Part shown: piece by piece, positions 1 to 64,000 of the stretch
Layout of the letters: each line of letters opens with the position of its first letter
How positions within the stretch are numbered: the stretch's first letter is position 1
Program-made: the position numbers and the translations under genes
Notes under the pieces: generated by a model
Databases searched by the model: none
Seen by the model: the letters and a program-made list of their open reading frames with translations, nothing else
Told to the model about the DNA's origin: nothing
Assembly: GCF_009765985.1 (NCBI RefSeq)
Contig: NZ_LMUM01000011.1
Span: forward strand, 88,172 to 152,171
DNA from: Acidobacterium sp. S8
GTDB taxonomy: Bacteria > Acidobacteriota > Terriglobia > Terriglobales > Acidobacteriaceae
Reading direction: 5' to 3'
DNA: 64,000 bases

Positions 1-230
1 TTGCCGGGGAGCGCGAGATCGAGAAGTACGAGATCATAGCTGGCGTGATCGATGCGATCGAGGCCTGCGTCGCCTTCAGGCGCAGTTTCTATGGTGTAGC
101 CTTCGAGCGTGAGCAATGTTTCCAGCGATTCACGGATCGCCGCTTCATCATCAATGATCAGGATGCGGTGCGCAGGTTCTGAATGGGAAGATGCGAGAGA
201 GTGTGGGGCTGTTAGTGTGCCTTCAGACAT
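1..230 (-). CDS. response regulator (receiver domain), partial
   Basis: Reading from an ATG at 228-230 on the minus strand, the translation gives an 18-residue leader followed by a receiver-domain start with the acidic pair IIDDE, then LVLLDLALPG carrying the phospho-acceptor Asp. The rest lies outside the window, so the output domain is unknown. The start overlaps the end of the histidine-kinase gene (stop at 223-225) by 8 bases, so the two are translationally coupled partners. By family habit a regulator paired with this type of membrane kinase is often a sigma54-dependent NtrC-like protein, but nothing visible here decides that. Confidence 0.85.
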   Translation of the reverse strand, partial: MSEGTLTAPHSLASSHSEPAHRILIIDDEAAIRESLETLLTLEGYTIETAPEGDAGLDRIDHASYDLVLLDLALPG

Positions 231-3051
231 GCGCAGGTTTCCTTAACATGGGGAATTCAAGCAGGAACGTCGTGCCGGTGCCAACCTGGCTTTCGACGTG
301 AATCTTTCCGGCATGTTCCTGGATAATGCCGTAGGTGACAGCTAGACCCAGGCCGGTGCCGCGGCGTTCGCCTTGTTTGGGAGCGCTCTTTGTGGTGAAA
401 AAAGGATCGTAAATTCGCTGCAGGTTCTCGGGTGTAATGCCGGAACCGCTGTCAGTAATCGAGACTGCTATATGGCCGTTGCTTTCCGTGGCGATGTGCA
501 GCGTTCCGCCACCAGTCATCGCGTCCTTGGCGTTCAGGAATAAATTGAGGAACACCTGTTGCAGCTTACCTGCATTGCCGAGAATGGGCGGGAGGTTCGG
601 GGCAAGTTCCATCATGGCGCTGACTTGCGCCGTCTTGAACTGGTGCTCAAGCAGCGACAATGTTTCGCGAATGATGGCGTTCAGGTCTGTCTCGCGGAAC
701 TCGGTGCTGCTGGTGCGCGAGAAATTGAGCAAACTATTGACGATCTCTGAGGCGCGGAATGTCTGCGTGGTGATCTTTTCGAGCAGAGGCGAAAGGCGCT
801 CGTCTCCCCGCAGCTGCTTAGTCAGCATCTGGGTGTAGGAGGAGATGACTGCGAGCGGTGTATTGACTTCGTGCGCCACTCCGGCGGCGAGCAACCCGAT
901 CGAGGATAGCTTCTCGGCCTGGCTCAGCTGCGACTCCAGTTCCGTGCGCTCGGTGATGTCGTCGAGAAGAATGATACGGCCCACGGTGACGAAATGGCGC
1001 GAGATCAGAGGCGCTACCGCAATATTGGCGGTGCGGGCTTCGCCTTCGCGCATTTCCAGCCGGAATTTATAGAAATTATGCACACCCGGCTCATCCTTGA
1101 CGCGCTGAAACTCCTGCATGAAGGATGGCGGAAAGATCTCGGAAAGATGCTTTCCTAATGCTTCCCGGCGTGGCAGAGCGCAGAAGACTTCCATCTGCGC
1201 GTTCCAGCTTTCGATACGATCCTCGAGATCAATGGCCAGGATGCCGACGTTGATGGATTCGACGATGTTCTCGTTGAATTCCTTCAGGCGCTCATATTCA
1301 GAGATTTTTTGTTCGAGGCTTTGATAAAGGCGGGCATTCTGGATAGCGATACCGATGTAGGATGCCAGCGATTCGAGCAACTCCATATCTTCGCTCGAAA
1401 GGAAATCCCCATCAGTGGTGCGGCCGAGGCCGATGACGGCAATTGTCCGGTCCTGCAGTCTACAAGGCAGGTAATAGTTGAGGTCGAGTGCCGCGGTCGT
1501 GCCGCGTTCAGTATCGGTAAGGTGGAGCGCCTGCTGCGGATTTTCAAGGAAGATATGCGAACCGGCACCGGGCTGGTCGAAATCAAAAAAACGAAGATTG
1601 AGCGGCTCTTTCCCTTCCAGAACAGATGGCTGCAATCCATGACCCGCCGCGAGGTGGTAGGCTCCGTTTGGTTCTGCCAGAAAAACGGCCACACGCGAGA
1701 CGAGCAGCGTATGCGGCAGCCGTTCCACAATCGAGCGGAGCAGCGCGCTCAGATCGGTCTGTGAGCTGAGTCCTCTACCAAATTCGATCAGCGTTTCGCG
1801 GTAATCGTAGCGCTTGCGGTCGAAGAGTCGATCCACACGGTCCTGAATACCGCGCTTCAAAGGATCGAAGAGCTGCGCGGTGATAATGATGGCTATAATG
1901 AGGCCCCAGGTTCCGGCGCTGGGCAACTGCTTGCGGACGACCTCTCCGGCGAGGGCAACGAGGCCGAAATAGAAGGCAACAAGTGTGGCAGTCGCAAGCG
2001 TGTAGGAGACGCCGCGTTTGAAGATCAGGTCTGTGTCCATCAGCCGGTAGCGGATGATGGCCCAACTGAATGTCAGCGGCAGAAAAACCAATGCTAAAAC
2101 CGCGACCTTGGTGAGCAGGTCTGGAACCTGCCAGTCCGCCATATAAGGAATGGCTGACAGGACAGTAAACGGAGTGACGGCCAGCAGCGTGCCCCGGGTA
2201 AGCCATTTCAACTGCTGACGGCGCAACGGCTGGTCTTCCTGGCGATAGCGGACGAAGAAGAGGATGGCCGAAAGAACGTAATAGAGGGCCTGGTAGCCGA
2301 CCGTAATCTGGTCGAGGCGGTGCTGCAAGAGCGCAGTTGCCGACCAGAACTGCATGGCAAAAAGCTGCAGGGCAATGACCAGGCAGCCAGGCAGATAGGT
2401 GAAGACAATGAGCCAGCGGTGAACGCGGCGGCGCTCAGAAAAAACTTCGGCAAAGTGTAGGAACAGCGCAGGTTGTAGTGCGCCTGCGATGATGTTTCCC
2501 CAGAAAATGACCTGATCGAGCGCGTTCAGCTTGCCCGTGTACTTGAAGGCATATAGAACGAAAGAAGCAAGGCAGAAAATGTAAAAGTGAGTCGCATGCT
2601 GCGCCGTCCAGCGTCGGAAAAGGACATAGAGTCCTATGCCCAGATAGACCAACGCAATGAGGCGGAACCCCTGGTTGTTACTCCGGTCGAGCGGCGCAAG
2701 AATCAGCGGTACTTCCGGCAGCTTTACCCCGGAACGGATCACAGTGTAGTGGATAGTGCCGTAGGCGCCAGTGAGAAGCATTTGCCGAGCCAGGGAAGCG
2801 GAGCGTGCAAGAGGCCGGTCATTGGCCTGAACGAGCAGATCTCCGGCCTTAATTCCGGCGCGTTCTGCAGGGCTGTTCGACAGCACTCGCTGGGCCTGCA
2901 ATCCGCCGTCGGCTTCCGTCCACCAGACGCCGTCGGTGGGCAGGGGATAATTATTTTCCTGGATGTAATTGAAGGTGGCAAAAATACCCGCGGCTACAGT
3001 GAAAAAGGCCAGCAGTAGAACTGTAATCCGGGTTTGCAGCGACCTTTCCAT
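223..3051 (-). CDS. membrane sensor histidine kinase with PDZ, GAF and PAS domains
   Basis: A 942-residue sensor kinase. A membrane segment at about 9-27 precedes a PDZ-like domain (about 38-115, with the NSPAERAGIKAGD core). Hydrophobic segments follow at about 128-375, then a GAF domain (about 430-575), a PAS domain (about 590-700), a dimerisation domain with the phospho-accepting His at about 727 (VAHEVNTPL), and an HATPase domain with N, G1 (DSGSG) and G2 (GTGLGL) boxes at about 840-905. The order predicts signal input from outside the cytoplasm through PDZ and membrane parts plus cytoplasmic ligand sensing. Its output should be the receiver protein encoded immediately downstream with an 8-base overlap. 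The ligand is not apparent. The architecture is like the PrsK/PEP-CTERM-type kinases only in broad outline. Confidence 0.93.
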   Translation of the reverse strand: MERSLQTRITVLLLAFFTVAAGIFATFNYIQENNYPLPTDGVWWTEADGGLQAQRVLSNSPAERAGIKAGDLLVQANDRPLARSASLARQMLLTGAYGTIHYTVIRSGVKLPEVPLILAPLDRSNNQGFRLIALVYLGIGLYVLFRRWTAQHATHFYIFCLASFVLYAFKYTGKLNALDQVIFWGNIIAGALQPALFLHFAEVFSERRRVHRWLIVFTYLPGCLVIALQLFAMQFWSATALLQHRLDQITVGYQALYYVLSAILFFVRYRQEDQPLRRQQLKWLTRGTLLAVTPFTVLSAIPYMADWQVPDLLTKVAVLALVFLPLTFSWAIIRYRLMDTDLIFKRGVSYTLATATLVAFYFGLVALAGEVVRKQLPSAGTWGLIIAIIITAQLFDPLKRGIQDRVDRLFDRKRYDYRETLIEFGRGLSSQTDLSALLRSIVERLPHTLLVSRVAVFLAEPNGAYHLAAGHGLQPSVLEGKEPLNLRFFDFDQPGAGSHIFLENPQQALHLTDTERGTTAALDLNYYLPCRLQDRTIAVIGLGRTTDGDFLSSEDMELLESLASYIGIAIQNARLYQSLEQKISEYERLKEFNENIVESINVGILAIDLEDRIESWNAQMEVFCALPRREALGKHLSEIFPPSFMQEFQRVKDEPGVHNFYKFRLEMREGEARTANIAVAPLISRHFVTVGRIILLDDITERTELESQLSQAEKLSSIGLLAAGVAHEVNTPLAVISSYTQMLTKQLRGDERLSPLLEKITTQTFRASEIVNSLLNFSRTSSTEFRETDLNAIIRETLSLLEHQFKTAQVSAMMELAPNLPPILGNAGKLQQVFLNLFLNAKDAMTGGGTLHIATESNGHIAVSITDSGSGITPENLQRIYDPFFTTKSAPKQGERRGTGLGLAVTYGIIQEHAGKIHVESQVGTGTTFLLEFPMLRKPAHV

Positions 3052-3399
3052 GTGTGTTCAGCGAGGATGAGACGGGTACGTTGAGTTTCTAAGCAAATCC
3101 ATTGCCAAGATGGCAGTTGAAGGACATGCCGCTTGTACGACCAGTATACCTTTGATTCGGCGCAGGATACAGAATTTCGTGTGGGCAGAAATTACACATG
3201 TAACGAGAGTTAGCGCTGCGCAGATGAATTTTTCAATATCTTTCTATGGAAAATTGTATTATTCAGGCTTGGCTGGAAACGTTGTCATTGCGCCTTTTTA
3301 ATTGCCGAAGCATCTATTTAGGCCAGCTTTTCTTCTTAAAAATTGTTTAATATTGTGTGAATTTGGCGAATTTTGAGCGCATTTAAGAGAGGATAAACG
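3052..3399. other. divergent intergenic region, 348 bp
   Basis: AT-rich stretch between the divergent histidine-kinase and hydrolase genes, so it must hold promoters for both. I see a good ribosome-binding site for the hydrolase (GAGAGGA, about 8 bases before its ATG) and AT-rich blocks near 3335-3390, but no -35/-10 pair good enough to assign. A 63-codon open frame here has no recognisable protein features and I do not call it. Confidence 0.5.
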
Positions 3400-4305
3400 A
3401 TGGCTTTGGCGACATGGATGCTGGCCGAAAGCCCGACCATTGAGGAATTGGCTTTGCCGGTGGATGACCACCGGATGTATTACCTCCGGGCGGGAAATGG
3501 TCCTGCGCTTATCCTGCTGCATGGTCTGCTCGGATCGGCCGAGGCTTGGTATCCTTGTATCCCGAAATTGGCAGAAAATTCGACTGTTTACGCGCCGGAC
3601 GCTTTGGGCATCGGAAAGTCGGAGCGTGTTCCTGATCTGGATGCGAGCCTCACGGCGCATGTGGACCGCGTAGAGAAGTTTCTCCGCAAAGCAGGCATTG
3701 AAAAGGCGGATTTTGTCGGCACCTCGCACGGCGGGGCAGTGGCTATGATGATGGCTGCGCGGTATCCGCATCGGGTACGCAGTCTGCTTCTCCATGCCCC
3801 TGCGAACCCTTTTTCGACCGCTTCCGACCCGTTAGTCCACTTTTACCGGTCGCCTCTGGGACATTGGTTCGCGCAGCAGGTTCCGTATCTGCCCGAAAAA
3901 TTGCAAGAACTGGCGCTCGGCCGGATGTACGGGAATAGTCAACTGGTTCGCCATGACGTGCTGCAGCGTTACATGAACTCGCTGCGGGTTCCCGGTACCG
4001 TCCAGCATGTGATGAACATGATCGACGGCTGGTTCGAAAACATGAAAACGCTGGCGGCCGCACTGGACGGGATGCAGAAGGTACCCGCGTTACTGCTTTG
4101 GGGCACCCGGGACAGGGCGGTCACGTTGGAATCCGGTCGCGTGCTCGAAAAGAAGCTGGGCGCAGAAATGGTTATCCTGCCGGGGGTAGGTCACCTGCCA
4201 CACGACGAAGCGCCGCTTACCTTTGCGGATGCGATCAATGAATTCCTGCACAAGCTCAACCGCTGCGGTCAACCATCGGGACCGAAGCTCGTACAGCGTT
4301 ATTAG
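3400..4305 (+). CDS. alpha/beta hydrolase
   Basis: A 301-residue single-domain alpha/beta hydrolase. The oxyanion region LLHGLLGS lies at about 39-46 and the nucleophile elbow GTSHGG puts the catalytic Ser at about 109. The acid is probably the Asp in WGTRDRA (about 245) and the His lies in GVGHLPHDEAP (about 273). The complete triad predicts an active esterase, lipase or C-C hydrolase of the MhpC/epoxide-hydrolase type. There is no signal peptide, so it is cytoplasmic, and the substrate cannot be told. It is monocistronic, divergent from the kinase, and has a strong ribosome-binding site. Confidence 0.9.
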   Translation: MALATWMLAESPTIEELALPVDDHRMYYLRAGNGPALILLHGLLGSAEAWYPCIPKLAENSTVYAPDALGIGKSERVPDLDASLTAHVDRVEKFLRKAGIEKADFVGTSHGGAVAMMMAARYPHRVRSLLLHAPANPFSTASDPLVHFYRSPLGHWFAQQVPYLPEKLQELALGRMYGNSQLVRHDVLQRYMNSLRVPGTVQHVMNMIDGWFENMKTLAAALDGMQKVPALLLWGTRDRAVTLESGRVLEKKLGAEMVILPGVGHLPHDEAPLTFADAINEFLHKLNRCGQPSGPKLVQRY

Positions 4306-4308
4306 GTT

Positions 4309-4407
4309 TCAGTGAGAATGATCTTCGGCCTTATTCGGCCGGGTCGCCCAGAGAATTCCTACGATAAAAATTGTTGCAAACGAGCCGATCGCCAAGAGTG
4401 CCATCAT
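4309..4407 (-). CDS. small single-span membrane protein (32 aa)
   Basis: A short reading frame runs from ATG at 4405-4407 to TGA at 4309-4311. It encodes 32 residues: a hydrophobic span (MALLAIGSFATIFIVGILWA) followed by a charged tail with two His near the end (KAEDHSH). A GGAG ribosome-binding site stands 2 bases before the first ATG and 5 bases before the second, so the second ATG (4402-4404) is a reasonable start. The frame fits neatly between the convergent hydrolase end (4305) and the glycerate-kinase region. Function is unknown; the shape resembles small accessory subunits of membrane complexes, but that is only a likeness. The call rests on the coding pattern and ribosome-binding site. 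Confidence 0.5.
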   Translation of the reverse strand: MMALLAIGSFATIFIVGILWATRPNKAEDHSH

Positions 4408-4567
4408 TTCTCCGTGTAACTTGCGTTAGCAGTGCGAGTTAAATTGCATTTTCGAGTAAGTTAAGAGCCTATCAAAAGACTCTCCAATGCGTCGAGTCCG
4501 TTTCTGGCGGCCGCAATTTGAGCAGATTTCACGCACGGGATATTGTTTTGAAAATCAGAAATGAACT

Positions 4568-5941
4568 TCAGCGAACGGCGAGAAGAATTCGCAGGTCGCG
4601 AAGGTTGTTCTCGGTGGGGCCGGTGACGATTGTGTCGCCCAGAGCGCTGAAGAGTGGGCAGCTATCAAAGCGGGCGAGATTTGACTCGGGGTCGAAATGG
4701 TATGCGCGCGCGCGTGCGATTGTGGTGGTATCAGCAGTGGCGCCGGCAGCCGGGCTGTTGCCGTCGATTCCATCCGAACCGGCGCTGAAAACGGCGAGAG
4801 GCTGATTTTCATACTTTGCCAGATCGAAGGCTGACGCGAGTACGAACTGCTGGTTGCGACCACCGCAGCCGGGCTGAGGTCCGAGTTGCACCGTCACTTC
4901 GCCGCTCGATAAAAGGCAGAGGCGCGGATGCTCGGCGCGCAACTCGTGAAAGCGTTTGAGCAGATAACGGGAGGCGTCGGCGTAGTCCCAGTCGTCGCAG
5001 GTATTGTCGATAACGACGCGGAAGCTGAGTTCTCGGGCGCGGTCCCGCGCTGCATTTACGAAATCGTGGTTTGAAAGCAGAGTGTCAAACTGCGAGTGCG
5101 CGAATGCCGCGTCCGCTCCTGTGCTGTGTGTTTCTGCAGATATCTCGGGAGACAGTGATTCAAAGTAGTCGCGCACGGCGGCTGGAAATTTTTCCAGCAG
5201 ATGATAACGCTGGAGAATCTCGGCGCAATCCATCGTCGTAGATTGATCGGGCAAGGTGGGAGAGGACGCGACGGCGCCGAGGTCTTTAAGCGGAACGTCA
5301 GCGAGGAGCAGCGATAGCTTTTCCGCGTCGGGCGCTGCCAGAGCAAGCCTGCCGCCTTTGACGGCGGAGAAGTATTTGCGCACCGTATTGATTTCAGTAA
5401 TGGTCGCGCCCGAGGCGATGAGCGTTTCGTGAAATGCGATGGTGTCATCGAGCGAAATCTTCGGATTACGCGGCAGCTCCATCATGGCGGAGCCGCCTCC
5501 GCTGATGAGAAAAAATACAAAGGTATCTTTGCGCGCGCGTTTCAACAACTTCAACGTAGCTTCCGCGGCGGCAAATGAATCCTCGTTCGGTAAGGGGTGG
5601 CCGCCGGTAAAGTAGCGTATGCGCCAGTTGCGCTTTTTGGGCGATGTGGGTGCGGAACAAACGCCACGTATGTGAAGCTTTTTCGGTAAACGCTCGAGCA
5701 ATGCGTTGAGCATGCTCATGCCTGCTTTACCGAAAGAGATCACAAAGATCTTCTTGTACCGGTCCAGTGGAATGGAAACTGGTTTCAGCGCAGTGGAGGG
5801 ATGTCGGATCAGAGTGGTGCCATCGAAATGAAGGTGGCGATCAAAGGCTTTGCCGATATCGCAGGCGTCGAGCGCATGGTGAAAGATGTCCTGCGCTGCC
5901 GTGTGCAGTTGTTCGAGTTGTGTCGCCGCGTCAGAGGACAT
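4568..5941 (-). CDS. glycerate 2-kinase (MOFRL family)
   Basis: A 457-residue protein of the glycerate kinase type 2 (GckA/TtuD, DUF4147 plus MOFRL) family. The N-terminal half has the Rossmann-like stretch VISFGKAGMSML (about 90-101) and the glycine-rich ISGGGSAMMELP loop. The C-terminal MOFRL half has the LLSSGEVTVQL and GGRNQQFVLA motifs and ends with the FSAGSDGIDGNSPAAGA motif. The family makes 2-phosphoglycerate from glycerate and ATP in the cytoplasm, in serine, glyoxylate or tartrate metabolism. Length is normal. The start overlaps the end of the upstream hydrolase gene by 11 bases, suggesting co-transcription and coupling. Confidence 0.92.
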   Translation of the reverse strand: MSSDAATQLEQLHTAAQDIFHHALDACDIGKAFDRHLHFDGTTLIRHPSTALKPVSIPLDRYKKIFVISFGKAGMSMLNALLERLPKKLHIRGVCSAPTSPKKRNWRIRYFTGGHPLPNEDSFAAAEATLKLLKRARKDTFVFFLISGGGSAMMELPRNPKISLDDTIAFHETLIASGATITEINTVRKYFSAVKGGRLALAAPDAEKLSLLLADVPLKDLGAVASSPTLPDQSTTMDCAEILQRYHLLEKFPAAVRDYFESLSPEISAETHSTGADAAFAHSQFDTLLSNHDFVNAARDRARELSFRVVIDNTCDDWDYADASRYLLKRFHELRAEHPRLCLLSSGEVTVQLGPQPGCGGRNQQFVLASAFDLAKYENQPLAVFSAGSDGIDGNSPAAGATADTTTIARARAYHFDPESNLARFDSCPLFSALGDTIVTGPTENNLRDLRILLAVR

Positions 5942-6602
5942 GGAAGTGGGTTTGCAGCCAGTTGCGCATCGAAGACTGTACGCGATCCAGTTTACCTATG
6001 AAGAAGTGCTCCGCATCATCGACCCATACCACTTCTTTTGGCTCAGCAGCTGTATGCAGGACCTCCTGCAACTGTTTCTTTGGCCCAAACTGATCGTTTG
6101 TGCCGCTAATGAAAAGCTTTGGCTGCCGGCAGGAAGCGAGAAATTTGTAGTGATAATCGCGGCCTTCGGCGTGGACTGGCAATCCGAGCGCGATCATTCC
6201 TTTGACGCGATCATCGCCACAGCAAGCACGCAGGCTCATGGCTGCTCCGAAGGAAAATCCTGCCGACAGGATGGGGAGCTGAAATTCCCGCGTGAGCCAG
6301 TCGAGCGCTGCGCGCACATCCTCCTGCTCGCCGCGTCCGTCATCGTGTGAACCCTCGCTTAATCCAGTGCCGCGAAAATTGAATCGCAATACCGGGAGGC
6401 CGAGCGACTGGAAGACCTTCATGGCGTGATAGACGACTTTGTTGTGCATGGTGCCGCCGCCAAGCGGATGCGGGTGGCATACGAGTGCGGCATAGGGTGC
6501 ATTGGCAGCGCCAGCATTGAGAATCGCTTCGAGCCTGCCTGCAGGTCCATACAGATCTTCGATGGTGCGGAGCACGGCGGAACCGGAAGAAATCGTAGAC
6601 AT
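5931..6602 (-). CDS. alpha/beta hydrolase, KANL3/Tex30-like
   Basis: A compact alpha/beta hydrolase of the dienelactone-hydrolase-like or KANL3/Tex30 group. VCHPHPLGGGTMHNKVV near the N terminus is typical of this group, RFNFRGTGLSEG follows, and the nucleophile elbow is GFSFGAA. The C-terminal half has an Asp in GTNDQFGP and a His in DDAEHFF, completing a triad. I place the start at ATG 6600-6602 (MSTISSG). The longer frame begins at 6659, which would leave only one base to the divergent M20 peptidase start at 6661 and no room for promoters. The gene overlaps the glycerate-kinase gene downstream. Substrate unknown; cytoplasmic. Confidence 0.82.
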   Translation of the reverse strand: MSTISSGSAVLRTIEDLYGPAGRLEAILNAGAANAPYAALVCHPHPLGGGTMHNKVVYHAMKVFQSLGLPVLRFNFRGTGLSEGSHDDGRGEQEDVRAALDWLTREFQLPILSAGFSFGAAMSLRACCGDDRVKGMIALGLPVHAEGRDYHYKFLASCRQPKLFISGTNDQFGPKKQLQEVLHTAAEPKEVVWVDDAEHFFIGKLDRVQSSMRNWLQTHFHVL

Positions 6603-6660
6603 CGTTCTTAAACATTGTAGCGGTTCTGTTCCCGTGGGCTCTGGGGTATCCTGAGACACA

Positions 6661-7683
6661 ATGACGCTCGATCCGATTCAACTGACGCGGCGCCTGATCG
6701 ATATCGAATCGATTACGTACAACGAAGGCGCGGTAGGTACATTTCTCGCGGAGTTTCTGGCCGGGCGCGGTTTCGCTGTAGAACTCACGCCGGTAAAACA
6801 GCACGCCGAAAGCCGGTCAACGACTGAGCGTTTTAACGTGTATGCCGGATCGCCAGGCGAGACGCCGGATGTTGTTTTCTCGACGCATCTGGATACGGTT
6901 CCCCCTTTCATTCCAAGCAGCGAGGATGAGACTTACATCTATGGACGCGGCGCGTGCGACGCGAAGGGCATTATCGCGGCCCAGGTGGCGGCGGCTGAGC
7001 GTCTTCGAGATGCCGGCGTTAAAGTCGGCCTGCTCTTTGTTGTCGGTGAAGAGCGTGATTCCGCCGGCGCAAAGATTGCGAATGAGCAACCAAAGGGCAG
7101 CCGATTTCTGATCAATGGAGAGCCGACGGACAATCGGCTCGCGATCGCCTCCAAGGGCGCGTTACGGGTGATGATTCAGGCGAAGGGCAAGATGGCGCAT
7201 TCGGCATATCCCGAACTTGGCGAGAGTGCGACGCATAAGTTAGTCGAGGTGCTGAACCGGTTGCTGAATATTCCGCTGCCGGTTGTGAAAGATATAGGCC
7301 CGAGTACATTGAATATCGGCTTGCTCGAAGGAGGGCGGGCGACGAATGTCATCGCCGACCACGCGGAGGCACAGTTGCTGATCCGTTTAGTTGGTCCGTC
7401 AGAGGAGACGCGTAAGGCGATTCTGGATGCCGCCGAAGGTTTGGCCGAAGTCGACTTTACCCTGGAGATTCCATTCATCCAGATGAGGCAGATCGATGGG
7501 TTGCCGAAAATGGTAGCTGCGTTTACCAGCGATGTTCCTGCGCTTATAAACTGGGGCGAGCCTGTGCTGCTGGGCCCGGGATCGATTCACGTAGCGCATA
7601 CGCCGCATGAAAAGCTTGCCAAGCAGGAGCTTTGGGATGCGATTGATCTCTATGAGCAAGTTGCGATTCGCCTGGTGAGGTGA
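6661..7683 (+). CDS. M20 family metallopeptidase (ArgE/DapE-like)
   Basis: A 340-residue M20 peptidase/deacylase. Metal and catalytic residues are visible: His76 and Asp78 in STHLDT, Asp100 in GRGACDAKG, the Glu pair 130-131 in VVGEERD, and a C-terminal His in HVAHTPHEK. The dimerisation domain (about 165-275) holds GKMAHSAYPELGESA. By family it hydrolyses an N-acyl amino acid or small peptide; acetylornithine or succinyl-diaminopimelate deacylases are the closest in organisation. There is no neighbouring arginine or lysine pathway gene to settle the substrate. Divergent from the preceding hydrolase, with a short-spaced membrane-protein gene after it. Confidence 0.88.
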   Translation: MTLDPIQLTRRLIDIESITYNEGAVGTFLAEFLAGRGFAVELTPVKQHAESRSTTERFNVYAGSPGETPDVVFSTHLDTVPPFIPSSEDETYIYGRGACDAKGIIAAQVAAAERLRDAGVKVGLLFVVGEERDSAGAKIANEQPKGSRFLINGEPTDNRLAIASKGALRVMIQAKGKMAHSAYPELGESATHKLVEVLNRLLNIPLPVVKDIGPSTLNIGLLEGGRATNVIADHAEAQLLIRLVGPSEETRKAILDAAEGLAEVDFTLEIPFIQMRQIDGLPKMVAAFTSDVPALINWGEPVLLGPGSIHVAHTPHEKLAKQELWDAIDLYEQVAIRLVR

Positions 7684-7687
7684 CACC

Positions 7688-8134
7688 ATGACGCGCTGGC
7701 GGCAGTGGGGCAAAGCGACGCGGGCCACTATGCTGGGCTGGGCGGTGGCTTTCCTGCTGACATCGCCGATCCAGGTGATCCAGGTGATTCGCAGTAGCGG
7801 GCATGATCTTCAGCTGATTCTGGCTGCGCTTGGTTTTGGGCTTTTCTTGTGGCTCGTGCTCACGCTCGCCGGCGTTCTTGTCGTCTGGCTTTGTGTTGTT
7901 TCTCCTATCGCACTTCTATGTTCCCGGGAGTGGCTGCTGCGGCATCGGTGCTGGGTCATTGCCGCGGCGATTGTTGCCGGGGTTCTGGCTGCCTGTTACA
8001 TCTCTCATCTTTGGCTGTCTTTCGATCATGCTGGGGCCGGCACTATGAATTACTGGGCCGGGGTATGCTTTGCCGTCATCTTTCCCGGTGTGACGGTGTA
8101 TCGGTATCTGCGCAGGCTGACTCCGCCATCCTAA
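7688..8134 (+). CDS. hypothetical membrane protein, four spans
   Basis: A 148-residue protein with four predicted membrane spans: about 15-35, 40-75 (long and hydrophobic), 90-113 and 120-138. It has short loops and a basic N terminus (MTRWRQWGKATRA). I recognise no family motif. It starts 5 bases after the M20 peptidase stop, so the two are probably co-transcribed. Function unknown. Confidence 0.7.
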   Translation: MTRWRQWGKATRATMLGWAVAFLLTSPIQVIQVIRSSGHDLQLILAALGFGLFLWLVLTLAGVLVVWLCVVSPIALLCSREWLLRHRCWVIAAAIVAGVLAACYISHLWLSFDHAGAGTMNYWAGVCFAVIFPGVTVYRYLRRLTPPS

Positions 8135-8188
8135 GTGACGGTGTGGGCGGTTTTCGTCCGCATGCCGGCAGGCGATAGACTTTGAGAG

Positions 8189-10300
8189 ATGAGTTCATAC
8201 AATTCGCTCGAACATGCGGCATCTTCTTATCTGCGCTCTGCGATGCACCAGCCGGTGCGGTGGCATGAGTGGTCGACGGAGGCTTTCGCGCTGGCCGCGG
8301 AGGAAGACAAGCCTGTGCTTCTCGATATCGGCGCGGTGTGGTGCCATTGGTGTCATGTCATGGACCGCGAATCATATGAGGATGCCTCGCTGGCCGAGGT
8401 TATCAACGAGCACTTTGTCGCCGTAAAAGTGGATCGCGATGAGCGGCCAGATGTGGACAGCCGCTACCAGGCGGCGGTGCAGGCGATGAGTGGGCAGGGA
8501 GGATGGCCGCTGACGGCGATTCTCACTCCTGATGGCAGGCCGTTCTTCGGCGGCACATATTTTCCGCGAGACGACCGGTATGGCAGACCAGGCTTTGAGC
8601 GCGTGCTGCGTACGCTGGCCGATGTGTGGAAGAGCAAGCGTGGCGATGCGCTTGAAACTGCTGGCAGTGTGCTGGCGGCGATCGAGCATGGTGAAAGCTT
8701 CTCTGGGCGCGGCGGCTCGCTCGGGCTGGAATTGATCGACAAGCTGGCGGCGAGCGCGGTGAACCAGTTCGACCCGAGGAATGGCGGATTTGGCACCCAG
8801 CCAAAATTTCCGCATCCGGCGGCACTCGATCTGTTGATCGATCTCGCTTCCCGCACTGGCAATGAAGCGGCGAAGCAGGCTGCCGCTGTGACTCTGAGCA
8901 AGATGGCCGCCGGTGGGATCTACGATCATCTCGGCGGCGGGTTCCATCGCTACTCGGTGGATGACCGCTGGGTGGTGCCGCATTTCGAGAAGATGCTTTA
9001 TGACAATGCGGAGCTGCTGAAGAACTATGTGCATGCCTTTCAGTCGTTCGTCGATCCGGAGTTTGCGCGCGTTGCCAAGGACATCGTGCGCTGGATGGAT
9101 GAGTGGCTTACGGATCGGGAGCTGGGCGGCTTCTATGCTTCGCAGGATGCCGATGTTTCTCTGGATGACGATGGGGACTACTTTACTTGGACACTTGAAG
9201 AAGCTGCGGCTGTTTTGACGGAGAACGAGATGGCTGTCGCCGGATTGTTTTTCGATATCGGCGAGATGGGCGACATGCACCACAATCCGAAGAAGAATGT
9301 GCTGCATGTGAAATACACGGTGGATGAGGTTGCGCAGCGGCTCTCACGTAGCGTAGATGAAGTACGGCGTGATCTGGAGTCGGCAAAGAAAAAATTGTAT
9401 GCGGCGCGGTTGCTGAGAACGACTCCGTTTGTGGATAAGACCATCTATACGAGCTGGAACGCACTCGCCGTTTCTGCCTACTTAGAGGCGTCTCAGGTGT
9501 TGCAATTGGCTGCTCCGCGGGATTTTGCGCTGAAGACGCTGGATCGCATTCTCCGCGAAGGCTGGAGCACTGAGGTAGGACTGGCGCATGTGATTGCTTA
9601 TTCGGATCAGCAGCAGGCGCGACAACGGGTGGCCGGCGTTCTGGACGACTACGCGTTTCTGGTGCATGCCTGCGTGGATGCATGGCAGGCTACCGGGGAG
9701 ATGCGTTACTACAACGTCGCGATGGAGCTTGGCGATGCGATGGTGGCTCGTTTCTACGATGCTACTGGCGGCGGATTCTTCGATACCGAGACTCCGACCG
9801 GCGAGGTGCTTGGCGCTCTGGTTGCGCGCCGCAAGCCGCTGCAGGATACTCCGACTCCGGCGGGTAATCCGTCAGCTGCGGCTGCACTACTGCGGCTGGA
9901 GGCGCTGAGCGGGCGGGAGGATTTTCGCGAGAAGGCTGAGGATACGCTGGAGCATTTTGGCGGCATTGTTGAGCACTTCGGCCTGTATGCCGGGACGTAT
10001 GGGCTGGCACTGGCGCGACTGCTGCTGGCTCCGGTGCAGGTTGTGGTGATCGGGAGCGACGAGCATGCTCCGCAATTGGCAGCCATGGCTACGGCGCGTT
10101 ACGCGGTGAACAAGAGCGTCATTGCCTTGCGACGTGAACAGGTGCTGGCCGAGAATCTTCCTCCGGTGCTGGCCGAGACGCTGCCCGCGTTACCTATGTT
10201 GCGAGAGCAGGGAAGTTTCGCGGTTGTCTGCCAAGGCAATAGCTGCCAGCCTCCTACCCGGAATGCTGAGGAATTGTTGCGGGAGCTCAGCGGGGTCTGA
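8189..10300 (+). CDS. DUF255 thioredoxin-domain protein (YyaL/SPATA20-like)
   Basis: A 703-residue protein of the DUF255/YyaL/SPATA20 family. The N terminus carries a thioredoxin-like domain with the WCHWCH motif (Cys52 and Cys55), then the family-typical VKVDRDERPDVD and GQGGWPLTAILTPDG stretches. The rest is an alpha/alpha-toroid resembling cellobiose 2-epimerases and N-acylglucosamine epimerases (GGGFHRYSVDDRW, HFEKMLYDNAELL, FYASQDADV). Length is normal for the family. No biochemical role is firmly established for bacterial members; the fold suggests a redox-linked sugar- or protein-processing enzyme. Cytoplasmic, no signal peptide. Confidence 0.92.
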   Translation: MSSYNSLEHAASSYLRSAMHQPVRWHEWSTEAFALAAEEDKPVLLDIGAVWCHWCHVMDRESYEDASLAEVINEHFVAVKVDRDERPDVDSRYQAAVQAMSGQGGWPLTAILTPDGRPFFGGTYFPRDDRYGRPGFERVLRTLADVWKSKRGDALETAGSVLAAIEHGESFSGRGGSLGLELIDKLAASAVNQFDPRNGGFGTQPKFPHPAALDLLIDLASRTGNEAAKQAAAVTLSKMAAGGIYDHLGGGFHRYSVDDRWVVPHFEKMLYDNAELLKNYVHAFQSFVDPEFARVAKDIVRWMDEWLTDRELGGFYASQDADVSLDDDGDYFTWTLEEAAAVLTENEMAVAGLFFDIGEMGDMHHNPKKNVLHVKYTVDEVAQRLSRSVDEVRRDLESAKKKLYAARLLRTTPFVDKTIYTSWNALAVSAYLEASQVLQLAAPRDFALKTLDRILREGWSTEVGLAHVIAYSDQQQARQRVAGVLDDYAFLVHACVDAWQATGEMRYYNVAMELGDAMVARFYDATGGGFFDTETPTGEVLGALVARRKPLQDTPTPAGNPSAAAALLRLEALSGREDFREKAEDTLEHFGGIVEHFGLYAGTYGLALARLLLAPVQVVVIGSDEHAPQLAAMATARYAVNKSVIALRREQVLAENLPPVLAETLPALPMLREQGSFAVVCQGNSCQPPTRNAEELLRELSGV

Positions 10301-10335
10301 GCCTTCTTCTGCTTGGACGGAGATTGTTTATTTTC

Positions 10336-10365
10336 AGCGGTTTACATCGGTGCATGTAAACCGCT
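10336..10365. repeat. perfect 11-bp inverted repeat (candidate terminator)
   Basis: AGCGGTTTACA at 10336-10346 is followed by an 8-base loop and its exact reverse complement at 10355-10365. It lies 36 bases past the DUF255 stop and could end that transcript. No run of T follows directly; the next T-run begins about 14 bases later (near 10380), so it is an imperfect intrinsic terminator at best. It could also be a protein-binding palindrome. Confidence 0.45.
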
Positions 10366-10524
10366 AAGTAAATAGTCGCGTTTTTTTGCATCTCTATCCA
10401 GGATGGCAAATTGAAGCGTAATGCTCTTTTCATTGGTCGTTGTAACGAATATTATTCGGCTTCCTTCTGGAATGACGGTACCGCTAAGGATTTCACTAGC
10501 TTGCAGGACTGAAAGAAGCAGGCC

Positions 10525-10612
10525 TTGCTGTGCAAGGCTTCGCACGGACTTGTCCGTGCGGGTCCTTCGACTTCGTGCTTCGCACTCCGCTCAGAATGAC
10601 GGTTCTTGAGCG
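10525..10612. repeat. interspersed repeat with two hairpins
   Basis: This stretch has two adjacent hairpins: GCCTTG/CAAGGC with a 5-base loop (about 10522-10538) and a 9-bp arm CGCACGGAC/GTCCGTGCG with 2 bases between (10541-10560). A tail follows containing GGTCCTTCGACTTCG and CGCTCAGAATGAC. That tail resembles an intergenic repeat type I know from many soil bacterial genomes, including Acidobacteriota. It sits between the DUF255 and MscS genes, which point toward each other. Part of it also reads as open frames, which I take to be chance. Confidence 0.55.
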
Positions 10613-10649
10613 CGCAATGGGTTGCGTGCCCGGGATGATCGCGAGAGTA

Positions 10650-11657
10650 TTACATGCCTTCGCCGGTAAAGGGGTTGATCTCGTTTGGTTTGGCGGTGGT
10701 GGGGTCGATGGCCACGACTTTGGATCCGGCTTCGGTAATTTGCAGGCTGGTGGGGCCTTTTGAGCCATAGACGCGGAGAGGATCGCCGGGGAGCATTCCG
10801 TGTTCGGCGAGGGCGATGCGGATGCGTCGCTGGGTTTCGCGCATGGCGGCCCATTGCTGGTCAGCCTTGGTCTTGAGCTGTACGGGATAGATGACCTGCG
10901 AGCCTTTGATGTTATCAACGCCAAGCAGAACCGGATCACTAATGAAGACGTCTTTGTAGGCAGGATCATTGCGGACGCCCAGTGCTACTTCCTTGAGCAG
11001 AGCGAGCACTTCGTCGGGGCTGGCGGAAAAATCGACCGAGACATTAATCGTGGCGACGGAGTAGTCGCGAGTAAGATTGGCGACGGTGGTGATCTGGGAA
11101 TTGGGTATGACGTACAGTGTTCCGTCGCCGTCGCGCACGGTAGTTTTACGCAGAGAGAGCGATTCGACAATACCAGTGAGGCCGGCGAGACGGACCTTGT
11201 CGCCGACGTTGTACTGGTCTTCGACAAGAATGAGGACGCCGTTGAGGCAATCTTTTACTATTGTCTGCGCAGCAAGGCCGATGGCAACGCCGGCGACTCC
11301 GGCGCTGGCGAGTAGTGGCTCAAGTTTAAAACCGAGCAGCGGCAGCACTTCGAGAGCGGCGAGGAAGACGATGAAACCGATGCCGGTGGCGCGAATGACG
11401 GACGTGAGCGTCCGCACCTGCGCGAGCCGCGCGCCGCTGGCGGAATGGCGTTCGGTGACGCGTACGATGCGGTGTGTAATGGCTTTGAGGACGCGGACCA
11501 TGATCCAGGCAAAGACAGCGGTGACGGCGATTTTCGGGAGTACCCGGTAGGCGAAGTCCAATACGTCGTTGAAGAACTTGGCGTCGAGCCGGGAGAGAGG
11601 TCCACCGGGAGCGGGAAACGAGAGTGCAAAATGCATATACATAATGACCATAACCAC
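10650..11657 (-). CDS. MscS-family mechanosensitive ion channel
   Basis: A 335-residue small-conductance mechanosensitive channel. Two membrane helices (about 35-57 and 85-110) precede the pore helix with the Gly/Ala-rich ASAGVAGVAIGLAAQ pattern (about 117-131). Next comes the beta domain, with VEDQYNVGDKVRL and the YVIPNSQI stretch typical of MscS, and a C-terminal alpha/beta domain (about 205-300). A roughly 35-residue proline-containing tail follows. The protein releases solutes on hypo-osmotic shock from the inner membrane. The listed GTG start has in-frame ATGs 2, 5 and 7 codons later with no decisive ribosome-binding site, so the exact start is uncertain. It is divergent from, and almost abuts, the next gene. 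Confidence 0.93.
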   Translation of the reverse strand: MVMVIMYMHFALSFPAPGGPLSRLDAKFFNDVLDFAYRVLPKIAVTAVFAWIMVRVLKAITHRIVRVTERHSASGARLAQVRTLTSVIRATGIGFIVFLAALEVLPLLGFKLEPLLASAGVAGVAIGLAAQTIVKDCLNGVLILVEDQYNVGDKVRLAGLTGIVESLSLRKTTVRDGDGTLYVIPNSQITTVANLTRDYSVATINVSVDFSASPDEVLALLKEVALGVRNDPAYKDVFISDPVLLGVDNIKGSQVIYPVQLKTKADQQWAAMRETQRRIRIALAEHGMLPGDPLRVYGSKGPTSLQITEAGSKVVAIDPTTAKPNEINPFTGEGM

Positions 11658-11675
11658 TGTTTCTATAATGATCTG

Positions 11676-12071
11676 ATGCGATGTTTCGATGCGAGTCTGT
11701 ACTGGCTCCGATTGCTTGCCGTGGTGATAATTTTCGGTGGCGCCCTTTCCTCAACGCAGGCCCAGGTCCAGCCACAGCCCGTTCCGGCGCCACGCATTCC
11801 GGGCTCGCCTGCACAGGCTCCCAATTCCAGCGATGAAAACGATCAAGACCCGATGGCGCACCGCGCCATGGTGCAACAGGCGCAAAGACGAAATGAGCTT
11901 CGACAGCAGGATATCGTGAAGGATACCGATAAGCTATTTTCACTGGCGCAGGAGTTGAAGACCGAGGTGGATAAAAGCAATAAAAATGAGATGTCAGTCT
12001 CAGTAATCAAGAAGGCAGAGGAAATTGAGAAGCTGGCAAAGTCAGTGAAGGAAAAGATGAAGGGAAACTAG
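11676..12071 (+). CDS. secreted hypothetical protein, coiled-coil C terminus
   Basis: A 131-residue protein starting at ATG 11676 (MRCFDASLYWL). It has a signal peptide ending near TQAQ (about residue 30), a Pro/Gln-rich linker (about 31-60) and a charged helical C-terminal half rich in Lys and Glu (about 70-131), likely a coiled coil. TATAAT stands 6 bases upstream, which could make the transcript nearly leaderless. Longer in-frame starts reach into the MscS gene and would spoil the signal peptide. No family recognised; periplasmic by inference. Confidence 0.65.
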   Translation: MRCFDASLYWLRLLAVVIIFGGALSSTQAQVQPQPVPAPRIPGSPAQAPNSSDENDQDPMAHRAMVQQAQRRNELRQQDIVKDTDKLFSLAQELKTEVDKSNKNEMSVSVIKKAEEIEKLAKSVKEKMKGN

Positions 12072-12186
12072 CTGCCTGAATTTTGCTTCGCCAGACGGAA
12101 GACGGATCGTATGATGTTTCGATAACCCGGGAACAGTTACGGTTGTTGCAGTGGCTTGTTGTGATCACACTCTCAACGGAGGTCGC

Positions 12187-12744
12187 ATGTCAGCAGAAAC
12201 ACTCAGCAACACTCTCAAACGTGGAACCGGGCTGGCGATTGTCTGGGCCCTAGTTCTGATTCTTTGCGGCATTATCTCTCTTGCATTGCCAATCATGGCT
12301 GGAATCAGTGTGGCCATCGTCATTTCCATCCTGATTATGATTTCGGGTGTCATTCATTTGACGACTGCCGCAGTAGCCGGAAGCCTGGGTGGTTATCTCT
12401 GGCGGACGCTGGTCGGGATTGCTTACATCGTCGGCGGCGTCTGGCTTTTCATGCATCCGGTTCTGGGACTGGTGTCATTCACGCTGGTGCTCGGCCTCAT
12501 CTTCCTGATCGAAAGCGTGTTTGCGATCATCAGTTACTTCCCGATGCGGAGCGTAGGCGGTTCGTCGTGGCTGCTTTTCGACGGCATTATCACCTTCATC
12601 CTGGCGTCTCTTGTCCTTGCTCATTGGCCTTCGAGCTCAGCCTGGGCAATTGCGACGATTGTCGGCGTGAACCTGATTCTCAGCGGCGTTTCGCGGTTGA
12701 TGGCGCAGTTTGCGCTGCGGCGCGTTGCCGGAGCGCTTGCGTAA
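12187..12744 (+). CDS. HdeD/DUF308 family membrane protein
   Basis: A 185-residue HdeD-like (DUF308) protein with six hydrophobic spans arranged as three hairpins. Typical family stretches are GISVAIVISILIMISGVIHL and the repeated hydrophobic pairs after it. I start it at ATG 12187, not the upstream in-frame ATG at 12151, because GGAGG lies 5 bases before it. In enterobacteria HdeD is linked to acid resistance, but the molecular activity of the family is not known. Single gene, inner membrane. Confidence 0.88.
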   Translation: MSAETLSNTLKRGTGLAIVWALVLILCGIISLALPIMAGISVAIVISILIMISGVIHLTTAAVAGSLGGYLWRTLVGIAYIVGGVWLFMHPVLGLVSFTLVLGLIFLIESVFAIISYFPMRSVGGSSWLLFDGIITFILASLVLAHWPSSSAWAIATIVGVNLILSGVSRLMAQFALRRVAGALA

Positions 12745-12886
12745 GAGCGCGTGAGTTGCGGACATTTTGTGATCTGCCTATAAGAGGGCAAGACGTTGCG
12801 GGCATTGGCCGATACGCAACGCAATCTTCATCAAACTGGCGTAGGATGTTCCGTTGACCTAACAGAAACAACAGGAGCATCCTCAC

Positions 12887-14698
12887 ATGGCCACTGCTAC
12901 CACCACCGTTCTCGCCAAAGCTGTTACAGGCGGCAGTTTCCTCATTGAAGAACGCCAGCCAGCCGATGTTTTTACGCCTGAAGATTTTTCTGACGAACAG
13001 AGACAGATTGCCGAAACCGCGGCGCAATTTGCGGCGAATGAAGTCCTTCCCGCCGCAGATGAGATTGAAGCGAAACATTTTGATGTGACGCGTGGCCTGC
13101 TGAAAAAAGCCGGTGACCTGGGATTGATGGCGGTCGATGTTCCGGAAGAGTATGGTGGGCTGGCGATGGATAAGGTGACGTCGGCGATTATTGCGGACCG
13201 GATGTCGGTGCTGGCCAGCTTTTCAGTTGCCTTCAGTGCACATGTCGGCATCGGTACGCTGCCTATTGTCTGGTATGGGACGGACGCGCAGAAGGAGAAG
13301 TATCTTCCGAAGCTGGCGAGCGGCGAGTGGATCGCGGCTTACGCGCTGTCGGAGGCGTCGTCCGGTTCCGATGCGATGAATATTCGGACGCGTGCTGTGC
13401 TCTCGGAAGACGGCAAGCACCATGTTCTGAACGGCGAGAAGATGTGGATTACGAACGCGGGCTTTGCCGATCTTTACACGGTATTCGCAAAGATTGCCGA
13501 TCCCAACGATCCTGAATCGAAGAGTGCGAAGATGTCGGCGTTTTTGATTGAGCGCAATACGCCGGGGCTGACGGTGGGCGCGGAGGAGCACAAGCTGGGG
13601 ATACGCGGGTCGTCGACCTGTCCGCTAATTCTGTCTGACTGCACGGTGCCTGTCGAAAACCTGCTGGGCGAAGCAGGGAAGGGACATCACATTGCGTTCA
13701 ACATTCTCAACATTGGACGCTTCAAGCTGGGAGCGGCCTGCGTGGGCGGCGCTCGGACTTCTCTGGCTAACGGCATCAAGTATGCGAAAGAGCGCAAGGC
13801 TTTTGGGAAGTCGATTGGCGAGTTTGGGCTGATTCAGCAGAAGCTTGCAGATTCGACGGCGCGCATTTTTGTGGGCGAGGCGATGACATACCGGACGGTG
13901 GGCATGATCGATGCTGCGTTGGCTTCGATCCCGGAGGGTGAGGCGCACAACTCGCGTGAGATACAGAAGCGCATTGAGGAATACGCGGTGGAGTGCTCGA
14001 TTCTGAAGGTGTGGGGATCGGAGATGCTGGATGCGGTGGTGGATCATGTTGTCCAGATCTACGCGGGGTACGGCTATGTGGAGGAATATCCGGCAGAGCG
14101 GGCGTACAGGGACTCGCGCATCAATCGAATTTTTGAAGGAACGAACGAGATCAACCGGCTTATTATTACCGGTTTTCTGATGAAGCGGGCGATGACGGGA
14201 CAGGTGCCGCTGCTGGCCGCGATCAAGCAGCTAATGGATGAAGTGATGTCGCCGCCTTCGCCAAATTTTGATGATGCGGCGGAGGACGCGCTTGGGCGTG
14301 AAGCTGCGATGCTTGTGAACGCGAAGAAGCTGACACTTCTGGCTGCGGGAGCTGCAAGCCAGAAGTACATGAACTCGCTTGCGGACCAGCAGGAAATTAT
14401 GGCCGATCTGGCGGATATGCTGATGGAGATTTACGCGGTGGAGTCGGCGATTTTGCGGGCGCGTAAGATGGGCAGCCATGCTGCGGCGATTGCGGCGACA
14501 CAATACTACGCCGCGCATGCAATGACGATTCTTGAACCGGCGGCACGACGGGTACTGGCTGCGGTAGCCGAGGGCGATATGCTGCGGACGCAGCTGGCGA
14601 TTCTGCGGCGGCTGGTGAAACATGAGCCGGCGGATACGATCGCGATTGGCCGCGAACTGGCTCGAACTGCGCTCGATGCGGGAAAATATCCGCTCTGA
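12887..14698 (+). CDS. acyl-CoA dehydrogenase, long (VLCAD-type) form
   Basis: A 603-residue flavoprotein. The N-terminal domain (about 38-150) is followed by the middle beta-domain (AYALSEASSGSDAMNI and WITNAGFADLY, about 155-255). The C-terminal helical domain (about 265-420) has YAGYGYVEEYPAERAYRDS and the EGTNEI stretch holding the expected catalytic Glu. An extra helical C-terminal region of about 170 residues matches the very-long-chain/ACAD9 layout rather than short-chain enzymes (about 380 residues). It should oxidise fatty acyl-CoA to the enoyl-CoA, passing electrons to electron-transfer flavoprotein. AGGAG precedes the ATG by about 10 bases. No other beta-oxidation genes are adjacent. 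Confidence 0.93.
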   Translation: MATATTTVLAKAVTGGSFLIEERQPADVFTPEDFSDEQRQIAETAAQFAANEVLPAADEIEAKHFDVTRGLLKKAGDLGLMAVDVPEEYGGLAMDKVTSAIIADRMSVLASFSVAFSAHVGIGTLPIVWYGTDAQKEKYLPKLASGEWIAAYALSEASSGSDAMNIRTRAVLSEDGKHHVLNGEKMWITNAGFADLYTVFAKIADPNDPESKSAKMSAFLIERNTPGLTVGAEEHKLGIRGSSTCPLILSDCTVPVENLLGEAGKGHHIAFNILNIGRFKLGAACVGGARTSLANGIKYAKERKAFGKSIGEFGLIQQKLADSTARIFVGEAMTYRTVGMIDAALASIPEGEAHNSREIQKRIEEYAVECSILKVWGSEMLDAVVDHVVQIYAGYGYVEEYPAERAYRDSRINRIFEGTNEINRLIITGFLMKRAMTGQVPLLAAIKQLMDEVMSPPSPNFDDAAEDALGREAAMLVNAKKLTLLAAGAASQKYMNSLADQQEIMADLADMLMEIYAVESAILRARKMGSHAAAIAATQYYAAHAMTILEPAARRVLAAVAEGDMLRTQLAILRRLVKHEPADTIAIGRELARTALDAGKYPL

Positions 14699-14701
14699 GC
14701 A

Positions 14702-15916
14702 TTAGTCGATTGCGTAAGTGCTGACGATGGTGTCGACGATGTGGCGTCCAATGGCCAAGGAGGCAGTGGCTGCTGGCGAAGGGACATTGCAGACATGAAC
14801 GATGCCATCGGTGTAGGCGAAGCGAAAATCATCAACCAATTTGCCGTCGATATCGAGAGCCTGAGCGCGGACACCTGAGCCGCCGGGTACCAGGTCGTCT
14901 CCGGTTAGTTCCGGCATGAGACGCTGCAGTGCGCGGACGAAGGCGGCCTTGCTCCAGGAGCGATTGTATTCCCCGACAGACGTGCGCCAGTATTTTGCGG
15001 CCATGATCCAGAATCCGGGGAAAGTGACACTCTCAAATAAGTCGCGCGGCCGGAAGGATGTCTTCGAATAGCCTTCGCGCTTGAGGGCGAGGACGGCGTT
15101 GGGACCTGCTTCTACGCCGCCTCCGATGCGCCGGGTGAAGTGCACGCCGAGGAAGGGAAATCGCGGATCGGGTACCGGGTAGATGAGGCCCTTGACGTAG
15201 TGATGCTTTTCCGGGGCGAGGTCGTAGTATTCGCCGCGAAACGGGATGATGGCGAGATCGAGCTTGGCATTTGCTAGGCGGCTGATGCGATCGCTGTGCA
15301 GACCGGCGCAGTTGATGACGAGATCGGCTTCGACCGGGCCTTGTGTAGTTTCGACGATGGTGCTGCTGCCGTTTCGTTTGAGGCCGGTGACTTCGTGCGA
15401 GAGGCGGATTGTCCCACCGGCGGCGGTAATGAGTTCGGCGTATTTCTGTGCGACGCGGGAGTAATCGACGATGCCGGTGCTGGGAACGTGGATACCCTGA
15501 ATTCCGGCAGCATGCGGCTCTATCTCGCGAATCTCGCCGGCGTGGAGCATACGGAGGCCTTCGAGGCCATTGCCTTGGCCGCGGAGGTAAAGCTCCTTGA
15601 GACGGGGCAGCTCGTCATCGCTGGTCGCGACAATGACTTTACCGCAGATTTCATAGGGGATTTCGTTCTGCTGGCAAAAATTGATCATCGCCTTTGCGCC
15701 CTCGACGCAGAGAAGGGCTTTGAGGCTGCCGGGCTTGTAGTAGATGCCGGAGTGGATAACACCGCTGTTGTGGCTGGTCTGATGACGCGCTACGGCTGCT
15801 TCCTTTTCGATGATGCTGAGGGCGATGCCGGGAAAGCGGCGCGTGAGTTCAAGGCCGGTTGCGAGTCCGACGATTCCGCCGCCAATGATGGCAATTGTGT
15901 TTGGTGCCTTAGGCAT
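14702..15916 (-). CDS. lhgO: L-2-hydroxyglutarate oxidase
   Basis: A 404-residue FAD enzyme of the DAO family. The dinucleotide-binding GGGIVGLATGLEL motif is at about 12-24, followed by the LhgO-typical ARHQTSHNSGVIHSGIYYKPGS stretch in two parts, GKVIVATSDDELPRL and, near the C terminus, the GGSGVRAQAL motif. It oxidises L-2-hydroxyglutarate to 2-oxoglutarate, feeding electrons to the membrane quinone pool. Length is normal for the family. It converges on the acyl-CoA dehydrogenase gene with only 3 bases between the stops. Both are flavoproteins of carbon catabolism, but opposite strands argue against one operon. Confidence 0.93.
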   Translation of the reverse strand: MPKAPNTIAIIGGGIVGLATGLELTRRFPGIALSIIEKEAAVARHQTSHNSGVIHSGIYYKPGSLKALLCVEGAKAMINFCQQNEIPYEICGKVIVATSDDELPRLKELYLRGQGNGLEGLRMLHAGEIREIEPHAAGIQGIHVPSTGIVDYSRVAQKYAELITAAGGTIRLSHEVTGLKRNGSSTIVETTQGPVEADLVINCAGLHSDRISRLANAKLDLAIIPFRGEYYDLAPEKHHYVKGLIYPVPDPRFPFLGVHFTRRIGGGVEAGPNAVLALKREGYSKTSFRPRDLFESVTFPGFWIMAAKYWRTSVGEYNRSWSKAAFVRALQRLMPELTGDDLVPGGSGVRAQALDIDGKLVDDFRFAYTDGIVHVCNVPSPAATASLAIGRHIVDTIVSTYAID

Positions 15917-15954
15917 AGGTTTGTAACAGCAACAGGCTCAAATAGAGGGAGGAT

Positions 15955-16992
15955 TTATTCGGAAGCGGCGCGCAAGGTGGTGCCATTTGGCCGCTGGCTC
16001 GGGCTTCGGAGCGGCGTCGGGCCAGCCTTCTGGCTCTTCTTGAGCCATTCGGTGGCCAGCTGCTCTGCTTCGAGGAGCTGCTCCATGGTAAGCGCTTTGC
16101 CTACGCTCTTGCTGGTGCGGGAAATCTGATGGCCTGCGATGAGATACCACTTATAAGCCTGGATGAGGTCTTTTGCGTCAGTGCGGCGGGTCCAGTAGTA
16201 GCGGGCGAGCTCAAGCTGCGCGGCGGGCACGCCCTGCTCGGCAGCGCGTTCGTATCCGACGAGGATGGAGGCGTTCTGCAGATCCTTACCCGCGTCTGTG
16301 GGGGCAGGCTCAGAAGGACTGGTGCGGCTGAGCGTCATAAACAACAGTTCCACGCGGCTGGAGACGCCGAGCTTGTCGTAGACGCGGAAGAGGTAGTTCT
16401 TGACGGTGTGTTCGCTTAGAGTGAGCTGCTTTGCGATTTCGCGATTGGTTAAGCCCTGGGCGACACAGGTGACAACTTCCATCTCGCGTTTCGAGAGCTG
16501 GTCAATGCTCTGGGCGAGCGCGGCTGAGGGATTGGGAGAGGTAGCCAGAGCTTCGACGACGAGGCCCATCTGTTCGCTGTTCGCCCATATCTGGCCCTGG
16601 TGGACTCGCCTGATGCATTTGCTGAGGGTTTCGATCGAATCCTGCCGGCTGAGAACGCCGCGAGCTCCAGCGCGAAAGGCGCCGAGGACGGATTCGGAGC
16701 GGGAAGTGTCCAGCAAAAGGACAGCGCGAAGATTCGGGTGCGAGGAGTGCAGTTGCCTCAGAATCTCGAAACCGCTGTCGGGCTGGCCGTTCAGGTCGGA
16801 ACTGACAAGGAGAACATCGGCGCCCGGTAAATCAATCCGCGAGACAAGTTCCTGCGCATCGGTGCTGATCACTTCCAGATCGCCGTCGCGTCTGAGCGCG
16901 TCGGCGAGGAGCTGAGTGTGCAGCCGAGTGTCGTCGGCTACGAAAACCCGGATCGATATCTCTGCAGTCCTTGCGGACGTGATTCTACTCAT
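15955..16992 (-). CDS. LuxR-type regulator: pseudo-receiver, HTH and Sel1-like repeats
   Basis: A 345-residue regulator in three parts. Residues 13-135 form a receiver-like domain. The acidic pair AD-D (about 20-21) is kept, but the canonical phospho-acceptor position holds Ser64 (DVLLVSS); the nearest Asp is 66, two residues later. Residues about 165-225 are a LuxR/FixJ helix-turn-helix (LSKREMEVVTCVAQGLTNREI, HTVKNYLFRVYDKLG). Residues about 245-330 look like Sel1/TPR-type repeats (GYERAAEQGVPAAQLELARYY, QAYKWYLIAG), which usually bind proteins. A GAGG ribosome-binding site precedes the ATG. It is divergent from the EPS locus across 0.9 kb, so it may control it. That link is inferred from position only. 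Confidence 0.88.
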   Translation of the reverse strand: MSRITSARTAEISIRVFVADDTRLHTQLLADALRRDGDLEVISTDAQELVSRIDLPGADVLLVSSDLNGQPDSGFEILRQLHSSHPNLRAVLLLDTSRSESVLGAFRAGARGVLSRQDSIETLSKCIRRVHQGQIWANSEQMGLVVEALATSPNPSAALAQSIDQLSKREMEVVTCVAQGLTNREIAKQLTLSEHTVKNYLFRVYDKLGVSSRVELLFMTLSRTSPSEPAPTDAGKDLQNASILVGYERAAEQGVPAAQLELARYYWTRRTDAKDLIQAYKWYLIAGHQISRTSKSVGKALTMEQLLEAEQLATEWLKKSQKAGPTPLRSPSQRPNGTTLRAASE

Positions 16993-17109
16993 GAAACCTC
17001 GATACCACTTCAGACAGATTCGCGGGGGAGTTGGGTGATGCCGGGATCAAACTGAGGTTGCATCATACAACTCATGGGAGACGAATGTTTCCACCCTCCA
17101 CCAGATCGT

Positions 17110-17130
17110 GCAATCAAGACGAATGATTGC
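17110..17130. promoter_or_regulatory. inverted repeat GCAATCA-N7-TGATTGC (candidate operator)
   Basis: Perfect 7-bp arms separated by 7 bases, 118 bp upstream of the LuxR-type regulator start. LuxR-family proteins bind dyads of this size, so it may be an autoregulatory site. Sequence symmetry is the only evidence. Confidence 0.35.
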
Positions 17131-17149
17131 GGATGTGTCAAAAAGCTGC

Positions 17150-17165
17150 ATGATGCATTCATCAT
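17150..17165. promoter_or_regulatory. inverted repeat ATGATG-CATT-CATCAT (candidate operator)
   Basis: Perfect 6-bp arms with a 4-base centre, 20 bp beyond the dyad at 17110-17130. Possibly part of the same regulatory cluster. No binding protein can be named. Confidence 0.3.
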
Positions 17166-17463
17166 CACATGTGGCAAGAGGTAAGTCTATATATTTTGCG
17201 GCAAATACACGGATTTCCAGAACGTAAAATTGTATGAAAAATTGAGCATGATGCGTAGAAAAACATTGTTTTCATACGTCTATAGGTTCGCGGCAGCCGT
17301 GTTGATAATGATTTCGGCGATGCGATTGATGAGAATATCGTCTCTAAGTCATATTCCTCCAGAGACAAGCTAAAAGTTTCTATTCAAGTGGAGACATGCG
17401 GCCACTGAGATGATATGCCTCTTGCAGCCTTTTGCACCCACTTGTAAGCTGGGTCTCACTTAG

Positions 17464-17488
17464 GGCACTGGCTGTGCAAACAGCTGCC
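17464..17488 (+). other. GCAA-tetraloop hairpin in the EPS leader
   Basis: GGCA pairs with TGCC at the base, a 3-base bulge interrupts, and GCTGT pairs with ACAGC around a GCAA (GNRA) loop. As RNA on the plus strand this would be a stable stem-loop. It may be part of a structured leader, but no known riboswitch pattern fits. Confidence 0.35.
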
Positions 17489-17605
17489 TACCCCCTGCCC
17501 GAGTTCCCCCGTACTTCTTGCTGGATCTGTTGCGGCGATGGTATGTCCACTGGCTGCATTCGAAAATCACGCATACTGAGCTATTCAGGATTGCGTCGTT
17601 TTGCC

Positions 17606-17648
17606 GAAGTTATAAGGGTCATGAAGATGTGACTCAGAGGGCGAAGCT
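17606..17648. repeat. EPS leader direct repeat, copy 1
   Basis: First of two copies of a ~42-nt element ending in GTGACTCAGAGGGCGAAGCT. The inner part GTCATGAAGATGTGAC can form a short hairpin: four Watson-Crick pairs extended by two wobble pairs around an AAGA loop. It differs from copy 2 by two substitutions and two extra bases. Confidence 0.75.
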
Positions 17649-17743
17649 GTATGTCTGCGCCGAAAGTACTGATTGCTGATCGAATTTAGGTCAGCCCTGG
17701 CGAGCAACGAACACGGGTCCTGGTCGCACTATCAAGCAATGCT

Positions 17744-17784
17744 GAAGTTAAGAGTCATCAAGATGTGACTCAGAGGGCGAAGCT
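17744..17784. repeat. EPS leader direct repeat, copy 2
   Basis: Second copy, 138 bp after the first. The last 25 bases are identical to copy 1. The four outer pairs of the inner hairpin (GTCA/TGAC) are kept. It lies 120 bp before the NusG-like gene start. Spacing and conservation suggest a binding site pair (DNA) or a repeated RNA motif; the sequence alone does not decide. Confidence 0.75.
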
Positions 17785-17838
17785 ACGCATATGTAGCCGC
17801 GCTGATCGAAAACAGTACAGATCGGCGGCGATCCGACA

Positions 17839-17867
17839 TTGGCAAGCCGCATTGTTCGTTGTAGATA
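17839..17867 (+). promoter_or_regulatory. possible sigma70-type promoter for the EPS locus
   Basis: TTGGCA (17839-17844), 17 bases, then TAGATA (17862-17867). The -35 matches 5 of 6; the -10 is weak. It would start transcription about 30 bases before the NusG-like gene and place both direct repeats upstream as DNA sites. A sigma54 reading of the same TTGGCA fails because the -12 element is one base too far. Confidence 0.35.
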
Positions 17868-17904
17868 AATTTTTTACTGGGAACAGCCAAGAGAGGGAAA
17901 ACAG

Positions 17905-18459
17905 ATGAGCACCAATCAGCAGGTGTGGGGGTTTCCAGATTCGGCTGCCGCAGTCGGCAAAGATATCGACAACTGGTACGCGGTGATGACGCGAGCGCGA
18001 CACGAGAAGGTCGTGGCCCAACGGCTAGAAGAGAAGGGTGTACATACTTTTTTGCCGACCGTCACTGAAGTGCATCGATGGCGCGACCGCAAGAAGGCCG
18101 TAGAGCTTCCCTTATTCAGTTGTTATCTATTTGTAAAGCTGATGCCCAGCAATGAAGAGCGCCAACGGGTGCTGCGGGTGGACAGCGTATTAGGTTTTGT
18201 GGGGAATGCAATCGGAGGATCGCCGATTCCAGACGAACAGATTGACGCTGTTCGGATCGTGGTGAATGGGCAGGTACCTTATTCAGATCATCCTTATCTC
18301 GAAGTGGGCCAGCGTGTGCGTATCCACAGCGGCGCCCTGAATGGCATGGAAGGCATACTCGTATCGCGCAAGGGTGATCGCAAGCTGATCATTTCTGTGG
18401 ATGCGATGCAGAGATCCCTCGCCGTCCAAATCGACGGTTACGACGTCGAACCAATCTAA
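17905..18459 (+). CDS. NusG-like transcription antiterminator (RfaH/UpxY type)
   Basis: A 184-residue specialised NusG paralogue. The NGN domain covers about 22-118 (NWYAVMTRARHEKVVAQRL, then the FLPTV and LPLFSCYLFVKL strands). A KOW-containing C-terminal domain covers about 128-180 (VGQRVRIHSGALNGMEGIL). Such proteins ride RNA polymerase and suppress termination in long polysaccharide operons, RfaH in enterobacteria and UpxY in Bacteroides. Being first in a run of roughly 40 same-strand EPS genes fits that role. The ribosome-binding site is GAGAGGG. RfaH-type proteins need a recruitment element near the promoter; the direct repeats upstream are candidates. Length is typical of the paralogues. 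Confidence 0.92.
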   Translation: MSTNQQVWGFPDSAAAVGKDIDNWYAVMTRARHEKVVAQRLEEKGVHTFLPTVTEVHRWRDRKKAVELPLFSCYLFVKLMPSNEERQRVLRVDSVLGFVGNAIGGSPIPDEQIDAVRIVVNGQVPYSDHPYLEVGQRVRIHSGALNGMEGILVSRKGDRKLIISVDAMQRSLAVQIDGYDVEPI

Positions 18460-18505
18460 AACTTCTTTCAATCCATTGATTACTTCTAACAGTCAGGGCC
18501 TATTT

Positions 18506-20008
18506 GTGAAAAAAACTATCGACGCAGCACGGCTTCTTGTCGTGAGTCACGACTCGGCCGTTCTACGTCCACTCGGGCTTCTCGGCGAATCGAACTGCTG
18601 GCATTTTGAAAATGCCGCGAGCGTATGGGAAGCGATGGAGCGGGTGCAATCGGCAACAGCGCCCGACCTGCTCCTGCTTGATTTGCCTCCCGGGGATGAA
18701 GACGGACTGCATATTCTGCGCTGGCTGCGACGGCTACGGCCGGAACTGCCGGTGATCCTGATCGGCCATCCGGAAGACGACAGCCGGAAACAGGAAGCCA
18801 TCCGTATGGGCGCATGGGACTATCTGATCCGCCCTTTCGATGAACGACAGTTGGAAATGACGATCTGGCACCATCTTTCTCAATCGCGTGAAGATTTCGA
18901 GCCCGATATCACTAGCGATGATGTAGAACTCGTGGGCGAAGACAATTTCTTTATCGGAATCAGCCCGGTGATGCGGAAGCTGCGCGCGCAGGCCGCTCTG
19001 CTGGCTGGTGCGAACGTGCCGGTTTTGATTCTGGGTGAGAGCGGCAGCGGCAAAGAGACGACAGGCCGGCTGATCCATAAACTATCAGTACGGTCCGCCT
19101 TCGAATTTGCAAAGGTAAATTGCGCAGCATTACCCGGCGAACTTCTGGAGCGCGAGCTTTTCGGATATCAGCGGGACGGCGTAAGCAAGACGGGCAAGCT
19201 CGAGCTTTGCGAAAAGGGCGCGATTCTGCTGAACGAAATTACAGAAATGCCGATGGAGTTGCAGGCAAACCTGTTACAGGTGCTGACGCAGAAGCGGTTT
19301 ACGCGGCCGGGAAGCCACACGCAAATCGACGTGGATATTCGCATCATGGCCTCAAGCACGGTAAATATCGAACGCGCCATTTCCGAAAAGAGACTCCGTG
19401 AGGATCTTTACTACAGACTGAGCGCTTACACGATTCATGTGCCGCCGCTGCGCGACCGGCGCGACGAGCTTACGCTGTTGTCTCGCCATTTTATGCATCA
19501 TCTTGCCCGGCACTACGGAGTGGCTCCGCGGGATTTTGCGCCAGCCATTCTTGATGCCTGCCAGACCTATGCATGGCCCGGGAATCTCCGCGAACTGGAG
19601 AATTTCGTCAAGCGCTATATGGTTGCGGGCGATACGGAACTGGCGTTTGAAAATCTTCATGCCGATGGCAATGGAAAGAGCCACAACGGTACAAATGGCC
19701 ACACGAATTCGTCGTCGCGGGATGCACACCTCCGCGAGAACGGAAACGGTTCGGATTCATTGAAGTCTCTGGTTCAGGGCATCAAGCTCGAGGCCGAGAA
19801 AAACGCAATCGCCGCAGCGCTGGAGAAGACGGGATGGAACCGAAAGGCCGCCGCCCGGCTACTCAAGGTTAGCTATCGGACACTCTTGTACAAGATCGAG
19901 CAGTACCAGATGCGAGCAACCGACTCCTCTACACTTCTGGGCCGTCCAGGGCTCCGGAGCAGCAGGGGGATCGGGCTTGGATTCCGCGGCGATGACAGGA
20001 AGGAATAA
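18506..20008 (+). CDS. degenerate sigma54-type response regulator (receiver, AAA+, Fis HTH)
   Basis: A 500-residue NtrC-like protein, GTG start at 18506 (AGGG upstream; the longer frame overlaps the previous gene). The receiver domain (about 8-122) has phospho-acceptor Asp59 (LLLLDLPPG). The AAA+ domain (about 143-380) keeps Walker A GESGSGKE at 177-184, but the Walker B Asp is replaced (ILLNEI, Asn243). The GAFTGA loop that touches sigma54 is missing: after ELFGYQR comes DGVSKTGKLEL, several residues shorter than normal. The C-terminal Fis-type HTH (about 445-480, NRKAAARLLKVSYRTLLYKI) is intact, after a Gly/Asn/Ser-rich linker. It probably binds DNA and regulates the EPS locus without activating sigma54. 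Confidence 0.9.
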   Translation: MKKTIDAARLLVVSHDSAVLRPLGLLGESNCWHFENAASVWEAMERVQSATAPDLLLLDLPPGDEDGLHILRWLRRLRPELPVILIGHPEDDSRKQEAIRMGAWDYLIRPFDERQLEMTIWHHLSQSREDFEPDITSDDVELVGEDNFFIGISPVMRKLRAQAALLAGANVPVLILGESGSGKETTGRLIHKLSVRSAFEFAKVNCAALPGELLERELFGYQRDGVSKTGKLELCEKGAILLNEITEMPMELQANLLQVLTQKRFTRPGSHTQIDVDIRIMASSTVNIERAISEKRLREDLYYRLSAYTIHVPPLRDRRDELTLLSRHFMHHLARHYGVAPRDFAPAILDACQTYAWPGNLRELENFVKRYMVAGDTELAFENLHADGNGKSHNGTNGHTNSSSRDAHLRENGNGSDSLKSLVQGIKLEAEKNAIAAALEKTGWNRKAAARLLKVSYRTLLYKIEQYQMRATDSSTLLGRPGLRSSRGIGLGFRGDDRKE

Positions 20009-20062
20009 CCAGGGTCACGGAAATACAGGCACGCTTTCCGGATCATCGACAGGATTTCCGTT

Positions 20063-20719
20063 ATGAGAAACAGAGCTTTTCACCGTTCGATCGCAATCAG
20101 CTTCGGATTCATACTTCTCGCTGCTGCGCTGCTGGCGCAGACGCCAGCTCCGAATCAGAGCGATAAACAGTTGAACGCAACGGCTGCCGGAGTTGCGCAG
20201 CCGATGGCGTCGGCCGCGAATCAACCGCACGATAACACCTTCATCATCGGCAACGACGACGTTTTGTCGATCAACGTGTGGAAGGAGCCGGATATTTCGC
20301 GCTCCATTCCGGTGCGTTCGGATGGAAAGATTTCTCTGCCGCTTGTAGGCGAGGTGCAGGCTACTGGCCGAACCCCGCTGCAGCTGGAGACTGAGATCGC
20401 CGGCAAGCTTAAAGCTTACATTGCGGTCCCCGAAGTCACCGTCATGGTGCAGCAGATCAACAGCGAAAAGTTCAACATCCTGGGACAGGTAGTAAAGCCG
20501 GGAGCATATCCGCTGACAAATGGATCGACGATTCTGGATGCGATTGCGACGGCCGGCGGCTTCCGCGACTTTGCCAAGAAAAAAGGTGTCTACGTTCTGC
20601 GCCAAGGGGGTGGCTCTGGTGAGGAGCATCTGGCTTTCAACTACAACGATGTGATCAAGGGTAAGAATCTTGAGCAGAACGTGAAGCTGAAGGCGGGTGA
20701 CACCATTATCGTGCCGTGA
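20063..20719 (+). CDS. polysaccharide export protein (Wza/OPX family)
   Basis: A 218-residue secreted export protein. The signal peptide (about 1-29) ends before a Gln/Ala-rich linker. The poly_export (PES) domain (about 55-130) begins IGNDDVLSINVWKEPD, and a SLBB domain (about 138-215) has NILGQVVKPGAYPL and the ILDAIATAGGF stretch. There is no lipobox Cys, so unlike Wza it is not an outer-membrane lipoprotein; it is a short OPX protein. It should form the periplasmic part of the export channel with the beta-barrel protein encoded next. This is the first gene of a tight export operon running to 25587. Confidence 0.92.
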   Translation: MRNRAFHRSIAISFGFILLAAALLAQTPAPNQSDKQLNATAAGVAQPMASAANQPHDNTFIIGNDDVLSINVWKEPDISRSIPVRSDGKISLPLVGEVQATGRTPLQLETEIAGKLKAYIAVPEVTVMVQQINSEKFNILGQVVKPGAYPLTNGSTILDAIATAGGFRDFAKKKGVYVLRQGGGSGEEHLAFNYNDVIKGKNLEQNVKLKAGDTIIVP

Positions 20720-20730
20720 GGGTTGAGCTT

Positions 20731-22077
20731 ATGTTTTCACGAATCTATTTAAGCCTGTTTTTACTCGCGGCGATTCCAGTGCAATCTCAAGTTGCGCCGA
20801 GCGCTACGGGAGCTGCGGCAGGCGACGCAAGCATGCAGACTCCTCCTCCGGTCAGCGACGATAGTTATCCGACAGAAGTTGGCGCGGAAACACGCTCTAA
20901 TTATCTGAACGCAGGGCTAACTGTAACCAGCGGTTATGTCAGCAACGTAGCGGTGGGCGCCAGCGAAAAACCGGTGGGTGATATGGCCTCCTCGATTCGG
21001 CCTACGATCTCGCTGGATCAAACAACTTCGCGGCTGCACCAGGCATTTACTTACAGCCCCGGATTTACTTTTTATAACAAAACAAGCGAACTGAACCAGG
21101 CGGACCAAGACCTCGCTGCGAACATGCAGTATCGGTTCAGTCCACACATCACGGGCAGTGTGCACGAGGAATTCAGGAAAAGCTCCAACGCCTTCAGCTA
21201 CGGGATCGATCCTTCTGGTGTTTCGGGCTCGGCACAAACGCCACAGTCTGCCATTGTGGCCCCGGTTGGAGATCAGCTTACAAATGTGACGAGCGCCCAG
21301 CTTACTTACCAGTATTCGAGAAATGAGATGCTCGGCGGATCGGGAATCTTCTCAATTCTGCGCTATGGCGATTCAAGCCAGCTTCCGGGATTTTCTGATT
21401 CCGATTGGAAGTCGGGGTCGGCCTTTTATTCTCGCCGTTTGTCAACGGGACAATATCTCGGGGCGACGTATCAATATTCAAATATTGTTGCTTCTTCACC
21501 TGTCTCTTTAAATGGCGTTAATACAACAGTGGAGGGCACGACACAAACGCAGTCGATGCTGTTCTTTTTTACGACGTACTTCAATCGGAGCGTTTCGCTG
21601 TCGGTCTCGGGTGGACCGCAACATTCAGATATCACTCAAGCACCGCTGCCTGACGAGAAGTCCTGGTCGCCGGCCGTATTGACGAGCCTGGGCTGGCAGA
21701 CGCGCCATACGAGTCTAGCCGCAGGATATACGCACGTGACAACTGCAGGCGGGGGGCTGATGGGAGCCTACCACGCAGACAGTGCAAATCTGGCGGCCCG
21801 CTGGCAGCTATCGCGGACGTGGACTTTTGCCGCAAGCGGGAGTTACATGAATACGAGCAATATAAGCAAAGCGGTCGAGAGCTCGAATCCGAGTGGGCAT
21901 ACACTTACAGGCACGATAAGCGCGCAACATCCACTTGGTGAAAAGTTCCGCATGGAACTTGGGTACACGCGTCTGCATCAGAGCTACGACAGCATCGCTT
22001 ATATCGCCAACACACCTGATGTAAGCCACGTTTACTTTTCATTGTCCTATCAATTCACAAAGCCGTTGGGTAGATAA
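20731..22077 (+). CDS. outer-membrane beta-barrel protein of the EPS export system
   Basis: A 448-residue secreted protein. Signal peptide MFSRIYLSLFLLAAIPVQSQ, an acidic/Pro linker, then alternating amphipathic beta-strands with many Tyr, Ser and Thr up to the C terminus, which ends in a strand (VYFSLSYQFTKPLGR). It resembles the outer-membrane beta-barrel proteins found in XrtA/PEP-CTERM-type EPS loci. Because the export protein before it lacks a lipid anchor, this barrel may be the outer-membrane pore. A GTG at 20716 overlapping the previous stop is an alternative start; I prefer the ATG at 20731 with AGGG 8 bases upstream. Confidence 0.8.
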   Translation: MFSRIYLSLFLLAAIPVQSQVAPSATGAAAGDASMQTPPPVSDDSYPTEVGAETRSNYLNAGLTVTSGYVSNVAVGASEKPVGDMASSIRPTISLDQTTSRLHQAFTYSPGFTFYNKTSELNQADQDLAANMQYRFSPHITGSVHEEFRKSSNAFSYGIDPSGVSGSAQTPQSAIVAPVGDQLTNVTSAQLTYQYSRNEMLGGSGIFSILRYGDSSQLPGFSDSDWKSGSAFYSRRLSTGQYLGATYQYSNIVASSPVSLNGVNTTVEGTTQTQSMLFFFTTYFNRSVSLSVSGGPQHSDITQAPLPDEKSWSPAVLTSLGWQTRHTSLAAGYTHVTTAGGGLMGAYHADSANLAARWQLSRTWTFAASGSYMNTSNISKAVESSNPSGHTLTGTISAQHPLGEKFRMELGYTRLHQSYDSIAYIANTPDVSHVYFSLSYQFTKPLGR

Positions 22078-22079
22078 CC

Positions 22080-23684
22080 ATGGAAGTCTCCGAAGAGCCG
22101 AAAACACAACCGTTTGATCTGCAGAAATATGTGGATATCGCGCGTCGACGCCACATGTTTTTCCTTCTGCCGCTGCTGATGGCATGGCTTGCGGTGTGGT
22201 GCATCGGATGGGTTTTGCCATCGACATATAAGTCGAGCACGCTGATTCTGGTGGAACCACCAACGATGCCGAAGGAATATGTGAAGCCGAATGTGGGCGA
22301 AGATCTGCAGGACCGGCTGGCGAGTATCTCGCAACAGATCTTGAGCCGTACGCGGCTGCTGCTGATCATCGACCGACTGGACCTGTACAGCACGGGCCGC
22401 AAGAAGATGTCTCCGGATGACAAGGTTAACCGGATGCGGAAGGATATTGATATCGAGTTGGTGCGTGACGCGCAGGACAACCAGATAACGGCGTTCAAGA
22501 TTTCTTATACGGCGCGCAATGGGAGAATCGCGCAGCAGGTAACGGGAGAGCTGAGCGACCTGTATATCAACGCGAACCTGGCAGTTCGGCAGCACGAATC
22601 GGAAGGCACGACAAATTTTCTGGAAAGCCAGTTAGACCAGGCCCGGGTGGCTCTTGCACAACAGGAAGAAGAGATTCGACAGTACAAAGGACAGCATGTA
22701 GGAGAATTACCTGGCCAGCAGGCGGCAAATCTGCAGATTCTGAGCGGATTGCAGGCGCAGCTTGGAAATGAGCAGGAGGCGCTTGGCACTGCTCAACAGC
22801 AGCGCATTTATCTACAGAGCCTGATCAGCCAATACCGCACGCTGCAAGGCGGAGGCAAGGCTGGAGATGGAAGTCCGACGAGGCTACCAGTTATCGAAGC
22901 TGAGCTCGATCGACTGAGGGCCCAACTTGCAGATCTGAGTGCTCACTATACCGATCAGTATCCGGATATTCGGAACCTGAAAGTGCAGATCGCAAAGACG
23001 GAAAAGGTCAGAGCTGATCTCATTGCTGAGTTGCATAAGCAAAGTACGGCCCCTCAGGCAGATGGCGGAGCGGGAGCTCATGATTTGGCCGACGCAACGC
23101 AGAACCCGGCACTCCTCCAGATGCAGGGACAACTGCACGCAAACCAGATGGAAATTGGAAACCGTGAAAGGGCGGTCGTAGATCTGAAGAATAAGATAGG
23201 CGACTACCAGGTTCGGTTGAATCAAGAACCGATTCGCGAGCAGCAAATGGCGGATCTGACGCGTGGATATGACCAATCAAAAGCCAACTACGACGAGTTG
23301 TTGAAAAAGAAGAATGAGTCGCAGATGGCGACCAGCATGGAGCAGCTCGAGCAAGGAGAGCGCTTCAGAGTGCTCGATCCTCCGAGTCTGCCGCTAAAGC
23401 CTGATTTCCCAAACCGCCTGAAGTTCTGCGTAATGGGAGTCGGCGCAGGTATGATGTTCGGGCTGATCGTCGCAGGCGGCCTTGAATTTATTGACGATCG
23501 CATCTACAGCGAAAAAGAAATCAAGAACCTGCTGCCCACGGCGGTCATATCTGAAATTCCGGAAATTGCCAGTCCAGGCGATGAGCGGAAGAGCAAAACG
23601 CGGGCGGTAATAGGGTGGGGTACGGCGGGGCTTGTCTTCGTGGTGATTCTTGCCGGATCCGCATTTAACTATCTTCACAGCTGA
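22080..23684 (+). CDS. Wzz/GNVR-type chain-length determinant
   Basis: A 534-residue polysaccharide co-polymerase. A cytoplasmic N terminus precedes a membrane helix at about 29-50, then a Wzz-type periplasmic domain. Long coiled-coil regions (about 165-265 and 275-400) follow, with a C-terminal GNVR-like segment (FRVLDPPSLPLKPDFPNRLK) just before a membrane helix at about 445-465. A further hydrophobic helix closes the protein (about 510-530). It sets the length of the polymer and connects the periplasmic channel to the kinase. The kinase domain is separate (24658-25587), as in Gram-positive and XrtA-type systems. It begins 2 bases after the barrel gene. Confidence 0.92.
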   Translation: MEVSEEPKTQPFDLQKYVDIARRRHMFFLLPLLMAWLAVWCIGWVLPSTYKSSTLILVEPPTMPKEYVKPNVGEDLQDRLASISQQILSRTRLLLIIDRLDLYSTGRKKMSPDDKVNRMRKDIDIELVRDAQDNQITAFKISYTARNGRIAQQVTGELSDLYINANLAVRQHESEGTTNFLESQLDQARVALAQQEEEIRQYKGQHVGELPGQQAANLQILSGLQAQLGNEQEALGTAQQQRIYLQSLISQYRTLQGGGKAGDGSPTRLPVIEAELDRLRAQLADLSAHYTDQYPDIRNLKVQIAKTEKVRADLIAELHKQSTAPQADGGAGAHDLADATQNPALLQMQGQLHANQMEIGNRERAVVDLKNKIGDYQVRLNQEPIREQQMADLTRGYDQSKANYDELLKKKNESQMATSMEQLEQGERFRVLDPPSLPLKPDFPNRLKFCVMGVGAGMMFGLIVAGGLEFIDDRIYSEKEIKNLLPTAVISEIPEIASPGDERKSKTRAVIGWGTAGLVFVVILAGSAFNYLHS

Positions 23685-23701
23685 TCTGTAGTGTTCTGCC
23701 A

Positions 23702-24661
23702 ATGTATAAAACTTTTTTCAATCTGACCCGAAACCCGTTCGAGCTGACTCCCGACCCGAGGTTTCTCTTTTCCACGCGTCGACATGATGAGGCGCTCGCA
23801 GCCCTCTATTATGGAGTGCGCCGGCATAAAGGCTTTGTGGTTGTAACGGGCGAAGTGGGCACGGGAAAGACTTTATTGCTTCGGTGCCTGCTGCAGCTAC
23901 TGCAACAAAGCAAAGATGTAGCGTACGCGTATCTGTTCAATAGCCTTCTATCTCCAACAGAATTCCTGCAGTACATCCTTGCTGATTTCGGACTTCCTTC
24001 TTCAGGCAAAAACAAGAGTGAGATGCTGTTTGATCTGAGCCAGTTTTTGATTGCGCGCGGACAGAAGAAGCTAAGCACGGTTCTGATTGTGGATGAGGCG
24101 CATCATCTTTCCGCAGAAATACTCGAAGAGGTCCGACTGCTGACGAATCTGGAAACAGCGGAAGATAAGTTGCTGCAGATTGTGCTGGTAGGGCAGCCGG
24201 AGCTGGACGAAAAACTGGATTCCACCGGATTACGCCAGCTGAAGCAGAGAATTGCGATTCGGGCACGGCTCGATCCTCTGAGTGAAAGCGAAGCGAGAGG
24301 TTACATCGAACGGCGTCTGCGAATTGCGGGAGCCGACGACCAGGCCAGCACGATCTTCTCGCCAACAGCCATTACTGCTATCTACCATCACTCGCGTGGC
24401 TTTCCACGACTGATTAACACGATCTGTGAGAATGCACTGATTACCGGGTATGCGAGAGAAATGCGGAGTATTTCCCCGGACGTCATTGAGGATGTAGCCA
24501 CCGATCTGTGCCTGGGTGTGGTTCGGCCGAATGCCGGTCACAAGACGGACGGGCATAGCGAGGTTGATATACAGAGAGCTATCAACGCTCTTCTGGACCT
24601 TTACACGTTACACGAATCAGATACGAATACACCGGAAGTACGTACCAGCGAGCGAAAATGA
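23702..24661 (+). CDS. ExeA/GspA-like AAA ATPase (XrtA-associated type)
   Basis: A 319-residue AAA ATPase. It begins MYKTFFNLTRNPFELTPDPR, the usual start of ExeA-like ATPases. Walker A is GEVGTGKT (about 51-58), Walker B is VLIVDEAHHL (about 132-141), and a sensor region follows with LVGQPELDEKL. The protein lacks the C-terminal peptidoglycan-binding domain of ExeA. Proteins of exactly this layout sit between chain-length and kinase genes in XrtA/PEP-CTERM EPS loci, where they are presumed assembly ATPases. The stop overlaps the next start (ATGA). Confidence 0.9.
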   Translation: MYKTFFNLTRNPFELTPDPRFLFSTRRHDEALAALYYGVRRHKGFVVVTGEVGTGKTLLLRCLLQLLQQSKDVAYAYLFNSLLSPTEFLQYILADFGLPSSGKNKSEMLFDLSQFLIARGQKKLSTVLIVDEAHHLSAEILEEVRLLTNLETAEDKLLQIVLVGQPELDEKLDSTGLRQLKQRIAIRARLDPLSESEARGYIERRLRIAGADDQASTIFSPTAITAIYHHSRGFPRLINTICENALITGYAREMRSISPDVIEDVATDLCLGVVRPNAGHKTDGHSEVDIQRAINALLDLYTLHESDTNTPEVRTSERK

Positions 24662-25587
24662 GCCGTATATTTGACGCACTACAAAAATCGGAAATGGAGC
24701 GGGCTGGCAGCGGCGCGTCCACACTGTCTGCGGCCGCAGACCTGTTGCAGGTCGTCGAGCGCCAGTCTGTCTCAGCATGGGAAGTGGAGAAGAAAACGCA
24801 GCCCTCGATTGCTGTTGAGGAGCGGAGTGCCGTAGCGCTGCTGGATGAGACTCCTGATATCTTCTCGCAGTTTCCGGCTCTTGAAGTGTCAATCACTCCT
24901 CAGAGCCAGCTGGTGTCGCTCACCGACAACGGAAGCCTCGCGGCGGAAAAATTTCGTTTCCTCGGCGTTCGGCTTCGGCATCTACAGCGGGAGCGCACGC
25001 TCAAGAAGGTTTTGATCACCAGCACGGTTCCCCATGAAGGCAAGAGCATGGTCGCTGCCAACCTGGCATTTATGCTCGCCCGGAAGAAGAACCAGAAAGT
25101 TCTACTAATTGATGGGGATTTGCGGCGTCCTTCTTTAGCGCAGTTGTTCGGGACCAAGCCGACACCTGGAATCTGCGAGTGGCTGCAGGAAGAGCACAAT
25201 TCTCTGGGAAACATTTACCACCTGGAAAAACTGGATTTGTGGTATCTGCCGGCGGGAACACCTTCTACTAACCCGTTGGAGTTGCTGCAATCATCCAAGC
25301 TTACCGCTCTGATGGAGCGGCTAAATTCGATGTTTGATTGGGTTGTCATCGACTCGCCACCGGTCCTGCCTTTAGCGGACACGAGTGTGTGGTCGCGGAT
25401 AGCGGATGGAGTTCTTCTGGTAACACGCCAAGGGACCACGCAAAAGAAGCAACTCATAAAAGGGATCGAAGCACTCGATCAACATAAACTTATCGGAACG
25501 CTATTGAATTCTTCCCGTAGCTCATCGCACAGCGATTACTACTATGGATATGGCTCGCCGCCAGTGGATGCGTCTGCTCACCGGTAG
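24658..25587 (+). CDS. CpsD/CapB-like tyrosine autokinase
   Basis: A 309-residue bacterial tyrosine kinase. After a variable N-terminal region (about 1-85), Walker A is TVPHEGKSMVAANL (about 122-135), Walker A' is VLLIDGDLRRPSL (about 149-161) and Walker B is DWVVIDSPPVLPL (about 224-236). The C terminus has a tyrosine cluster (SDYYYGYGSPP), the site of autophosphorylation in the family. Cycles of phosphorylation control assembly of the Wzz-like co-polymerase. Encoded with a 4-base overlap after the ATPase; the export operon seems to end here, since 221 bp without a gene follow. Confidence 0.92.
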   Translation: MSRIFDALQKSEMERAGSGASTLSAAADLLQVVERQSVSAWEVEKKTQPSIAVEERSAVALLDETPDIFSQFPALEVSITPQSQLVSLTDNGSLAAEKFRFLGVRLRHLQRERTLKKVLITSTVPHEGKSMVAANLAFMLARKKNQKVLLIDGDLRRPSLAQLFGTKPTPGICEWLQEEHNSLGNIYHLEKLDLWYLPAGTPSTNPLELLQSSKLTALMERLNSMFDWVVIDSPPVLPLADTSVWSRIADGVLLVTRQGTTQKKQLIKGIEALDQHKLIGTLLNSSRSSSHSDYYYGYGSPPVDASAHR

Positions 25588-25808
25588 CATACATCTCCGC
25601 CGCTCTTATCACCCCCTCCCAAAGTTAGACAACGGCTGCGTCAATCCATCCAAGCTACTCGGGTTCGACAGAACACCGATCCACACATTTCTCGACCATT
25701 CAACGTAGCCGGTTTTTCCTCCCCGCCACTTCTTTCATAGCCATCGAGCCGTTTAAGGCCCGGCCCCGGCCTATTCGGCGATCACAACTGAGGCAAGGAG
25801 AAGGTTCA

Positions 25809-26948
25809 GTGACATTACTGAGTTCAATCGAGGAAACAAAAGCACGCACGTCGTCGGCTGAGCCGCCCATCGATCGCTCAGCTCTGAATCAGGACGCATT
25901 TCGCCGCATGATCGCAATTGAGCGCAAGCGAACGGAGCGTTCCGGCAAACCCTTCCTGCTGATGCTTCTGGATGGTGGGAACCGCCATGAATCCACCCGC
26001 ATGCAAAAGGCACTCGATACCATGCTGGTAGCATTGCAGGCAGCTACGCGAGAGACCGATGTGATCGGTTGGTATCAGGACCAGACCATTGTGGGAGCTA
26101 TCTTCACAGGACTGGTGATCGACGACAAAGCCTCGATCCTCAATACGATTCTCACCCGGGTAAGCATTGCGCTAAGGGATAAGCTGACGTTTGAGCAGTT
26201 CAACCAGGTGAGCATTTCCTTCCATTTTTTCCCTGAAGAATGGGATGAGGATATGTCTGGGAGGCCAAGTAATGACGCTTTGTATCCCGACCTTTCGCAG
26301 CACGATCAGCGCAAGCGGGCTTTGCTGAATATAAAGCGTCTGATGGACATCGCGGGCAGCCTGCTGACTTTGATCGTGTGCCTTCCGGTGTTACTCGCCA
26401 TTGCCCTTGCGGTGAAGCTTTCTTCGAGAGGGCCCGTGTTCTTCCGGCAACAACGTGTTGGTCAACACGGAAAATGCTTTACCTTTCTAAAATTCCGTTC
26501 GATGTATATCAACAATGACCACACCGCGCACAAGGAATACATGACGAAGATGATTGTGGGTGATGCGGCTGAACCCCTACACGGAAAAGGGGAAAAGGTA
26601 TACAAGATCACGAACGATAAGAGAATCACCTCGGTCGGAAAGTTTCTGCGCAGAAGCAGCCTTGATGAGCTTCCACAATTTCTGAATGTACTCGCAGGTG
26701 ACATGTCCCTGGTCGGTCCCCGCCCCGCAATTCCATACGAAGTTGCTTCCTACCAGACATGGCATCGCCGCCGCGTGCTTGAAGTAAAGCCCGGCATTAC
26801 AGGACTGTGGCAGGTGAATGGCAGAAACCGCATCAAGTTTGATGAAATGGTTCGCCTCGATCTGCAGTACGCCAAGGCATGGTCCCCCTGGCTGGATATC
26901 AAAATTCTGGTGCGCACGCCTGGTGCAGTCCTAAAAGGGGCTTACTAG
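25809..26948 (+). CDS. initiating sugar transferase with degenerate GGDEF-like N-terminal domain
   Basis: A 379-residue phosphoglycosyltransferase. The C-terminal half (about 175-379) is a bacterial sugar transferase of the WcaJ/WbaP/PglC superfamily: a membrane-embedded hairpin (about 180-205), FTFLKFRSMYINND, the DE pair in SSLDELPQFLNVL, GDMSLVGPRP and GITGLWQVNGR. It loads the first sugar phosphate on undecaprenyl phosphate. The N-terminal part (about 28-165) resembles a degenerate GGDEF domain: KRTERSGKPFLLMLLDG and RETDVIGWYQDQTIVGAIF match the flanks, but the signature GGDEF is absent (WYQDQ). The GTG start at 25809 has AAGGAGAAGG upstream. The extra domain may sense a nucleotide. Confidence 0.9.
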   Translation: MTLLSSIEETKARTSSAEPPIDRSALNQDAFRRMIAIERKRTERSGKPFLLMLLDGGNRHESTRMQKALDTMLVALQAATRETDVIGWYQDQTIVGAIFTGLVIDDKASILNTILTRVSIALRDKLTFEQFNQVSISFHFFPEEWDEDMSGRPSNDALYPDLSQHDQRKRALLNIKRLMDIAGSLLTLIVCLPVLLAIALAVKLSSRGPVFFRQQRVGQHGKCFTFLKFRSMYINNDHTAHKEYMTKMIVGDAAEPLHGKGEKVYKITNDKRITSVGKFLRRSSLDELPQFLNVLAGDMSLVGPRPAIPYEVASYQTWHRRRVLEVKPGITGLWQVNGRNRIKFDEMVRLDLQYAKAWSPWLDIKILVRTPGAVLKGAY

Positions 26949-27058
26949 AAGGACTAAGTCATTTTGGCGAACACATAGTTATTCGTTCAAGGGCCCATCT
27001 GATTTCGAGTAGTAGATACTCAACAGTTTTAAAAATTTTGGAAGAACGGTAGATCATC

Positions 27059-28057
27059 GTGAACTTCGGTGTTATAGGTTACGGCTACTGGGGGCCGAAT
27101 ATCGTAAGGAATCTTGCCAGCCTAGAAGATTCCCGCGTGCTTGCGATCGCAGATGCAAGTCCAACAGCGCGGAAACGCGCACAAAAAGCGTATCCGGAAA
27201 TTCATGTGACCTCGGACGCTTCAGAAGTGACCTCGTCTCCTGAGATCGACGTTGTCGCAGTCATTACACCCGTCTGGACGCACTATGAGCTGGCCAAAGC
27301 TGCTCTCGAAAATGGAAAGCACGTCTTTGTCGAGAAGCCGTTTACCAGCAATACCGCTCAAGGCGAAGATCTGATTAATCTCGCGCGGCGAAAGAACCTG
27401 AAGATCATGGTCGATCATACGTTCCTGTTCACTGGAGCGGTGAAGAAGATTTCACAGCTTATGGATGAAGGAACGCTGGGAAAGCTCTATTACTATGACT
27501 CTACCCGTGTGAACCTCGGTCTGTTTCAGCATGACATCAACGTGCTATGGGACCTGGCTCCGCATGACCTCTCGATCATGGACCACCTGATCAACGGCAG
27601 CCCGGAAGCCGTGGTAGCGACGGGCCAAAATCACCTGAATGGGCACGAAGACGTCGCCTACATGACGCTGTACTTTCCCGAAAAGGTGATTGCTCATGTG
27701 AATGTCAATTGGCTTTCTCCGGTGAAAGTTCGTACCACATTGATCGGTGGCGAGAAGCGGATGCTTGTCTGGAACGATCTGGAAGCCGATGAAAAAGTAA
27801 AGGTATATGACAAGGGCGTAGATATCAGGAATCGTGAAGGTGTTTACGAATTGCTGGTGAACTATCGCTCTGGTGATATGTGGTCTCCGCAGTTGGAGCA
27901 GGTGGAGGCGTTAAAGCAGGAACTCACCTATTTCGTAGATTGCATCTCGAGCGGCGAAGAGCCGTTTAATAACGGCTGTGCCGGGCTGAGGGTCGTCAAG
28001 ATGCTGGAAGCCGCCACCGAATCGCTGCGACAGAAGGGCACCTTGGTTTATCTCTAG
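27059..28057 (+). CDS. Gfo/Idh/MocA family sugar oxidoreductase
   Basis: A 332-residue NAD-dependent oxidoreductase. The Rossmann start is GVIGYGYWGPNIVRNL, followed by VFVEKPFTSN (EKP motif with catalytic Lys) and the LAPHDLSIMDHL stretch with a conserved His. Family members of this type (WlbA/WbpB-like) oxidise a nucleotide sugar at C3 so that an aminotransferase can act. The formyltransferase and DegT-type aminotransferase that follow support amino-sugar synthesis. The start codon is GTG. A 110-bp gap before it contains the small dyad GAGTA-N5-TACTC near 27007-27021. Confidence 0.88.
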   Translation: MNFGVIGYGYWGPNIVRNLASLEDSRVLAIADASPTARKRAQKAYPEIHVTSDASEVTSSPEIDVVAVITPVWTHYELAKAALENGKHVFVEKPFTSNTAQGEDLINLARRKNLKIMVDHTFLFTGAVKKISQLMDEGTLGKLYYYDSTRVNLGLFQHDINVLWDLAPHDLSIMDHLINGSPEAVVATGQNHLNGHEDVAYMTLYFPEKVIAHVNVNWLSPVKVRTTLIGGEKRMLVWNDLEADEKVKVYDKGVDIRNREGVYELLVNYRSGDMWSPQLEQVEALKQELTYFVDCISSGEEPFNNGCAGLRVVKMLEAATESLRQKGTLVYL

Positions 28058-28104
28058 ATCTCCCCTTCCACTCATTCGTACTTATTGTTAAAGGAGCAGC
28101 TGAA

Positions 28105-28761
28105 ATGCAGACTGTAGTGGTAATGGGTAAAGGCGACCTGGCGATCAAGGTAGCCAACTGGTTCCTGCAATCAGAGAAATACAAACTGACCGCCGTTGTT
28201 CCGGTTATGCCAGAGCCTAAGTGGACGCAGTCACTGGCTGAGTGGAGCAGAGCAAACGGCATCCCGGTCATCGAATCCGGCCATTACAAAGACCTGCCGC
28301 AACTCGGAGCCGGTGAGCCGATTGACCTTGCGGTATCAGTCTTCTATGACAAGATCATCAAAGCGTGGTTCATCGACCGGTGTAAGAGAATCATCAATCT
28401 TCACAATGGACCGCTTCCTAAGTACCGCGGTGTCTCTCCTATCAATTGGGCGCTGAAGAACGAAGAGCTCGAGCATGGTGTGACCATCCACGAGATCACG
28501 CCGGGGATCGATGACGGACCAATCATTGGTCAGGTGAAGTACTCCATTTACCCGGCCTTCGATGAGGTCATTGATGTATACCGGCGCGCTCTGGAATACG
28601 CATGGACGCTGTTCCAGCAAACCGCTCCTATGCTCGACAAGATTGAAGCGCGTGAGCAAAAGCATGAGGAAGCGAGTTATTACAGCAAGCTGGATAATCC
28701 TCTACTGGGTGAACGCAGCGAATTCACCCGCCAGGCAGAACCGGTACACGCTGCGCACTGA
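28105..28761 (+). CDS. sugar N-formyltransferase-like protein
   Basis: A 218-residue formyltransferase with the Fmt/GART fold. The catalytic triad is visible: Asn98 and His100 in INLHNGPLPKYRG, and Asp136 in GIDDGPI. The His-to-Asp spacing of 36 equals that in methionyl-tRNA formyltransferase. The protein is shorter than Fmt (about 310 residues) and lacks its C-terminal tRNA-binding domain. Together with the oxidoreductase and aminotransferase genes around it, N10-formyl-tetrahydrofolate-dependent formylation of an amino sugar is the best reading. A GGAG ribosome-binding site is present. Confidence 0.85.
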   Translation: MQTVVVMGKGDLAIKVANWFLQSEKYKLTAVVPVMPEPKWTQSLAEWSRANGIPVIESGHYKDLPQLGAGEPIDLAVSVFYDKIIKAWFIDRCKRIINLHNGPLPKYRGVSPINWALKNEELEHGVTIHEITPGIDDGPIIGQVKYSIYPAFDEVIDVYRRALEYAWTLFQQTAPMLDKIEAREQKHEEASYYSKLDNPLLGERSEFTRQAEPVHAAH

Positions 28762-28820
28762 TGAAACGCGGAGAAGTCTGAAATATAAAAACGGTTTCGA
28801 TTTTTCACCATGGAGCAAAA

Positions 28821-30110
28821 ATGAATAATGCAACGCAAATCCCGTTCCTTGATCTGATCACGCCGCATGCTGAACTCGAGGGCGAGTTGGTCGAAGTGTT
28901 CAAAGGTGTACTGAAGAACGCAGGTTTCATCGGCGGTCCCTTGGTCGAAGAATTTGAAAATACATTTGCTGCTTTCTGTGATGCGCGCCACTCCGTTGCC
29001 GTAAGCAGCGGAACCGATGCACTGCGCTTTGCGCTCATGGCGTGTGGAGTTGAGAATGGCGATGTGGTCGTAACCGTTCCGCATACTTTCATCGCAACCA
29101 CGGAGGCCATCTCGCAGGCAGGTGCTCTTCCGGAATTCGTGGATATCGACGAACGCACCTACAATATGTCGCCGGAGATGTTGCGCCGTTATCTGGATCA
29201 GCAGTGTGTGCGTGATAGCGCCGGCAAGCTGATCAGCGTGAGAAGCGGGCGTCCGGTCACTGCAATTGTTCCGGTCCACATCTACGGTCAGATGGCTGAC
29301 ATGGATGCGATCCTTCAACTGGCTGAGGAATACGGCCTGGTTGTAGTGGAAGATGCGTGCCAGGCTCATGGCGCCGAATACTTCTCTGAGAAGTTCAATT
29401 GCTGGATGAAGGCCGGCTCGGTTGGCCAGGCCGCGGCATTCAGTTTTTATCCGGGAAAGAATCTCGGAGCGTGTGGTGAAGCTGGTGCAGTCACGACGAA
29501 TGACGATGAAGTAGCGGCTACGATCAAGATGTTGCGCGATCACGGCCAGGCCAGAAAGTACCACCATAATGTGGAAGGCTATAACGGGCGCCTGGATGCA
29601 TTACAGGCTGGATTGCTACAGGCGAAGCTGGCTCATCTGGCGAAATGGAATGCACTCCGGCGGGATCGCGCTGCGGAATACAACCGTATCCTCGGGGATA
29701 TCGAGGCCATCACTCTTCCCTATGAGCCGTCATGGTCACACGCTGTATATCACCTGTACGTGATTCGTACTTCCGATCGTGATGCCCTGGTGAACCACAT
29801 GAATCTTGCAGGTATCGGCACGGGGATTCACTATCCGATTCCTCTGCATATGCAGAAGGCCTACGTATCGCTTGGATACAGCCCGGAAGACTTTCCCGTT
29901 GCGAGAATGGTAGCCGCCGAAATCGCTTCTCTTCCGATGTTCCCTCAGCTCACCGCCGAGCAACAGGCACGTGTAGCAGACGAGCTCGTGGCATTTGCCG
30001 CTAAATCCGAATCAGCTTTGGTGACGAAAGCAGGCGATGCTGGCGAGATTGATCCTGCTCTGTTGCAAACGGTTGGCGGCAATGGACGCGGTGCTTCGCG
30101 GAGCCGGTAA
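28821..30110 (+). CDS. DegT/DnrJ/EryC1/StrS sugar aminotransferase
   Basis: A 429-residue PLP-dependent aminotransferase. The PLP-binding elements are VSSGTDALRFAL (about 62-73), VVVEDACQAHGA (about 174-185) and FSFYPGKNLGACGEAGAV, with the internal-aldimine Lys at about 213. Family members transfer an amino group from glutamate to a keto nucleotide sugar. With the C3-type oxidoreductase and the formyltransferase just upstream, it likely makes a 3-amino sugar that is then formylated. A C-terminal extension of about 45 residues is poorly conserved in character. Confidence 0.92.
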   Translation: MNNATQIPFLDLITPHAELEGELVEVFKGVLKNAGFIGGPLVEEFENTFAAFCDARHSVAVSSGTDALRFALMACGVENGDVVVTVPHTFIATTEAISQAGALPEFVDIDERTYNMSPEMLRRYLDQQCVRDSAGKLISVRSGRPVTAIVPVHIYGQMADMDAILQLAEEYGLVVVEDACQAHGAEYFSEKFNCWMKAGSVGQAAAFSFYPGKNLGACGEAGAVTTNDDEVAATIKMLRDHGQARKYHHNVEGYNGRLDALQAGLLQAKLAHLAKWNALRRDRAAEYNRILGDIEAITLPYEPSWSHAVYHLYVIRTSDRDALVNHMNLAGIGTGIHYPIPLHMQKAYVSLGYSPEDFPVARMVAAEIASLPMFPQLTAEQQARVADELVAFAAKSESALVTKAGDAGEIDPALLQTVGGNGRGASRSR

Positions 30111-30162
30111 TCGCTTCGTGTCGTGTGTGTTCAACAACTTCAGCAACTAACCTCCCTCTACT

Positions 30163-31119
30163 GTGACCTCTGAAATCATGGCAGCAACTTCAAACTATGT
30201 ATTGATTACACCTGCGCGGAATGAAGCTCAATTCATCGGATTGACGCTTCAGTCCATGGTGGAGCAAACGCATCGCCCATTGAAATGGGTGATAGTCAGC
30301 GATGGTTCCACCGATGGTACGGACGAGATCGTTCGGAAATACGTTGCAGACTATTCGTGGATCGAGCTGCTGCGCATGCCAGACCGCAAAGAGAGACACT
30401 TTGCGGGTAAGGCACATGCCTTCAACGCCGGATACGAGCGAGTGAAAGACCTCGATTTCGATGTAATCGGCAACCTGGATGCGGACGTATCTTTCGATGC
30501 GGACCACTTTGAATCACTGATTGCGCGGTTCGCTGAGTACCCGCAGGTCGGCGTTCTCGGTGCTCCATTCCGGGAAGGAAATTATCAGTACGATTACCGA
30601 TTTACCAGTGTCGATAGTGTTTGGGGCGGTTGCCAGCTCTTCCGCCGCGAATGTTTCGAGATGATCGGCGGGTACGCTCCGCTCGAGAGTGGTGGAGTGG
30701 ATTTGGTTGCCGTGGTGACCGCTCGGATGAAGGGATGGCAGAGCCGAACATACTTCGGCAAAGTCTGCATACATCATCGCCAGATGAACAGCGCTATGAA
30801 CAAGGGTCTGAAGCTCAAGTTCAAGTGGGGAGAGAAAGATTACCGCCTTGGCAGTCATCCGGTATGGCATATCTTCCGGTGCGCCTATCAGATGAAGTAT
30901 TCGCCGTACATCGTCGGTGGTGCTTTGATGCTGGCTGGATACTACTACGCTGCAATCACTCGTTGTCCACGGTCGGTTTCTGCGGAGTTCATCGATTTTC
31001 GCGGGAAAGAACAGATGAATCGCTTGAAGAGATTTATTGCTCGTAAACCCCAGATTGCGGAAGGTGCAGTTTCACCGCAGATGGCGGCTCGTCCAAGCTC
31101 GAGCGGAGGTGGCCTGTGA
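30163..31119 (+). CDS. family 2 glycosyltransferase
   Basis: A 318-residue GT2. The domain covers about 8-230 with YVLITPARNEAQFIGL, the SDGSTDGTDE nucleotide-binding stretch and DVIGNLDADVSFD (DXD-like). The acceptor part has GGYAPLESGGVDLV. The C terminus has one short hydrophobic segment (about 250-268), so it is probably membrane-associated. The start is GTG 30163 or ATG 30178; neither has a strong ribosome-binding site. It overlaps the next gene by 4 bases (GTGA). It adds one sugar of the repeat unit; specificity unknown. Confidence 0.88.
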   Translation: MTSEIMAATSNYVLITPARNEAQFIGLTLQSMVEQTHRPLKWVIVSDGSTDGTDEIVRKYVADYSWIELLRMPDRKERHFAGKAHAFNAGYERVKDLDFDVIGNLDADVSFDADHFESLIARFAEYPQVGVLGAPFREGNYQYDYRFTSVDSVWGGCQLFRRECFEMIGGYAPLESGGVDLVAVVTARMKGWQSRTYFGKVCIHHRQMNSAMNKGLKLKFKWGEKDYRLGSHPVWHIFRCAYQMKYSPYIVGGALMLAGYYYAAITRCPRSVSAEFIDFRGKEQMNRLKRFIARKPQIAEGAVSPQMAARPSSSGGGL

Positions 31120-32045
31120 GATTGATCCATCAAGGCGTGAACAGTGCACGCGCGGGCGTTCGCTCAGCTCTTCGCAGTGTATTGAGCCAGGAGCGGCGCA
31201 CGGAACTGAAGCGGCTCCAGGGATTGGCGCGGAAACGTTGCGCACCGGTTCTGTCGCTAGTTCATGGGACCTTTACTACTGAGGAATTGATTGCGGATTT
31301 GTCGCGTCGACTGCCGGCCGATTTCGAAATCCTCATGGTTCATAGTTCGTTCGATGGATTTCTTCCCATGTATAAGGGCACGGCGAAAGAACTTCTCGCG
31401 GCCCTGATCGATTTCTGCGGACCTAACCGAACGCTGGTCATGCCTTCATTTGTTATGGGTGGCCGCACCTATGATTCGTCGGCTTATTTTCGTACGCACC
31501 CATTTGATGTCCGGCGCACTCCTTCGGAAGTCGGGTTGATTGCAGAAATCTTTCGCAGGACGCCTAACGTATTACGGAGCCTGCACCCGACTTGTAGTGT
31601 CTGCGCTCTCGGGCCACTGGCGAAGGAGATAACCACCGGTCACCACCTATCAGAAACGGGCCTCAGCCCGGATAGCCCCTTCGGAGTGATGACACGTGGC
31701 CGCACGGCGATTCTCGGCTTGGGTGTGGAATACTATCGCTGTCTAACGCATGCCCACACGGCCGGCCACCAGATGGGCGAAGCCTTCCCCATCAAATTTT
31801 CCAATCCGTTTACGCAGGTCACTCTTATCGACTACGACGGCAGCCGTTTTGAATACAGATTGGGACTGCCTGACCGGACCAAAAAATTAGATCTGACGAT
31901 TATCTGGTCCTTGCTCTCTGCAAATGAGTTGATGGAATGGCGCTATCACGGAATTCCCATGTTCCTGATTCCGAGCGCGGGAGTTTTGACAGATCGTTTG
32001 ATTGAAGCTGCACACCGCGGAATCACGATTTACGGAAAAGCCTAG
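31116..32045 (+). CDS. AAC(3)-like N-acyltransferase
   Basis: A 309-residue member of the aminoglycoside 3-N-acetyltransferase (AAC(3)/YokD) fold. It has the family's MVHSSFDGF stretch, TLVMPSF, an RSLHPTCSVCALG segment and the THAHTAGHQ His-rich site. An N-terminal helical extension of about 45 residues is basic. In a polysaccharide locus the likely substrate is an amino-sugar intermediate, with acetyl-CoA as donor, rather than an antibiotic. Start codon GTG, overlapping the glycosyltransferase stop by 4 bases. Confidence 0.85.
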   Translation: MRLIHQGVNSARAGVRSALRSVLSQERRTELKRLQGLARKRCAPVLSLVHGTFTTEELIADLSRRLPADFEILMVHSSFDGFLPMYKGTAKELLAALIDFCGPNRTLVMPSFVMGGRTYDSSAYFRTHPFDVRRTPSEVGLIAEIFRRTPNVLRSLHPTCSVCALGPLAKEITTGHHLSETGLSPDSPFGVMTRGRTAILGLGVEYYRCLTHAHTAGHQMGEAFPIKFSNPFTQVTLIDYDGSRFEYRLGLPDRTKKLDLTIIWSLLSANELMEWRYHGIPMFLIPSAGVLTDRLIEAAHRGITIYGKA

Positions 32046-32079
32046 ACTGAGGCATTTCAGGCGAACGGAAGAAACTGAT

Positions 32080-33780
32080 ATGAGCGAGATGAAAGATAAG
32101 CCGAACGCACGGCGCGTGCTGCTGACCGGCGATACAACGCTGGAGCCACTCGGTCGGCTGCTTGAGCGCAACCAGGAAGCGCCGGCTGTGGTCACTTCGG
32201 CAGCACCATACGGGCAGGTGTTTCAGATTCTGCTGGATGCGAATCATTCCGCTTGGACGTTTCAGCCTAACGTGCTTGTTGTATGGACTGCGGCGCACAT
32301 TACGCTTCCTTCAGTCGGAAAGCTGATTCGCTTCGAAGGCGAATCGCCTGCTGCGGCTTACGAAGCCGCCATTGCAGAGGCCGAACAATTCGCCGATTCC
32401 GTCCTTCGTGCAGCGGATCGCGTTGATATGGTACTGGTGCCTACGTGGGTAATCCCCACTTACGAGCGGTGGGTGCAAACGCTCGCATGGCGGCAGGGAA
32501 TTGGCGTTGCGAATCTCATTGCCAGGCTGAACCTCCTACTCGCAGAGAAATTTGCCGCGCACCACAACATCGTTCTGCTCGACGCCGCATATTGGCAGGC
32601 AAGCCTGACCCGTTCGGCATACGATCCGCGCATGTATGCCTTCGCCAAGATACTGTACTCACAGCAGCTCTTTGAAAAAGCTGCAGCAGAGATGAAGGCG
32701 ATCCTGAGAGGATCCTTGGGGCAGACGAAAAAGGTAGTCGTTTGCGATCTCGACAATACACTGTGGGGCGGCGTAGTGGGAGACGACGGCTCGCACAACA
32801 TCAAGCTTGGCGCGCCAGATCCGGTAGGCGAATGCTTTTCTGCCTTTCAGCTGGTACTTAAGGGGCTCCGTTCTCGTGGCATTATGCTCGCGATCTCGAG
32901 CAAAAACGACGAAGCGTATGCACTGTCAGTAATTGAAGAGCATCCGGCGATGGTTCTGCGCAAGAGCGACTTTGTTGCGTGGCGAATCAACTGGAGAGAT
33001 AAAGCGGAGAACTTGCTAAGCCTTGCCGAAGAATTGAATCTGGGTCTTGACTCGTTTGTGTTCCTCGATGACAGCCCGCAGGAACGGGAGCAGATAAGGC
33101 AGGTTCTTCCGCAGGTATACACTCCGGATTTACCATCATCTCCCGCCGATTACGCATCGTTTCTTTCGACACTCAGTTGCTTTGAAACTTCGAGTATCGG
33201 TAAGGAAGATTTAGAGCGAACAACCATGTATCGGGCCGAGCGCGGCCGCAAGGAAGCTCTCGATCTTAGCGGTGATGTAGAGAATTGGTTGAATTCGCTG
33301 CAGATTAAAGTGCAGGCGGCTCCGTTATGTCGGGATAGCCTGCCGCGGGCGGCACAACTGCTGAATAAGACGAACCAGTTCAATCTAAGCCTTCGTCGTT
33401 TGGACGAGAAGAGCCTCTGGGATTGGGCAGAACAACCAAGCAACGCCGCGTATACCTTCGATGTCTCCGATCGATTCGGCAACTTCGGTCTTACCGGCCT
33501 GGCCAGTCTTTCACTCACTGGGTCCGAAGCAAGAATCGTTGACTTTGTGATGAGCTGCCGAGTGATGGGCAAGAAGGTAGAAGAGGCGCTGCTTGGGTAC
33601 ACGCTGGCGCAGGCGAAAGCTGCGGGAGCGGAGCGCATTATGGCACCGCCGGTTGATGGCCCACGAAATGGCCCGGCCAAAGATTTCTTTGCAAGCAAGT
33701 TTTCCAGTGTCGAAAGCGGTGCGATCGATCCGGGCCGAGTTGTCATTCCACCCCAAATCAACCTGATGGAGGAACGCTGA
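32080..33780 (+). CDS. FkbH-like HAD-IIIC phosphatase/acyl loader
   Basis: A 566-residue FkbH-type protein. The N-terminal part (about 10-205) is a SGNH/GDSL-like domain as usual in the family. The HAD domain begins VVVCDLDNTLWGG, giving catalytic Asp223 and Asp225, with ISSKNDE and VFLDDSPQER later. The C-terminal part (about 410-560) is GNAT-like (NKTNQFNLSLRR and FVMSCRVMGKKVEEALLG). FkbH proteins dephosphorylate 1,3-bisphosphoglycerate and load glyceryl (or a related acid) onto an acyl carrier protein. An acyl carrier protein gene follows at once. Start chosen at ATG 32080 with GGAAG upstream. Confidence 0.9.
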   Translation: MSEMKDKPNARRVLLTGDTTLEPLGRLLERNQEAPAVVTSAAPYGQVFQILLDANHSAWTFQPNVLVVWTAAHITLPSVGKLIRFEGESPAAAYEAAIAEAEQFADSVLRAADRVDMVLVPTWVIPTYERWVQTLAWRQGIGVANLIARLNLLLAEKFAAHHNIVLLDAAYWQASLTRSAYDPRMYAFAKILYSQQLFEKAAAEMKAILRGSLGQTKKVVVCDLDNTLWGGVVGDDGSHNIKLGAPDPVGECFSAFQLVLKGLRSRGIMLAISSKNDEAYALSVIEEHPAMVLRKSDFVAWRINWRDKAENLLSLAEELNLGLDSFVFLDDSPQEREQIRQVLPQVYTPDLPSSPADYASFLSTLSCFETSSIGKEDLERTTMYRAERGRKEALDLSGDVENWLNSLQIKVQAAPLCRDSLPRAAQLLNKTNQFNLSLRRLDEKSLWDWAEQPSNAAYTFDVSDRFGNFGLTGLASLSLTGSEARIVDFVMSCRVMGKKVEEALLGYTLAQAKAAGAERIMAPPVDGPRNGPAKDFFASKFSSVESGAIDPGRVVIPPQINLMEER

Positions 33781-33802
33781 AGCAAAAATCAGCGAATGTT
33801 CT

Positions 33803-34033
33803 ATGGAAGAAGTAATCGCAATTCTGAATGAAATACGGCCTGCGCAGAATTTCTCGAACGCGGAGAATTTCTTCGACCAGGGCATGCTGGATTCACTTGA
33901 CCTAACGGCGCTGGTAGCCGCACTTGAGACCCATTACGACGTATTTATCGACGTTGATGAAATCGCGCCCGATAATTTCAGCAACCTATTGGCAATCAAG
34001 GCTATTCTCGCCCGCAAAGGCGTGAGCGTTTAA
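33803..34033 (+). CDS. acyl carrier protein
   Basis: A 76-residue acyl carrier protein. The DSLDL motif places the phosphopantetheine-bearing Ser at residue 31. The acidic four-helix pattern and length match free-standing ACPs of FkbH systems. It is encoded 22 bases after the FkbH-like gene, so it is probably the acceptor for the FkbH-loaded acyl unit, which a later transferase would pass to a sugar or lipid carrier. Confidence 0.92.
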   Translation: MEEVIAILNEIRPAQNFSNAENFFDQGMLDSLDLTALVAALETHYDVFIDVDEIAPDNFSNLLAIKAILARKGVSV

Positions 34034-34050
34034 GCGCAACTCCGCGAGTT

Positions 34051-34956
34051 ATGACCTATCAACAGCCACATATCTCCGTCTGCATCTGCACCTATAAGCG
34101 TCCGGAGTTGCTTAGGCGCGCGCTCGAAGCTGCCTGCATGCAACGCAAAGATGATCTGTTCACCTTCACTATCGTGGTCGTTGATAACGATAAAAATGAG
34201 AGTGGACGAGAGATTGCTGCGCAAATGGCATTAGAATGCCGTGTGCCTATCAACTATGTTGTTGAAGCTCGGCAAGGTATCGCTCTAGCACGCAATAAGG
34301 CTGTCGAGAGCGCCACGGGGAATTTCGTAGCTTTCATGGATGATGATGAGCTTCCGATTCAGGAGTGGCTGCTGACATTATTCAAAACGCTTCAGGGCTG
34401 CGAAGCCGATGGTGTTCTGGGTCCTGTGGATCCTCATTTCGACGAAGATACCCCACAATGGATTATTGAGGGCGGGTTCTATTCGCGGCCAAGCCATCCA
34501 ACCGGAATGAAACTTGCGTGGAGAAATTGCCGGACCGGCAATGTGCTGTTAAAACGCGAACTCTTCGCCACTGACGAGCAGCCATTTAATCCGGAGTGCT
34601 TGTCAGGCGAAGACCAGGATTTTTTCCGAAGAAAGATTGAAAAAGGGCATCAGTTCATATGGTGTCATGAAGCCACCATTTATGAAGTGGTGCCTGCTGT
34701 TCGCTGGAAACGCAGCTTTCTCATTCGCCGGGCGTTGTTCCGTGGCATCTTTGCACAACGGAACCATGGGCTCCAGCCGTTGCGGCTGCTGCAAGCGGTT
34801 GTGTCCGCGCCGGTATATGCATTAGCTTTGCCGATTGCTTTCATTTTCGGACAGGCAAAGTTCATGACATGCGTTTTCAAGTTGTCATATCACATGGGCC
34901 GATTGTTCGCTGTCGTCGGCCTGAATCCAATTCGACAGCGCTACGTTACGGAATAG
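34051..34956 (+). CDS. family 2 glycosyltransferase
   Basis: A 301-residue GT2. It opens with HISVCICTYKRPELLRRAL, then VVDNDKNESGREIA, and the catalytic acidic motif is FMDDDELP (about 96-103). The acceptor-side GEDQDFFRR follows, typical of the rhamnosyl/succinoglycan-type subfamily. A hydrophobic C-terminal segment (about 250-275) suggests membrane attachment. It starts 17 bases after the ACP gene and ends 20 bases before the tRNA-like element, so that element should be in the same transcript. Confidence 0.9.
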   Translation: MTYQQPHISVCICTYKRPELLRRALEAACMQRKDDLFTFTIVVVDNDKNESGREIAAQMALECRVPINYVVEARQGIALARNKAVESATGNFVAFMDDDELPIQEWLLTLFKTLQGCEADGVLGPVDPHFDEDTPQWIIEGGFYSRPSHPTGMKLAWRNCRTGNVLLKRELFATDEQPFNPECLSGEDQDFFRRKIEKGHQFIWCHEATIYEVVPAVRWKRSFLIRRALFRGIFAQRNHGLQPLRLLQAVVSAPVYALALPIAFIFGQAKFMTCVFKLSYHMGRLFAVVGLNPIRQRYVTE

Positions 34957-34976
34957 CGATAGAACTGTCGTCATGC

Positions 34977-35064
34977 GGAGAGATCGCCGTTGGTAAGGCA
35001 GCGGCCAGCTTGCTGGCTGCGATGGGAAACCATCCGGAGGTTCGAATCCTACCTCTCTCCGCCA
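34977..35064 (+). tRNA. tRNA-Ser-like RNA without an anticodon loop
   Basis: An 88-nt class II tRNA-like element including an encoded CCA. Acceptor stem GGAGAGA (34977-34983) pairs fully with TCTCTCC (35054-35060); the discriminator is G, as in serine tRNAs. The D arm is GCC/GGC (34986-34999) with GG in its loop. At the anticodon-arm position GCGGCCAG pairs with CTGGCTGC (35001-35020; one G-U pair), closed by CTTG, a stable G(CUUG)C tetraloop with no room for an anticodon. The variable arm GATGG/CCATC carries a GAAA loop (35021-35034). The T-loop is TTCGAAT, its stem GGAGG/CCTACC with one bulged A. It lies inside the EPS operon, 42 bases before the FemAB/GNAT-like gene. Seryl-tRNA synthetase reads the variable arm and acceptor, not the anticodon, so charging is plausible while decoding is not. 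It could be a relic, but the intact pairing argues against decay. Confidence 0.8.
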
Positions 35065-35106
35065 AATTTTCGAGAAGTACTAGATCGAGGACTCAGGTTA
35101 TCAGGC

Positions 35107-36003
35107 ATGAAAGTGAGCAATAAGGAAATCAGAGTAAGCGGGCGTTGGCTGAAGATCGCTCGCCTGGATGCTGACAAGTATCAGTTCCTCGAAGATGCTG
35201 GATCATTTATTGAGGAGCTGCGTAAGGCCAGAGTGAAAGCTGACATTTTTACCTTCATGCAGGGCTTACCCTCGACAGAGCCCAAATACAAATTTCCAAT
35301 GGAATGGGACAATTTTGCTGCGATTCCTATTTCCACATTCGAAAACTGGTGGATGAAGCAGATTGGATTCAAGGCGAGAAACAAAGCCAAGCAGGCCGAG
35401 AAAAAGGGTGTTGTGATTCGTGAAGTGCCGTTCAATGACGAGCTTGTTCATGGGATATGGGAAATCTACAATGAATCGCCGATTCGCCAAGGCCGACGGT
35501 TTGCACATTACGGCAAAGACTTTGCCACCGTCTATAAGGAAGAAGCTACTTATCTTGATAGCAGTGTCTTCATCGGTGCGTACCTCGAAGAGAAACTTAT
35601 CGGCTTTGTGAAGCTGGTGAGCGATGAGAGCCGCACTCAGGCCGGGTTGATGAACATTGTCTCTCTCATCCAGCAGCGGGACAAGGCTCCCACGAATGCG
35701 TTGGTGGCGCGCGCTGTTCGCTCCTGCGCAGAGCGTGGAATTCCTTTTCTGGTGTATTCGAACTTCGACTACGGCAAAAAGCAGCAGGACAGCCTCAGAG
35801 ATTTCAAAGAACGCAACGCTTTCCAGCGCATGGATGTGCCACGCTACTATGTTCCGCTAACGCAGCTTGGCGCTGCTGCTGTCCGTCTCGGATTGCAGCA
35901 CCGGCTCACAGACTATATTCCGGAATCGGTTGCGTCGCGTCTGCGTGAATATCGCGAAGCATGGTACAACCGCAGGTTCGAAACAGCCACGGAGGCTTCG
36001 TAG
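35107..36003 (+). CDS. FemAB/GNAT-like transferase, uncharacterised family
   Basis: A 298-residue protein of an uncharacterised family with a GNAT fold resembling half of a FemAB protein. The start is MKVSNKEIRVSGRWLKIARL (ATG 35107; the longer frame runs through the tRNA-like element). The stretch RNKAKQAEKKGVVIREV (about 95-111) is like the FemABX region RxxxxKAEKxGV. It is followed by YNESPIRQGRRFAHYGK, FIGAYLEEKLIGFVKL (GNAT core strands) and RYYVPLT near the C terminus. FemABX enzymes transfer amino acids from aminoacyl-tRNA. With the tRNA-like element directly upstream, an aminoacyl-tRNA-dependent transferase acting on an EPS intermediate is my preferred inference. A CoA-dependent GNAT remains possible. 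Confidence 0.75.
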   Translation: MKVSNKEIRVSGRWLKIARLDADKYQFLEDAGSFIEELRKARVKADIFTFMQGLPSTEPKYKFPMEWDNFAAIPISTFENWWMKQIGFKARNKAKQAEKKGVVIREVPFNDELVHGIWEIYNESPIRQGRRFAHYGKDFATVYKEEATYLDSSVFIGAYLEEKLIGFVKLVSDESRTQAGLMNIVSLIQQRDKAPTNALVARAVRSCAERGIPFLVYSNFDYGKKQQDSLRDFKERNAFQRMDVPRYYVPLTQLGAAAVRLGLQHRLTDYIPESVASRLREYREAWYNRRFETATEAS

Positions 36004-36011
36004 AGCTGATC

Positions 36012-37850
36012 ATGCCTGGAATCGTTGGAATTATTACAAAAAAGTCGCGTGCTTGGGCGGAGCCGCAGCTGCAGAAGATGGTAGCTACCATGCGTCACGA
36101 ATCCTTTTATACAGAAGGAACCTGGGCGAATGAAGCCGCGGGAATTTATATTGGCTGGGTTGCGCGCAAGAATTCTTTTGCAGATGTAATGCCGATCTAC
36201 AATGAGCAGAACGATAAGATTCTCTTCTTTTCCGGGGAGGAATATCCCGATCCCGATGTTTATGCGCAGCTGAAGCAGCGCGGTCACTCATTCGAGACCA
36301 GAAGCGCAGCATATCTCGTTCATCTTGCGGAAGAAGATTTGTCGTTTCCTCGCAGCCTGAACGGTAAGTTTCAGGGACTGCTCATCGATTCTACCTCTGG
36401 AACCGCCACGCTCTTTAACGATCGCTTCGGCATGCATCGGTTGTACTATCATGAGTCACCGGAAGCCTTCTATTTCGCCGCCGAAGCGAAATCCATTCTT
36501 GCTGTGCGCCGGGAACTGCGCACGCCAAATCAGCAAAGTCTTGGTGAGTTCGTAGCTTGTGGTTGTGTGCTTGAAGACCGCACACTCTTCCAGGACATTC
36601 ATGTGCTGCCAACGGCTTCAGCATGGGTTTTCCGAAACGGCGCTCTACAGAACAAAGGGAAATACTTCGAGCCGTCAGAATGGGAAAACCAAGGGCCTCT
36701 TGAACCGGAAGCCTACTACAGGCAGCTGCAGGAAGTGTTCTCGCGCAATTTGCCGCGCTACTTTGGCGGCGACGAGAAGGTCGGGGTTTCGCTGACAGGC
36801 GGTCTCGACACACGCATGATTATGGCGTGGTGGAAAGCTGCTCCGGAATCGCTGCCTACATATACGTTTGGCGGCCCATACCGTGAATGCCAGGACGTGA
36901 TCATTGCCCGAAAAGTGGCGGAAGCATGCGGGCAGCCTTATCAGGTGATACCGCTGGGCAGTGAGTTTCTCTCGCGGTTTGCACACTATGCTGAGCGCGC
37001 CGTCTACCTGGCTGATGGATGCGTGACTGTACAGCGGTCTGCTGATCTCTATGCGAACGAGCTAGCCGCACAAATTGCCCCCATAAGAATGACTGGCAAC
37101 TATGGCAGCGAAATCCTGCGGCGGCTGCGAGCATTCAAGCCAACAGCGCCAGCGAGTGGACTCTTTCAGCCGGAATTTCTTTCGCATGTCGACCGCGCGA
37201 AGGATACCTTCCATCGGCTCTCTCAAGGACACGCAGTTACCTTCACTGCCTTTCGTCAGGCTCCGTGGTATCAGTATGGATTGCTTTCGCTTGAGCAAAC
37301 GCAGCTTTCGCTGAGGTCGCCGTTCCTCGATAACGATCTTGTTCAGACAGCGTTCAGGGCGCCTAAATCGGAGATCGTAAAGAGCGATATCTTCGAAGAC
37401 AACAGCGACTGCGGACGATTGATCGCTGACGGAAGTGCGGCTTTGCACCGCATTCCGACAGATCGCGGGCTTGGCGTTGGTGGCGGCGTATTATCGCGCA
37501 TGTCGCGAGGCGTGCTAGAGTTCACCTTTAAAGCGGAATACGCTTATGACTATGGGATGCCGCAGTGGATGGCTCGCATCGATCATGCGCTGTCGCGTCT
37601 GCACCTGGAGCATCTCTTCCTGGGACGTCATAAGTTCTGCCACTTTCGCGTGTGGTATCGGGATGCTCTCTCCTCCTATGTTAAGGAGATGCTCTTAGAT
37701 TCGCGCACACTGTCGCGGCCATATGTTCAGCGCAAGACGGTGGAGGCGATGGTGAGCGGCCACCTCAAGGGAAATCGCAATTACACGACAGAGATTCATA
37801 GGTTACTTACCCTTGAACTTCAGCATCGGCTGTTTCTCGATGCGCAATAA
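36012..37850 (+). CDS. asparagine-synthase-like protein lacking the glutaminase Cys
   Basis: A 612-residue AsnB-like protein starting at ATG 36012. The N-terminal glutamine-amidotransferase-like domain (about 1-200) begins MPGIVGII where active enzymes begin MCGI, so the catalytic Cys2 is replaced by Pro; FNDRFGMHRLYY is kept. The synthetase domain (about 240-560) has the PP-loop as VSLTGGLDTRM. It probably still activates a carboxylate with ATP, but it must take its nitrogen from ammonia or another amine, not from glutamine hydrolysis. AsnB-like proteins are common in EPS loci and may amidate a uronic acid. Located 8 bases after the FemAB/GNAT-like gene, so the two may work on the same decoration. 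Confidence 0.88.
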   Translation: MPGIVGIITKKSRAWAEPQLQKMVATMRHESFYTEGTWANEAAGIYIGWVARKNSFADVMPIYNEQNDKILFFSGEEYPDPDVYAQLKQRGHSFETRSAAYLVHLAEEDLSFPRSLNGKFQGLLIDSTSGTATLFNDRFGMHRLYYHESPEAFYFAAEAKSILAVRRELRTPNQQSLGEFVACGCVLEDRTLFQDIHVLPTASAWVFRNGALQNKGKYFEPSEWENQGPLEPEAYYRQLQEVFSRNLPRYFGGDEKVGVSLTGGLDTRMIMAWWKAAPESLPTYTFGGPYRECQDVIIARKVAEACGQPYQVIPLGSEFLSRFAHYAERAVYLADGCVTVQRSADLYANELAAQIAPIRMTGNYGSEILRRLRAFKPTAPASGLFQPEFLSHVDRAKDTFHRLSQGHAVTFTAFRQAPWYQYGLLSLEQTQLSLRSPFLDNDLVQTAFRAPKSEIVKSDIFEDNSDCGRLIADGSAALHRIPTDRGLGVGGGVLSRMSRGVLEFTFKAEYAYDYGMPQWMARIDHALSRLHLEHLFLGRHKFCHFRVWYRDALSSYVKEMLLDSRTLSRPYVQRKTVEAMVSGHLKGNRNYTTEIHRLLTLELQHRLFLDAQ

Positions 37851-37874
37851 GTCACATAGCAGATCACATCGCAC

Positions 37875-39284
37875 ATGCCAACATTTACTCTAGCCGCGTC
37901 TCTGACCTTCAGCTTCTTTTTGATCTGGCGCGATTGCCGCAGACGTAAGACAGTAAGCGCGAGAGTATGGGTTCCCACCATGCTGATATTGATACTGGGC
38001 TCGCGGCCTGCATCCATATGGGCTTCGGGAGGTACGATTCATGCCAGCACGGAGATGGCCAACGACGTTGCGACAAGCAGTATCGATCAGATGTTTTATT
38101 TCTCTGTGCTGGCGAGTTCGCTTATTTTGGCGTCGCGGAAGGGTTTCAAGTGGGGCAAGCTTTTTGCAAGTAATCCTGCAATCATGCTTTTCTATCTCTA
38201 CTTCGCAATCAGCATCATGTGGTCGAGCGATCCGATAGGTTCAACAAAAAGAATTATCAAGGACTTCGGTCTGCTATTCGTGATCGCGGTCGTTCTTTCT
38301 GAAAAGGAACCGCTGCAGGCGATGCGAGCTATTTATGTTCGCTGCGGGTTTCTGCTGCTTCCACTCTCGATCGTATTCATCAAATATTTTCCTGTATACG
38401 GCCGGTCCTACGGCATCGCGGGAGATGTAATGCTTACGGGCGTGACGACACAGAAGAACTCCCTTGGCGAAATAGTACTGATCTTCACGCTGTTCATGGT
38501 CTGGGATTACCTTGAATCGCGGCCTCCCGGAGCAAAGTTCAGGATCGGGAAGATCCCGTGGGAAATTGTAATCCTGCTTGTGATTGGCGCGCAGCTGCTG
38601 AACCTCTCGCAGAGTAAGACGGCTTTGATGTGTACGCTGGTTGGAACGTTGTTAATCTGCCGCAGCGGTTGGCTGATGTCCAAGCCCATTAATATCGCGA
38701 TATTGGGAGCCACGCTCTTCGTCCCGTACTTTGTATTCTTTGCTGAGCAGTTTGCCTCCATACTCGGACCGCTGACAGAAGCCATGGGCCGCAACCTGAC
38801 TTTCACGGGGCGAACAGATATCTGGAAGCACATTTCGCTTAACACCGTAAATCCCATTATCGGTTCAGGTTATTGGAACTTCTGGGGCGGGCCGGGCGGA
38901 TACGCGGTGAACGAGTCTATGCACGCCATCATTCCCAATGCTCATAACGGGTATGTGGATCTCTTTCTCGACGGAGGGATTACCGGGCTGTGCATACTGG
39001 TCATCATGCTGACGGCCTGCGGTTATAACATCATGAGCCACCTGGGGCCGGGCCGTGACAAGACTCACTATCATCGCGCCAGATTTGCATTTCTGATCGT
39101 TGCGATTATCTACAACATCTCAGAATCGACGTTTGCCCGCATGGGACCAATCTGGTTTACGACGCTGATGATGCTAGTCGAATTTCCACTGCCGAAGGTC
39201 AGCCTACGTAAAGCCCAACCTGCGATTGTGCAACGCGAGAAGATGCCAGATGTACATACGGAATCGATGTTAGTCGCCCGCTAA
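37875..39284 (+). CDS. O-antigen ligase/polymerase family membrane protein
   Basis: A 469-residue multispan protein with about 11 membrane helices. It has the Wzy_C signature region in a large periplasmic loop: FTGRTDIWKH (about 315-324) and HNGYVDLFLDGGITGL (about 356-371). This matches WaaL/Wzy-type ligases that use undecaprenyl-linked sugars. In a Wzx/Wzy/Wzz locus it is most simply the polymerase. Encoded 24 bases after the AsnB-like gene. Confidence 0.88.
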   Translation: MPTFTLAASLTFSFFLIWRDCRRRKTVSARVWVPTMLILILGSRPASIWASGGTIHASTEMANDVATSSIDQMFYFSVLASSLILASRKGFKWGKLFASNPAIMLFYLYFAISIMWSSDPIGSTKRIIKDFGLLFVIAVVLSEKEPLQAMRAIYVRCGFLLLPLSIVFIKYFPVYGRSYGIAGDVMLTGVTTQKNSLGEIVLIFTLFMVWDYLESRPPGAKFRIGKIPWEIVILLVIGAQLLNLSQSKTALMCTLVGTLLICRSGWLMSKPINIAILGATLFVPYFVFFAEQFASILGPLTEAMGRNLTFTGRTDIWKHISLNTVNPIIGSGYWNFWGGPGGYAVNESMHAIIPNAHNGYVDLFLDGGITGLCILVIMLTACGYNIMSHLGPGRDKTHYHRARFAFLIVAIIYNISESTFARMGPIWFTTLMMLVEFPLPKVSLRKAQPAIVQREKMPDVHTESMLVAR

Positions 39285-39314
39285 CTGAAATCACAGAACC
39301 CGTTACGAGCCTAA

Positions 39315-41534
39315 ATGAGACAGTGGTCAACATCCCGGTGGGTTGGAGTGAGTGTCGCATTAATCGCACTCCATTTTATTGTTCTTTTTGCCATCAGCAA
39401 CGCTTTCACCACGCATGCTTCTTCCGCCTACAATCAAAATGGCGTTACAGATGGGTACGATCAACTAGCCGATAATCTCCTTCACGGGCATGGTTATCGC
39501 TTCTATCCGCAAACTGCTCTTACTATGATGCGGGAGCCTGGTTTTCCCGTGTTTCTGGCGGGACTGGGTCTTCTGTTTGGGCCTGCATTTACAGTCATCA
39601 AGATAGCCAATGTACTGATGGCCTTCGCCACAGCAGGACTCCTGGCGCTACTTTGCCGGAGACTATGGGACGATTTGCTTGTCTCATATATAGCTCCGAT
39701 CCTGTTTTTGCTGCACCCCGGAGTTTTGCTGGCCGAGTGCCGCGGCGGCCTGGAAATTCTCTACGGGTTATTGACGACCCTACTTGTGCTCTTGCTTTAC
39801 AAGTGCCTGGAAAACGGCAAGTGGGGAAGCTATATCCTGGCCGGATCTGTTCTTGGGATCACAGTGTTGGTGAGAAGCGTTCCCATGTTCTTCCCGCTCT
39901 TCTGGGGAGTTTATCTACTTGTCGGCGAAAGACGCCGTTCGTCGGCTGCTGCGACAGTCCGCAACACGGCCATCATGATTCTTTTCATGTTTGCCTTTCT
40001 CTCGCCTTGGATTATCCGCAACTACTCCTTGACGAAGAAGTTTGTTCCGACTGCGAGTGTCATGGGCGTGTCTGCTCACGCCGGCCAGTATATTGATACC
40101 CACCTATTCAGCGGAAAGCCTTGGTGGCTTTTAGATCGCGAAGCAGCGAGAGAACGCGCTCAGTTGGCAACAGATGCGGGATTTCACTTCGAAGACGATT
40201 TTTACTATCAGACCTTCTATCAGAGTCCGGACGAGCTGAAGTTTTCGAAATTCCTGTTGAATCGGGTTGTAGGTGAGTACCGGCAGCATCCTCTGCTTTT
40301 TGTGAAGTGTGTGAGTCTGAATCTCGTGAATTTCTGGATTGCCGGCAAAACATGGCTCGCCACTGCCATCAACCTGTTGGTGCAATTGCCATATCTCGTA
40401 TTGGGCTTTTTGGGGCTCAGGATCGCGATCAGAAGAAGATTAGGAAAGATTGTGGCTCCTCTGCTTCTCTTCATGGCATATACGATCGCGGTGTATGCGC
40501 CAATTCTCGCCCAGGCGAGATACAGCATTCCGCTGATTCCATTCGTATCAATTTTCGCAGCGATTTATCTGTGCGGTTTGCTGGGTAAGACAAGCACCGA
40601 AGAGCAGCTAGACACGACCGTCGCGTCCGCAGGAGTGATGGACGACCGTGGTCGTATTGCGGATGAGGAAGATGATCAGGTTTTAGTAGCGCAGTCGCGT
40701 GCCGGCAAGGAGAGTTACATGGACTTAAGACCGTTAGCTGGAGTGGAGGACGAAAACCCAAACCAGCGAAACGATGTTCAGATTTCGTTTGTTATCCCAG
40801 CCTACAACGAACAGAATCGGCTACCTCGAACGGTACTTGAGACCATCGGCTGGTGTTCGGCACAGAAGCTCGACTACGAAATCGTTATTGCGGACGACGG
40901 CAGCCAGGACGAAACTCTGAAACTGGCGCGTCTTTTTGAGGCTCGCGATAGCAGAGTACGCGCGCTCGCGTGCCCACATATGGGGAAGGGCTCAGCTGTG
41001 CGCATGGGAATGCTCAACGCGCGTGGCCGTTACATCCTGTTCATGGATGCTGATGGAGCAACACCACTGGATGAGACCATCAAGCTGTTGAGCGCGCTTG
41101 AATCGGGCTATGATGTTGCCATCGGATCGAGAGCTCTCCACGGCGAGAGCGAAGTGAAAGTGCAGACTTCGATTCATCGTAGAATCATCGGTCGTGTATT
41201 CGCGTTCTTCGTCAATCTGTTTGCGATTCAAGGTATTGCCGATACACAGTGCGGCTTCAAGATGTTTAGCCACGGAGCGGCGATGGAGATCTTTTCCCGC
41301 CAGAAGACGCTTGGTTTTGCCTTCGATGTCGAAGCGCTCTTTATCGCACGGCAGCTGTCTCTAAGTGTCTGCGAGGTTCCGGTGAATTGGGTTGCACAGC
41401 CTGGATCGAAAGTAAATCTCGTCTCCGACTCGATTCGTATGCTGTGGGACATATCCCGCATCCGCTGGCAACATTTACGGTTTAAACATAATGTCAGCCT
41501 CTCAAGCCGCGCAGTAGAAATGGCCCGCAAATAG
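39315..41534 (+). CDS. fusion: GT-C membrane glycosyltransferase plus polyprenyl-phosphate sugar synthase (GT2)
   Basis: A 739-residue two-part enzyme. Residues about 1-430 form a multispan GT-C domain like ArnT/PMT (early acidic loop YDQLADNLLHGHGYRFYP, about ten spans). After a hydrophilic linker (about 430-485), residues about 490-720 are a soluble GT2 of the ALG5/DPM1 type: ISFVIPAYNEQNRLPRT, IADDGSQDET, FMDADGATP and ADTQCGFKMFSH. The GT2 should make polyprenyl-phosphate-sugar and the GT-C part should use it on the outer side. Fusion of donor synthase and user is unusual. Confidence 0.88.
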   Translation: MRQWSTSRWVGVSVALIALHFIVLFAISNAFTTHASSAYNQNGVTDGYDQLADNLLHGHGYRFYPQTALTMMREPGFPVFLAGLGLLFGPAFTVIKIANVLMAFATAGLLALLCRRLWDDLLVSYIAPILFLLHPGVLLAECRGGLEILYGLLTTLLVLLLYKCLENGKWGSYILAGSVLGITVLVRSVPMFFPLFWGVYLLVGERRRSSAAATVRNTAIMILFMFAFLSPWIIRNYSLTKKFVPTASVMGVSAHAGQYIDTHLFSGKPWWLLDREAARERAQLATDAGFHFEDDFYYQTFYQSPDELKFSKFLLNRVVGEYRQHPLLFVKCVSLNLVNFWIAGKTWLATAINLLVQLPYLVLGFLGLRIAIRRRLGKIVAPLLLFMAYTIAVYAPILAQARYSIPLIPFVSIFAAIYLCGLLGKTSTEEQLDTTVASAGVMDDRGRIADEEDDQVLVAQSRAGKESYMDLRPLAGVEDENPNQRNDVQISFVIPAYNEQNRLPRTVLETIGWCSAQKLDYEIVIADDGSQDETLKLARLFEARDSRVRALACPHMGKGSAVRMGMLNARGRYILFMDADGATPLDETIKLLSALESGYDVAIGSRALHGESEVKVQTSIHRRIIGRVFAFFVNLFAIQGIADTQCGFKMFSHGAAMEIFSRQKTLGFAFDVEALFIARQLSLSVCEVPVNWVAQPGSKVNLVSDSIRMLWDISRIRWQHLRFKHNVSLSSRAVEMARK

Positions 41535-41555
41535 CTTTACCCTTCGATTATTCTC

Positions 41556-42995
41556 GTGCTCTTCAATTCTCTACAATTTGCGATCTTCTTCCCGATTGTG
41601 GTCGGAGGATATTTCCTTCTGTCCCAGCGATGGAGGGTGCCATGGTTACTGGCTGCCAGTTGCCTGTTCTACATGGCTTTCATTCCTTCCTACATCCTGA
41701 TTCTGCTGGTCACGATTCTTATCGATTACTTCGCGGGAATCTATATCGAGCGGATGGAAGGTCACGGAAGGAAGACACTGCTGTGGGTGAGTATTCTGTC
41801 CACCTGCACGGTACTCTTCATCTTCAAATATTACGGTTTCTTCGTCGGCAGCTTTGTGAGTGTGGTCCAGTTGCTGGGCTGGAACCTGCCCCGGCCAGTC
41901 CTGTCTATCATCCTGCCGATCGGGCTGTCATTCCACACCTTCCAGAGCCTTAGCTATGTCATTGAGGTGTATAGAGGAAATCAGCGTGCAGAACGTAACT
42001 TTCTTGTGTATGCGACGTATGTCATGTTCTTCCCGCAGCTGGTTGCCGGACCGATTGAACGGCCACAGAATCTGTTGCATCAATTCAGAGACTGGCATGA
42101 GTTTTCTTATGTGAATGTGACGGCCGGGCTCAAAAGGATGGCTTGGGGTTTCTTTAAGAAGCTTGTTGTCGCGGACCGGCTCGCGCTCTACGTGAATGAC
42201 GTATATACGTATCCGCGTGCCTATAACGGTCTGCAATTAACCATCGCCACTGTCTTCTTTGCCTATCAGATCTACTGCGACTTCTCCGGATACTCCGATA
42301 TCGCAATTGGGGCGGCGCAGGTTCTAGGCTTCCGGCTGATGGAGAATTTCAGAACTCCGTACTACTCATTGTCCACTTCGGAATTCTGGCGGCGCTGGCA
42401 TATCTCGCTCTCTACGTGGTTCAAGGACTACGTATATGTTCCCCTCGGCGGAAGCCGAGTGCGAAAGAACCGGCATATTTTCAATCTGCTGGTCACCTTT
42501 GGCGTCAGCGGTCTATGGCATGGAGCGAACTGGACCTATGTGATCTGGGGGCTGCTGAATGGCTTCTATCTCGTATTTGGATGGCTTACCAAAGAATGGA
42601 GAGACCGGCTCTTTGCTCTCTTTGGATTGCAGGAAGATACACGCATCCGCAAGGTGATCATGCTAGCCAGTACAGTGGTTTTGACCTGTTTCGCATGGAT
42701 CGTCTTCCGTGCCCGGAATATTGGCGACGCCGCTTACGTGTTCACACATTTGGGAAGCGGCTGGAATTTCCATCAGATTGCAACCGAGCAGTTCCTGCTT
42801 CGTCAGATGCCCGTGGCGATTGCATCCATTCTCGTGCTTGAAATCGGCCAGCTCTGGGGCAGAGCGGTCTCAGTGCCAAACCTGATACAGAAGTTGCCGC
42901 TTCCGGCACGATGGACGCTGTATGCGTCCCTGGTAATGACAGTGGTGATGTTTGGAATTTACAAAAAGACGCAATTCATCTACTTCCAATTCTAA
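41556..42995 (+). CDS. MBOAT-family O-acyltransferase
   Basis: A 479-residue membrane-bound O-acyltransferase of the AlgI/DltB type. It begins MLFNSLQFAIFFPIVV as usual for the group, with about ten spans and both conserved His: His282 in RRWHISLSTW and the catalytic His322 in GLWHGANWTY. It moves an acyl group across the membrane onto a polysaccharide. The following SGNH gene completes the usual MBOAT plus SGNH pair. The acyl unit could be acetyl or the FkbH/ACP-borne unit; the sequence does not tell. Start codon GTG. Confidence 0.93.
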   Translation: MLFNSLQFAIFFPIVVGGYFLLSQRWRVPWLLAASCLFYMAFIPSYILILLVTILIDYFAGIYIERMEGHGRKTLLWVSILSTCTVLFIFKYYGFFVGSFVSVVQLLGWNLPRPVLSIILPIGLSFHTFQSLSYVIEVYRGNQRAERNFLVYATYVMFFPQLVAGPIERPQNLLHQFRDWHEFSYVNVTAGLKRMAWGFFKKLVVADRLALYVNDVYTYPRAYNGLQLTIATVFFAYQIYCDFSGYSDIAIGAAQVLGFRLMENFRTPYYSLSTSEFWRRWHISLSTWFKDYVYVPLGGSRVRKNRHIFNLLVTFGVSGLWHGANWTYVIWGLLNGFYLVFGWLTKEWRDRLFALFGLQEDTRIRKVIMLASTVVLTCFAWIVFRARNIGDAAYVFTHLGSGWNFHQIATEQFLLRQMPVAIASILVLEIGQLWGRAVSVPNLIQKLPLPARWTLYASLVMTVVMFGIYKKTQFIYFQF

Positions 42996-42999
42996 AAAT

Positions 43000-44097
43000 A
43001 TGCTTCTGCAAAAATCAGCGAGATCCGGTCAGCTTCTGTCGCCGAAAACTTATTCGGCGGTCATGGAGCGGCAGTATGCCGTGTCTGATGAGCTTGAGTT
43101 GGCTCCCGTCGACGGATCTGTGGACCCTGATCAGGTACAGCATCGATTCTCGGGAGTGCTTCGCCTTGCCTGTTTCTTTGGCATGATTCTTGTGTTGTTC
43201 TTCCTGATGAACGCGATGATCACCAGTGGGCTCCGGCGAACGAAAACTTCAGCCTTCGGTTCCTGGAACCAGGTCATGGAAGGCAAGGTGAATGCGGATA
43301 TCGTCGTAGTCGGCTCATCAAGAGCGTCGGTTCAATACGACCCGCGTACCATTGAGGCGGTAACGGGACACAGTGCTTACAATCTCGGGATCAATGGAAC
43401 ACAAACGGATATGCAGGTCGCCTTTTTCAAGGCTTATCTCGAACATAATCGCAAGCCCCATACCGTCCTCTTCAATCTGGATGCCTTCGCCTTTGTAACT
43501 TCTCATGAGGTATTCAACCCGGCGCAGTATATGCCTTACCTCTATGACCGGGCGCTTTACGATGCGTTGCGCAAGATCAATCCGGAAATATGGAAGAGCC
43601 GGTATCTGCCTTTGTATGGCTATGTCGTAGAGGACATGAATTACACATGGGTGCACGGTATCGAGGCTTTCTTTGGGCATTCCCCAGCAGAAGATTATTT
43701 TCTAGGATTCAATCCGCGCTATCGAAGCTGGTCGAGCGATTTTGAAAGATATCAAGCCGCCAATCCTAAAAAAGTGAGCTTTGATATTGAGCCAGCCGGA
43801 GTTGCCGATGTCGAAGACCTGATCCAGGTATGCAAAAAGAACGGCATCGATTTGATATTCATCTACTCGCCTGAATACAAGCAGATGCAGATGATGACGA
43901 GCAACCGCGCAGAAATATTCGATCATTTCCGGAAATTTACCGAACAATACAATATTCCCATGTGGGACTACAGCGACTGGCCACACGACAGTGATACCAG
44001 CTTCTTCTACAACTCGCAGCATTTGAACGCCACCGGTGCCGCAGCTTTCTCGCTCGATGTCGCTGACCGTCTCCGGCAATATCTCACCGCACAGTAG
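43000..44097 (+). CDS. SGNH/AlgX-DltD-like protein, partner of the MBOAT
   Basis: A 365-residue protein anchored by one membrane helix (about 53-75), with the rest periplasmic. The SGNH domain starts IVVVGSSRASVQYDP, with the nucleophile Ser at about 107, and ends with FFYNSQHLNATGAAAF carrying the His. In most relatives the residue three before this His is Asp; here it is Asn, so the triad may be impaired or the Asp supplied elsewhere. It begins 4 bases after the MBOAT stop. It should complete acyl transfer to the polymer in the periplasm. Start at ATG 43000 is the first clean one after the previous stop. Confidence 0.85.
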   Translation: MLLQKSARSGQLLSPKTYSAVMERQYAVSDELELAPVDGSVDPDQVQHRFSGVLRLACFFGMILVLFFLMNAMITSGLRRTKTSAFGSWNQVMEGKVNADIVVVGSSRASVQYDPRTIEAVTGHSAYNLGINGTQTDMQVAFFKAYLEHNRKPHTVLFNLDAFAFVTSHEVFNPAQYMPYLYDRALYDALRKINPEIWKSRYLPLYGYVVEDMNYTWVHGIEAFFGHSPAEDYFLGFNPRYRSWSSDFERYQAANPKKVSFDIEPAGVADVEDLIQVCKKNGIDLIFIYSPEYKQMQMMTSNRAEIFDHFRKFTEQYNIPMWDYSDWPHDSDTSFFYNSQHLNATGAAAFSLDVADRLRQYLTAQ

Positions 44098-44113
44098 AAG
44101 AAACGTAACCAAC

Positions 44114-44947
44114 ATGTTATTAAGTCATAGCTGGAAGCGCGCGGGAAATTACTATAGGAGAAATTCCGCCAAGCTTGTTTTTAGACGTCCGCTGGATGTT
44201 CGCACGCCGGATCCGATCATATCCTTTACATTCGATGATTTTCCTCGTGCAGCATTGCTGACGGCCGGAAGAATCTTGCAAGACTACGGCGCGGCGGGTA
44301 CGTACTATGTTGCCTTGGGTTTACTGGGCGGAGATTCTCCGTCGGGACCGATATGCGTAAAAGACGATTTGATTAATCTTCTGCAGCAGGGCCATGAGCT
44401 TGGCTGCCACACCTTTGCCCATTGCCATTCCTGGAACACGCCGTCGGACAAGTTTGAAGCGTCCGTCCTCAAGAACAAGAGCGTTCTTGAAGAACTTATT
44501 CCGGGAGCAGAGTTTCGGTCGATCTCTTATCCCATCAGCGAGCCGCGTCCGCTGACAAAGCGCAATATTGCGCAGCACTTTTCCTGCTGCCGCGCTGGAG
44601 GTCAAACATTCAATGCTGGAACCGCTGACCTCAATCAGCTTTCTTCTTTTTTCCTGGAGCAAAGCAGAGGGCGCATACAGACGGTGAAGGATTTGATTGA
44701 CCGCAATCGTGAAGAGCTAGGCTGGCTTATCTTTGCAACACACGACGTGGAATCAAATCCCAGTCCGTATGGATGCACGCCGGAGTTTTTTGAGCAGGTA
44801 GTACAGTATGCAGCGGAATCAGGCGCGCGAATCCTGCCGGTGGCCAAAGCTCTGGATACAATTCGCGGTGTCAGTGCAGATGTGATTCGACAAACACACA
44901 GGCAAGCGGAGACCTCTGAAAATCGCCGCTTGCCTGTATCCAATTAG
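44114..44947 (+). CDS. polysaccharide deacetylase (NodB-like)
   Basis: A 277-residue carbohydrate esterase family 4 protein. Motif 1 is FTFDDFP (Asp41 and Asp42), motif 2 is GCHTFAHCHSW (His99 and His103), and motif 3 is SYPISEPRP (replacing the usual RPPYG). There is no signal peptide, so it may act on cytoplasmic intermediates. Metal ligands are present, so it is probably active. It starts 16 bases after the SGNH gene. Its stop codon overlaps the stop of the convergent secreted protein by three bases. Confidence 0.88.
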   Translation: MLLSHSWKRAGNYYRRNSAKLVFRRPLDVRTPDPIISFTFDDFPRAALLTAGRILQDYGAAGTYYVALGLLGGDSPSGPICVKDDLINLLQQGHELGCHTFAHCHSWNTPSDKFEASVLKNKSVLEELIPGAEFRSISYPISEPRPLTKRNIAQHFSCCRAGGQTFNAGTADLNQLSSFFLEQSRGRIQTVKDLIDRNREELGWLIFATHDVESNPSPYGCTPEFFEQVVQYAAESGARILPVAKALDTIRGVSADVIRQTHRQAETSENRRLPVSN

Positions 44948-47118
44948 TGGACGACGACCGAGGTCGCTCCGGTGGGAGCTGCGGGTGCAGCAGCAGGTGT
45001 GCTGGTCGCACCCGATCCATAGCATGCACTTGCATCAAAGGTGAGTGCTGACCCGGTGCCATCCGGGAGACCCTTCATGACGCTGAGGTAGCAGTTCATT
45101 GCCGGTATTGCGTTGACGTGTCCAGCCCAGGCGGTATTGACAGTATCTCCAGCGTAAGAGGCGCCGACGATAGCTGCATTGCCTGATTGATGACCACTTG
45201 CATTGAGGGTTCCGGCAACCAGGCCGACGTTGCCGTTACTTACATCGGGGCCGATCGCTGGAAACGGAGTGGATGAGGAATACCAGCTCGGACGAGATGA
45301 GTAGTAGTACGAGGGCGGAAAGTTAGTGCTCGGACTTGCGAGCGCCTGATATACGGAAGCTGACTCAGCGCGCTCATCTGCGGTGCAGGCGGAGATGGGC
45401 GTTTTGGTAGCGGTGCACTCGAGCACAGCGTTGTTTGCAACATCGTAGTTGCCCCAACGCATAGTAGTTGCGGCGACGATCGGGTCTCCGGCAATAGGAG
45501 GTGAAACGCCTCCATTGCCTGAACCAATCAACCAGATCGTGTTGTTAACGAAAGCAGAAGGCCCAGCTAGATCCTGATAGAGCGTGTGGATACCGGGAGT
45601 GCCCAGCACGTTCGCTGTCCAGTTGCCATAGCGATTGTATGAAAGGACGTCAGCAGCACTACTGTTAAAGATCGAAGGATCCGTTCCACACTGTCCATTC
45701 GAACATGATTCCCAGCCGGTAAAGAAATTACGATGCCAGGTCTGCGAAAGATGCGTTCCGTGGACCTGATCCTGCACGGCCTGATACATCACATTTGATT
45801 CATACAGGTTGAAGTCGCAGCCATCGGAGTGACAATCTTCCAGGTTGCCAAACATGAAGCTGTCGCCGGTATAAGCATCGACTCCGAAGTTATATCCGAT
45901 GACCGAACCAATCTCGGTGCCGTTTCCAATTGTGCAAACGCGAACCTGCTGACAGATATTGTTTGCGATGACATGGAATGCCCCGGTGTGGTTGTAGCAG
46001 GATGGATCGGATGCGGTTGAGTTTTGCCCGGCGTTGTAGCAGTAAGTGGATTCAACATCGCCATGCACGTCCTGAGTCAGGTAAACACCGATGCTGTAGG
46101 GATTAAGGATGGCTACATTCTTTACCCATGGGTATGCAGTGTTGTAGAACGAAATTCCTGACGTCGAGTTTGTGGCGCCTCCGTCGATGACCATGTTGCG
46201 CACGCCAAGATACTGCGATAGCTGGACAAGATAGACCTGAGGAGTTTGTCCGGAAGAGTAGTTCGGGTGGAGGATCGGTTCGGCCAGCGTCAGAGTCGAG
46301 GCACCTCCCTTACCGCAGGATGGATTGCAGGAAGATACGATATGCCACTCGGCCTGAAAGCGTTCGGGACGAGCGAGGCCGGAATCAGGACCATTTTCCG
46401 AACAGCCTGTCCCGGAAGGATCGTATTTATCGCCACAGACGAAGTAGTTGCCGTTATCTTTTGCCGAACCGGAGCATGGTGAACCGGAATAGCCGGTGTC
46501 GCACTGATCAAGGATGACGGCTGTCGAGCCGGCAGTGATCGATTGGTTGCAACCGCTTCCGATGGTGAGTGAACTAGACCCTTGCGAAAAGCCATCGGTC
46601 GCAGTGCAGACAGCTGCAAGATTGGCTGCCGGATAGGTGGTGTCAGCGCTTTGAAATCCTATGAGCGCCGATCCGTTGCCACCCTGGCAAGTAGCAGCGC
46701 CAGAGAAGACAAGCTTGGTGAGGTTCGATCCGGCGGTACCGGAACCTCTGAGTTCTACGTTGTTATAGCCGTGCAGACACAAGCCGTCGGACAGATAGAA
46801 CGTCCCTGGTCCGAGCAGCACATACTTGCTCTTGCCGTTCGCTTTGGCTAAAGCATCAGCGATTCCGCAAGATTCAGCTGTTACTGGACTCCCACTCGAT
46901 CCGCAGGCGGAAATGGTTGATCCCGATTGAGGCCAATTGTCTGAAGGTAAGGCTCCTTTACTGCTATATCCAGGAATGCCTGCGTAGTCTTGCCAGTCGG
47001 CGGCGCGGCTAGGCGCCAGAACACCAGACCAGGATTGGCCGACTGCTGCTACTGAAAAAGACAAAAATGCAATGAATGACGCTAAAGCGAAGACAAAAAA
47101 AGTACGCTTAGGAAGCAA
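44944..47118 (-). CDS. secreted Cys-rich protein, right-handed beta-helix type
   Basis: A 724-residue secreted protein. The TTG start is supported by a strong GGGAGG site 6 bases upstream. Signal peptide of about 26 residues (ending near AVG-QS). The middle (about 90-560) is rich in short Gly/Asn turns and Ile/Val strands (NVELRGSG, YLGVRNMVIDGG, PWVKNVAILNPYSIGVYL), suggesting a pectin-lyase-like parallel beta-helix. It has more than 20 Cys, many in CxxxC-like spacing. The C terminus is Ala/Pro/Thr-rich with no PEP-CTERM. It is the only minus-strand gene in the EPS locus. It could be a polysaccharide lyase or surface binding protein; no catalytic motif is clear. Confidence 0.75.
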   Translation of the reverse strand: MLPKRTFFVFALASFIAFLSFSVAAVGQSWSGVLAPSRAADWQDYAGIPGYSSKGALPSDNWPQSGSTISACGSSGSPVTAESCGIADALAKANGKSKYVLLGPGTFYLSDGLCLHGYNNVELRGSGTAGSNLTKLVFSGAATCQGGNGSALIGFQSADTTYPAANLAAVCTATDGFSQGSSSLTIGSGCNQSITAGSTAVILDQCDTGYSGSPCSGSAKDNGNYFVCGDKYDPSGTGCSENGPDSGLARPERFQAEWHIVSSCNPSCGKGGASTLTLAEPILHPNYSSGQTPQVYLVQLSQYLGVRNMVIDGGATNSTSGISFYNTAYPWVKNVAILNPYSIGVYLTQDVHGDVESTYCYNAGQNSTASDPSCYNHTGAFHVIANNICQQVRVCTIGNGTEIGSVIGYNFGVDAYTGDSFMFGNLEDCHSDGCDFNLYESNVMYQAVQDQVHGTHLSQTWHRNFFTGWESCSNGQCGTDPSIFNSSAADVLSYNRYGNWTANVLGTPGIHTLYQDLAGPSAFVNNTIWLIGSGNGGVSPPIAGDPIVAATTMRWGNYDVANNAVLECTATKTPISACTADERAESASVYQALASPSTNFPPSYYYSSRPSWYSSSTPFPAIGPDVSNGNVGLVAGTLNASGHQSGNAAIVGASYAGDTVNTAWAGHVNAIPAMNCYLSVMKGLPDGTGSALTFDASACYGSGATSTPAAAPAAPTGATSVVVH

Positions 47119-47462
47119 AATTTCCTCCCGGCTGGGGGTGATTTGGGGTGTATGAACAAGTGTACCCGTCAGATGACTTTGGTTACAACCGATGGAACTA
47201 TAGTCATCTTGACTAAAGAGTAGTTACCAGCTAGGCACGGTGAAATTTGAGGTCTTCGTGCATATTACTCCGCGATCCCAAAGAGACCAAATAAGAAGTT
47301 CAGACTGACGCAAATAATTCGCAAAATATTCATGTCCATTCAGACCGATTCAACCATAATTGCTAGTAATCTCTGTCCCTATATTTTGAATAACTTTCCC
47401 AGATTGTTAAACTTGCCGATAAAACCTAATCCGAACCGGTTGAAGAATCTCCCGGGGGGGCG
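47119..47462. other. divergent intergenic region, 344 bp
   Basis: AT-rich control region between the secreted beta-helix protein and the flippase fusion. It holds two short palindromes, GTCAGATGAC (47168-47177) and GTCATCTTGAC (47203-47213), 35 bp apart. Each is built from GTCA and TGAC half-sites like the core of the EPS leader repeats. Many AT-rich blocks lie at 47300-47430. I cannot assign a single promoter with confidence. Confidence 0.45.
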
Positions 47463-50099
47463 ATGATGAAGTCCTTTGATAGTGTGGGCTCTTTCCGCTC
47501 TCCCGTAGAAGAAGGAGACTCGAAATTTGTTCGGTTGGCAGTACGCAGCGCCGGCATGACTCTGTTCTCGAGCGGAATGGGGCTCGTGGTTCAGATCGTC
47601 TCCACAGTCGTTTTGGCCAGGTTGATCACTCCCAGGGACTTCGGGCTGGTAACCATGGTTACAACGCTCAGCCTTCTTCTGGTCAACTTCGGATATAACG
47701 GGTTGACGGAAGCCATTGTGCAGAAGGAAGAGCTGACGCGTCCGCAGGCGAGCACGCTTTTCTGGGTAAACGCAGGCTCCGGACTTCTGCTGACCGTAGC
47801 GTTCTCTGCTGCTGGATCGTTAATTGCCGGGTTCTATCACGAGCCTGTTCTGCGAACGATTACAGTTGGCATCTCGCTTTCGATCGTTGTTACCGGCATT
47901 TCGGTGGTGCCTTTAGCGTTGCTTAAGCGGGGGATGAGATTCTCCGAAGTATCGGTGAACGACATCGTGGCGCGTTTGATCGCTGTAACTGTATCGATCG
48001 CGTTAGCGTTCATGGGCTGGGGTTATTGGGCCCTTGTAGCCGGTATCGTCGTTCTTCCGGTCAGCACCGCAACGGGAGCGTTCTTATTATGTCGCTGGTT
48101 GCCTGGCTTGCCGCGTCAGGCTGCGGATGTCCGCCATACTCTGCGTTTCGCTCTGCACGCTTATGGAAGTTTCTGCGTAAATTATTTTTCGCGCAACACC
48201 GACAACCTGCTCGTTGGCTGGCGGTTTAAGGCGCAGGCGCTGGGATTTTATAAAAAGGCATTTGATCTTTTTGCGCTCTCAACAACGCAGCTGATGTCGT
48301 CTCTTACTGTGGTCGTACTGGCTACGCTTAGCCGCGTTCGGCCCGGCTCCGATCAATATCGGCGCTATCTCTTCGGCGCACTGACGGTTGTTGCCTTCAT
48401 GGGAATGGGCATGGCTGCTTGCCTTACGGTGGAAGGCAGGGACCTGATTCGTGTGCTGTTGGGAACGAAGTGGAGCGAATCCGGAAATATATTTACCTAC
48501 TTTGCGCCCGGGATAGGGATTATGACCATCTATGCGACGCATACCTGGATCCATCTATCCATAGGAAGAGCCGACCGCTGGTTTCGCTGGACGATCGTCG
48601 AGTTTATTGTGACCTTCCTGCTGTTCCTGATCGCTCTGCATTGGGGGCCAAGAGGCATAGCCGTTGCATGGACCGTGTCGATCTGGTTGCTTACAATTCC
48701 GGCATTCTGGTATGCGGGCCGGCCCATTGGTCTCCGGGTGGGAAGCATAGTCGCGGCACTGTGGAGATATATTGCCGCATCTCTGATCACCGTGGTCGCG
48801 ACGATGGCTCTGTTACGTCTGGCGCCGTCCTTCGCATATATGCCTGGAACACATGGCGCGATGTGCCGCCTGGCGATCATCTCCAGTTGGATCAGCCTTT
48901 TATATCTCGGTACTTTGGTGCTTTTGCACGGCGGATTGGCTCCGTTGTCTCAGATGTTTGCACTGGCGCTTGAGATGCTTCCAAGGTCACGAGCAATGGC
49001 AAGTGAAGACTCCTCCCTTATTGCCCAAATTTCAGAGGAGCACACCGTGGAAACCGTTGATCAGCAGATGCCCGGCAAACAAAACTATATGCCGCTGGTC
49101 TCCATACTCATTCCTGCTTATAACGCTCAGAAATGGATCGCAGACACCATCCAATCGGCTCTGGCGCAGACATGGCCGCACGTCGAAATTATCGTTGTGG
49201 ACGATGGATCGAAGGACCAGACGCTTGAGATCGCCAGACAGTTTGAAGCTAACGGCGTGCGCGTGATCTCGCAAAAGAATCAGGGAGCGGCGGCATCACG
49301 AAACAATGCCTTTGCTCAAAGTACGGGGGATTACATTCAGTGGCTGGACGCGGACGATCTGCTCGCTCCCGACAAGATTGCTTTGCAGCTGGAAGTCGTG
49401 AAGCAGGGGGCTGGCCCGGAGATTCTGCTTTCCTCGGAGTGGGGAAGCTTTATGTATCGGCCTTATCGCGCGCAGTTCACACCCACCGCGCTGTGGCATG
49501 ATCTTTCTCGCGTGGAGTGGCTGTTGCGCAAAATGGAGCAGAACATCTTCATGCAGACGAGCACCTGGCTCGTAAGCCGTAAGCTCACCGAAGCGGCAGG
49601 CCTCTGGGACACGCGTCTGCTGGGCGATGATGATGGAGAATACTTCTGCCGTGTCCTCCTGGAGAGCGAAGGTGTACGCTTTGTGCCGGGCTCGAAGGTT
49701 TTCTATCGCACTTTCAAGTTCGACAGCTTGAGCCATGTGGGCCGGTCCACAGCGAAGATCGAGGCACACTGGCTCGCCATGCAGCTGCACATTCAGTATT
49801 TGCGCTCACTGGAGGAGAGTCCAAGAGTGAAAGCTGCCTGCCTGCAGTTTCTGCGCGACTCGTTGATGTACTTTTATCCAGAGCAGCATAGGATTCTCGA
49901 AATGGCGGAACAGATCGCGGCCGAATCGGGTTTCGAGCTCGGCGCTCCGACTCTCTCGTGGAAGTATGTCTGGATCGAGAAACTCTTTGGGTGGGATCGG
50001 GTCAAGCCGGTGCAGCAACTTGTTCGCAAGCTCCGATGGCGGCTCGAAGGTTATTTCGATAAAGCCCTCTTCGTTCTTGAGGGCCGCCATGCGAGATAG
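47463..50099 (+). CDS. fusion: Wzx-type flippase plus family 2 glycosyltransferase
   Basis: An 878-residue two-part protein. Residues about 20-510 form a multispan oligosaccharide flippase of the MOP superfamily (WzxC-like: VLARLITPRDFGLVTMV, PLALLKRGMRFSEVSV). After a linker (about 510-540), residues about 545-800 form a GT2 domain: VSILIPAYNAQKWI, VVDDGSKDQTLEI, QWLDADDLLAPDK, and GDDDGEYFCR. Normally these are separate proteins. The fusion would couple addition of a sugar to export of the lipid-linked unit. No frameshift or stop separates them; the reading frame is continuous. Confidence 0.9.
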   Translation: MMKSFDSVGSFRSPVEEGDSKFVRLAVRSAGMTLFSSGMGLVVQIVSTVVLARLITPRDFGLVTMVTTLSLLLVNFGYNGLTEAIVQKEELTRPQASTLFWVNAGSGLLLTVAFSAAGSLIAGFYHEPVLRTITVGISLSIVVTGISVVPLALLKRGMRFSEVSVNDIVARLIAVTVSIALAFMGWGYWALVAGIVVLPVSTATGAFLLCRWLPGLPRQAADVRHTLRFALHAYGSFCVNYFSRNTDNLLVGWRFKAQALGFYKKAFDLFALSTTQLMSSLTVVVLATLSRVRPGSDQYRRYLFGALTVVAFMGMGMAACLTVEGRDLIRVLLGTKWSESGNIFTYFAPGIGIMTIYATHTWIHLSIGRADRWFRWTIVEFIVTFLLFLIALHWGPRGIAVAWTVSIWLLTIPAFWYAGRPIGLRVGSIVAALWRYIAASLITVVATMALLRLAPSFAYMPGTHGAMCRLAIISSWISLLYLGTLVLLHGGLAPLSQMFALALEMLPRSRAMASEDSSLIAQISEEHTVETVDQQMPGKQNYMPLVSILIPAYNAQKWIADTIQSALAQTWPHVEIIVVDDGSKDQTLEIARQFEANGVRVISQKNQGAAASRNNAFAQSTGDYIQWLDADDLLAPDKIALQLEVVKQGAGPEILLSSEWGSFMYRPYRAQFTPTALWHDLSRVEWLLRKMEQNIFMQTSTWLVSRKLTEAAGLWDTRLLGDDDGEYFCRVLLESEGVRFVPGSKVFYRTFKFDSLSHVGRSTAKIEAHWLAMQLHIQYLRSLEESPRVKAACLQFLRDSLMYFYPEQHRILEMAEQIAAESGFELGAPTLSWKYVWIEKLFGWDRVKPVQQLVRKLRWRLEGYFDKALFVLEGRHAR

Positions 50100-51408
50100 C
50101 GTGAACACAGAAAAATTCATCATGACGAAAACCACGGGAAGAAGCACGAACTTTTTTCTGGTTGCAGTTATTGTCTTTGCATTTGCCCTTCGGCTGTCGG
50201 TAACGTTTGCGACTAGCAGCTATCGCGTTGTTGAGGACGATACGGATCACTTCGGATTTGGCTGGGAGATGGGCAGAGTAGCCCGCTCGATTGACGAAGG
50301 AAAAGGTTTTGCGTCTCCCCTTCCACTGCCGACGGGCCCCACGGCTATCGTCGGTCCAGTCTATCCAGTGCTGCTGGCGGGGATTTTCAAGCTGTTCGGA
50401 GTGTATTCGACGAGCTCGGCCATCGCGGTTCGCATCATGCAAAGTGCGTTTGCCAGTTTGACCTGCCTGTTTCTTTATCTCTGCGGACGGGATGCGGTCG
50501 GGGAATCCACGGGAAAACTCGCAGCTTTGTTATGGGCAGTCTTCCCATTGAATATTTTCTTTACCTCCGCGAAAGTCTGGGAGACCTCGCTCTCCGGTTT
50601 GCTGGTCGCAGCGCTGCTCTGGACCATGCTTCCATTACGCGATTCTTTATCGATAGCGCGCTGGTCGGCTACGGGCGCACTTCTGGCGATCGCGGGACTA
50701 ACGAACACATCGCTCGTTGTTCTTATACTGCCCTTTGCAATCGCCGCATTGTGGAGAAGCCGCGCGCGAGTTTTACTTCCGGCGTGCCTCGGCGCGCTAA
50801 CCTGCCTGGTTCTGGTTTCGCCGTGGTTAATGCGGAATTACCATCAGTTCGGCAAAGTGATGTTGCGTTCCAATTTTCCACTCGAGTTTCGTATCGGCAA
50901 CAATGAGTTCTCATACGGACAGAAAATTGAGGCGCTGCATCCGTCCAACACTCCCTCCATCAATCAGCATTGGCAGGAAGTTGGCGAATCGCAGTTTATG
51001 GAAGAAGAGCGTGTTGCAAACGCCCAGTATCTGAGCACGCATCACGGCAGGTTTGCCTTCTCTACTGTCAATCGAATCGTAAATTATTGGACCGGTGCCT
51101 GGATTAAGCCGATCGAAGGCTTCGCTAACAGCTGGCCGGTCATCATCTCCACATCGGCTCTCACCCTGCTCGGACTGTTAGGAATTGGCCAGATGTTCAG
51201 GCGCGGCATACCGGCCGCCGCTATGTTTGGGGGATGCCTGCTGATTTATCCGGTAGCTTATTACCTCACCACCAGCCAGCCGCGTTTCTACCACGCGATG
51301 ACGCCATTGCTTATAATGGCAACGTCATACTGGATGGTCAATATTCTCTCCCAAATTCGACTGCGCGCGACTGCGCAGCAAAAACCATCCACGGCGACAG
51401 CAGTCTAA
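50089..51408 (+). CDS. ArnT/GT39-like membrane glycosyltransferase
   Basis: A 439-residue multispan protein (about ten helices) of the GT-C type. The first periplasmic loop has the acidic pair in VVEDDTDHFGFGWEMGR and the GPVYPVLLAGIFKLFG segment typical of the group. It should use a polyprenyl-phosphate sugar as donor. I start it at ATG 50089 because GAGG lies 6 bases before it, overlapping the flippase fusion by 11 bases. ATG 50122 is an alternative. Confidence 0.8.
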   Translation: MRDSVNTEKFIMTKTTGRSTNFFLVAVIVFAFALRLSVTFATSSYRVVEDDTDHFGFGWEMGRVARSIDEGKGFASPLPLPTGPTAIVGPVYPVLLAGIFKLFGVYSTSSAIAVRIMQSAFASLTCLFLYLCGRDAVGESTGKLAALLWAVFPLNIFFTSAKVWETSLSGLLVAALLWTMLPLRDSLSIARWSATGALLAIAGLTNTSLVVLILPFAIAALWRSRARVLLPACLGALTCLVLVSPWLMRNYHQFGKVMLRSNFPLEFRIGNNEFSYGQKIEALHPSNTPSINQHWQEVGESQFMEEERVANAQYLSTHHGRFAFSTVNRIVNYWTGAWIKPIEGFANSWPVIISTSALTLLGLLGIGQMFRRGIPAAAMFGGCLLIYPVAYYLTTSQPRFYHAMTPLLIMATSYWMVNILSQIRLRATAQQKPSTATAV

Positions 51409-51499
51409 TCCCCCGAATCGTTCCTCGGCATAAGTTTGCCGATAAAGAAATCTGCGGCGCGGATAGGACCCCTTCGTGCCATAGCGAAAGGAATTTGTT

Positions 51500-52813
51500 T
51501 TGAAAATCAGTATCTTCGGATTGGGATATGTCGGAACTGTTTCGGCAGGATGCCTGGCAAATGAGGGACACGAGGTCATTGGAGTCGATCCGGTTGGCAC
51601 CAAGGTTGAGCTGATCAATCGCGGTCAGTCGCCGATTATTGAAGCCGAGATCGGCGAAATTATTGCAGCAGCCTCCAGGGCGGGGCTGCTCCGGGCCACG
51701 GACGATTCGATTCGCGCCATCTGCCAGACGGAGCTGTCATTCGTCTGCGTAGGCACTCCAAGCCAGGCGAACGGGAATCTTGATCTGCGATACATTCGTC
51801 GCATCTGCGAGCAGATTGGCGAAGCTCTGAGAGAAAAAGTTGCGCGACACACTATCGTGATTCGCAGCACTATACTTCCGGGCACGATGCGCAAAGTTGT
51901 CATACCAACACTCGAAGAATTTTCCGGCAAGAAGGCCGGCATCGATTTCGGGGTCTGCAATAATCCCGAATTTCTGCGTGAAGGCTCTGCTGTAAAGGAC
52001 TTCCGCTGCCCGCCGAAAACGGTGATTGGCGAATTGGATCGCCGAAGCGGCGACATGCTGGCGGCATTGTATGAACATCTCGACGCGCCGCTGATTCGGA
52101 CAGAAATCGAAACGGCCGAGATGGTGAAGTATGTGGATAACAGCTGGCATGCGTTGAAGGTCGGCTATGCCAATGAGATTGGAAATCTTTGCAAGTCGTT
52201 TGGCATCGATGGACATGCCGTGATGGATATCTTCTGCCAGGATCGAAAACTCAACATCTCGCCGGCTTACCTCAAGCCCGGTTTCGCGTTCGGTGGTTCC
52301 TGCCTGCCGAAGGATTTGCGAGCCCTCTCGTACCAGGCAAAGATGCACGACCTTCAGCTGCCGATCCTCACATCCATTCTGCCCAGCAACGAATTACAGA
52401 TCGCACGCGGCCTGCAGCTGATTAAGGATAAGGGGCATACGCGGGTCGGCATCCTGGGCTTCAGCTTCAAGGCAGGGACGGATGACTTGCGCGAGAGCCC
52501 GCTGATTGAAGTGATTGAGCACCTGATCGGCAAGGGTTACGATCTGCGCATTTATGACAAAAACGTGAAACTCGCCTGCCTTGTCGGAGCCAATCGCGAT
52601 TTCATCCTCAATCGCATTCCCCATATCTCCAAGCTGATGGTGCATGATATGGCCGATGTGCTGGATCATGCGGAAACGGTTGTTATCGGTAATAAGGATC
52701 CGGACTTCGAAAACGTTCCGCACCGCTTGCGTGACGGACAAATGCTTGTAGATTTTGTAAGAATCAGCGAGGAGAGGAGCAGCAATGGCAAGTATGACGG
52801 TATCTGCTGGTGA
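51500..52813 (+). CDS. GDP-mannose/UDP-glucose 6-dehydrogenase family (AlgD-like)
   Basis: A 437-residue nucleotide-sugar dehydrogenase. The NAD-binding start is IFGLGYVGTVSAGCLA, followed by VCVGTPS and NNPEFLREGSAVKDF. The catalytic Cys is in GGSCLPKD at residue 268, the same number as in AlgD of Pseudomonas aeruginosa. A C-terminal Rossmann domain carries GILGFSFKAGTDDLRESP. The AlgD-type spacing favours GDP-mannuronate formation; UDP-glucuronate is possible. The start is TTG with AAAGGAA upstream. Its end overlaps the next gene by 29 bases. Confidence 0.9.
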   Translation: MKISIFGLGYVGTVSAGCLANEGHEVIGVDPVGTKVELINRGQSPIIEAEIGEIIAAASRAGLLRATDDSIRAICQTELSFVCVGTPSQANGNLDLRYIRRICEQIGEALREKVARHTIVIRSTILPGTMRKVVIPTLEEFSGKKAGIDFGVCNNPEFLREGSAVKDFRCPPKTVIGELDRRSGDMLAALYEHLDAPLIRTEIETAEMVKYVDNSWHALKVGYANEIGNLCKSFGIDGHAVMDIFCQDRKLNISPAYLKPGFAFGGSCLPKDLRALSYQAKMHDLQLPILTSILPSNELQIARGLQLIKDKGHTRVGILGFSFKAGTDDLRESPLIEVIEHLIGKGYDLRIYDKNVKLACLVGANRDFILNRIPHISKLMVHDMADVLDHAETVVIGNKDPDFENVPHRLRDGQMLVDFVRISEERSSNGKYDGICW

Positions 52814-54002
52814 TGTGGTGACGGCGCCGAATGCGGGCGCTGCAGTGAAAGCACAAATCCATGAGTCGATCCAAAGGCTCACAGGCTGGCTCGAAGAAAA
52901 CGACTATCGAGGCTACGATACATTCGACGGCCTGAGCGCAAAATATGTGCGGCCACTCACTTTTGAGAATGAATTTCTAAGGACTGCCCTGCTGCAGGGA
53001 GTACGGCGTTTTCCCGTCAACCTGCGTCCGTTGCTCGGCGTGGAGAAGAGCCGTTCGACTAAAGGAATGGGCTTTCTGGCGCGTGGCTTCATCCGTCTCC
53101 ACAAGGCGACAGGCGATCCACAGTGGACCGAAAAAGCCAAGTCAGCCTTGCAATGGCTGACGGAGCATCAGGCCGAGGGGTACAGCGGAGCGTGCTGGGG
53201 CAATCACTTCGATTACCAGTCGCGTACGTTTTACCTGCCCAAGAACACGCCCACCATCGTGTGGACGTCGCTTATCGGCCATGCATTTCTTGACGGTTAC
53301 GAGTACTTCCATGATGTCAGTTATTTGAAGACGGCGATCAGCGCCTGCGAGCACATCGTAAATGACCTGAATAAGACTGCGCACGGCAACGGTGTCTGCA
53401 TTAGCTACATTCCCGGCCGGATCAGCGAAGTGCATAATGCGAACACGCTCGGAGCCAGCCTGCTGGCCCGTACCTATTCGCATGCCCACGACGACTCATA
53501 CCGGGATCTGGCGCAGAAGGCCATCCGCTACACGGCGCAACATCAGAGGGCGGATTCGTCGTGGTATTACGGGGAGAATGAGAATCTTCACTGGGTCGAC
53601 AATTTTCATACCGCCTATGTGCTGGACTGCTTCAAGCACTATGCCCACGGCACCGGAGACGACCGTTTCCAGCAGAACATGATGAATGGCTACGCCTACT
53701 GGAAGAAAATATTCTTTCTCGAGGACGGAACTCCGCGTTACTATGACCACAAAACACTTCCCCTCGACATTCAGTGCTCCTCCCAGGCAATTGACACATT
53801 GGTTTTCTTTCATGATCTCGATCCTGAAAGCCTGCCGCTCGCTGTGAAAGTCGCACAATGGACCATAACCAACATGCAGGACCGTTCCGGATATTTTTAC
53901 TATCGCCGCTATTCACCGTGGCTGGTGAATAAAACACCGACTTTGCACTGGGGCCAGGCGACTATGCTGAGCGCCCTCGCGGGGCTTTACCGACTTTTGT
54001 AG
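52785..54002 (+). CDS. alpha/alpha-toroid protein of EPS locus, function unknown
   Basis: A 405-residue soluble protein of helical hairpins, probably an (alpha/alpha)6 toroid like unsaturated glucuronyl hydrolases, lyases and GlcA C5-epimerases. Repeated features are ARGFIRLHKATGDPQW, WGNHFDYQSR, HNANTLGASLLARTY and WVDNFHTAYVLDCFKHY, with several conserved-looking aromatic and His residues. A strong GGAG ribosome-binding site lies inside the end of the AlgD-like gene. The overlap suggests it acts on the uronic acid made from that enzyme's product, for example epimerising or cutting it. No signal peptide, so it would act in the cytoplasm. Confidence 0.65.
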   Translation: MASMTVSAGDVVTAPNAGAAVKAQIHESIQRLTGWLEENDYRGYDTFDGLSAKYVRPLTFENEFLRTALLQGVRRFPVNLRPLLGVEKSRSTKGMGFLARGFIRLHKATGDPQWTEKAKSALQWLTEHQAEGYSGACWGNHFDYQSRTFYLPKNTPTIVWTSLIGHAFLDGYEYFHDVSYLKTAISACEHIVNDLNKTAHGNGVCISYIPGRISEVHNANTLGASLLARTYSHAHDDSYRDLAQKAIRYTAQHQRADSSWYYGENENLHWVDNFHTAYVLDCFKHYAHGTGDDRFQQNMMNGYAYWKKIFFLEDGTPRYYDHKTLPLDIQCSSQAIDTLVFFHDLDPESLPLAVKVAQWTITNMQDRSGYFYYRRYSPWLVNKTPTLHWGQATMLSALAGLYRLL

Positions 54003-54016
54003 TCAACGAAAATCAA

Positions 54017-55291
54017 ATGAACAGAAAAATTCTCATTATCGTAGAAAATCTGCCTGTACCGTTCGACGGCCGCGTTTGGAAAGAGGCGTGCGCACTGCAT
54101 GAGAACGGCTACGAGGTAAGCGTGCTAAGCCCGCGCGTCAAGGGCTATACCCAAAAATATGAACTGCTTGATGGCGTGCATATCTATCGCCATCCAATGC
54201 CGAAGGAAGGCAACACGCCGCTCGGATACCTGTGGGAGTATGGCTGGGCTTTCCTGTGGGAGTTTCTTTACAGCTGGTGGATCTTCTTCACGCGCGGCTT
54301 CCAGGTGATTCAGGGCTGCAACCCACCGGACAACATCTTTCTGGTAGCGCTCCCATTCAAATTGTTCGGAGTGAAATACATCTTCGATCATCATGACGCG
54401 AACCCGGAACTCTACCATTCCAAGTACGAGCGCAAGGACATCTTCTATAAGTCGCAAGTTTGGCTGGAGAAGCTGACCTTTGCCTGCAGCGACGTAGCGA
54501 TGACAACGAACGAGAGCTATAAGTCGATTGCTGTCGGCCGCGGTGGTCTCGATCCAAAGGATGTCTTTGTAGTCCGCAACGGGCCTGATCTCAATACGTT
54601 CAAACCTGTGCCGTCCGTTCCAGCACTCAAATATGGCAAGCCATACCTTGTCGGGTATGTTGGCACCATGAGCATCCAGGAGGGCCTGGACATTCTGGTG
54701 GATGTTGCCCAGCACCTCAAGAATCAAGGACGGCTGGATGTGCATTTTACCTGTGTCGGCGGCGGCCCCGGACTGGCAGGACTTCGCCAGATGGTAAAGG
54801 ACAAGGGACTCGAAGATACGGTAAATTTTACGGGAAGAGTTCCCGACCAGCAATTACTCGATGTGTTGTCGACTGCAGATGTCTGTGTGAATCCCGACAG
54901 GCCGTGCGAGATGAATGACATTTCCACGATGATCAAAATCATGGAATATATGGCGCTCGGAAAACCTATCGTTCAATTTGATCTGAAAGAAGGACGAGTG
55001 AGTGCGGACGAAGCATCTCTCTATTGCGGTCACGATGACCTGATCGGAAGCTTCGCTGAAAAGATTCTCTGGTTGCTCGAACGTCCGGAAGAACGGGAAA
55101 GAATGGGCGCTATAGGACGCAAACGAGTGGAGGAGCGGCTGGCATGGGAATATTCAGTCGAAAATCTTCTAGCTGCTTACGAGCGGGCCTTCGCAAAGAG
55201 GAAACGCCAAATGATTCCGCTGGATAGCCGTGTTGGTACACAAGCCTCTGAAGCCAGTGCTTCGCTGAATCAAGGCACTTTCCATTCATAG
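54017..55291 (+). CDS. family 4 glycosyltransferase
   Basis: A 424-residue GT4 with the GT-B fold. The N-terminal domain has ENLPVPFDGRVWKEACAL and DHHDANPELYHSKYER. The C-terminal domain has GYVGTMSIQEGLDIL, FTGRVPDQQLLDVLS and the nucleotide-sugar-binding IKIMEYMALGKPIVQFDLKEGR with its Glu. It is a retaining transferase of WecC-like/WcaL type, cytoplasmic or membrane-associated. It follows the toroid gene by 14 bases, so it belongs to the same operon. Confidence 0.9.
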   Translation: MNRKILIIVENLPVPFDGRVWKEACALHENGYEVSVLSPRVKGYTQKYELLDGVHIYRHPMPKEGNTPLGYLWEYGWAFLWEFLYSWWIFFTRGFQVIQGCNPPDNIFLVALPFKLFGVKYIFDHHDANPELYHSKYERKDIFYKSQVWLEKLTFACSDVAMTTNESYKSIAVGRGGLDPKDVFVVRNGPDLNTFKPVPSVPALKYGKPYLVGYVGTMSIQEGLDILVDVAQHLKNQGRLDVHFTCVGGGPGLAGLRQMVKDKGLEDTVNFTGRVPDQQLLDVLSTADVCVNPDRPCEMNDISTMIKIMEYMALGKPIVQFDLKEGRVSADEASLYCGHDDLIGSFAEKILWLLERPEERERMGAIGRKRVEERLAWEYSVENLLAAYERAFAKRKRQMIPLDSRVGTQASEASASLNQGTFHS

Positions 55292-55370
55292 AAGAACAAC
55301 ATCCGGTCGCAGCACTTCTCCTTCAAAATTGTTTGAATAAAAAATGGCCAGCCTTTTTGGAGAAAGAAAT

Positions 55371-56633
55371 ATGAGCAAATCTTCTGTCGTCATCATCGGG
55401 GCCGGCCCCTACGGTCTCTCGCTTGCGGCGCATCTCAAGGCTGTGGGCATCGAGCATCGCGTATTCGGGCGTCCCATGCATACCTGGATGACGCAGATGC
55501 CGCAGGGCATGTGTCTTAAGTCAGAAGGATTTGCGTCGTCGCTTTATGAGCCACGCGGCCAGTTCACGCTTGCGCAGTATTGCCGCGAACGCAAAATCCC
55601 ATATGCTGACAGCGGCCTGCCCGTTCGTATCGAGACCTTCGTCGAATATGGGCTGGAGTTTCAACGGCGCTTCGTTCCCGGCCTTGAAGACCGAATGGTC
55701 ATGTCGGTGGATCAGGCAGACAATGGGTTCAGCATTCTTCTTGATAATGGCGAAGAAGTCATCGCTGACAAGGTTGTTGTTGCAGCGGGAATCAGCCACT
55801 TCGCGCATGTGCCGCCAGTCCTTGCTGGACTGCCTGAAGAGGCGTTGACCCACAGCTCCAGTCACGCCGATCTCAGCAAATTCCGTGGCAAGGAAGTAGC
55901 GATCATTGGAGCAGGCGCGTCGGCTCTTGATCTGGCTGCACTTCTTCATCAAGCGGGGGCCTCGGTGCAGGTGATCGCTCGCAAATCTGCGATCCGCTTT
56001 CATAATCCGCCAAGTAAGAAACCGAGAACGTTGTTCGAGCGCGCATCATCCCCGGCGACGGGGATTGGCGCCGGCTGGAAGCTATTCTTCTGCGTAAATA
56101 CTCCGTGGGCTTTTCGCTGGTTACCTGAGAATACCCGCCTGAAAGCGGTAAAGAATATTCTCGGTCCTGCACCGGGATGGTTCATCAAGGAGCAGGTGGT
56201 GGGAAAGATGCCTCTTCACCTTGGTATGAGTCTGAAGTCAGCTTACGTTGACAAGAGTCGCGTTCAGATCGACCTCATCGATAGCGACGGGAAGCCGACT
56301 CACTTAGCGGTCGATCATGTGATCGCCGCAACCGGATATAAAGTTGATCTGCAACGCCTGCAGTTTCTCTCGCCGGAGATACAAGGGAGCATTCAGTCGG
56401 TCGAGAAAACTCCAGTCCTCTCTTCGAATTTTATGTCGTCGGTTCCAGGTCTGTATTTTGTTGGAACCTCAGCGGCGAACACCTTTGGGCCTCTGATGCG
56501 CTTCGCATTCGGTGCGGGCTTCGCAGCGCAGCGCGTGTGCGCGCATCTGGCAACGGCAGCTTCGCAAGAAACAACGCGGGAAGAGTCCCCGACTCTTGAA
56601 ACAATGGAAAACGAAAAAGTAGCTATCCGCTGA
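55371..56633 (+). CDS. FAD-dependent oxidoreductase
   Basis: A 420-residue flavoprotein with two dinucleotide folds: VVIIGAGPYGLSLAAHL at the N terminus (FAD) and VAIIGAGASALDLAALLHQAG near the middle (NADPH). The ATGYKVDL motif near the C terminus is typical of flavin monooxygenases and lysine-N-hydroxylase-like proteins. ATG 55371 is preferred over the longer frame because GGAG lies 8 bases upstream. Such genes appear in capsule loci next to ATP-grasp genes (the next gene here), but the substrate is unknown. It could oxidise an amino group of a sugar or amino acid substituent. Confidence 0.82.
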   Translation: MSKSSVVIIGAGPYGLSLAAHLKAVGIEHRVFGRPMHTWMTQMPQGMCLKSEGFASSLYEPRGQFTLAQYCRERKIPYADSGLPVRIETFVEYGLEFQRRFVPGLEDRMVMSVDQADNGFSILLDNGEEVIADKVVVAAGISHFAHVPPVLAGLPEEALTHSSSHADLSKFRGKEVAIIGAGASALDLAALLHQAGASVQVIARKSAIRFHNPPSKKPRTLFERASSPATGIGAGWKLFFCVNTPWAFRWLPENTRLKAVKNILGPAPGWFIKEQVVGKMPLHLGMSLKSAYVDKSRVQIDLIDSDGKPTHLAVDHVIAATGYKVDLQRLQFLSPEIQGSIQSVEKTPVLSSNFMSSVPGLYFVGTSAANTFGPLMRFAFGAGFAAQRVCAHLATAASQETTREESPTLETMENEKVAIR

Positions 56634-56682
56634 TTTCTTAACAATCCTGTAACCTTATTTCACCTGAGGGTGTCATTCCATT

Positions 56683-57972
56683 TTGCATCCCCAATTTACG
56701 AATGTGGAAAGCCAGTCTTCTCCAGCGCCCAGAATTCTGCTGACCGATACAGATCGCCGTCCTTACGCCGCAAGGCTGGCTCTCGAGTTCGCCAGGTCCG
56801 GATGCGAGGTCTATATTGTCTGCTCGATGTACGGTCACCCTGCGTTGAAAACGACGGCTGTACGTAAAAGCTATCGTTACAGCGCGCTTTCTCCGCGGCG
56901 ATCGCTTATGCGCGCCGTGGCGGACAGCCGCCCGGATCTCATTGTTCCGTGCGACGACCGAGGTGTGCGGCATCTTCATGAATTGTGGCAGTGGGTCAGC
57001 ACGCAGCGCGAAACAGCTGGCGATCTAGCTGAGCTTATCGAACGGTCTTTGGGTTCATCTGTAAGTTTTGCTACAGCATCCTCGCGCTATGATCTTTTGC
57101 AACTGGCAGCAGCCGACGGCTTCCCTGTCCCGCAAACTGCCGCCATCCGGACACCGGAAGACCTGAAAGCATGGCAAGAAAATCAGGCGTTCCCATGGTT
57201 GCTGAAAGCGGATGAAACTTGGGGCGGACGAGGTGTGCGCATTGTTTCGAACGAAGAAGAAGCTGCGCAATTCTTTCTCGATGTGAGCCGTCCATTTCGT
57301 CTCAAGCGAGCGATAAAACGGATGTGCATCAACCGTGATCCGTTCTGGTTTCAACCGTGGTGGCGAAGCCGTAAGCCCGCGGTGATTGCGCAAGCTTATA
57401 TCGAGGGCAGGCCCGCAAACTGCGGCGTGTTGTGCTGGCAGGGCGAGGTACTCGCGGGTATCGCTGTGGAAGTGGTGAGCACGGTAGGGGCTACAGGTCC
57501 GGCAAGCATCGTTCGCGTCGTTGATGGTCCCATGATGCTCGATTGCGCCCGGAGCCTAGCCAGCTGCCTGCGCTTATCAGGCTTTTTCGGATTGGACTTT
57601 ATGATTGAAGAAGGCAGCGGCAAGCCTTATTTGATCGAGATGAACCCGAGAAGTACTCCGGTTTGTCATCTACGGTTAGGTGCCGGTAGGGATATGATTA
57701 GCGCGTTGTGCGCAAAGTTGACAGGGAAGCAGATGGTGGATGAGCCGCCAGTAACGGAAAACGATATGATCGCTTATTTCCCGCAAGCCTGGGCCTGCGA
57801 GAACGCTCTCTTGCAATCCTGCTTTCAGGATATTCCTCGCGACGAACCGGATTTGATTAAAGAATTTTTGTCGCCATGGCCTGAGCGCAGTTTTCTATTT
57901 CAGCTGAACCATAGCCTGCATCGCACAAAGGTATCGTCTGCTTCGACCTTTCACACGCACATACCCGGGTAA
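56683..57972 (+). CDS. ATP-grasp family ligase
   Basis: A 429-residue ATP-grasp protein. A pre-ATP-grasp domain (about 16-110, PRILLTDTDRRPYAARL) is followed by the ATP-binding part with WLLKADETWGGRGVRI (about 170-185). The metal-binding C-terminal segment is LIEMNPRSTPVCHL, the usual E-x-N motif. It joins a carboxylate to an amine or thiol through an acyl phosphate, so it may attach an amino acid or acid substituent to an EPS sugar. The start is TTG at 56683, with AGGG 13 bases upstream (weak). Context with the FAD enzyme before it is inferred, not proven. Confidence 0.82.
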   Translation: MHPQFTNVESQSSPAPRILLTDTDRRPYAARLALEFARSGCEVYIVCSMYGHPALKTTAVRKSYRYSALSPRRSLMRAVADSRPDLIVPCDDRGVRHLHELWQWVSTQRETAGDLAELIERSLGSSVSFATASSRYDLLQLAAADGFPVPQTAAIRTPEDLKAWQENQAFPWLLKADETWGGRGVRIVSNEEEAAQFFLDVSRPFRLKRAIKRMCINRDPFWFQPWWRSRKPAVIAQAYIEGRPANCGVLCWQGEVLAGIAVEVVSTVGATGPASIVRVVDGPMMLDCARSLASCLRLSGFFGLDFMIEEGSGKPYLIEMNPRSTPVCHLRLGAGRDMISALCAKLTGKQMVDEPPVTENDMIAYFPQAWACENALLQSCFQDIPRDEPDLIKEFLSPWPERSFLFQLNHSLHRTKVSSASTFHTHIPG

Positions 57973-57975
57973 GAG

Positions 57976-58506
57976 ATGATATTTCGTGAAACCAGAATTG
58001 CTGGTGTTTTTGAAATCGAGATTGAAAGACATAAGGATGAGCGAGGGTTCTTTGCCCGTTCCTGGTGTAAGAACGAATTTCAAGAGAACGGATTGAATTC
58101 AGCGTTAGCGCAGTGCAACATTTCATACAATGTCCGCAAGGGCACGTTGCGAGGCATGCATCTACAGACGGAACCTCATGGTGAAGCCAAGCTTATTCGC
58201 TGCATTGCTGGAGCGATCTACGATGTTGCCATCGATTTAAGACCGCATTCTTCGAGCTACAGGCAATGGACGGGAGTGGAATTGAGCGCCGGTAACCGAA
58301 AGATGTTGTACATCCCGGAAGGCTGCGCTCACGGATTCCTGACATTGGCAGACGACACAGAAATTTTTTATCAAATGTCGGAGTTTTACCATCCGGAGTC
58401 ATCCCGCGGCGTTCGCTGGAATGACCCCGTCTTTCAAGTGAAGTGGCCCGAGGCGGTCGAGGTCATCTCCGAACGCGATCGCACCTATCCGGATTTCGTG
58501 GAGTAA
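57976..58506 (+). CDS. dTDP-4-dehydrorhamnose 3,5-epimerase-like protein
   Basis: A 176-residue cupin of the RmlC/RfbC family. The catalytic His is in LRGMHLQ (His62), as in RmlC, and YIPEGCAHGFLTL and a Tyr-containing IFYQMSEFYHP follow. It epimerises C3 and/or C5 of a 4-keto-6-deoxy nucleotide sugar. No rhamnose set (RmlA, B, D) is present in this window. The later C-methyltransferase and cytidylyltransferase suggest a CDP-linked branched sugar instead. It starts 3 bases after the ATP-grasp stop. Confidence 0.9.
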   Translation: MIFRETRIAGVFEIEIERHKDERGFFARSWCKNEFQENGLNSALAQCNISYNVRKGTLRGMHLQTEPHGEAKLIRCIAGAIYDVAIDLRPHSSSYRQWTGVELSAGNRKMLYIPEGCAHGFLTLADDTEIFYQMSEFYHPESSRGVRWNDPVFQVKWPEAVEVISERDRTYPDFVE

Positions 58507-59820
58507 ATGAAAACTTCTCTCGACACCTCCCGACAAGGCGATCTGGCTACCGGCGATGATCTGTATGGCTTCGCGAAGGAACTTTATCCGATCTGCAGAA
58601 GCATTACCGGTGATGGGCTTCGCGAGACGCTTCGACGTATTCAAAAAAAAATTCCGCTCGAACTACATGAAGTGCCAAGCGGCACGGATGTCTTCGATTG
58701 GACCGTCCCTAAAGAATGGAATATTCGAGATGCCTATATCAAGAATTCTTCCGGCGCAAGAGTTGTAGATTTTCATCAGAGCAATCTTCACGTTTTGAAT
58801 TACAGCACCTCCGTTCGCGCCAACATGACGCTGGACGAACTGCGGCCTCATTTCTTTACGATTCCCGAACATCCCGACTGGATTCCGTATCGCACCTCTT
58901 ATTACAAGGAGCAGTGGGGGTTCTGCCTGACGCATAACCAGCTGGCGGCGCTCGAAGAGGGCGAGTATGAAGTTTGTATCGATTCGACCTTAGAAGACGG
59001 GCACCTTACTTACGGCGAATGTTATCTTCCCGGAGAATCAGAAGAAGAAGTTCTGATTTCGACACACGCATGTCATCCGTCACTTGCTAACGACAACCTG
59101 TCTGGTATTACGGTAGCCACGCACCTGGCGCAATACCTCGCCGGAAGAAAATTGCGATATTCCTACCGCTTTCTGTTTATCCCTGGAACAATCGGGGCCG
59201 TTACATGGCTCGCGCGCAATCATGAAATGACCGGCCGGATCCGCCATGGTCTGGTATTGACCGGGATTGGAGACCGCGGCGGATTTCATTACAAAAAGAG
59301 CCGGCGCGGAACCGCCGAAGTCGATCGCGCTGCAGCTCATGCTTTAGGACATTCTGGTGAAGAATCCGAGCTCCTGGAATACTCGCCTTATGGATATGAT
59401 GAGCGGCAATATTGCTCACCGGGCTTCAATCTCCCTGTTGGTTGTCTGATGCGTAGCGTGTGGGGAACGTTTCCCGAATATCACACATCGGCAGACAATC
59501 TTGATTTCATTCAGCCCGAGTCGCTGGCTGCCTCTCTTCGTCTTTGCACTTCGATTGTGGATATCCTCGAAAGTAACCGCAGATATCTAAATCAAAATCC
59601 TTTTTGCGAGCCCCAGCTGGGAAAACGAAATCTCTATCGCTCCACCGGCGGAGAGTCAATCGGGAAGGAAATCAATGCCAGGCTTTGGGTTTTGAACCTC
59701 TCGGATGGAGAGCACTCTCTGCTCGATATTGCAGAGCGTTCAGCGCTGCCGTTCCCGGTAATCAGCGCTGCTGCCAAAGTTCTTTGCGAAGCAGGATTAC
59801 TGGCTCTAACAGGTGTGTAA
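58507..59820 (+). CDS. DUF4910 aminopeptidase-like protein
   Basis: A 437-residue member of the DUF4910 aminopeptidase-like family, related in fold to zinc M28 peptidases. The motif STHACHPSLANDN (about 178-190) supplies His and Asp metal ligands; GIGDRGG and HTSADNLDF follow, the latter giving another His/Asp pair. A winged-helix-like region (about 355-437, NLSDGEHSLLDIAERS) closes the protein. Members occur in nucleotide-sugar loci beside RfbC-like and C-methyltransferase genes, where they may hydrolyse an amide. Starts directly after the RfbC-like stop with no gap. Confidence 0.85.
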   Translation: MKTSLDTSRQGDLATGDDLYGFAKELYPICRSITGDGLRETLRRIQKKIPLELHEVPSGTDVFDWTVPKEWNIRDAYIKNSSGARVVDFHQSNLHVLNYSTSVRANMTLDELRPHFFTIPEHPDWIPYRTSYYKEQWGFCLTHNQLAALEEGEYEVCIDSTLEDGHLTYGECYLPGESEEEVLISTHACHPSLANDNLSGITVATHLAQYLAGRKLRYSYRFLFIPGTIGAVTWLARNHEMTGRIRHGLVLTGIGDRGGFHYKKSRRGTAEVDRAAAHALGHSGEESELLEYSPYGYDERQYCSPGFNLPVGCLMRSVWGTFPEYHTSADNLDFIQPESLAASLRLCTSIVDILESNRRYLNQNPFCEPQLGKRNLYRSTGGESIGKEINARLWVLNLSDGEHSLLDIAERSALPFPVISAAAKVLCEAGLLALTGV

Positions 59821-59851
59821 CATATTGCAAAGATATTCACTGAATTAACGC

Positions 59852-59880
59852 TTGCCATAAGTTGTTGTCAAAGGTATTAT
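59852..59880 (+). promoter_or_regulatory. sigma70-type promoter for the branched-sugar cassette
   Basis: TTGCCA at 59852-59857, exactly 17 bases, then TATTAT at 59875-59880. Both boxes match 5 of 6. It lies in the 175-bp gap after the DUF4910 gene and would give a leader of about 108 bases before the SDR gene at 59996. This is the best promoter I can see inside the EPS locus and suggests a separate transcription unit. Confidence 0.6.
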
Positions 59881-59995
59881 CAGTCTTCCCCCTCATCTCC
59901 TCCAGTTCCATCCCCCAGCATCGTTTCCCGTAGTTGCATGCGATCCGCACGTTAGTCCGGGCCAAAGTCTATTTTTTTCCGAAGAGGGATGCTCC

Positions 59996-61033
59996 ATGAA
60001 GGTGCTGTTGACCGGCCATCAAGGCTATATCGGTGCTGTGGCCGCGCCCGTTTTAAGCTCTGCTGGCCACGAAGTAATCGGCCTCGATTCAAATCTGTAT
60101 GAGGGAAGCGACTTTGGCGAAAAGGCTGCTCCCATCCCCGAGATACGCCGCGATCTCCGCGACCTGAAGCCATCGGATCTTGCCGGCTTTGATGCCGTCG
60201 TGCATCTGGCTGCGCTCTCAAATGATCCGCTGGGCAATCTCAACTCCACTCTTACCTATGACATCAATCATCTTGCATCGGTACGCCTTGCCGAGTTGGC
60301 GAAGGAAGCCGGAGTCGAGCGGTTTGTCTTCTCGTCGTCCTGCAGCACGTATGGAGCAGCTGGAGATGAGTTTCTGGACGAGACGGCGTCTCTGAATCCG
60401 GTAACGCCCTATGGTGAGTCCAAAGTTCTTGTAGAGCGTGATGTCAGACCGCTCGCCGATGAATCTTTCAGCCCCACCTATCTGCGGAATGCAACTGCGT
60501 ATGGTGTCTCTCCGAGGCTACGCCTGGATATTGTTTTGAACGATCTGGTAGCGTCAGCTCACACAACGGGAAAGATTTATATTAAGAGTGATGGCACGCC
60601 GTGGCGGCCCATTGTTCATATTCGCGACATCATTGCCGCGATCGCTGTTGTGCTCGATGCACCGAGGGAAGCCATTCACAACGAGACCTTCAACGTCGGT
60701 CTCACCTTCGAGAACTATCGCATCAGCGAACTCGCGGACATCGTAGCCGAGGTTGTTCCCGGCTGCACTATCGAATACGCGCCCGACGGCGGCCCCGATA
60801 AGCGCTGCTATCGCGTCAATTGCGACAAAATCAGCCGTATGCTTCCAGCATTTCAGCCGCAATGGAATGCGCGGAAAGGTGCGCAGGAGCTTTACGACGC
60901 TTATCGCGCCTCGAACCTTACTCTTGCCGACGTGGAGCAAAAACGCTATACGCGCATCGCGCATATCCAGCAGTTGATGCGCGAAGGGCGGATTGACAAT
61001 TCTCTGCAATGGACAGAAGCAGTTGTCGCCTGA
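59996..61033 (+). CDS. NAD-dependent sugar epimerase/dehydratase (extended SDR)
   Basis: A 345-residue extended SDR. The NAD-binding motif is [15 protein letters not shown], followed by [10 protein letters not shown], then the catalytic Ser region (SSSCSTYGA) and YGESK (Tyr and Lys). RPIVHIRDI and the [15 protein letters not shown] part shape the sugar pocket. The substrate is a nucleotide sugar; with the C-methyltransferase and cytidylyltransferase that follow, a 4-keto-6-deoxy or branched CDP-sugar step is likely. First gene after the promoter at 59852-59880. Confidence 0.9.
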
Positions 61034-61069
61034 GTCCAGCCGCAAACCTGGAGAACCGAAAGAATATCT

Positions 61070-62344
61070 ATGGCCACAATGACAATTGCCGCTGAAACTC
61101 CGCAAGATGCGGTTGCCACCAGTCCCTGCCGATTCTGCGGGAGCACTCTTGAGCACACGTTTGTTGATCTGGGAATGTCGCCGCTCTGCGAGAGCTATCC
61201 TGCGCCAGCCGATCTCAATCGCGGCGAAGTGTATTTCCCGCTGCACGTTTACGTGTGTGAGAAATGTTTTCTCGTTCAGCTGGATGAATATGAGACGCCG
61301 GAAAAAATCTTCAGCGACTATGCCTACTTCTCTTCGTATTCCGATTCGTGGCTGAAACATGCCGATACTTACTGCGGCCGCATGCAATCCCGCTTCGGGC
61401 TGAATCAGGACAGCTTCGTCGTAGAAGTGGCAAGCAACGACGGCTATCTTCTGCAGTATTTTGTTCAGCGCAATGTGCCGGTATTAGGAATCGAGCCGGC
61501 CGCGAACGTTGCTAAAGTTGCCGTGGAGAAAGGTGTGCCGTCACTCGTCGAGTTCTTCGGCACGCGCATCGCTTCAAAGCTCGCAGACGAAGGTCGGCAG
61601 GCGGATCTGGTTCTCGGCAACAACGTGCTGGCCCAGGTTCCCGACCTGAATGATTTTGTCGAAGGCCTGAAGATTTTGTTGAAACCAGAGGGGGTACTTA
61701 CGCTTGAGTTCCCGCATCTGTTGAAGCTGATCGAGCATAACGAGTTCGATACCATCTATCACGAGCACTTCTCGTATTTCTCGCTGCTGACGACGATCAA
61801 AATCATGGAGGCGCACGGTCTCAAAGTCTTCGATGTCGAAGAACTGGCATCGCATGGTGGATCGCTCCGCGTATTCGCTTGCAGGGCGGAAGCAGAAACT
61901 CATTCAGTGGAAGCGAATGTCGCCCGCGTACTCGCCGCTGAAGAGAACGCTGGCCTCGATTCTGTCGCGAGTTACAGCGGCTTCGCTCAACAGGTGAAAG
62001 AAACGAAGTTAGCGCTGCTTGAATTCCTTATCAGTGCAGCCCGCGAAGGCAAGACTGTCGCGGGTTATGGAGCGCCGGGAAAGAGCGCGACCCTGTTGCA
62101 TTATTGCGGCATTGGCAAAGACCTGATCAGCTACACCGTGGACCGCAGTCCCTACAAGCAGGGACGCTTCCTGCCGGGCACGCACATCCCGATCTATCAC
62201 CCTGACCGCATCCGCGAAACACAACCGGATTATGTGGTTATTCTGCCCTGGAATCTCAAGAACGAAATCGTCGAGCAGTTGCAGTATATCCGCGCATGGG
62301 GCGGGCAGTTTGTAGTCCCCATCCCGCGGGCGGCCATTCTCTAA
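61070..62344 (+). CDS. sugar C-methyltransferase (TylCIII/NovU-like)
   Basis: A 424-residue SAM-dependent methyltransferase with the three-part layout of sugar 3-C-methyltransferases. The N-terminal zinc site has CRFCG (about 20-24) and CEKC (about 64-67). The SAM domain (about 95-200) has VVEVASNDGYLLQYF. The C-terminal domain (about 290-424) includes VAGYGAPGKSATLLHYC. The central HEHFSYFS motif carries the catalytic His and Glu. The family adds a methyl group at C3 of a 4-keto nucleotide sugar, giving a branched sugar. It lies between the SDR and cytidylyltransferase genes. Confidence 0.92.
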   Translation: MATMTIAAETPQDAVATSPCRFCGSTLEHTFVDLGMSPLCESYPAPADLNRGEVYFPLHVYVCEKCFLVQLDEYETPEKIFSDYAYFSSYSDSWLKHADTYCGRMQSRFGLNQDSFVVEVASNDGYLLQYFVQRNVPVLGIEPAANVAKVAVEKGVPSLVEFFGTRIASKLADEGRQADLVLGNNVLAQVPDLNDFVEGLKILLKPEGVLTLEFPHLLKLIEHNEFDTIYHEHFSYFSLLTTIKIMEAHGLKVFDVEELASHGGSLRVFACRAEAETHSVEANVARVLAAEENAGLDSVASYSGFAQQVKETKLALLEFLISAAREGKTVAGYGAPGKSATLLHYCGIGKDLISYTVDRSPYKQGRFLPGTHIPIYHPDRIRETQPDYVVILPWNLKNEIVEQLQYIRAWGGQFVVPIPRAAIL

Positions 62345-62362
62345 TCAGGAGAGGAAGCGATC

Positions 62363-63184
62363 ATGAAAGTAGTTCTGTTTTGTGGCGGATCGGGTATGCG
62401 CCTCCGCGGATATGCTGACGACGTTCCCAAGCCGATGGTGACCATCGGCACGCGTCCCATTCTCTGGCATCTGATGAAGTACTACGCTCACTTTGGGCAC
62501 AAAGACTTCATCATCTGCCTCGGATATAAGGGCAACGTCATCAAGGATTATTTCCTGCATTATGACGAAGCCGTATCGAATGATTTTGTCTGGTCGCAGG
62601 GTGGCCGACACATTGAGTATGTGAATCGCGATATCGACGACTGGACAATCACCTTCGTTGAAACAGGTGCCAATGCCAATATTGGCGAGCGCCTGAAGGC
62701 AGTCGAAGGATATCTTCAGGGCGAAGAGATGTTTCTCGCAAATTATGGCGACGGTCTCAGCGACGTGGCTCTTCCTGAGATGATTGAGAACTTCCAAAAC
62801 AGCACCGCCGTCGCATCTCTGCTGCTGGTGCAGCCGACTGCCAGCTTCGACATCGTGAATGTCGGAGAGGGTGGATTGGTGAAAGATGTCCAGGCATTGA
62901 CGCGCACCGACATATGGATCAATGGCGGCTTCTTTGTCATGCGCAAGGAAATCTTTGACCACATTCAACCCGGCGAGGAGCTCGTTCGCGAGCCGTTCCA
63001 GCGGCTGATCGATAAGCAGGCACTGCTGGCGTATCACTGTCCGGGATTCTGGCAGTGCATGGACACCTTTAAAGATAAGCAGCACTTGGAAGAGCTCAAC
63101 ATTGGCAAGGCGCCCTGGAAGGTCTGGAAGAAAATTTCTACTCCGGCCGCGAATGAGCCGAAGGTGATCGCGTCCGGCATATGA
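62363..63184 (+). CDS. glucose-1-phosphate cytidylyltransferase-like protein
   Basis: A 273-residue nucleotidyltransferase of the RfbF type. The start KVVLFCGGSGMRLRGYADDVPKPMV is the sugar-nucleotide transferase signature, and IGTRPILWHLMKYYAHFGH plus the ANYGDGLSDV metal site are typical of CTP-glucose enzymes. It should make CDP-glucose or a related CDP-sugar, the entry to CDP-6-deoxy and branched sugars. The expected CDP-glucose 4,6-dehydratase is either the SDR upstream or outside this window. Overlaps the next gene by 4 bases (ATGA). Confidence 0.9.
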   Translation: MKVVLFCGGSGMRLRGYADDVPKPMVTIGTRPILWHLMKYYAHFGHKDFIICLGYKGNVIKDYFLHYDEAVSNDFVWSQGGRHIEYVNRDIDDWTITFVETGANANIGERLKAVEGYLQGEEMFLANYGDGLSDVALPEMIENFQNSTAVASLLLVQPTASFDIVNVGEGGLVKDVQALTRTDIWINGGFFVMRKEIFDHIQPGEELVREPFQRLIDKQALLAYHCPGFWQCMDTFKDKQHLEELNIGKAPWKVWKKISTPAANEPKVIASGI

Positions 63185-63831
63185 TCTCTTTGAACTTCGA
63201 TCAAAAAGCAGGGAAGCCGCTGAAGGTTCTTTGTATTGGTGCTCATTCCGACGATATCGAGATCGGATGCGGCGGCACGATCCTGCAATTGGCGGAACGT
63301 TATTCGGAAGTCGAGTTTCACTGGGCGGTATTCAGCGCTATCGGTGTTCGCGAGTCGGAGGCGCAGCATGCAGCCTCGTTGTTTGCAGGCCAACGCTTAA
63401 AGGGCCAGTTGTTGAAAAGTTTTCAAGATGGATTTATGCCGTTTGCCGGCGCCGATGTAAAGGCCGTCTTCGAGCAAGAGTTAAAGAACATTTCTCCTGA
63501 TCTGATTTTTACTCATAACAGAAATGATGCTCATCAGGACCATCGCTTGTTATCGCAGTTGGCCTGGAACACATTTCGCAGCCATCTGATTCTCGAATAC
63601 GAGATACCGAAATACGATGGCGACATGGGGCAGCCGAATTGTTTTGTACCGCTCACACCGGAAGGCGCTGCAAAGAAAGTGCAGTTCCTCATGGAAGCCT
63701 TCCAGTCGCAGCGAACGAAGCACTGGTTCGACGAATCGACATTTCAGGCGCTCATGCGTCTGCGCGGTATGGAATGCAATGCTCCCAGCGGATACGCTGA
63801 GGCGTTTTACGGGCGAAAGCTGACGCTATGA
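63181..63831 (+). CDS. PIG-L family deacetylase
   Basis: A 216-residue LmbE/PIG-L-type deacetylase. The zinc motif AHSDDIEIGCGGT gives His22, Asp24 and Asp25; the later HNRNDAHQDHR supplies the other His. The family removes N-acetyl groups from GlcNAc-like substrates, so it may free an amine on a sugar of this cassette. Encoded with a 4-base overlap on both sides (ATGA at 63181 and 63828), so it is tightly coupled to its neighbours. Confidence 0.92.
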   Translation: MISLNFDQKAGKPLKVLCIGAHSDDIEIGCGGTILQLAERYSEVEFHWAVFSAIGVRESEAQHAASLFAGQRLKGQLLKSFQDGFMPFAGADVKAVFEQELKNISPDLIFTHNRNDAHQDHRLLSQLAWNTFRSHLILEYEIPKYDGDMGQPNCFVPLTPEGAAKKVQFLMEAFQSQRTKHWFDESTFQALMRLRGMECNAPSGYAEAFYGRKLTL

Positions 63832-64000
63832 AAGACCTGAAAGAAAAAACAATTCGCGGTGGCTTCGCGCGGGTCTTGGCGCAAGTGGCAAGCTTCGGGC
63901 TCCGTATCGGCTCGCTGATGCTGCTGGCGCGTATGCTGTCGCCGCAGGATTTCGGGCTCGTCGGCATGGTTACAGCATTCACCGGCATTCTGAATCTTTT
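63828..64000 (+). CDS. Wzx-type flippase, partial
   Basis: The first 57 codons of a membrane protein cut by the window end. The translation starts MKDLKEKTIRGGFARVLAQVA and continues with LMLLARMLSPQDFGLVGMV, the usual first helix of MOP-superfamily oligosaccharide flippases (lipopolysaccharide biosynthesis/WzxC). ATG overlaps the deacetylase stop. It is a second flippase, besides the fusion at 47463, so the locus probably exports two lipid-linked units. Confidence 0.85.
   Translation, partial: MKDLKEKTIRGGFARVLAQVASFGLRIGSLMLLARMLSPQDFGLVGMVTAFTGILNL

Follow-up and report, generated by a model that had tools for sequence, protein, structure and literature searches.

An anticodon-less serine-type tRNA family and a neighbouring predicted FemX-type transferase in Acidobacteriaceae

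The 64-kb window analysed here (by which we mean the whole stretch of DNA) encodes an RNA that pairs as a serine-type tRNA and has a stable hairpin where the anticodon loop should be. It belongs to a conserved family, and in the window it lies beside a predicted tRNA-using transferase in a predicted polysaccharide cluster; it is therefore likely to carry serine to a cell-surface sugar. We consider it quite probable that this RNA, once charged by seryl-tRNA synthetase (SerRS), is the dedicated serine donor of the adjoining predicted FemX-type transferase, and not a donor to the ribosome. The features on which the argument draws are as follows.

27059..28057, + strand: GFO/IDH/MocA sugar dehydrogenase (Pfam PF01408)
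28821..30110, + strand: DegT/DnrJ/EryC1 sugar aminotransferase (Pfam PF01041)
34051..34956, + strand: family 2 glycosyltransferase, ending 20 nt before the RNA (Pfam PF00535; synteny)
34977..35064, + strand: serine-type anticodon-less tRNA gene with encoded CCA (sequence, fold, 16-member family with covariation)
35001..35020, + strand: anticodon-arm position, 8-bp stem with CUUG tetraloop at 35009-35012 (fold; 4 of 8 pairs changed on both sides)
35021..35034, + strand: variable arm, 5 bp, GAAA loop (fold; 100% of cells paired)
35036..35053, + strand: T arm with one extra nucleotide on its 3' side (13 nt from the T loop to N73 in 16 of 16 copies)
35107..36003, + strand: P0001, 298 aa, predicted FemX/Sbb17-like double-GNAT aminoacyl-tRNA-dependent transferase (AlphaFold2, Foldseek, VIA)
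35961..37850, + strand: asparagine-synthase-like amidotransferase, true start probably slightly later (Pfam GATase_7, Asn_synthase)
37875..39284, + strand: Wzy_C / O-antigen-ligase-like membrane protein (Pfam PF04932)

The serine-type RNA and its homologues

Fold and sequence both bear out the preliminary description of a full class II serine-type cloverleaf at 34977-35064, with the same arms, G73 and CCA. The acceptor is GGAGAGA/TCTCTCC (7 bp), the D arm GCC/GGC (3 bp, with GG in its loop), the variable arm GATGG-GAAA-CCATC and the T loop TTCGAAT, followed by G73 and the encoded CCA. The fold likewise confirms the replacement of the anticodon loop by an 8-bp stem, GCGGCCAG/CTGGCTGC, closed by CTTG (CUUG in the RNA). 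Numbered as in tRNA, positions 27-31/39-43 still form the 5-bp anticodon stem, including G30-C40, and the loop has become three further pairs and the tetraloop. The minimum free energy (MFE) is -42.8 kcal/mol (z -3.65), and one of 200 shuffled sequences folded equally well. A canonical tRNA-Ser has a 7-nt loop with a serine anticodon, which is missing from the window RNA and from all 16 homologues, and a 7+5 bp acceptor/T stack with 12 nt on the 3' side, where the window RNA has 13. The bacterial serine determinants listed in PMC9976931 are G73, C72, G2-C71, R4-Y69, C11-G24, a long variable arm and G30-C40, and according to that source the anticodon plays no part in serine identity; compared with its table, the set is complete in the window RNA. 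With this identity set present, and no homologue having a 7-nt loop, the proposal made in the preliminary description, that the RNA is chargeable with serine yet non-decoding, holds as a prediction from sequence.

ARAGORN called no tRNA across the 64-kb window and the Rfam scan placed the RNA in no family at gathering score, and on these results we rejected an ordinary tRNA. Scans for promoters and terminators around the RNA, and for virus-contig patterns in the window, found none. The best weak Rfam match (E <= 10) is tRNA-Sec, at 27.5 bits against a gathering score of 47. This match would suit a tRNA-Sec-like scaffold, on which SelA, or some other enzyme, would convert the serine before transfer of the product. 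SelA is encoded in the genome, and 8/5 tRNA-Sec has 13 nt on the 3' side of its acceptor plus T stem, as the window RNA does. We nevertheless consider such a scaffold very unlikely, as the window RNA scores far below the gathering score, a separate tRNA-Sec match above that score (71.1 bits) lies 1.4 kb from selA on contig C29, and the scan of 19 neighbouring genes brought up none recognisable as a selenium or conversion gene. SelA and the separate tRNA-Sec match are found at G000:C29:578818-581410.

The first homologue, from a DNA search of 100 relatives, belongs to the same genus; it is 80% identical, has a UUCG tetraloop, and its stem is changed yet paired. The second, from a protein search with the downstream gene, is in the record Acidobacteriaceae bacterium fen_338, of the same family as the window's genome. 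A covariance model (R1) built from these two and the window RNA gives serine-type elements 77.5-108.2 bits and ordinary tRNAs at most 55.5 bits (six genomes). Over 398 genomes of the window's family it found 16 copies in 15 genomes of 6 genera, 13 of them outside the model, whose three members were all re-found; searches spanning more than 40 genomes used stricter filters, with which weak RNA copies may be lost. In a sample of 199 genomes from the phylum, the RNA is limited to the window's own genome, because the weaker matches, at 59-63 bits in nine genomes, are all ordinary tRNA-Ser(UGA).

In the 16-row alignment 98.0% of cells pair, nine pairs have changes on both sides and the covariation score is higher than in all 500 shuffles; the pairing counts lean towards the model, because the alignment was fitted to it. 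Broken acceptor or variable-arm pairing in homologues, named earlier as what would speak against the element, is not what we found: the acceptor pairs in 99.1% of cells, with one mismatch, and the variable arm in 100%. Covariation in the anticodon-position stem with a retained tetraloop had been named as what would support it. Four of the eight pairs are indeed changed on both sides, but CUUG forms the tip in only 6 of the 16 copies, the rest having UUCG, CUUA, UGCA, UUCA and more. The inner pair of this stem is A.C in six copies, making an 8-nt loop possible. Common to all 16 are G1-C72, G2-C71, G4-C69, C11-G24, G73, CCA and the long variable arm, while the G30-C40 position is G-C in 11, A-U in 3 and G-U in 2. 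The distance from the T loop to the discriminator is 13 nt in every copy and 12 nt in all ten rows of ordinary tRNA-Ser (nine distinct genes, four genomes). The preliminary description, correct as to the element itself, had overlooked this extra nucleotide and the variability of the tip. Placing the nucleotide as a bulge in the T arm (98.0% of cells paired) is barely better than leaving an unpaired C beside the acceptor (97.5%); among MFE folds of ten relatives several have an unpaired base beside the acceptor, and energy alone does not bring one of them (L108) into a cloverleaf.

A decaying tRNA-Ser pseudogene or a chance cloverleaf would be in keeping with the silence of ARAGORN and Rfam on the window RNA. 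The covariation, however, contradicts the pseudogene reading, and 16 homologues with variable arm and CCA intact, with a single acceptor mismatch among their rows and with compensatory changes and conserved neighbours, make either origin hardly credible; with these homologues, changes and neighbours the window element is not a chance structure.

Of the 16 copies ARAGORN calls two, assigning one to tRNA-Ala(AGC) and leaving the other without a type; none is called tRNA-Ser, so that what would be a natural, non-translating tRNA escapes a standard finder. A variant at locus L118 (4926-5019; G454:C493) is of the serine type; its D arm is canonical, it can form either an 8-nt loop or a GCAA tetraloop, and 13 nt follow its T loop. 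It lies roughly 1 kb 3' of a P0001 relative of 42% identity, scores 55.1 bits with R1 and is possibly an intermediate form. At L064, whose P0001 relative is the one closest to the G003 enzyme, a stretch some 110-140 nt upstream of that gene resembles by eye a decayed 3' half of a serine-type RNA, and the covariance model does not detect it.

Could the RNA still act in translation? Serine-identity allo-tRNAs are known from Acidobacteria (PMC7609411), the 8-nt loop of the L118 relative could still read, and ARAGORN reads an anticodon in a single copy out of the 16, all of which would agree with an allo-tRNA-like or suppressor tRNA of unusual translational use, such as frameshifting or a role that bypasses ordinary codon reading. 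However, no copy has a standard 7-nt loop, because 9-12 nt separate positions 31 and 39, and the 8/4 or 9/3 pairing that defines allo-tRNAs fails in all 16, because U8.C66 never pairs. The serine-type RNA thus lacks both that pairing and the anticodon loop (often with a non-serine anticodon) of an allo-tRNA. Since the association with one transferase family would also be left unexplained, we regard a translational role as highly improbable.

The adjoining transferase and the surrounding cluster

The downstream gene with a FemX-like fold, which was not visible to the author of the preliminary description, points to a likely function for the RNA. In the AlphaFold2 model of P0001 (pLDDT 83.9) a predicted double-GNAT fold covers most of the chain, and its best structural matches (Foldseek, VIA) are the aminoacyl-tRNA-dependent enzymes Sba18/Sbb17, FemX and MprF. 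The fold matches are at 8-15% identity, and ordinary acetyltransferases match too, at lower rank and mostly over one domain. By sequence, Pfam gave no match at E <= 0.001 (at E <= 10, two unrelated ones, E 0.099 and 0.13) and NCBIfam none at E <= 1; searches of the PDB returned a cohesin domain (E 0.34) and weak acetyltransferase matches (E 0.009-0.034). K234 and other lysines are invariant across the 15 rows of the P0001 alignment; the catalytic lysine of FemX is Lys305.

A P0001 homologue starts 30-225 nt downstream of the serine-type RNA in 14 of the 16 cases. In G648 the two are 10 kb apart, and in G741 the RNA is present and P0001 is not in the assembly. The window RNA sits between two genes, 20 nt after the upstream one and 42 nt before P0001, and the RNA is upstream of P0001 in all 14 close cases. 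This placement is also what one would expect of a cis-acting tRNA mimic, a structure in a leader or between genes that would control the operon by binding SerRS or the transferase and would be neither excised nor charged; tRNA-like operators are known, for example in the thrS mRNA (PMC9976931). We consider a mimic unlikely, given that the encoded CCA and G73, for which it would have no need, are retained in 16 of 16 copies, that the G648 copy is remote from P0001, and that the threonine-type RNA described below sits 3' of its gene.

If the RNA is the serine donor of P0001, as we favour, the surrounding genes suggest a product. Of 13 wider loci with the serine-type RNA, 11 include the asparagine-synthase-like amidotransferase and 9 the DegT/DnrJ/EryC1 aminotransferase, a possible source of the acceptor amine. 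The cluster also encodes a formyltransferase and glycosyltransferases, as well as a Wzz-like protein that scored below its cut-off. This set (MocA, DegT, formyltransferase, glycosyltransferase, amidotransferase, Wzy-like and Wzz-like proteins) therefore suggests that the cluster makes an amino-sugar-containing polysaccharide, whose amine could take serine. Within the polysaccharide cluster there are also an aminoglycoside 3-N-acetyltransferase-family protein (31116-32045) and an FkbH-domain protein (32002-33780; NCBIfam TIGR01686).

Threonine-type RNAs and the P0001 tree

In several more distant relatives of P0001, a tRNA-Thr call lies directly 3' of the gene. A model of this threonine-type RNA (R2) was built from 13 RNAs, 12 of which are copies in family genomes that it then re-found. 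Over the 398 family genomes it gave 15 places at 87.6-104.7 bits, all 15 abutting a P0001-family gene, with the RNA 3' of the gene at spacings from a 5-nt overlap up to 104 nt; 12 of these 15 are rows of the model, chosen for lying beside P0001. The independent cases beside P0001 are the three new ones, in G768, G864 and G740 (p 0.0015; the Fisher's tests ignore ancestry). Some R2 match at search threshold occurs in 396 of the 398 genomes, and the line at 87 bits between threonine-type RNAs and ordinary tRNA-Thr was set after the gap from 87.6 to 78.9 bits had been seen. Two matches without P0001, L128 and L129 (78.9 and 78.6 bits), resemble ordinary tRNA-Thr, with a paired T stem, and were rejected; below them, among the R2 matches listed, come tRNA-Thr at no more than 74.5 bits.

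In all 13 aligned rows of the threonine-type RNA the T-stem pair 52-62 is mismatched and G35 and U36 are retained, and in 7 of the 13 U33 is replaced; the loop of L116 reads, by eye, ATTGTAA. PMC9976931 lists G34, G35, U36, G1-C72, C2-G71, G4-C69 and G5-C68 as bacterial threonine determinants, and the threonine-type RNAs have every one of them except G34.

Both RNA types can occur in one gene row: contig C151 of G713 carries the serine-type RNA with its P0001, then a frameshifted second P0001 with a threonine-type RNA. In a 68-row tree of P0001 sequences, all 15 serine-labelled rows fall in a 32-row clade (support 100/97) and 15 of the 16 threonine-labelled rows in a 19-row clade (support 100/100). 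The RNA labels require 14 changes on this tree against 30.1 when shuffled, and none of 200 shuffles was as low. The tree has 18 open forks; its long rows L108_3691 and L126_1379 are frameshifted copies, and the short sequences L119 and L137 were left out.

A P0001-family gene occurs in 57 genomes, in 29 of which neither RNA type was found at the thresholds used, and 17 of the 32 rows of the serine clade have no RNA in the fetched stretch; the RNA is therefore not obligatory, or was missed. All 17 loci were rescanned with the model and gave no match, and a rescan of 27 loci with the serine-type model, the 17 included, returned only the L118 variant at 55.1 bits. P0001 relatives from other families of the phylum (L025 and L026) have no RNA nearby. 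Enzymes of the family that lack an adjoining RNA may use ordinary tRNAs, or else a distant copy was missed.

Three further loci deserve mention. L125 (2423-4484; G535:C17) has two tandem P0001-family genes, with no RNA found nearby. At L122 (2395-2468; G400:C60) a gene resembling tRNA-Cys(GCA), but irregular in its anticodon arm, is separated by some 330 nt from a threonine-clade relative of P0001 and lies on the opposite strand. A normal-looking tRNA-Asn(GUU) at L127 (3564-3639; G395:C117) lies about 95 nt upstream of a P0001 relative on the same strand, and might be a further dedicated tRNA.

Proposed mechanism and comparison with known systems

We propose that the serine-type RNA would be excised from the operon transcript and charged with serine by the ordinary cellular SerRS, because this enzyme recognises the variable arm, the acceptor and G73 and disregards the anticodon. 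The altered T arm would weaken binding to EF-Tu and the missing anticodon would prevent decoding, so the seryl-RNA pool would be reserved for P0001. Two tRNAs offer parallels: pairs in and next to the T stem of tRNA-Sec reject EF-Tu (PMC9976931), and the T-stem pairs of the staphylococcal tRNA-Gly suit weak EF-Tu binding (PMC4052509). P0001 would then transfer serine to an amino group on a sugar precursor. The MocA and DegT proteins of the same cluster plausibly supply this precursor as an amino sugar; a sugar amine as the acceptor is our guess. The threonine-type RNAs would likewise supply a FemX-like transferase, here with threonine, for transfer to a polysaccharide. This version would keep G35-U36 because ThrRS needs them; an anticodon is therefore retained, although the T stem is mismatched and U33 is often replaced. 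The strongest internal argument is the contrast between the two versions: the serine RNA, whose synthetase disregards the anticodon, has lost it, and the threonine RNA, whose synthetase recognises it, retains part of it.

It seems to us on balance likely that these RNAs form a class of tRNA used solely for non-ribosomal chemistry. Each would reside in the operon of its own transferase, shorn of those translation features that its synthetase does not need, the serine version having no anticodon, the threonine version keeping only the two bases read by ThrRS, and both having T stems disturbed in a way that would exclude EF-Tu; tRNA and transferase would be swapped together to put different amino acids on polysaccharides. 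Serine and threonine become further decorations predicted for bacterial polysaccharides. PMC4052509 describes the way in which FemX-type enzymes draw aminoacyl-tRNAs away from translation as still somewhat unclear. The present genome seems to solve this with a private non-decoding tRNA beside the enzyme that would use it, which makes the diversion question directly testable.

In the open-licence PMC literature, as far as its text was accessible and with most subscription journals outside its scope, we found no account of a natural tRNA lacking an anticodon, nor of one encoded together with its transferase. The parts have known relatives in the FemX-like GNAT-fold transferases (PMC12945691), the non-proteinogenic tRNA-Gly of staphylococci and the allo-tRNAs (PMC7609411). 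Bacterial tRNA-Sec (RF01852) has in common with the window RNA the long variable arm and G73, and it fits EF-Tu poorly (PMC9976931), as the window RNA would; the window RNA differs in having no anticodon, a 3-bp D stem, an unpaired U8.C66 and a score of 27.5 bits, below the gathering score of 47. Allo-tRNAs, according to PMC7609411, share serine identity, Acidobacteria among their hosts, an odd acceptor/T-arm geometry and an unclear function, but they have 8/4 or 9/3 pairing and an anticodon, neither of which the window RNA has; some work in E. coli translation, and section 7 of that source mentions no transferase partner.

On the protein side, the GNAT-fold transferases VlmA, DhpH-C, PacB and Orf11 (PMC12945691) have the double-GNAT fold that is predicted for P0001, as do the PDB matches Sbb17/Sba18, the former not named in PMC12945691. 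VlmA uses Ser-tRNA (PMC12945691). Unlike what we propose for P0001, the donors described there are ordinary aminoacyl-tRNAs, and the terms 'tRNA gene', 'dedicated' and 'anticodon' are absent from the main text of that paper. The closest RNA is the non-proteinogenic tRNA-Gly of Staphylococcus aureus, which feeds FemX/A/B (Giannouli 2009, as summarised in PMC4052509 and PMC8007984). It is a variant that supplies FemX-type transferases outside translation, as the window RNA would, with weak EF-Tu features in its T stem and a changed D loop, but its anticodon (UCC) is described and it serves peptidoglycan. The window RNA, in contrast, has no anticodon, its amino acid would by identity be serine (threonine in the parallel system), and it is encoded beside its transferase in a predicted polysaccharide cluster.
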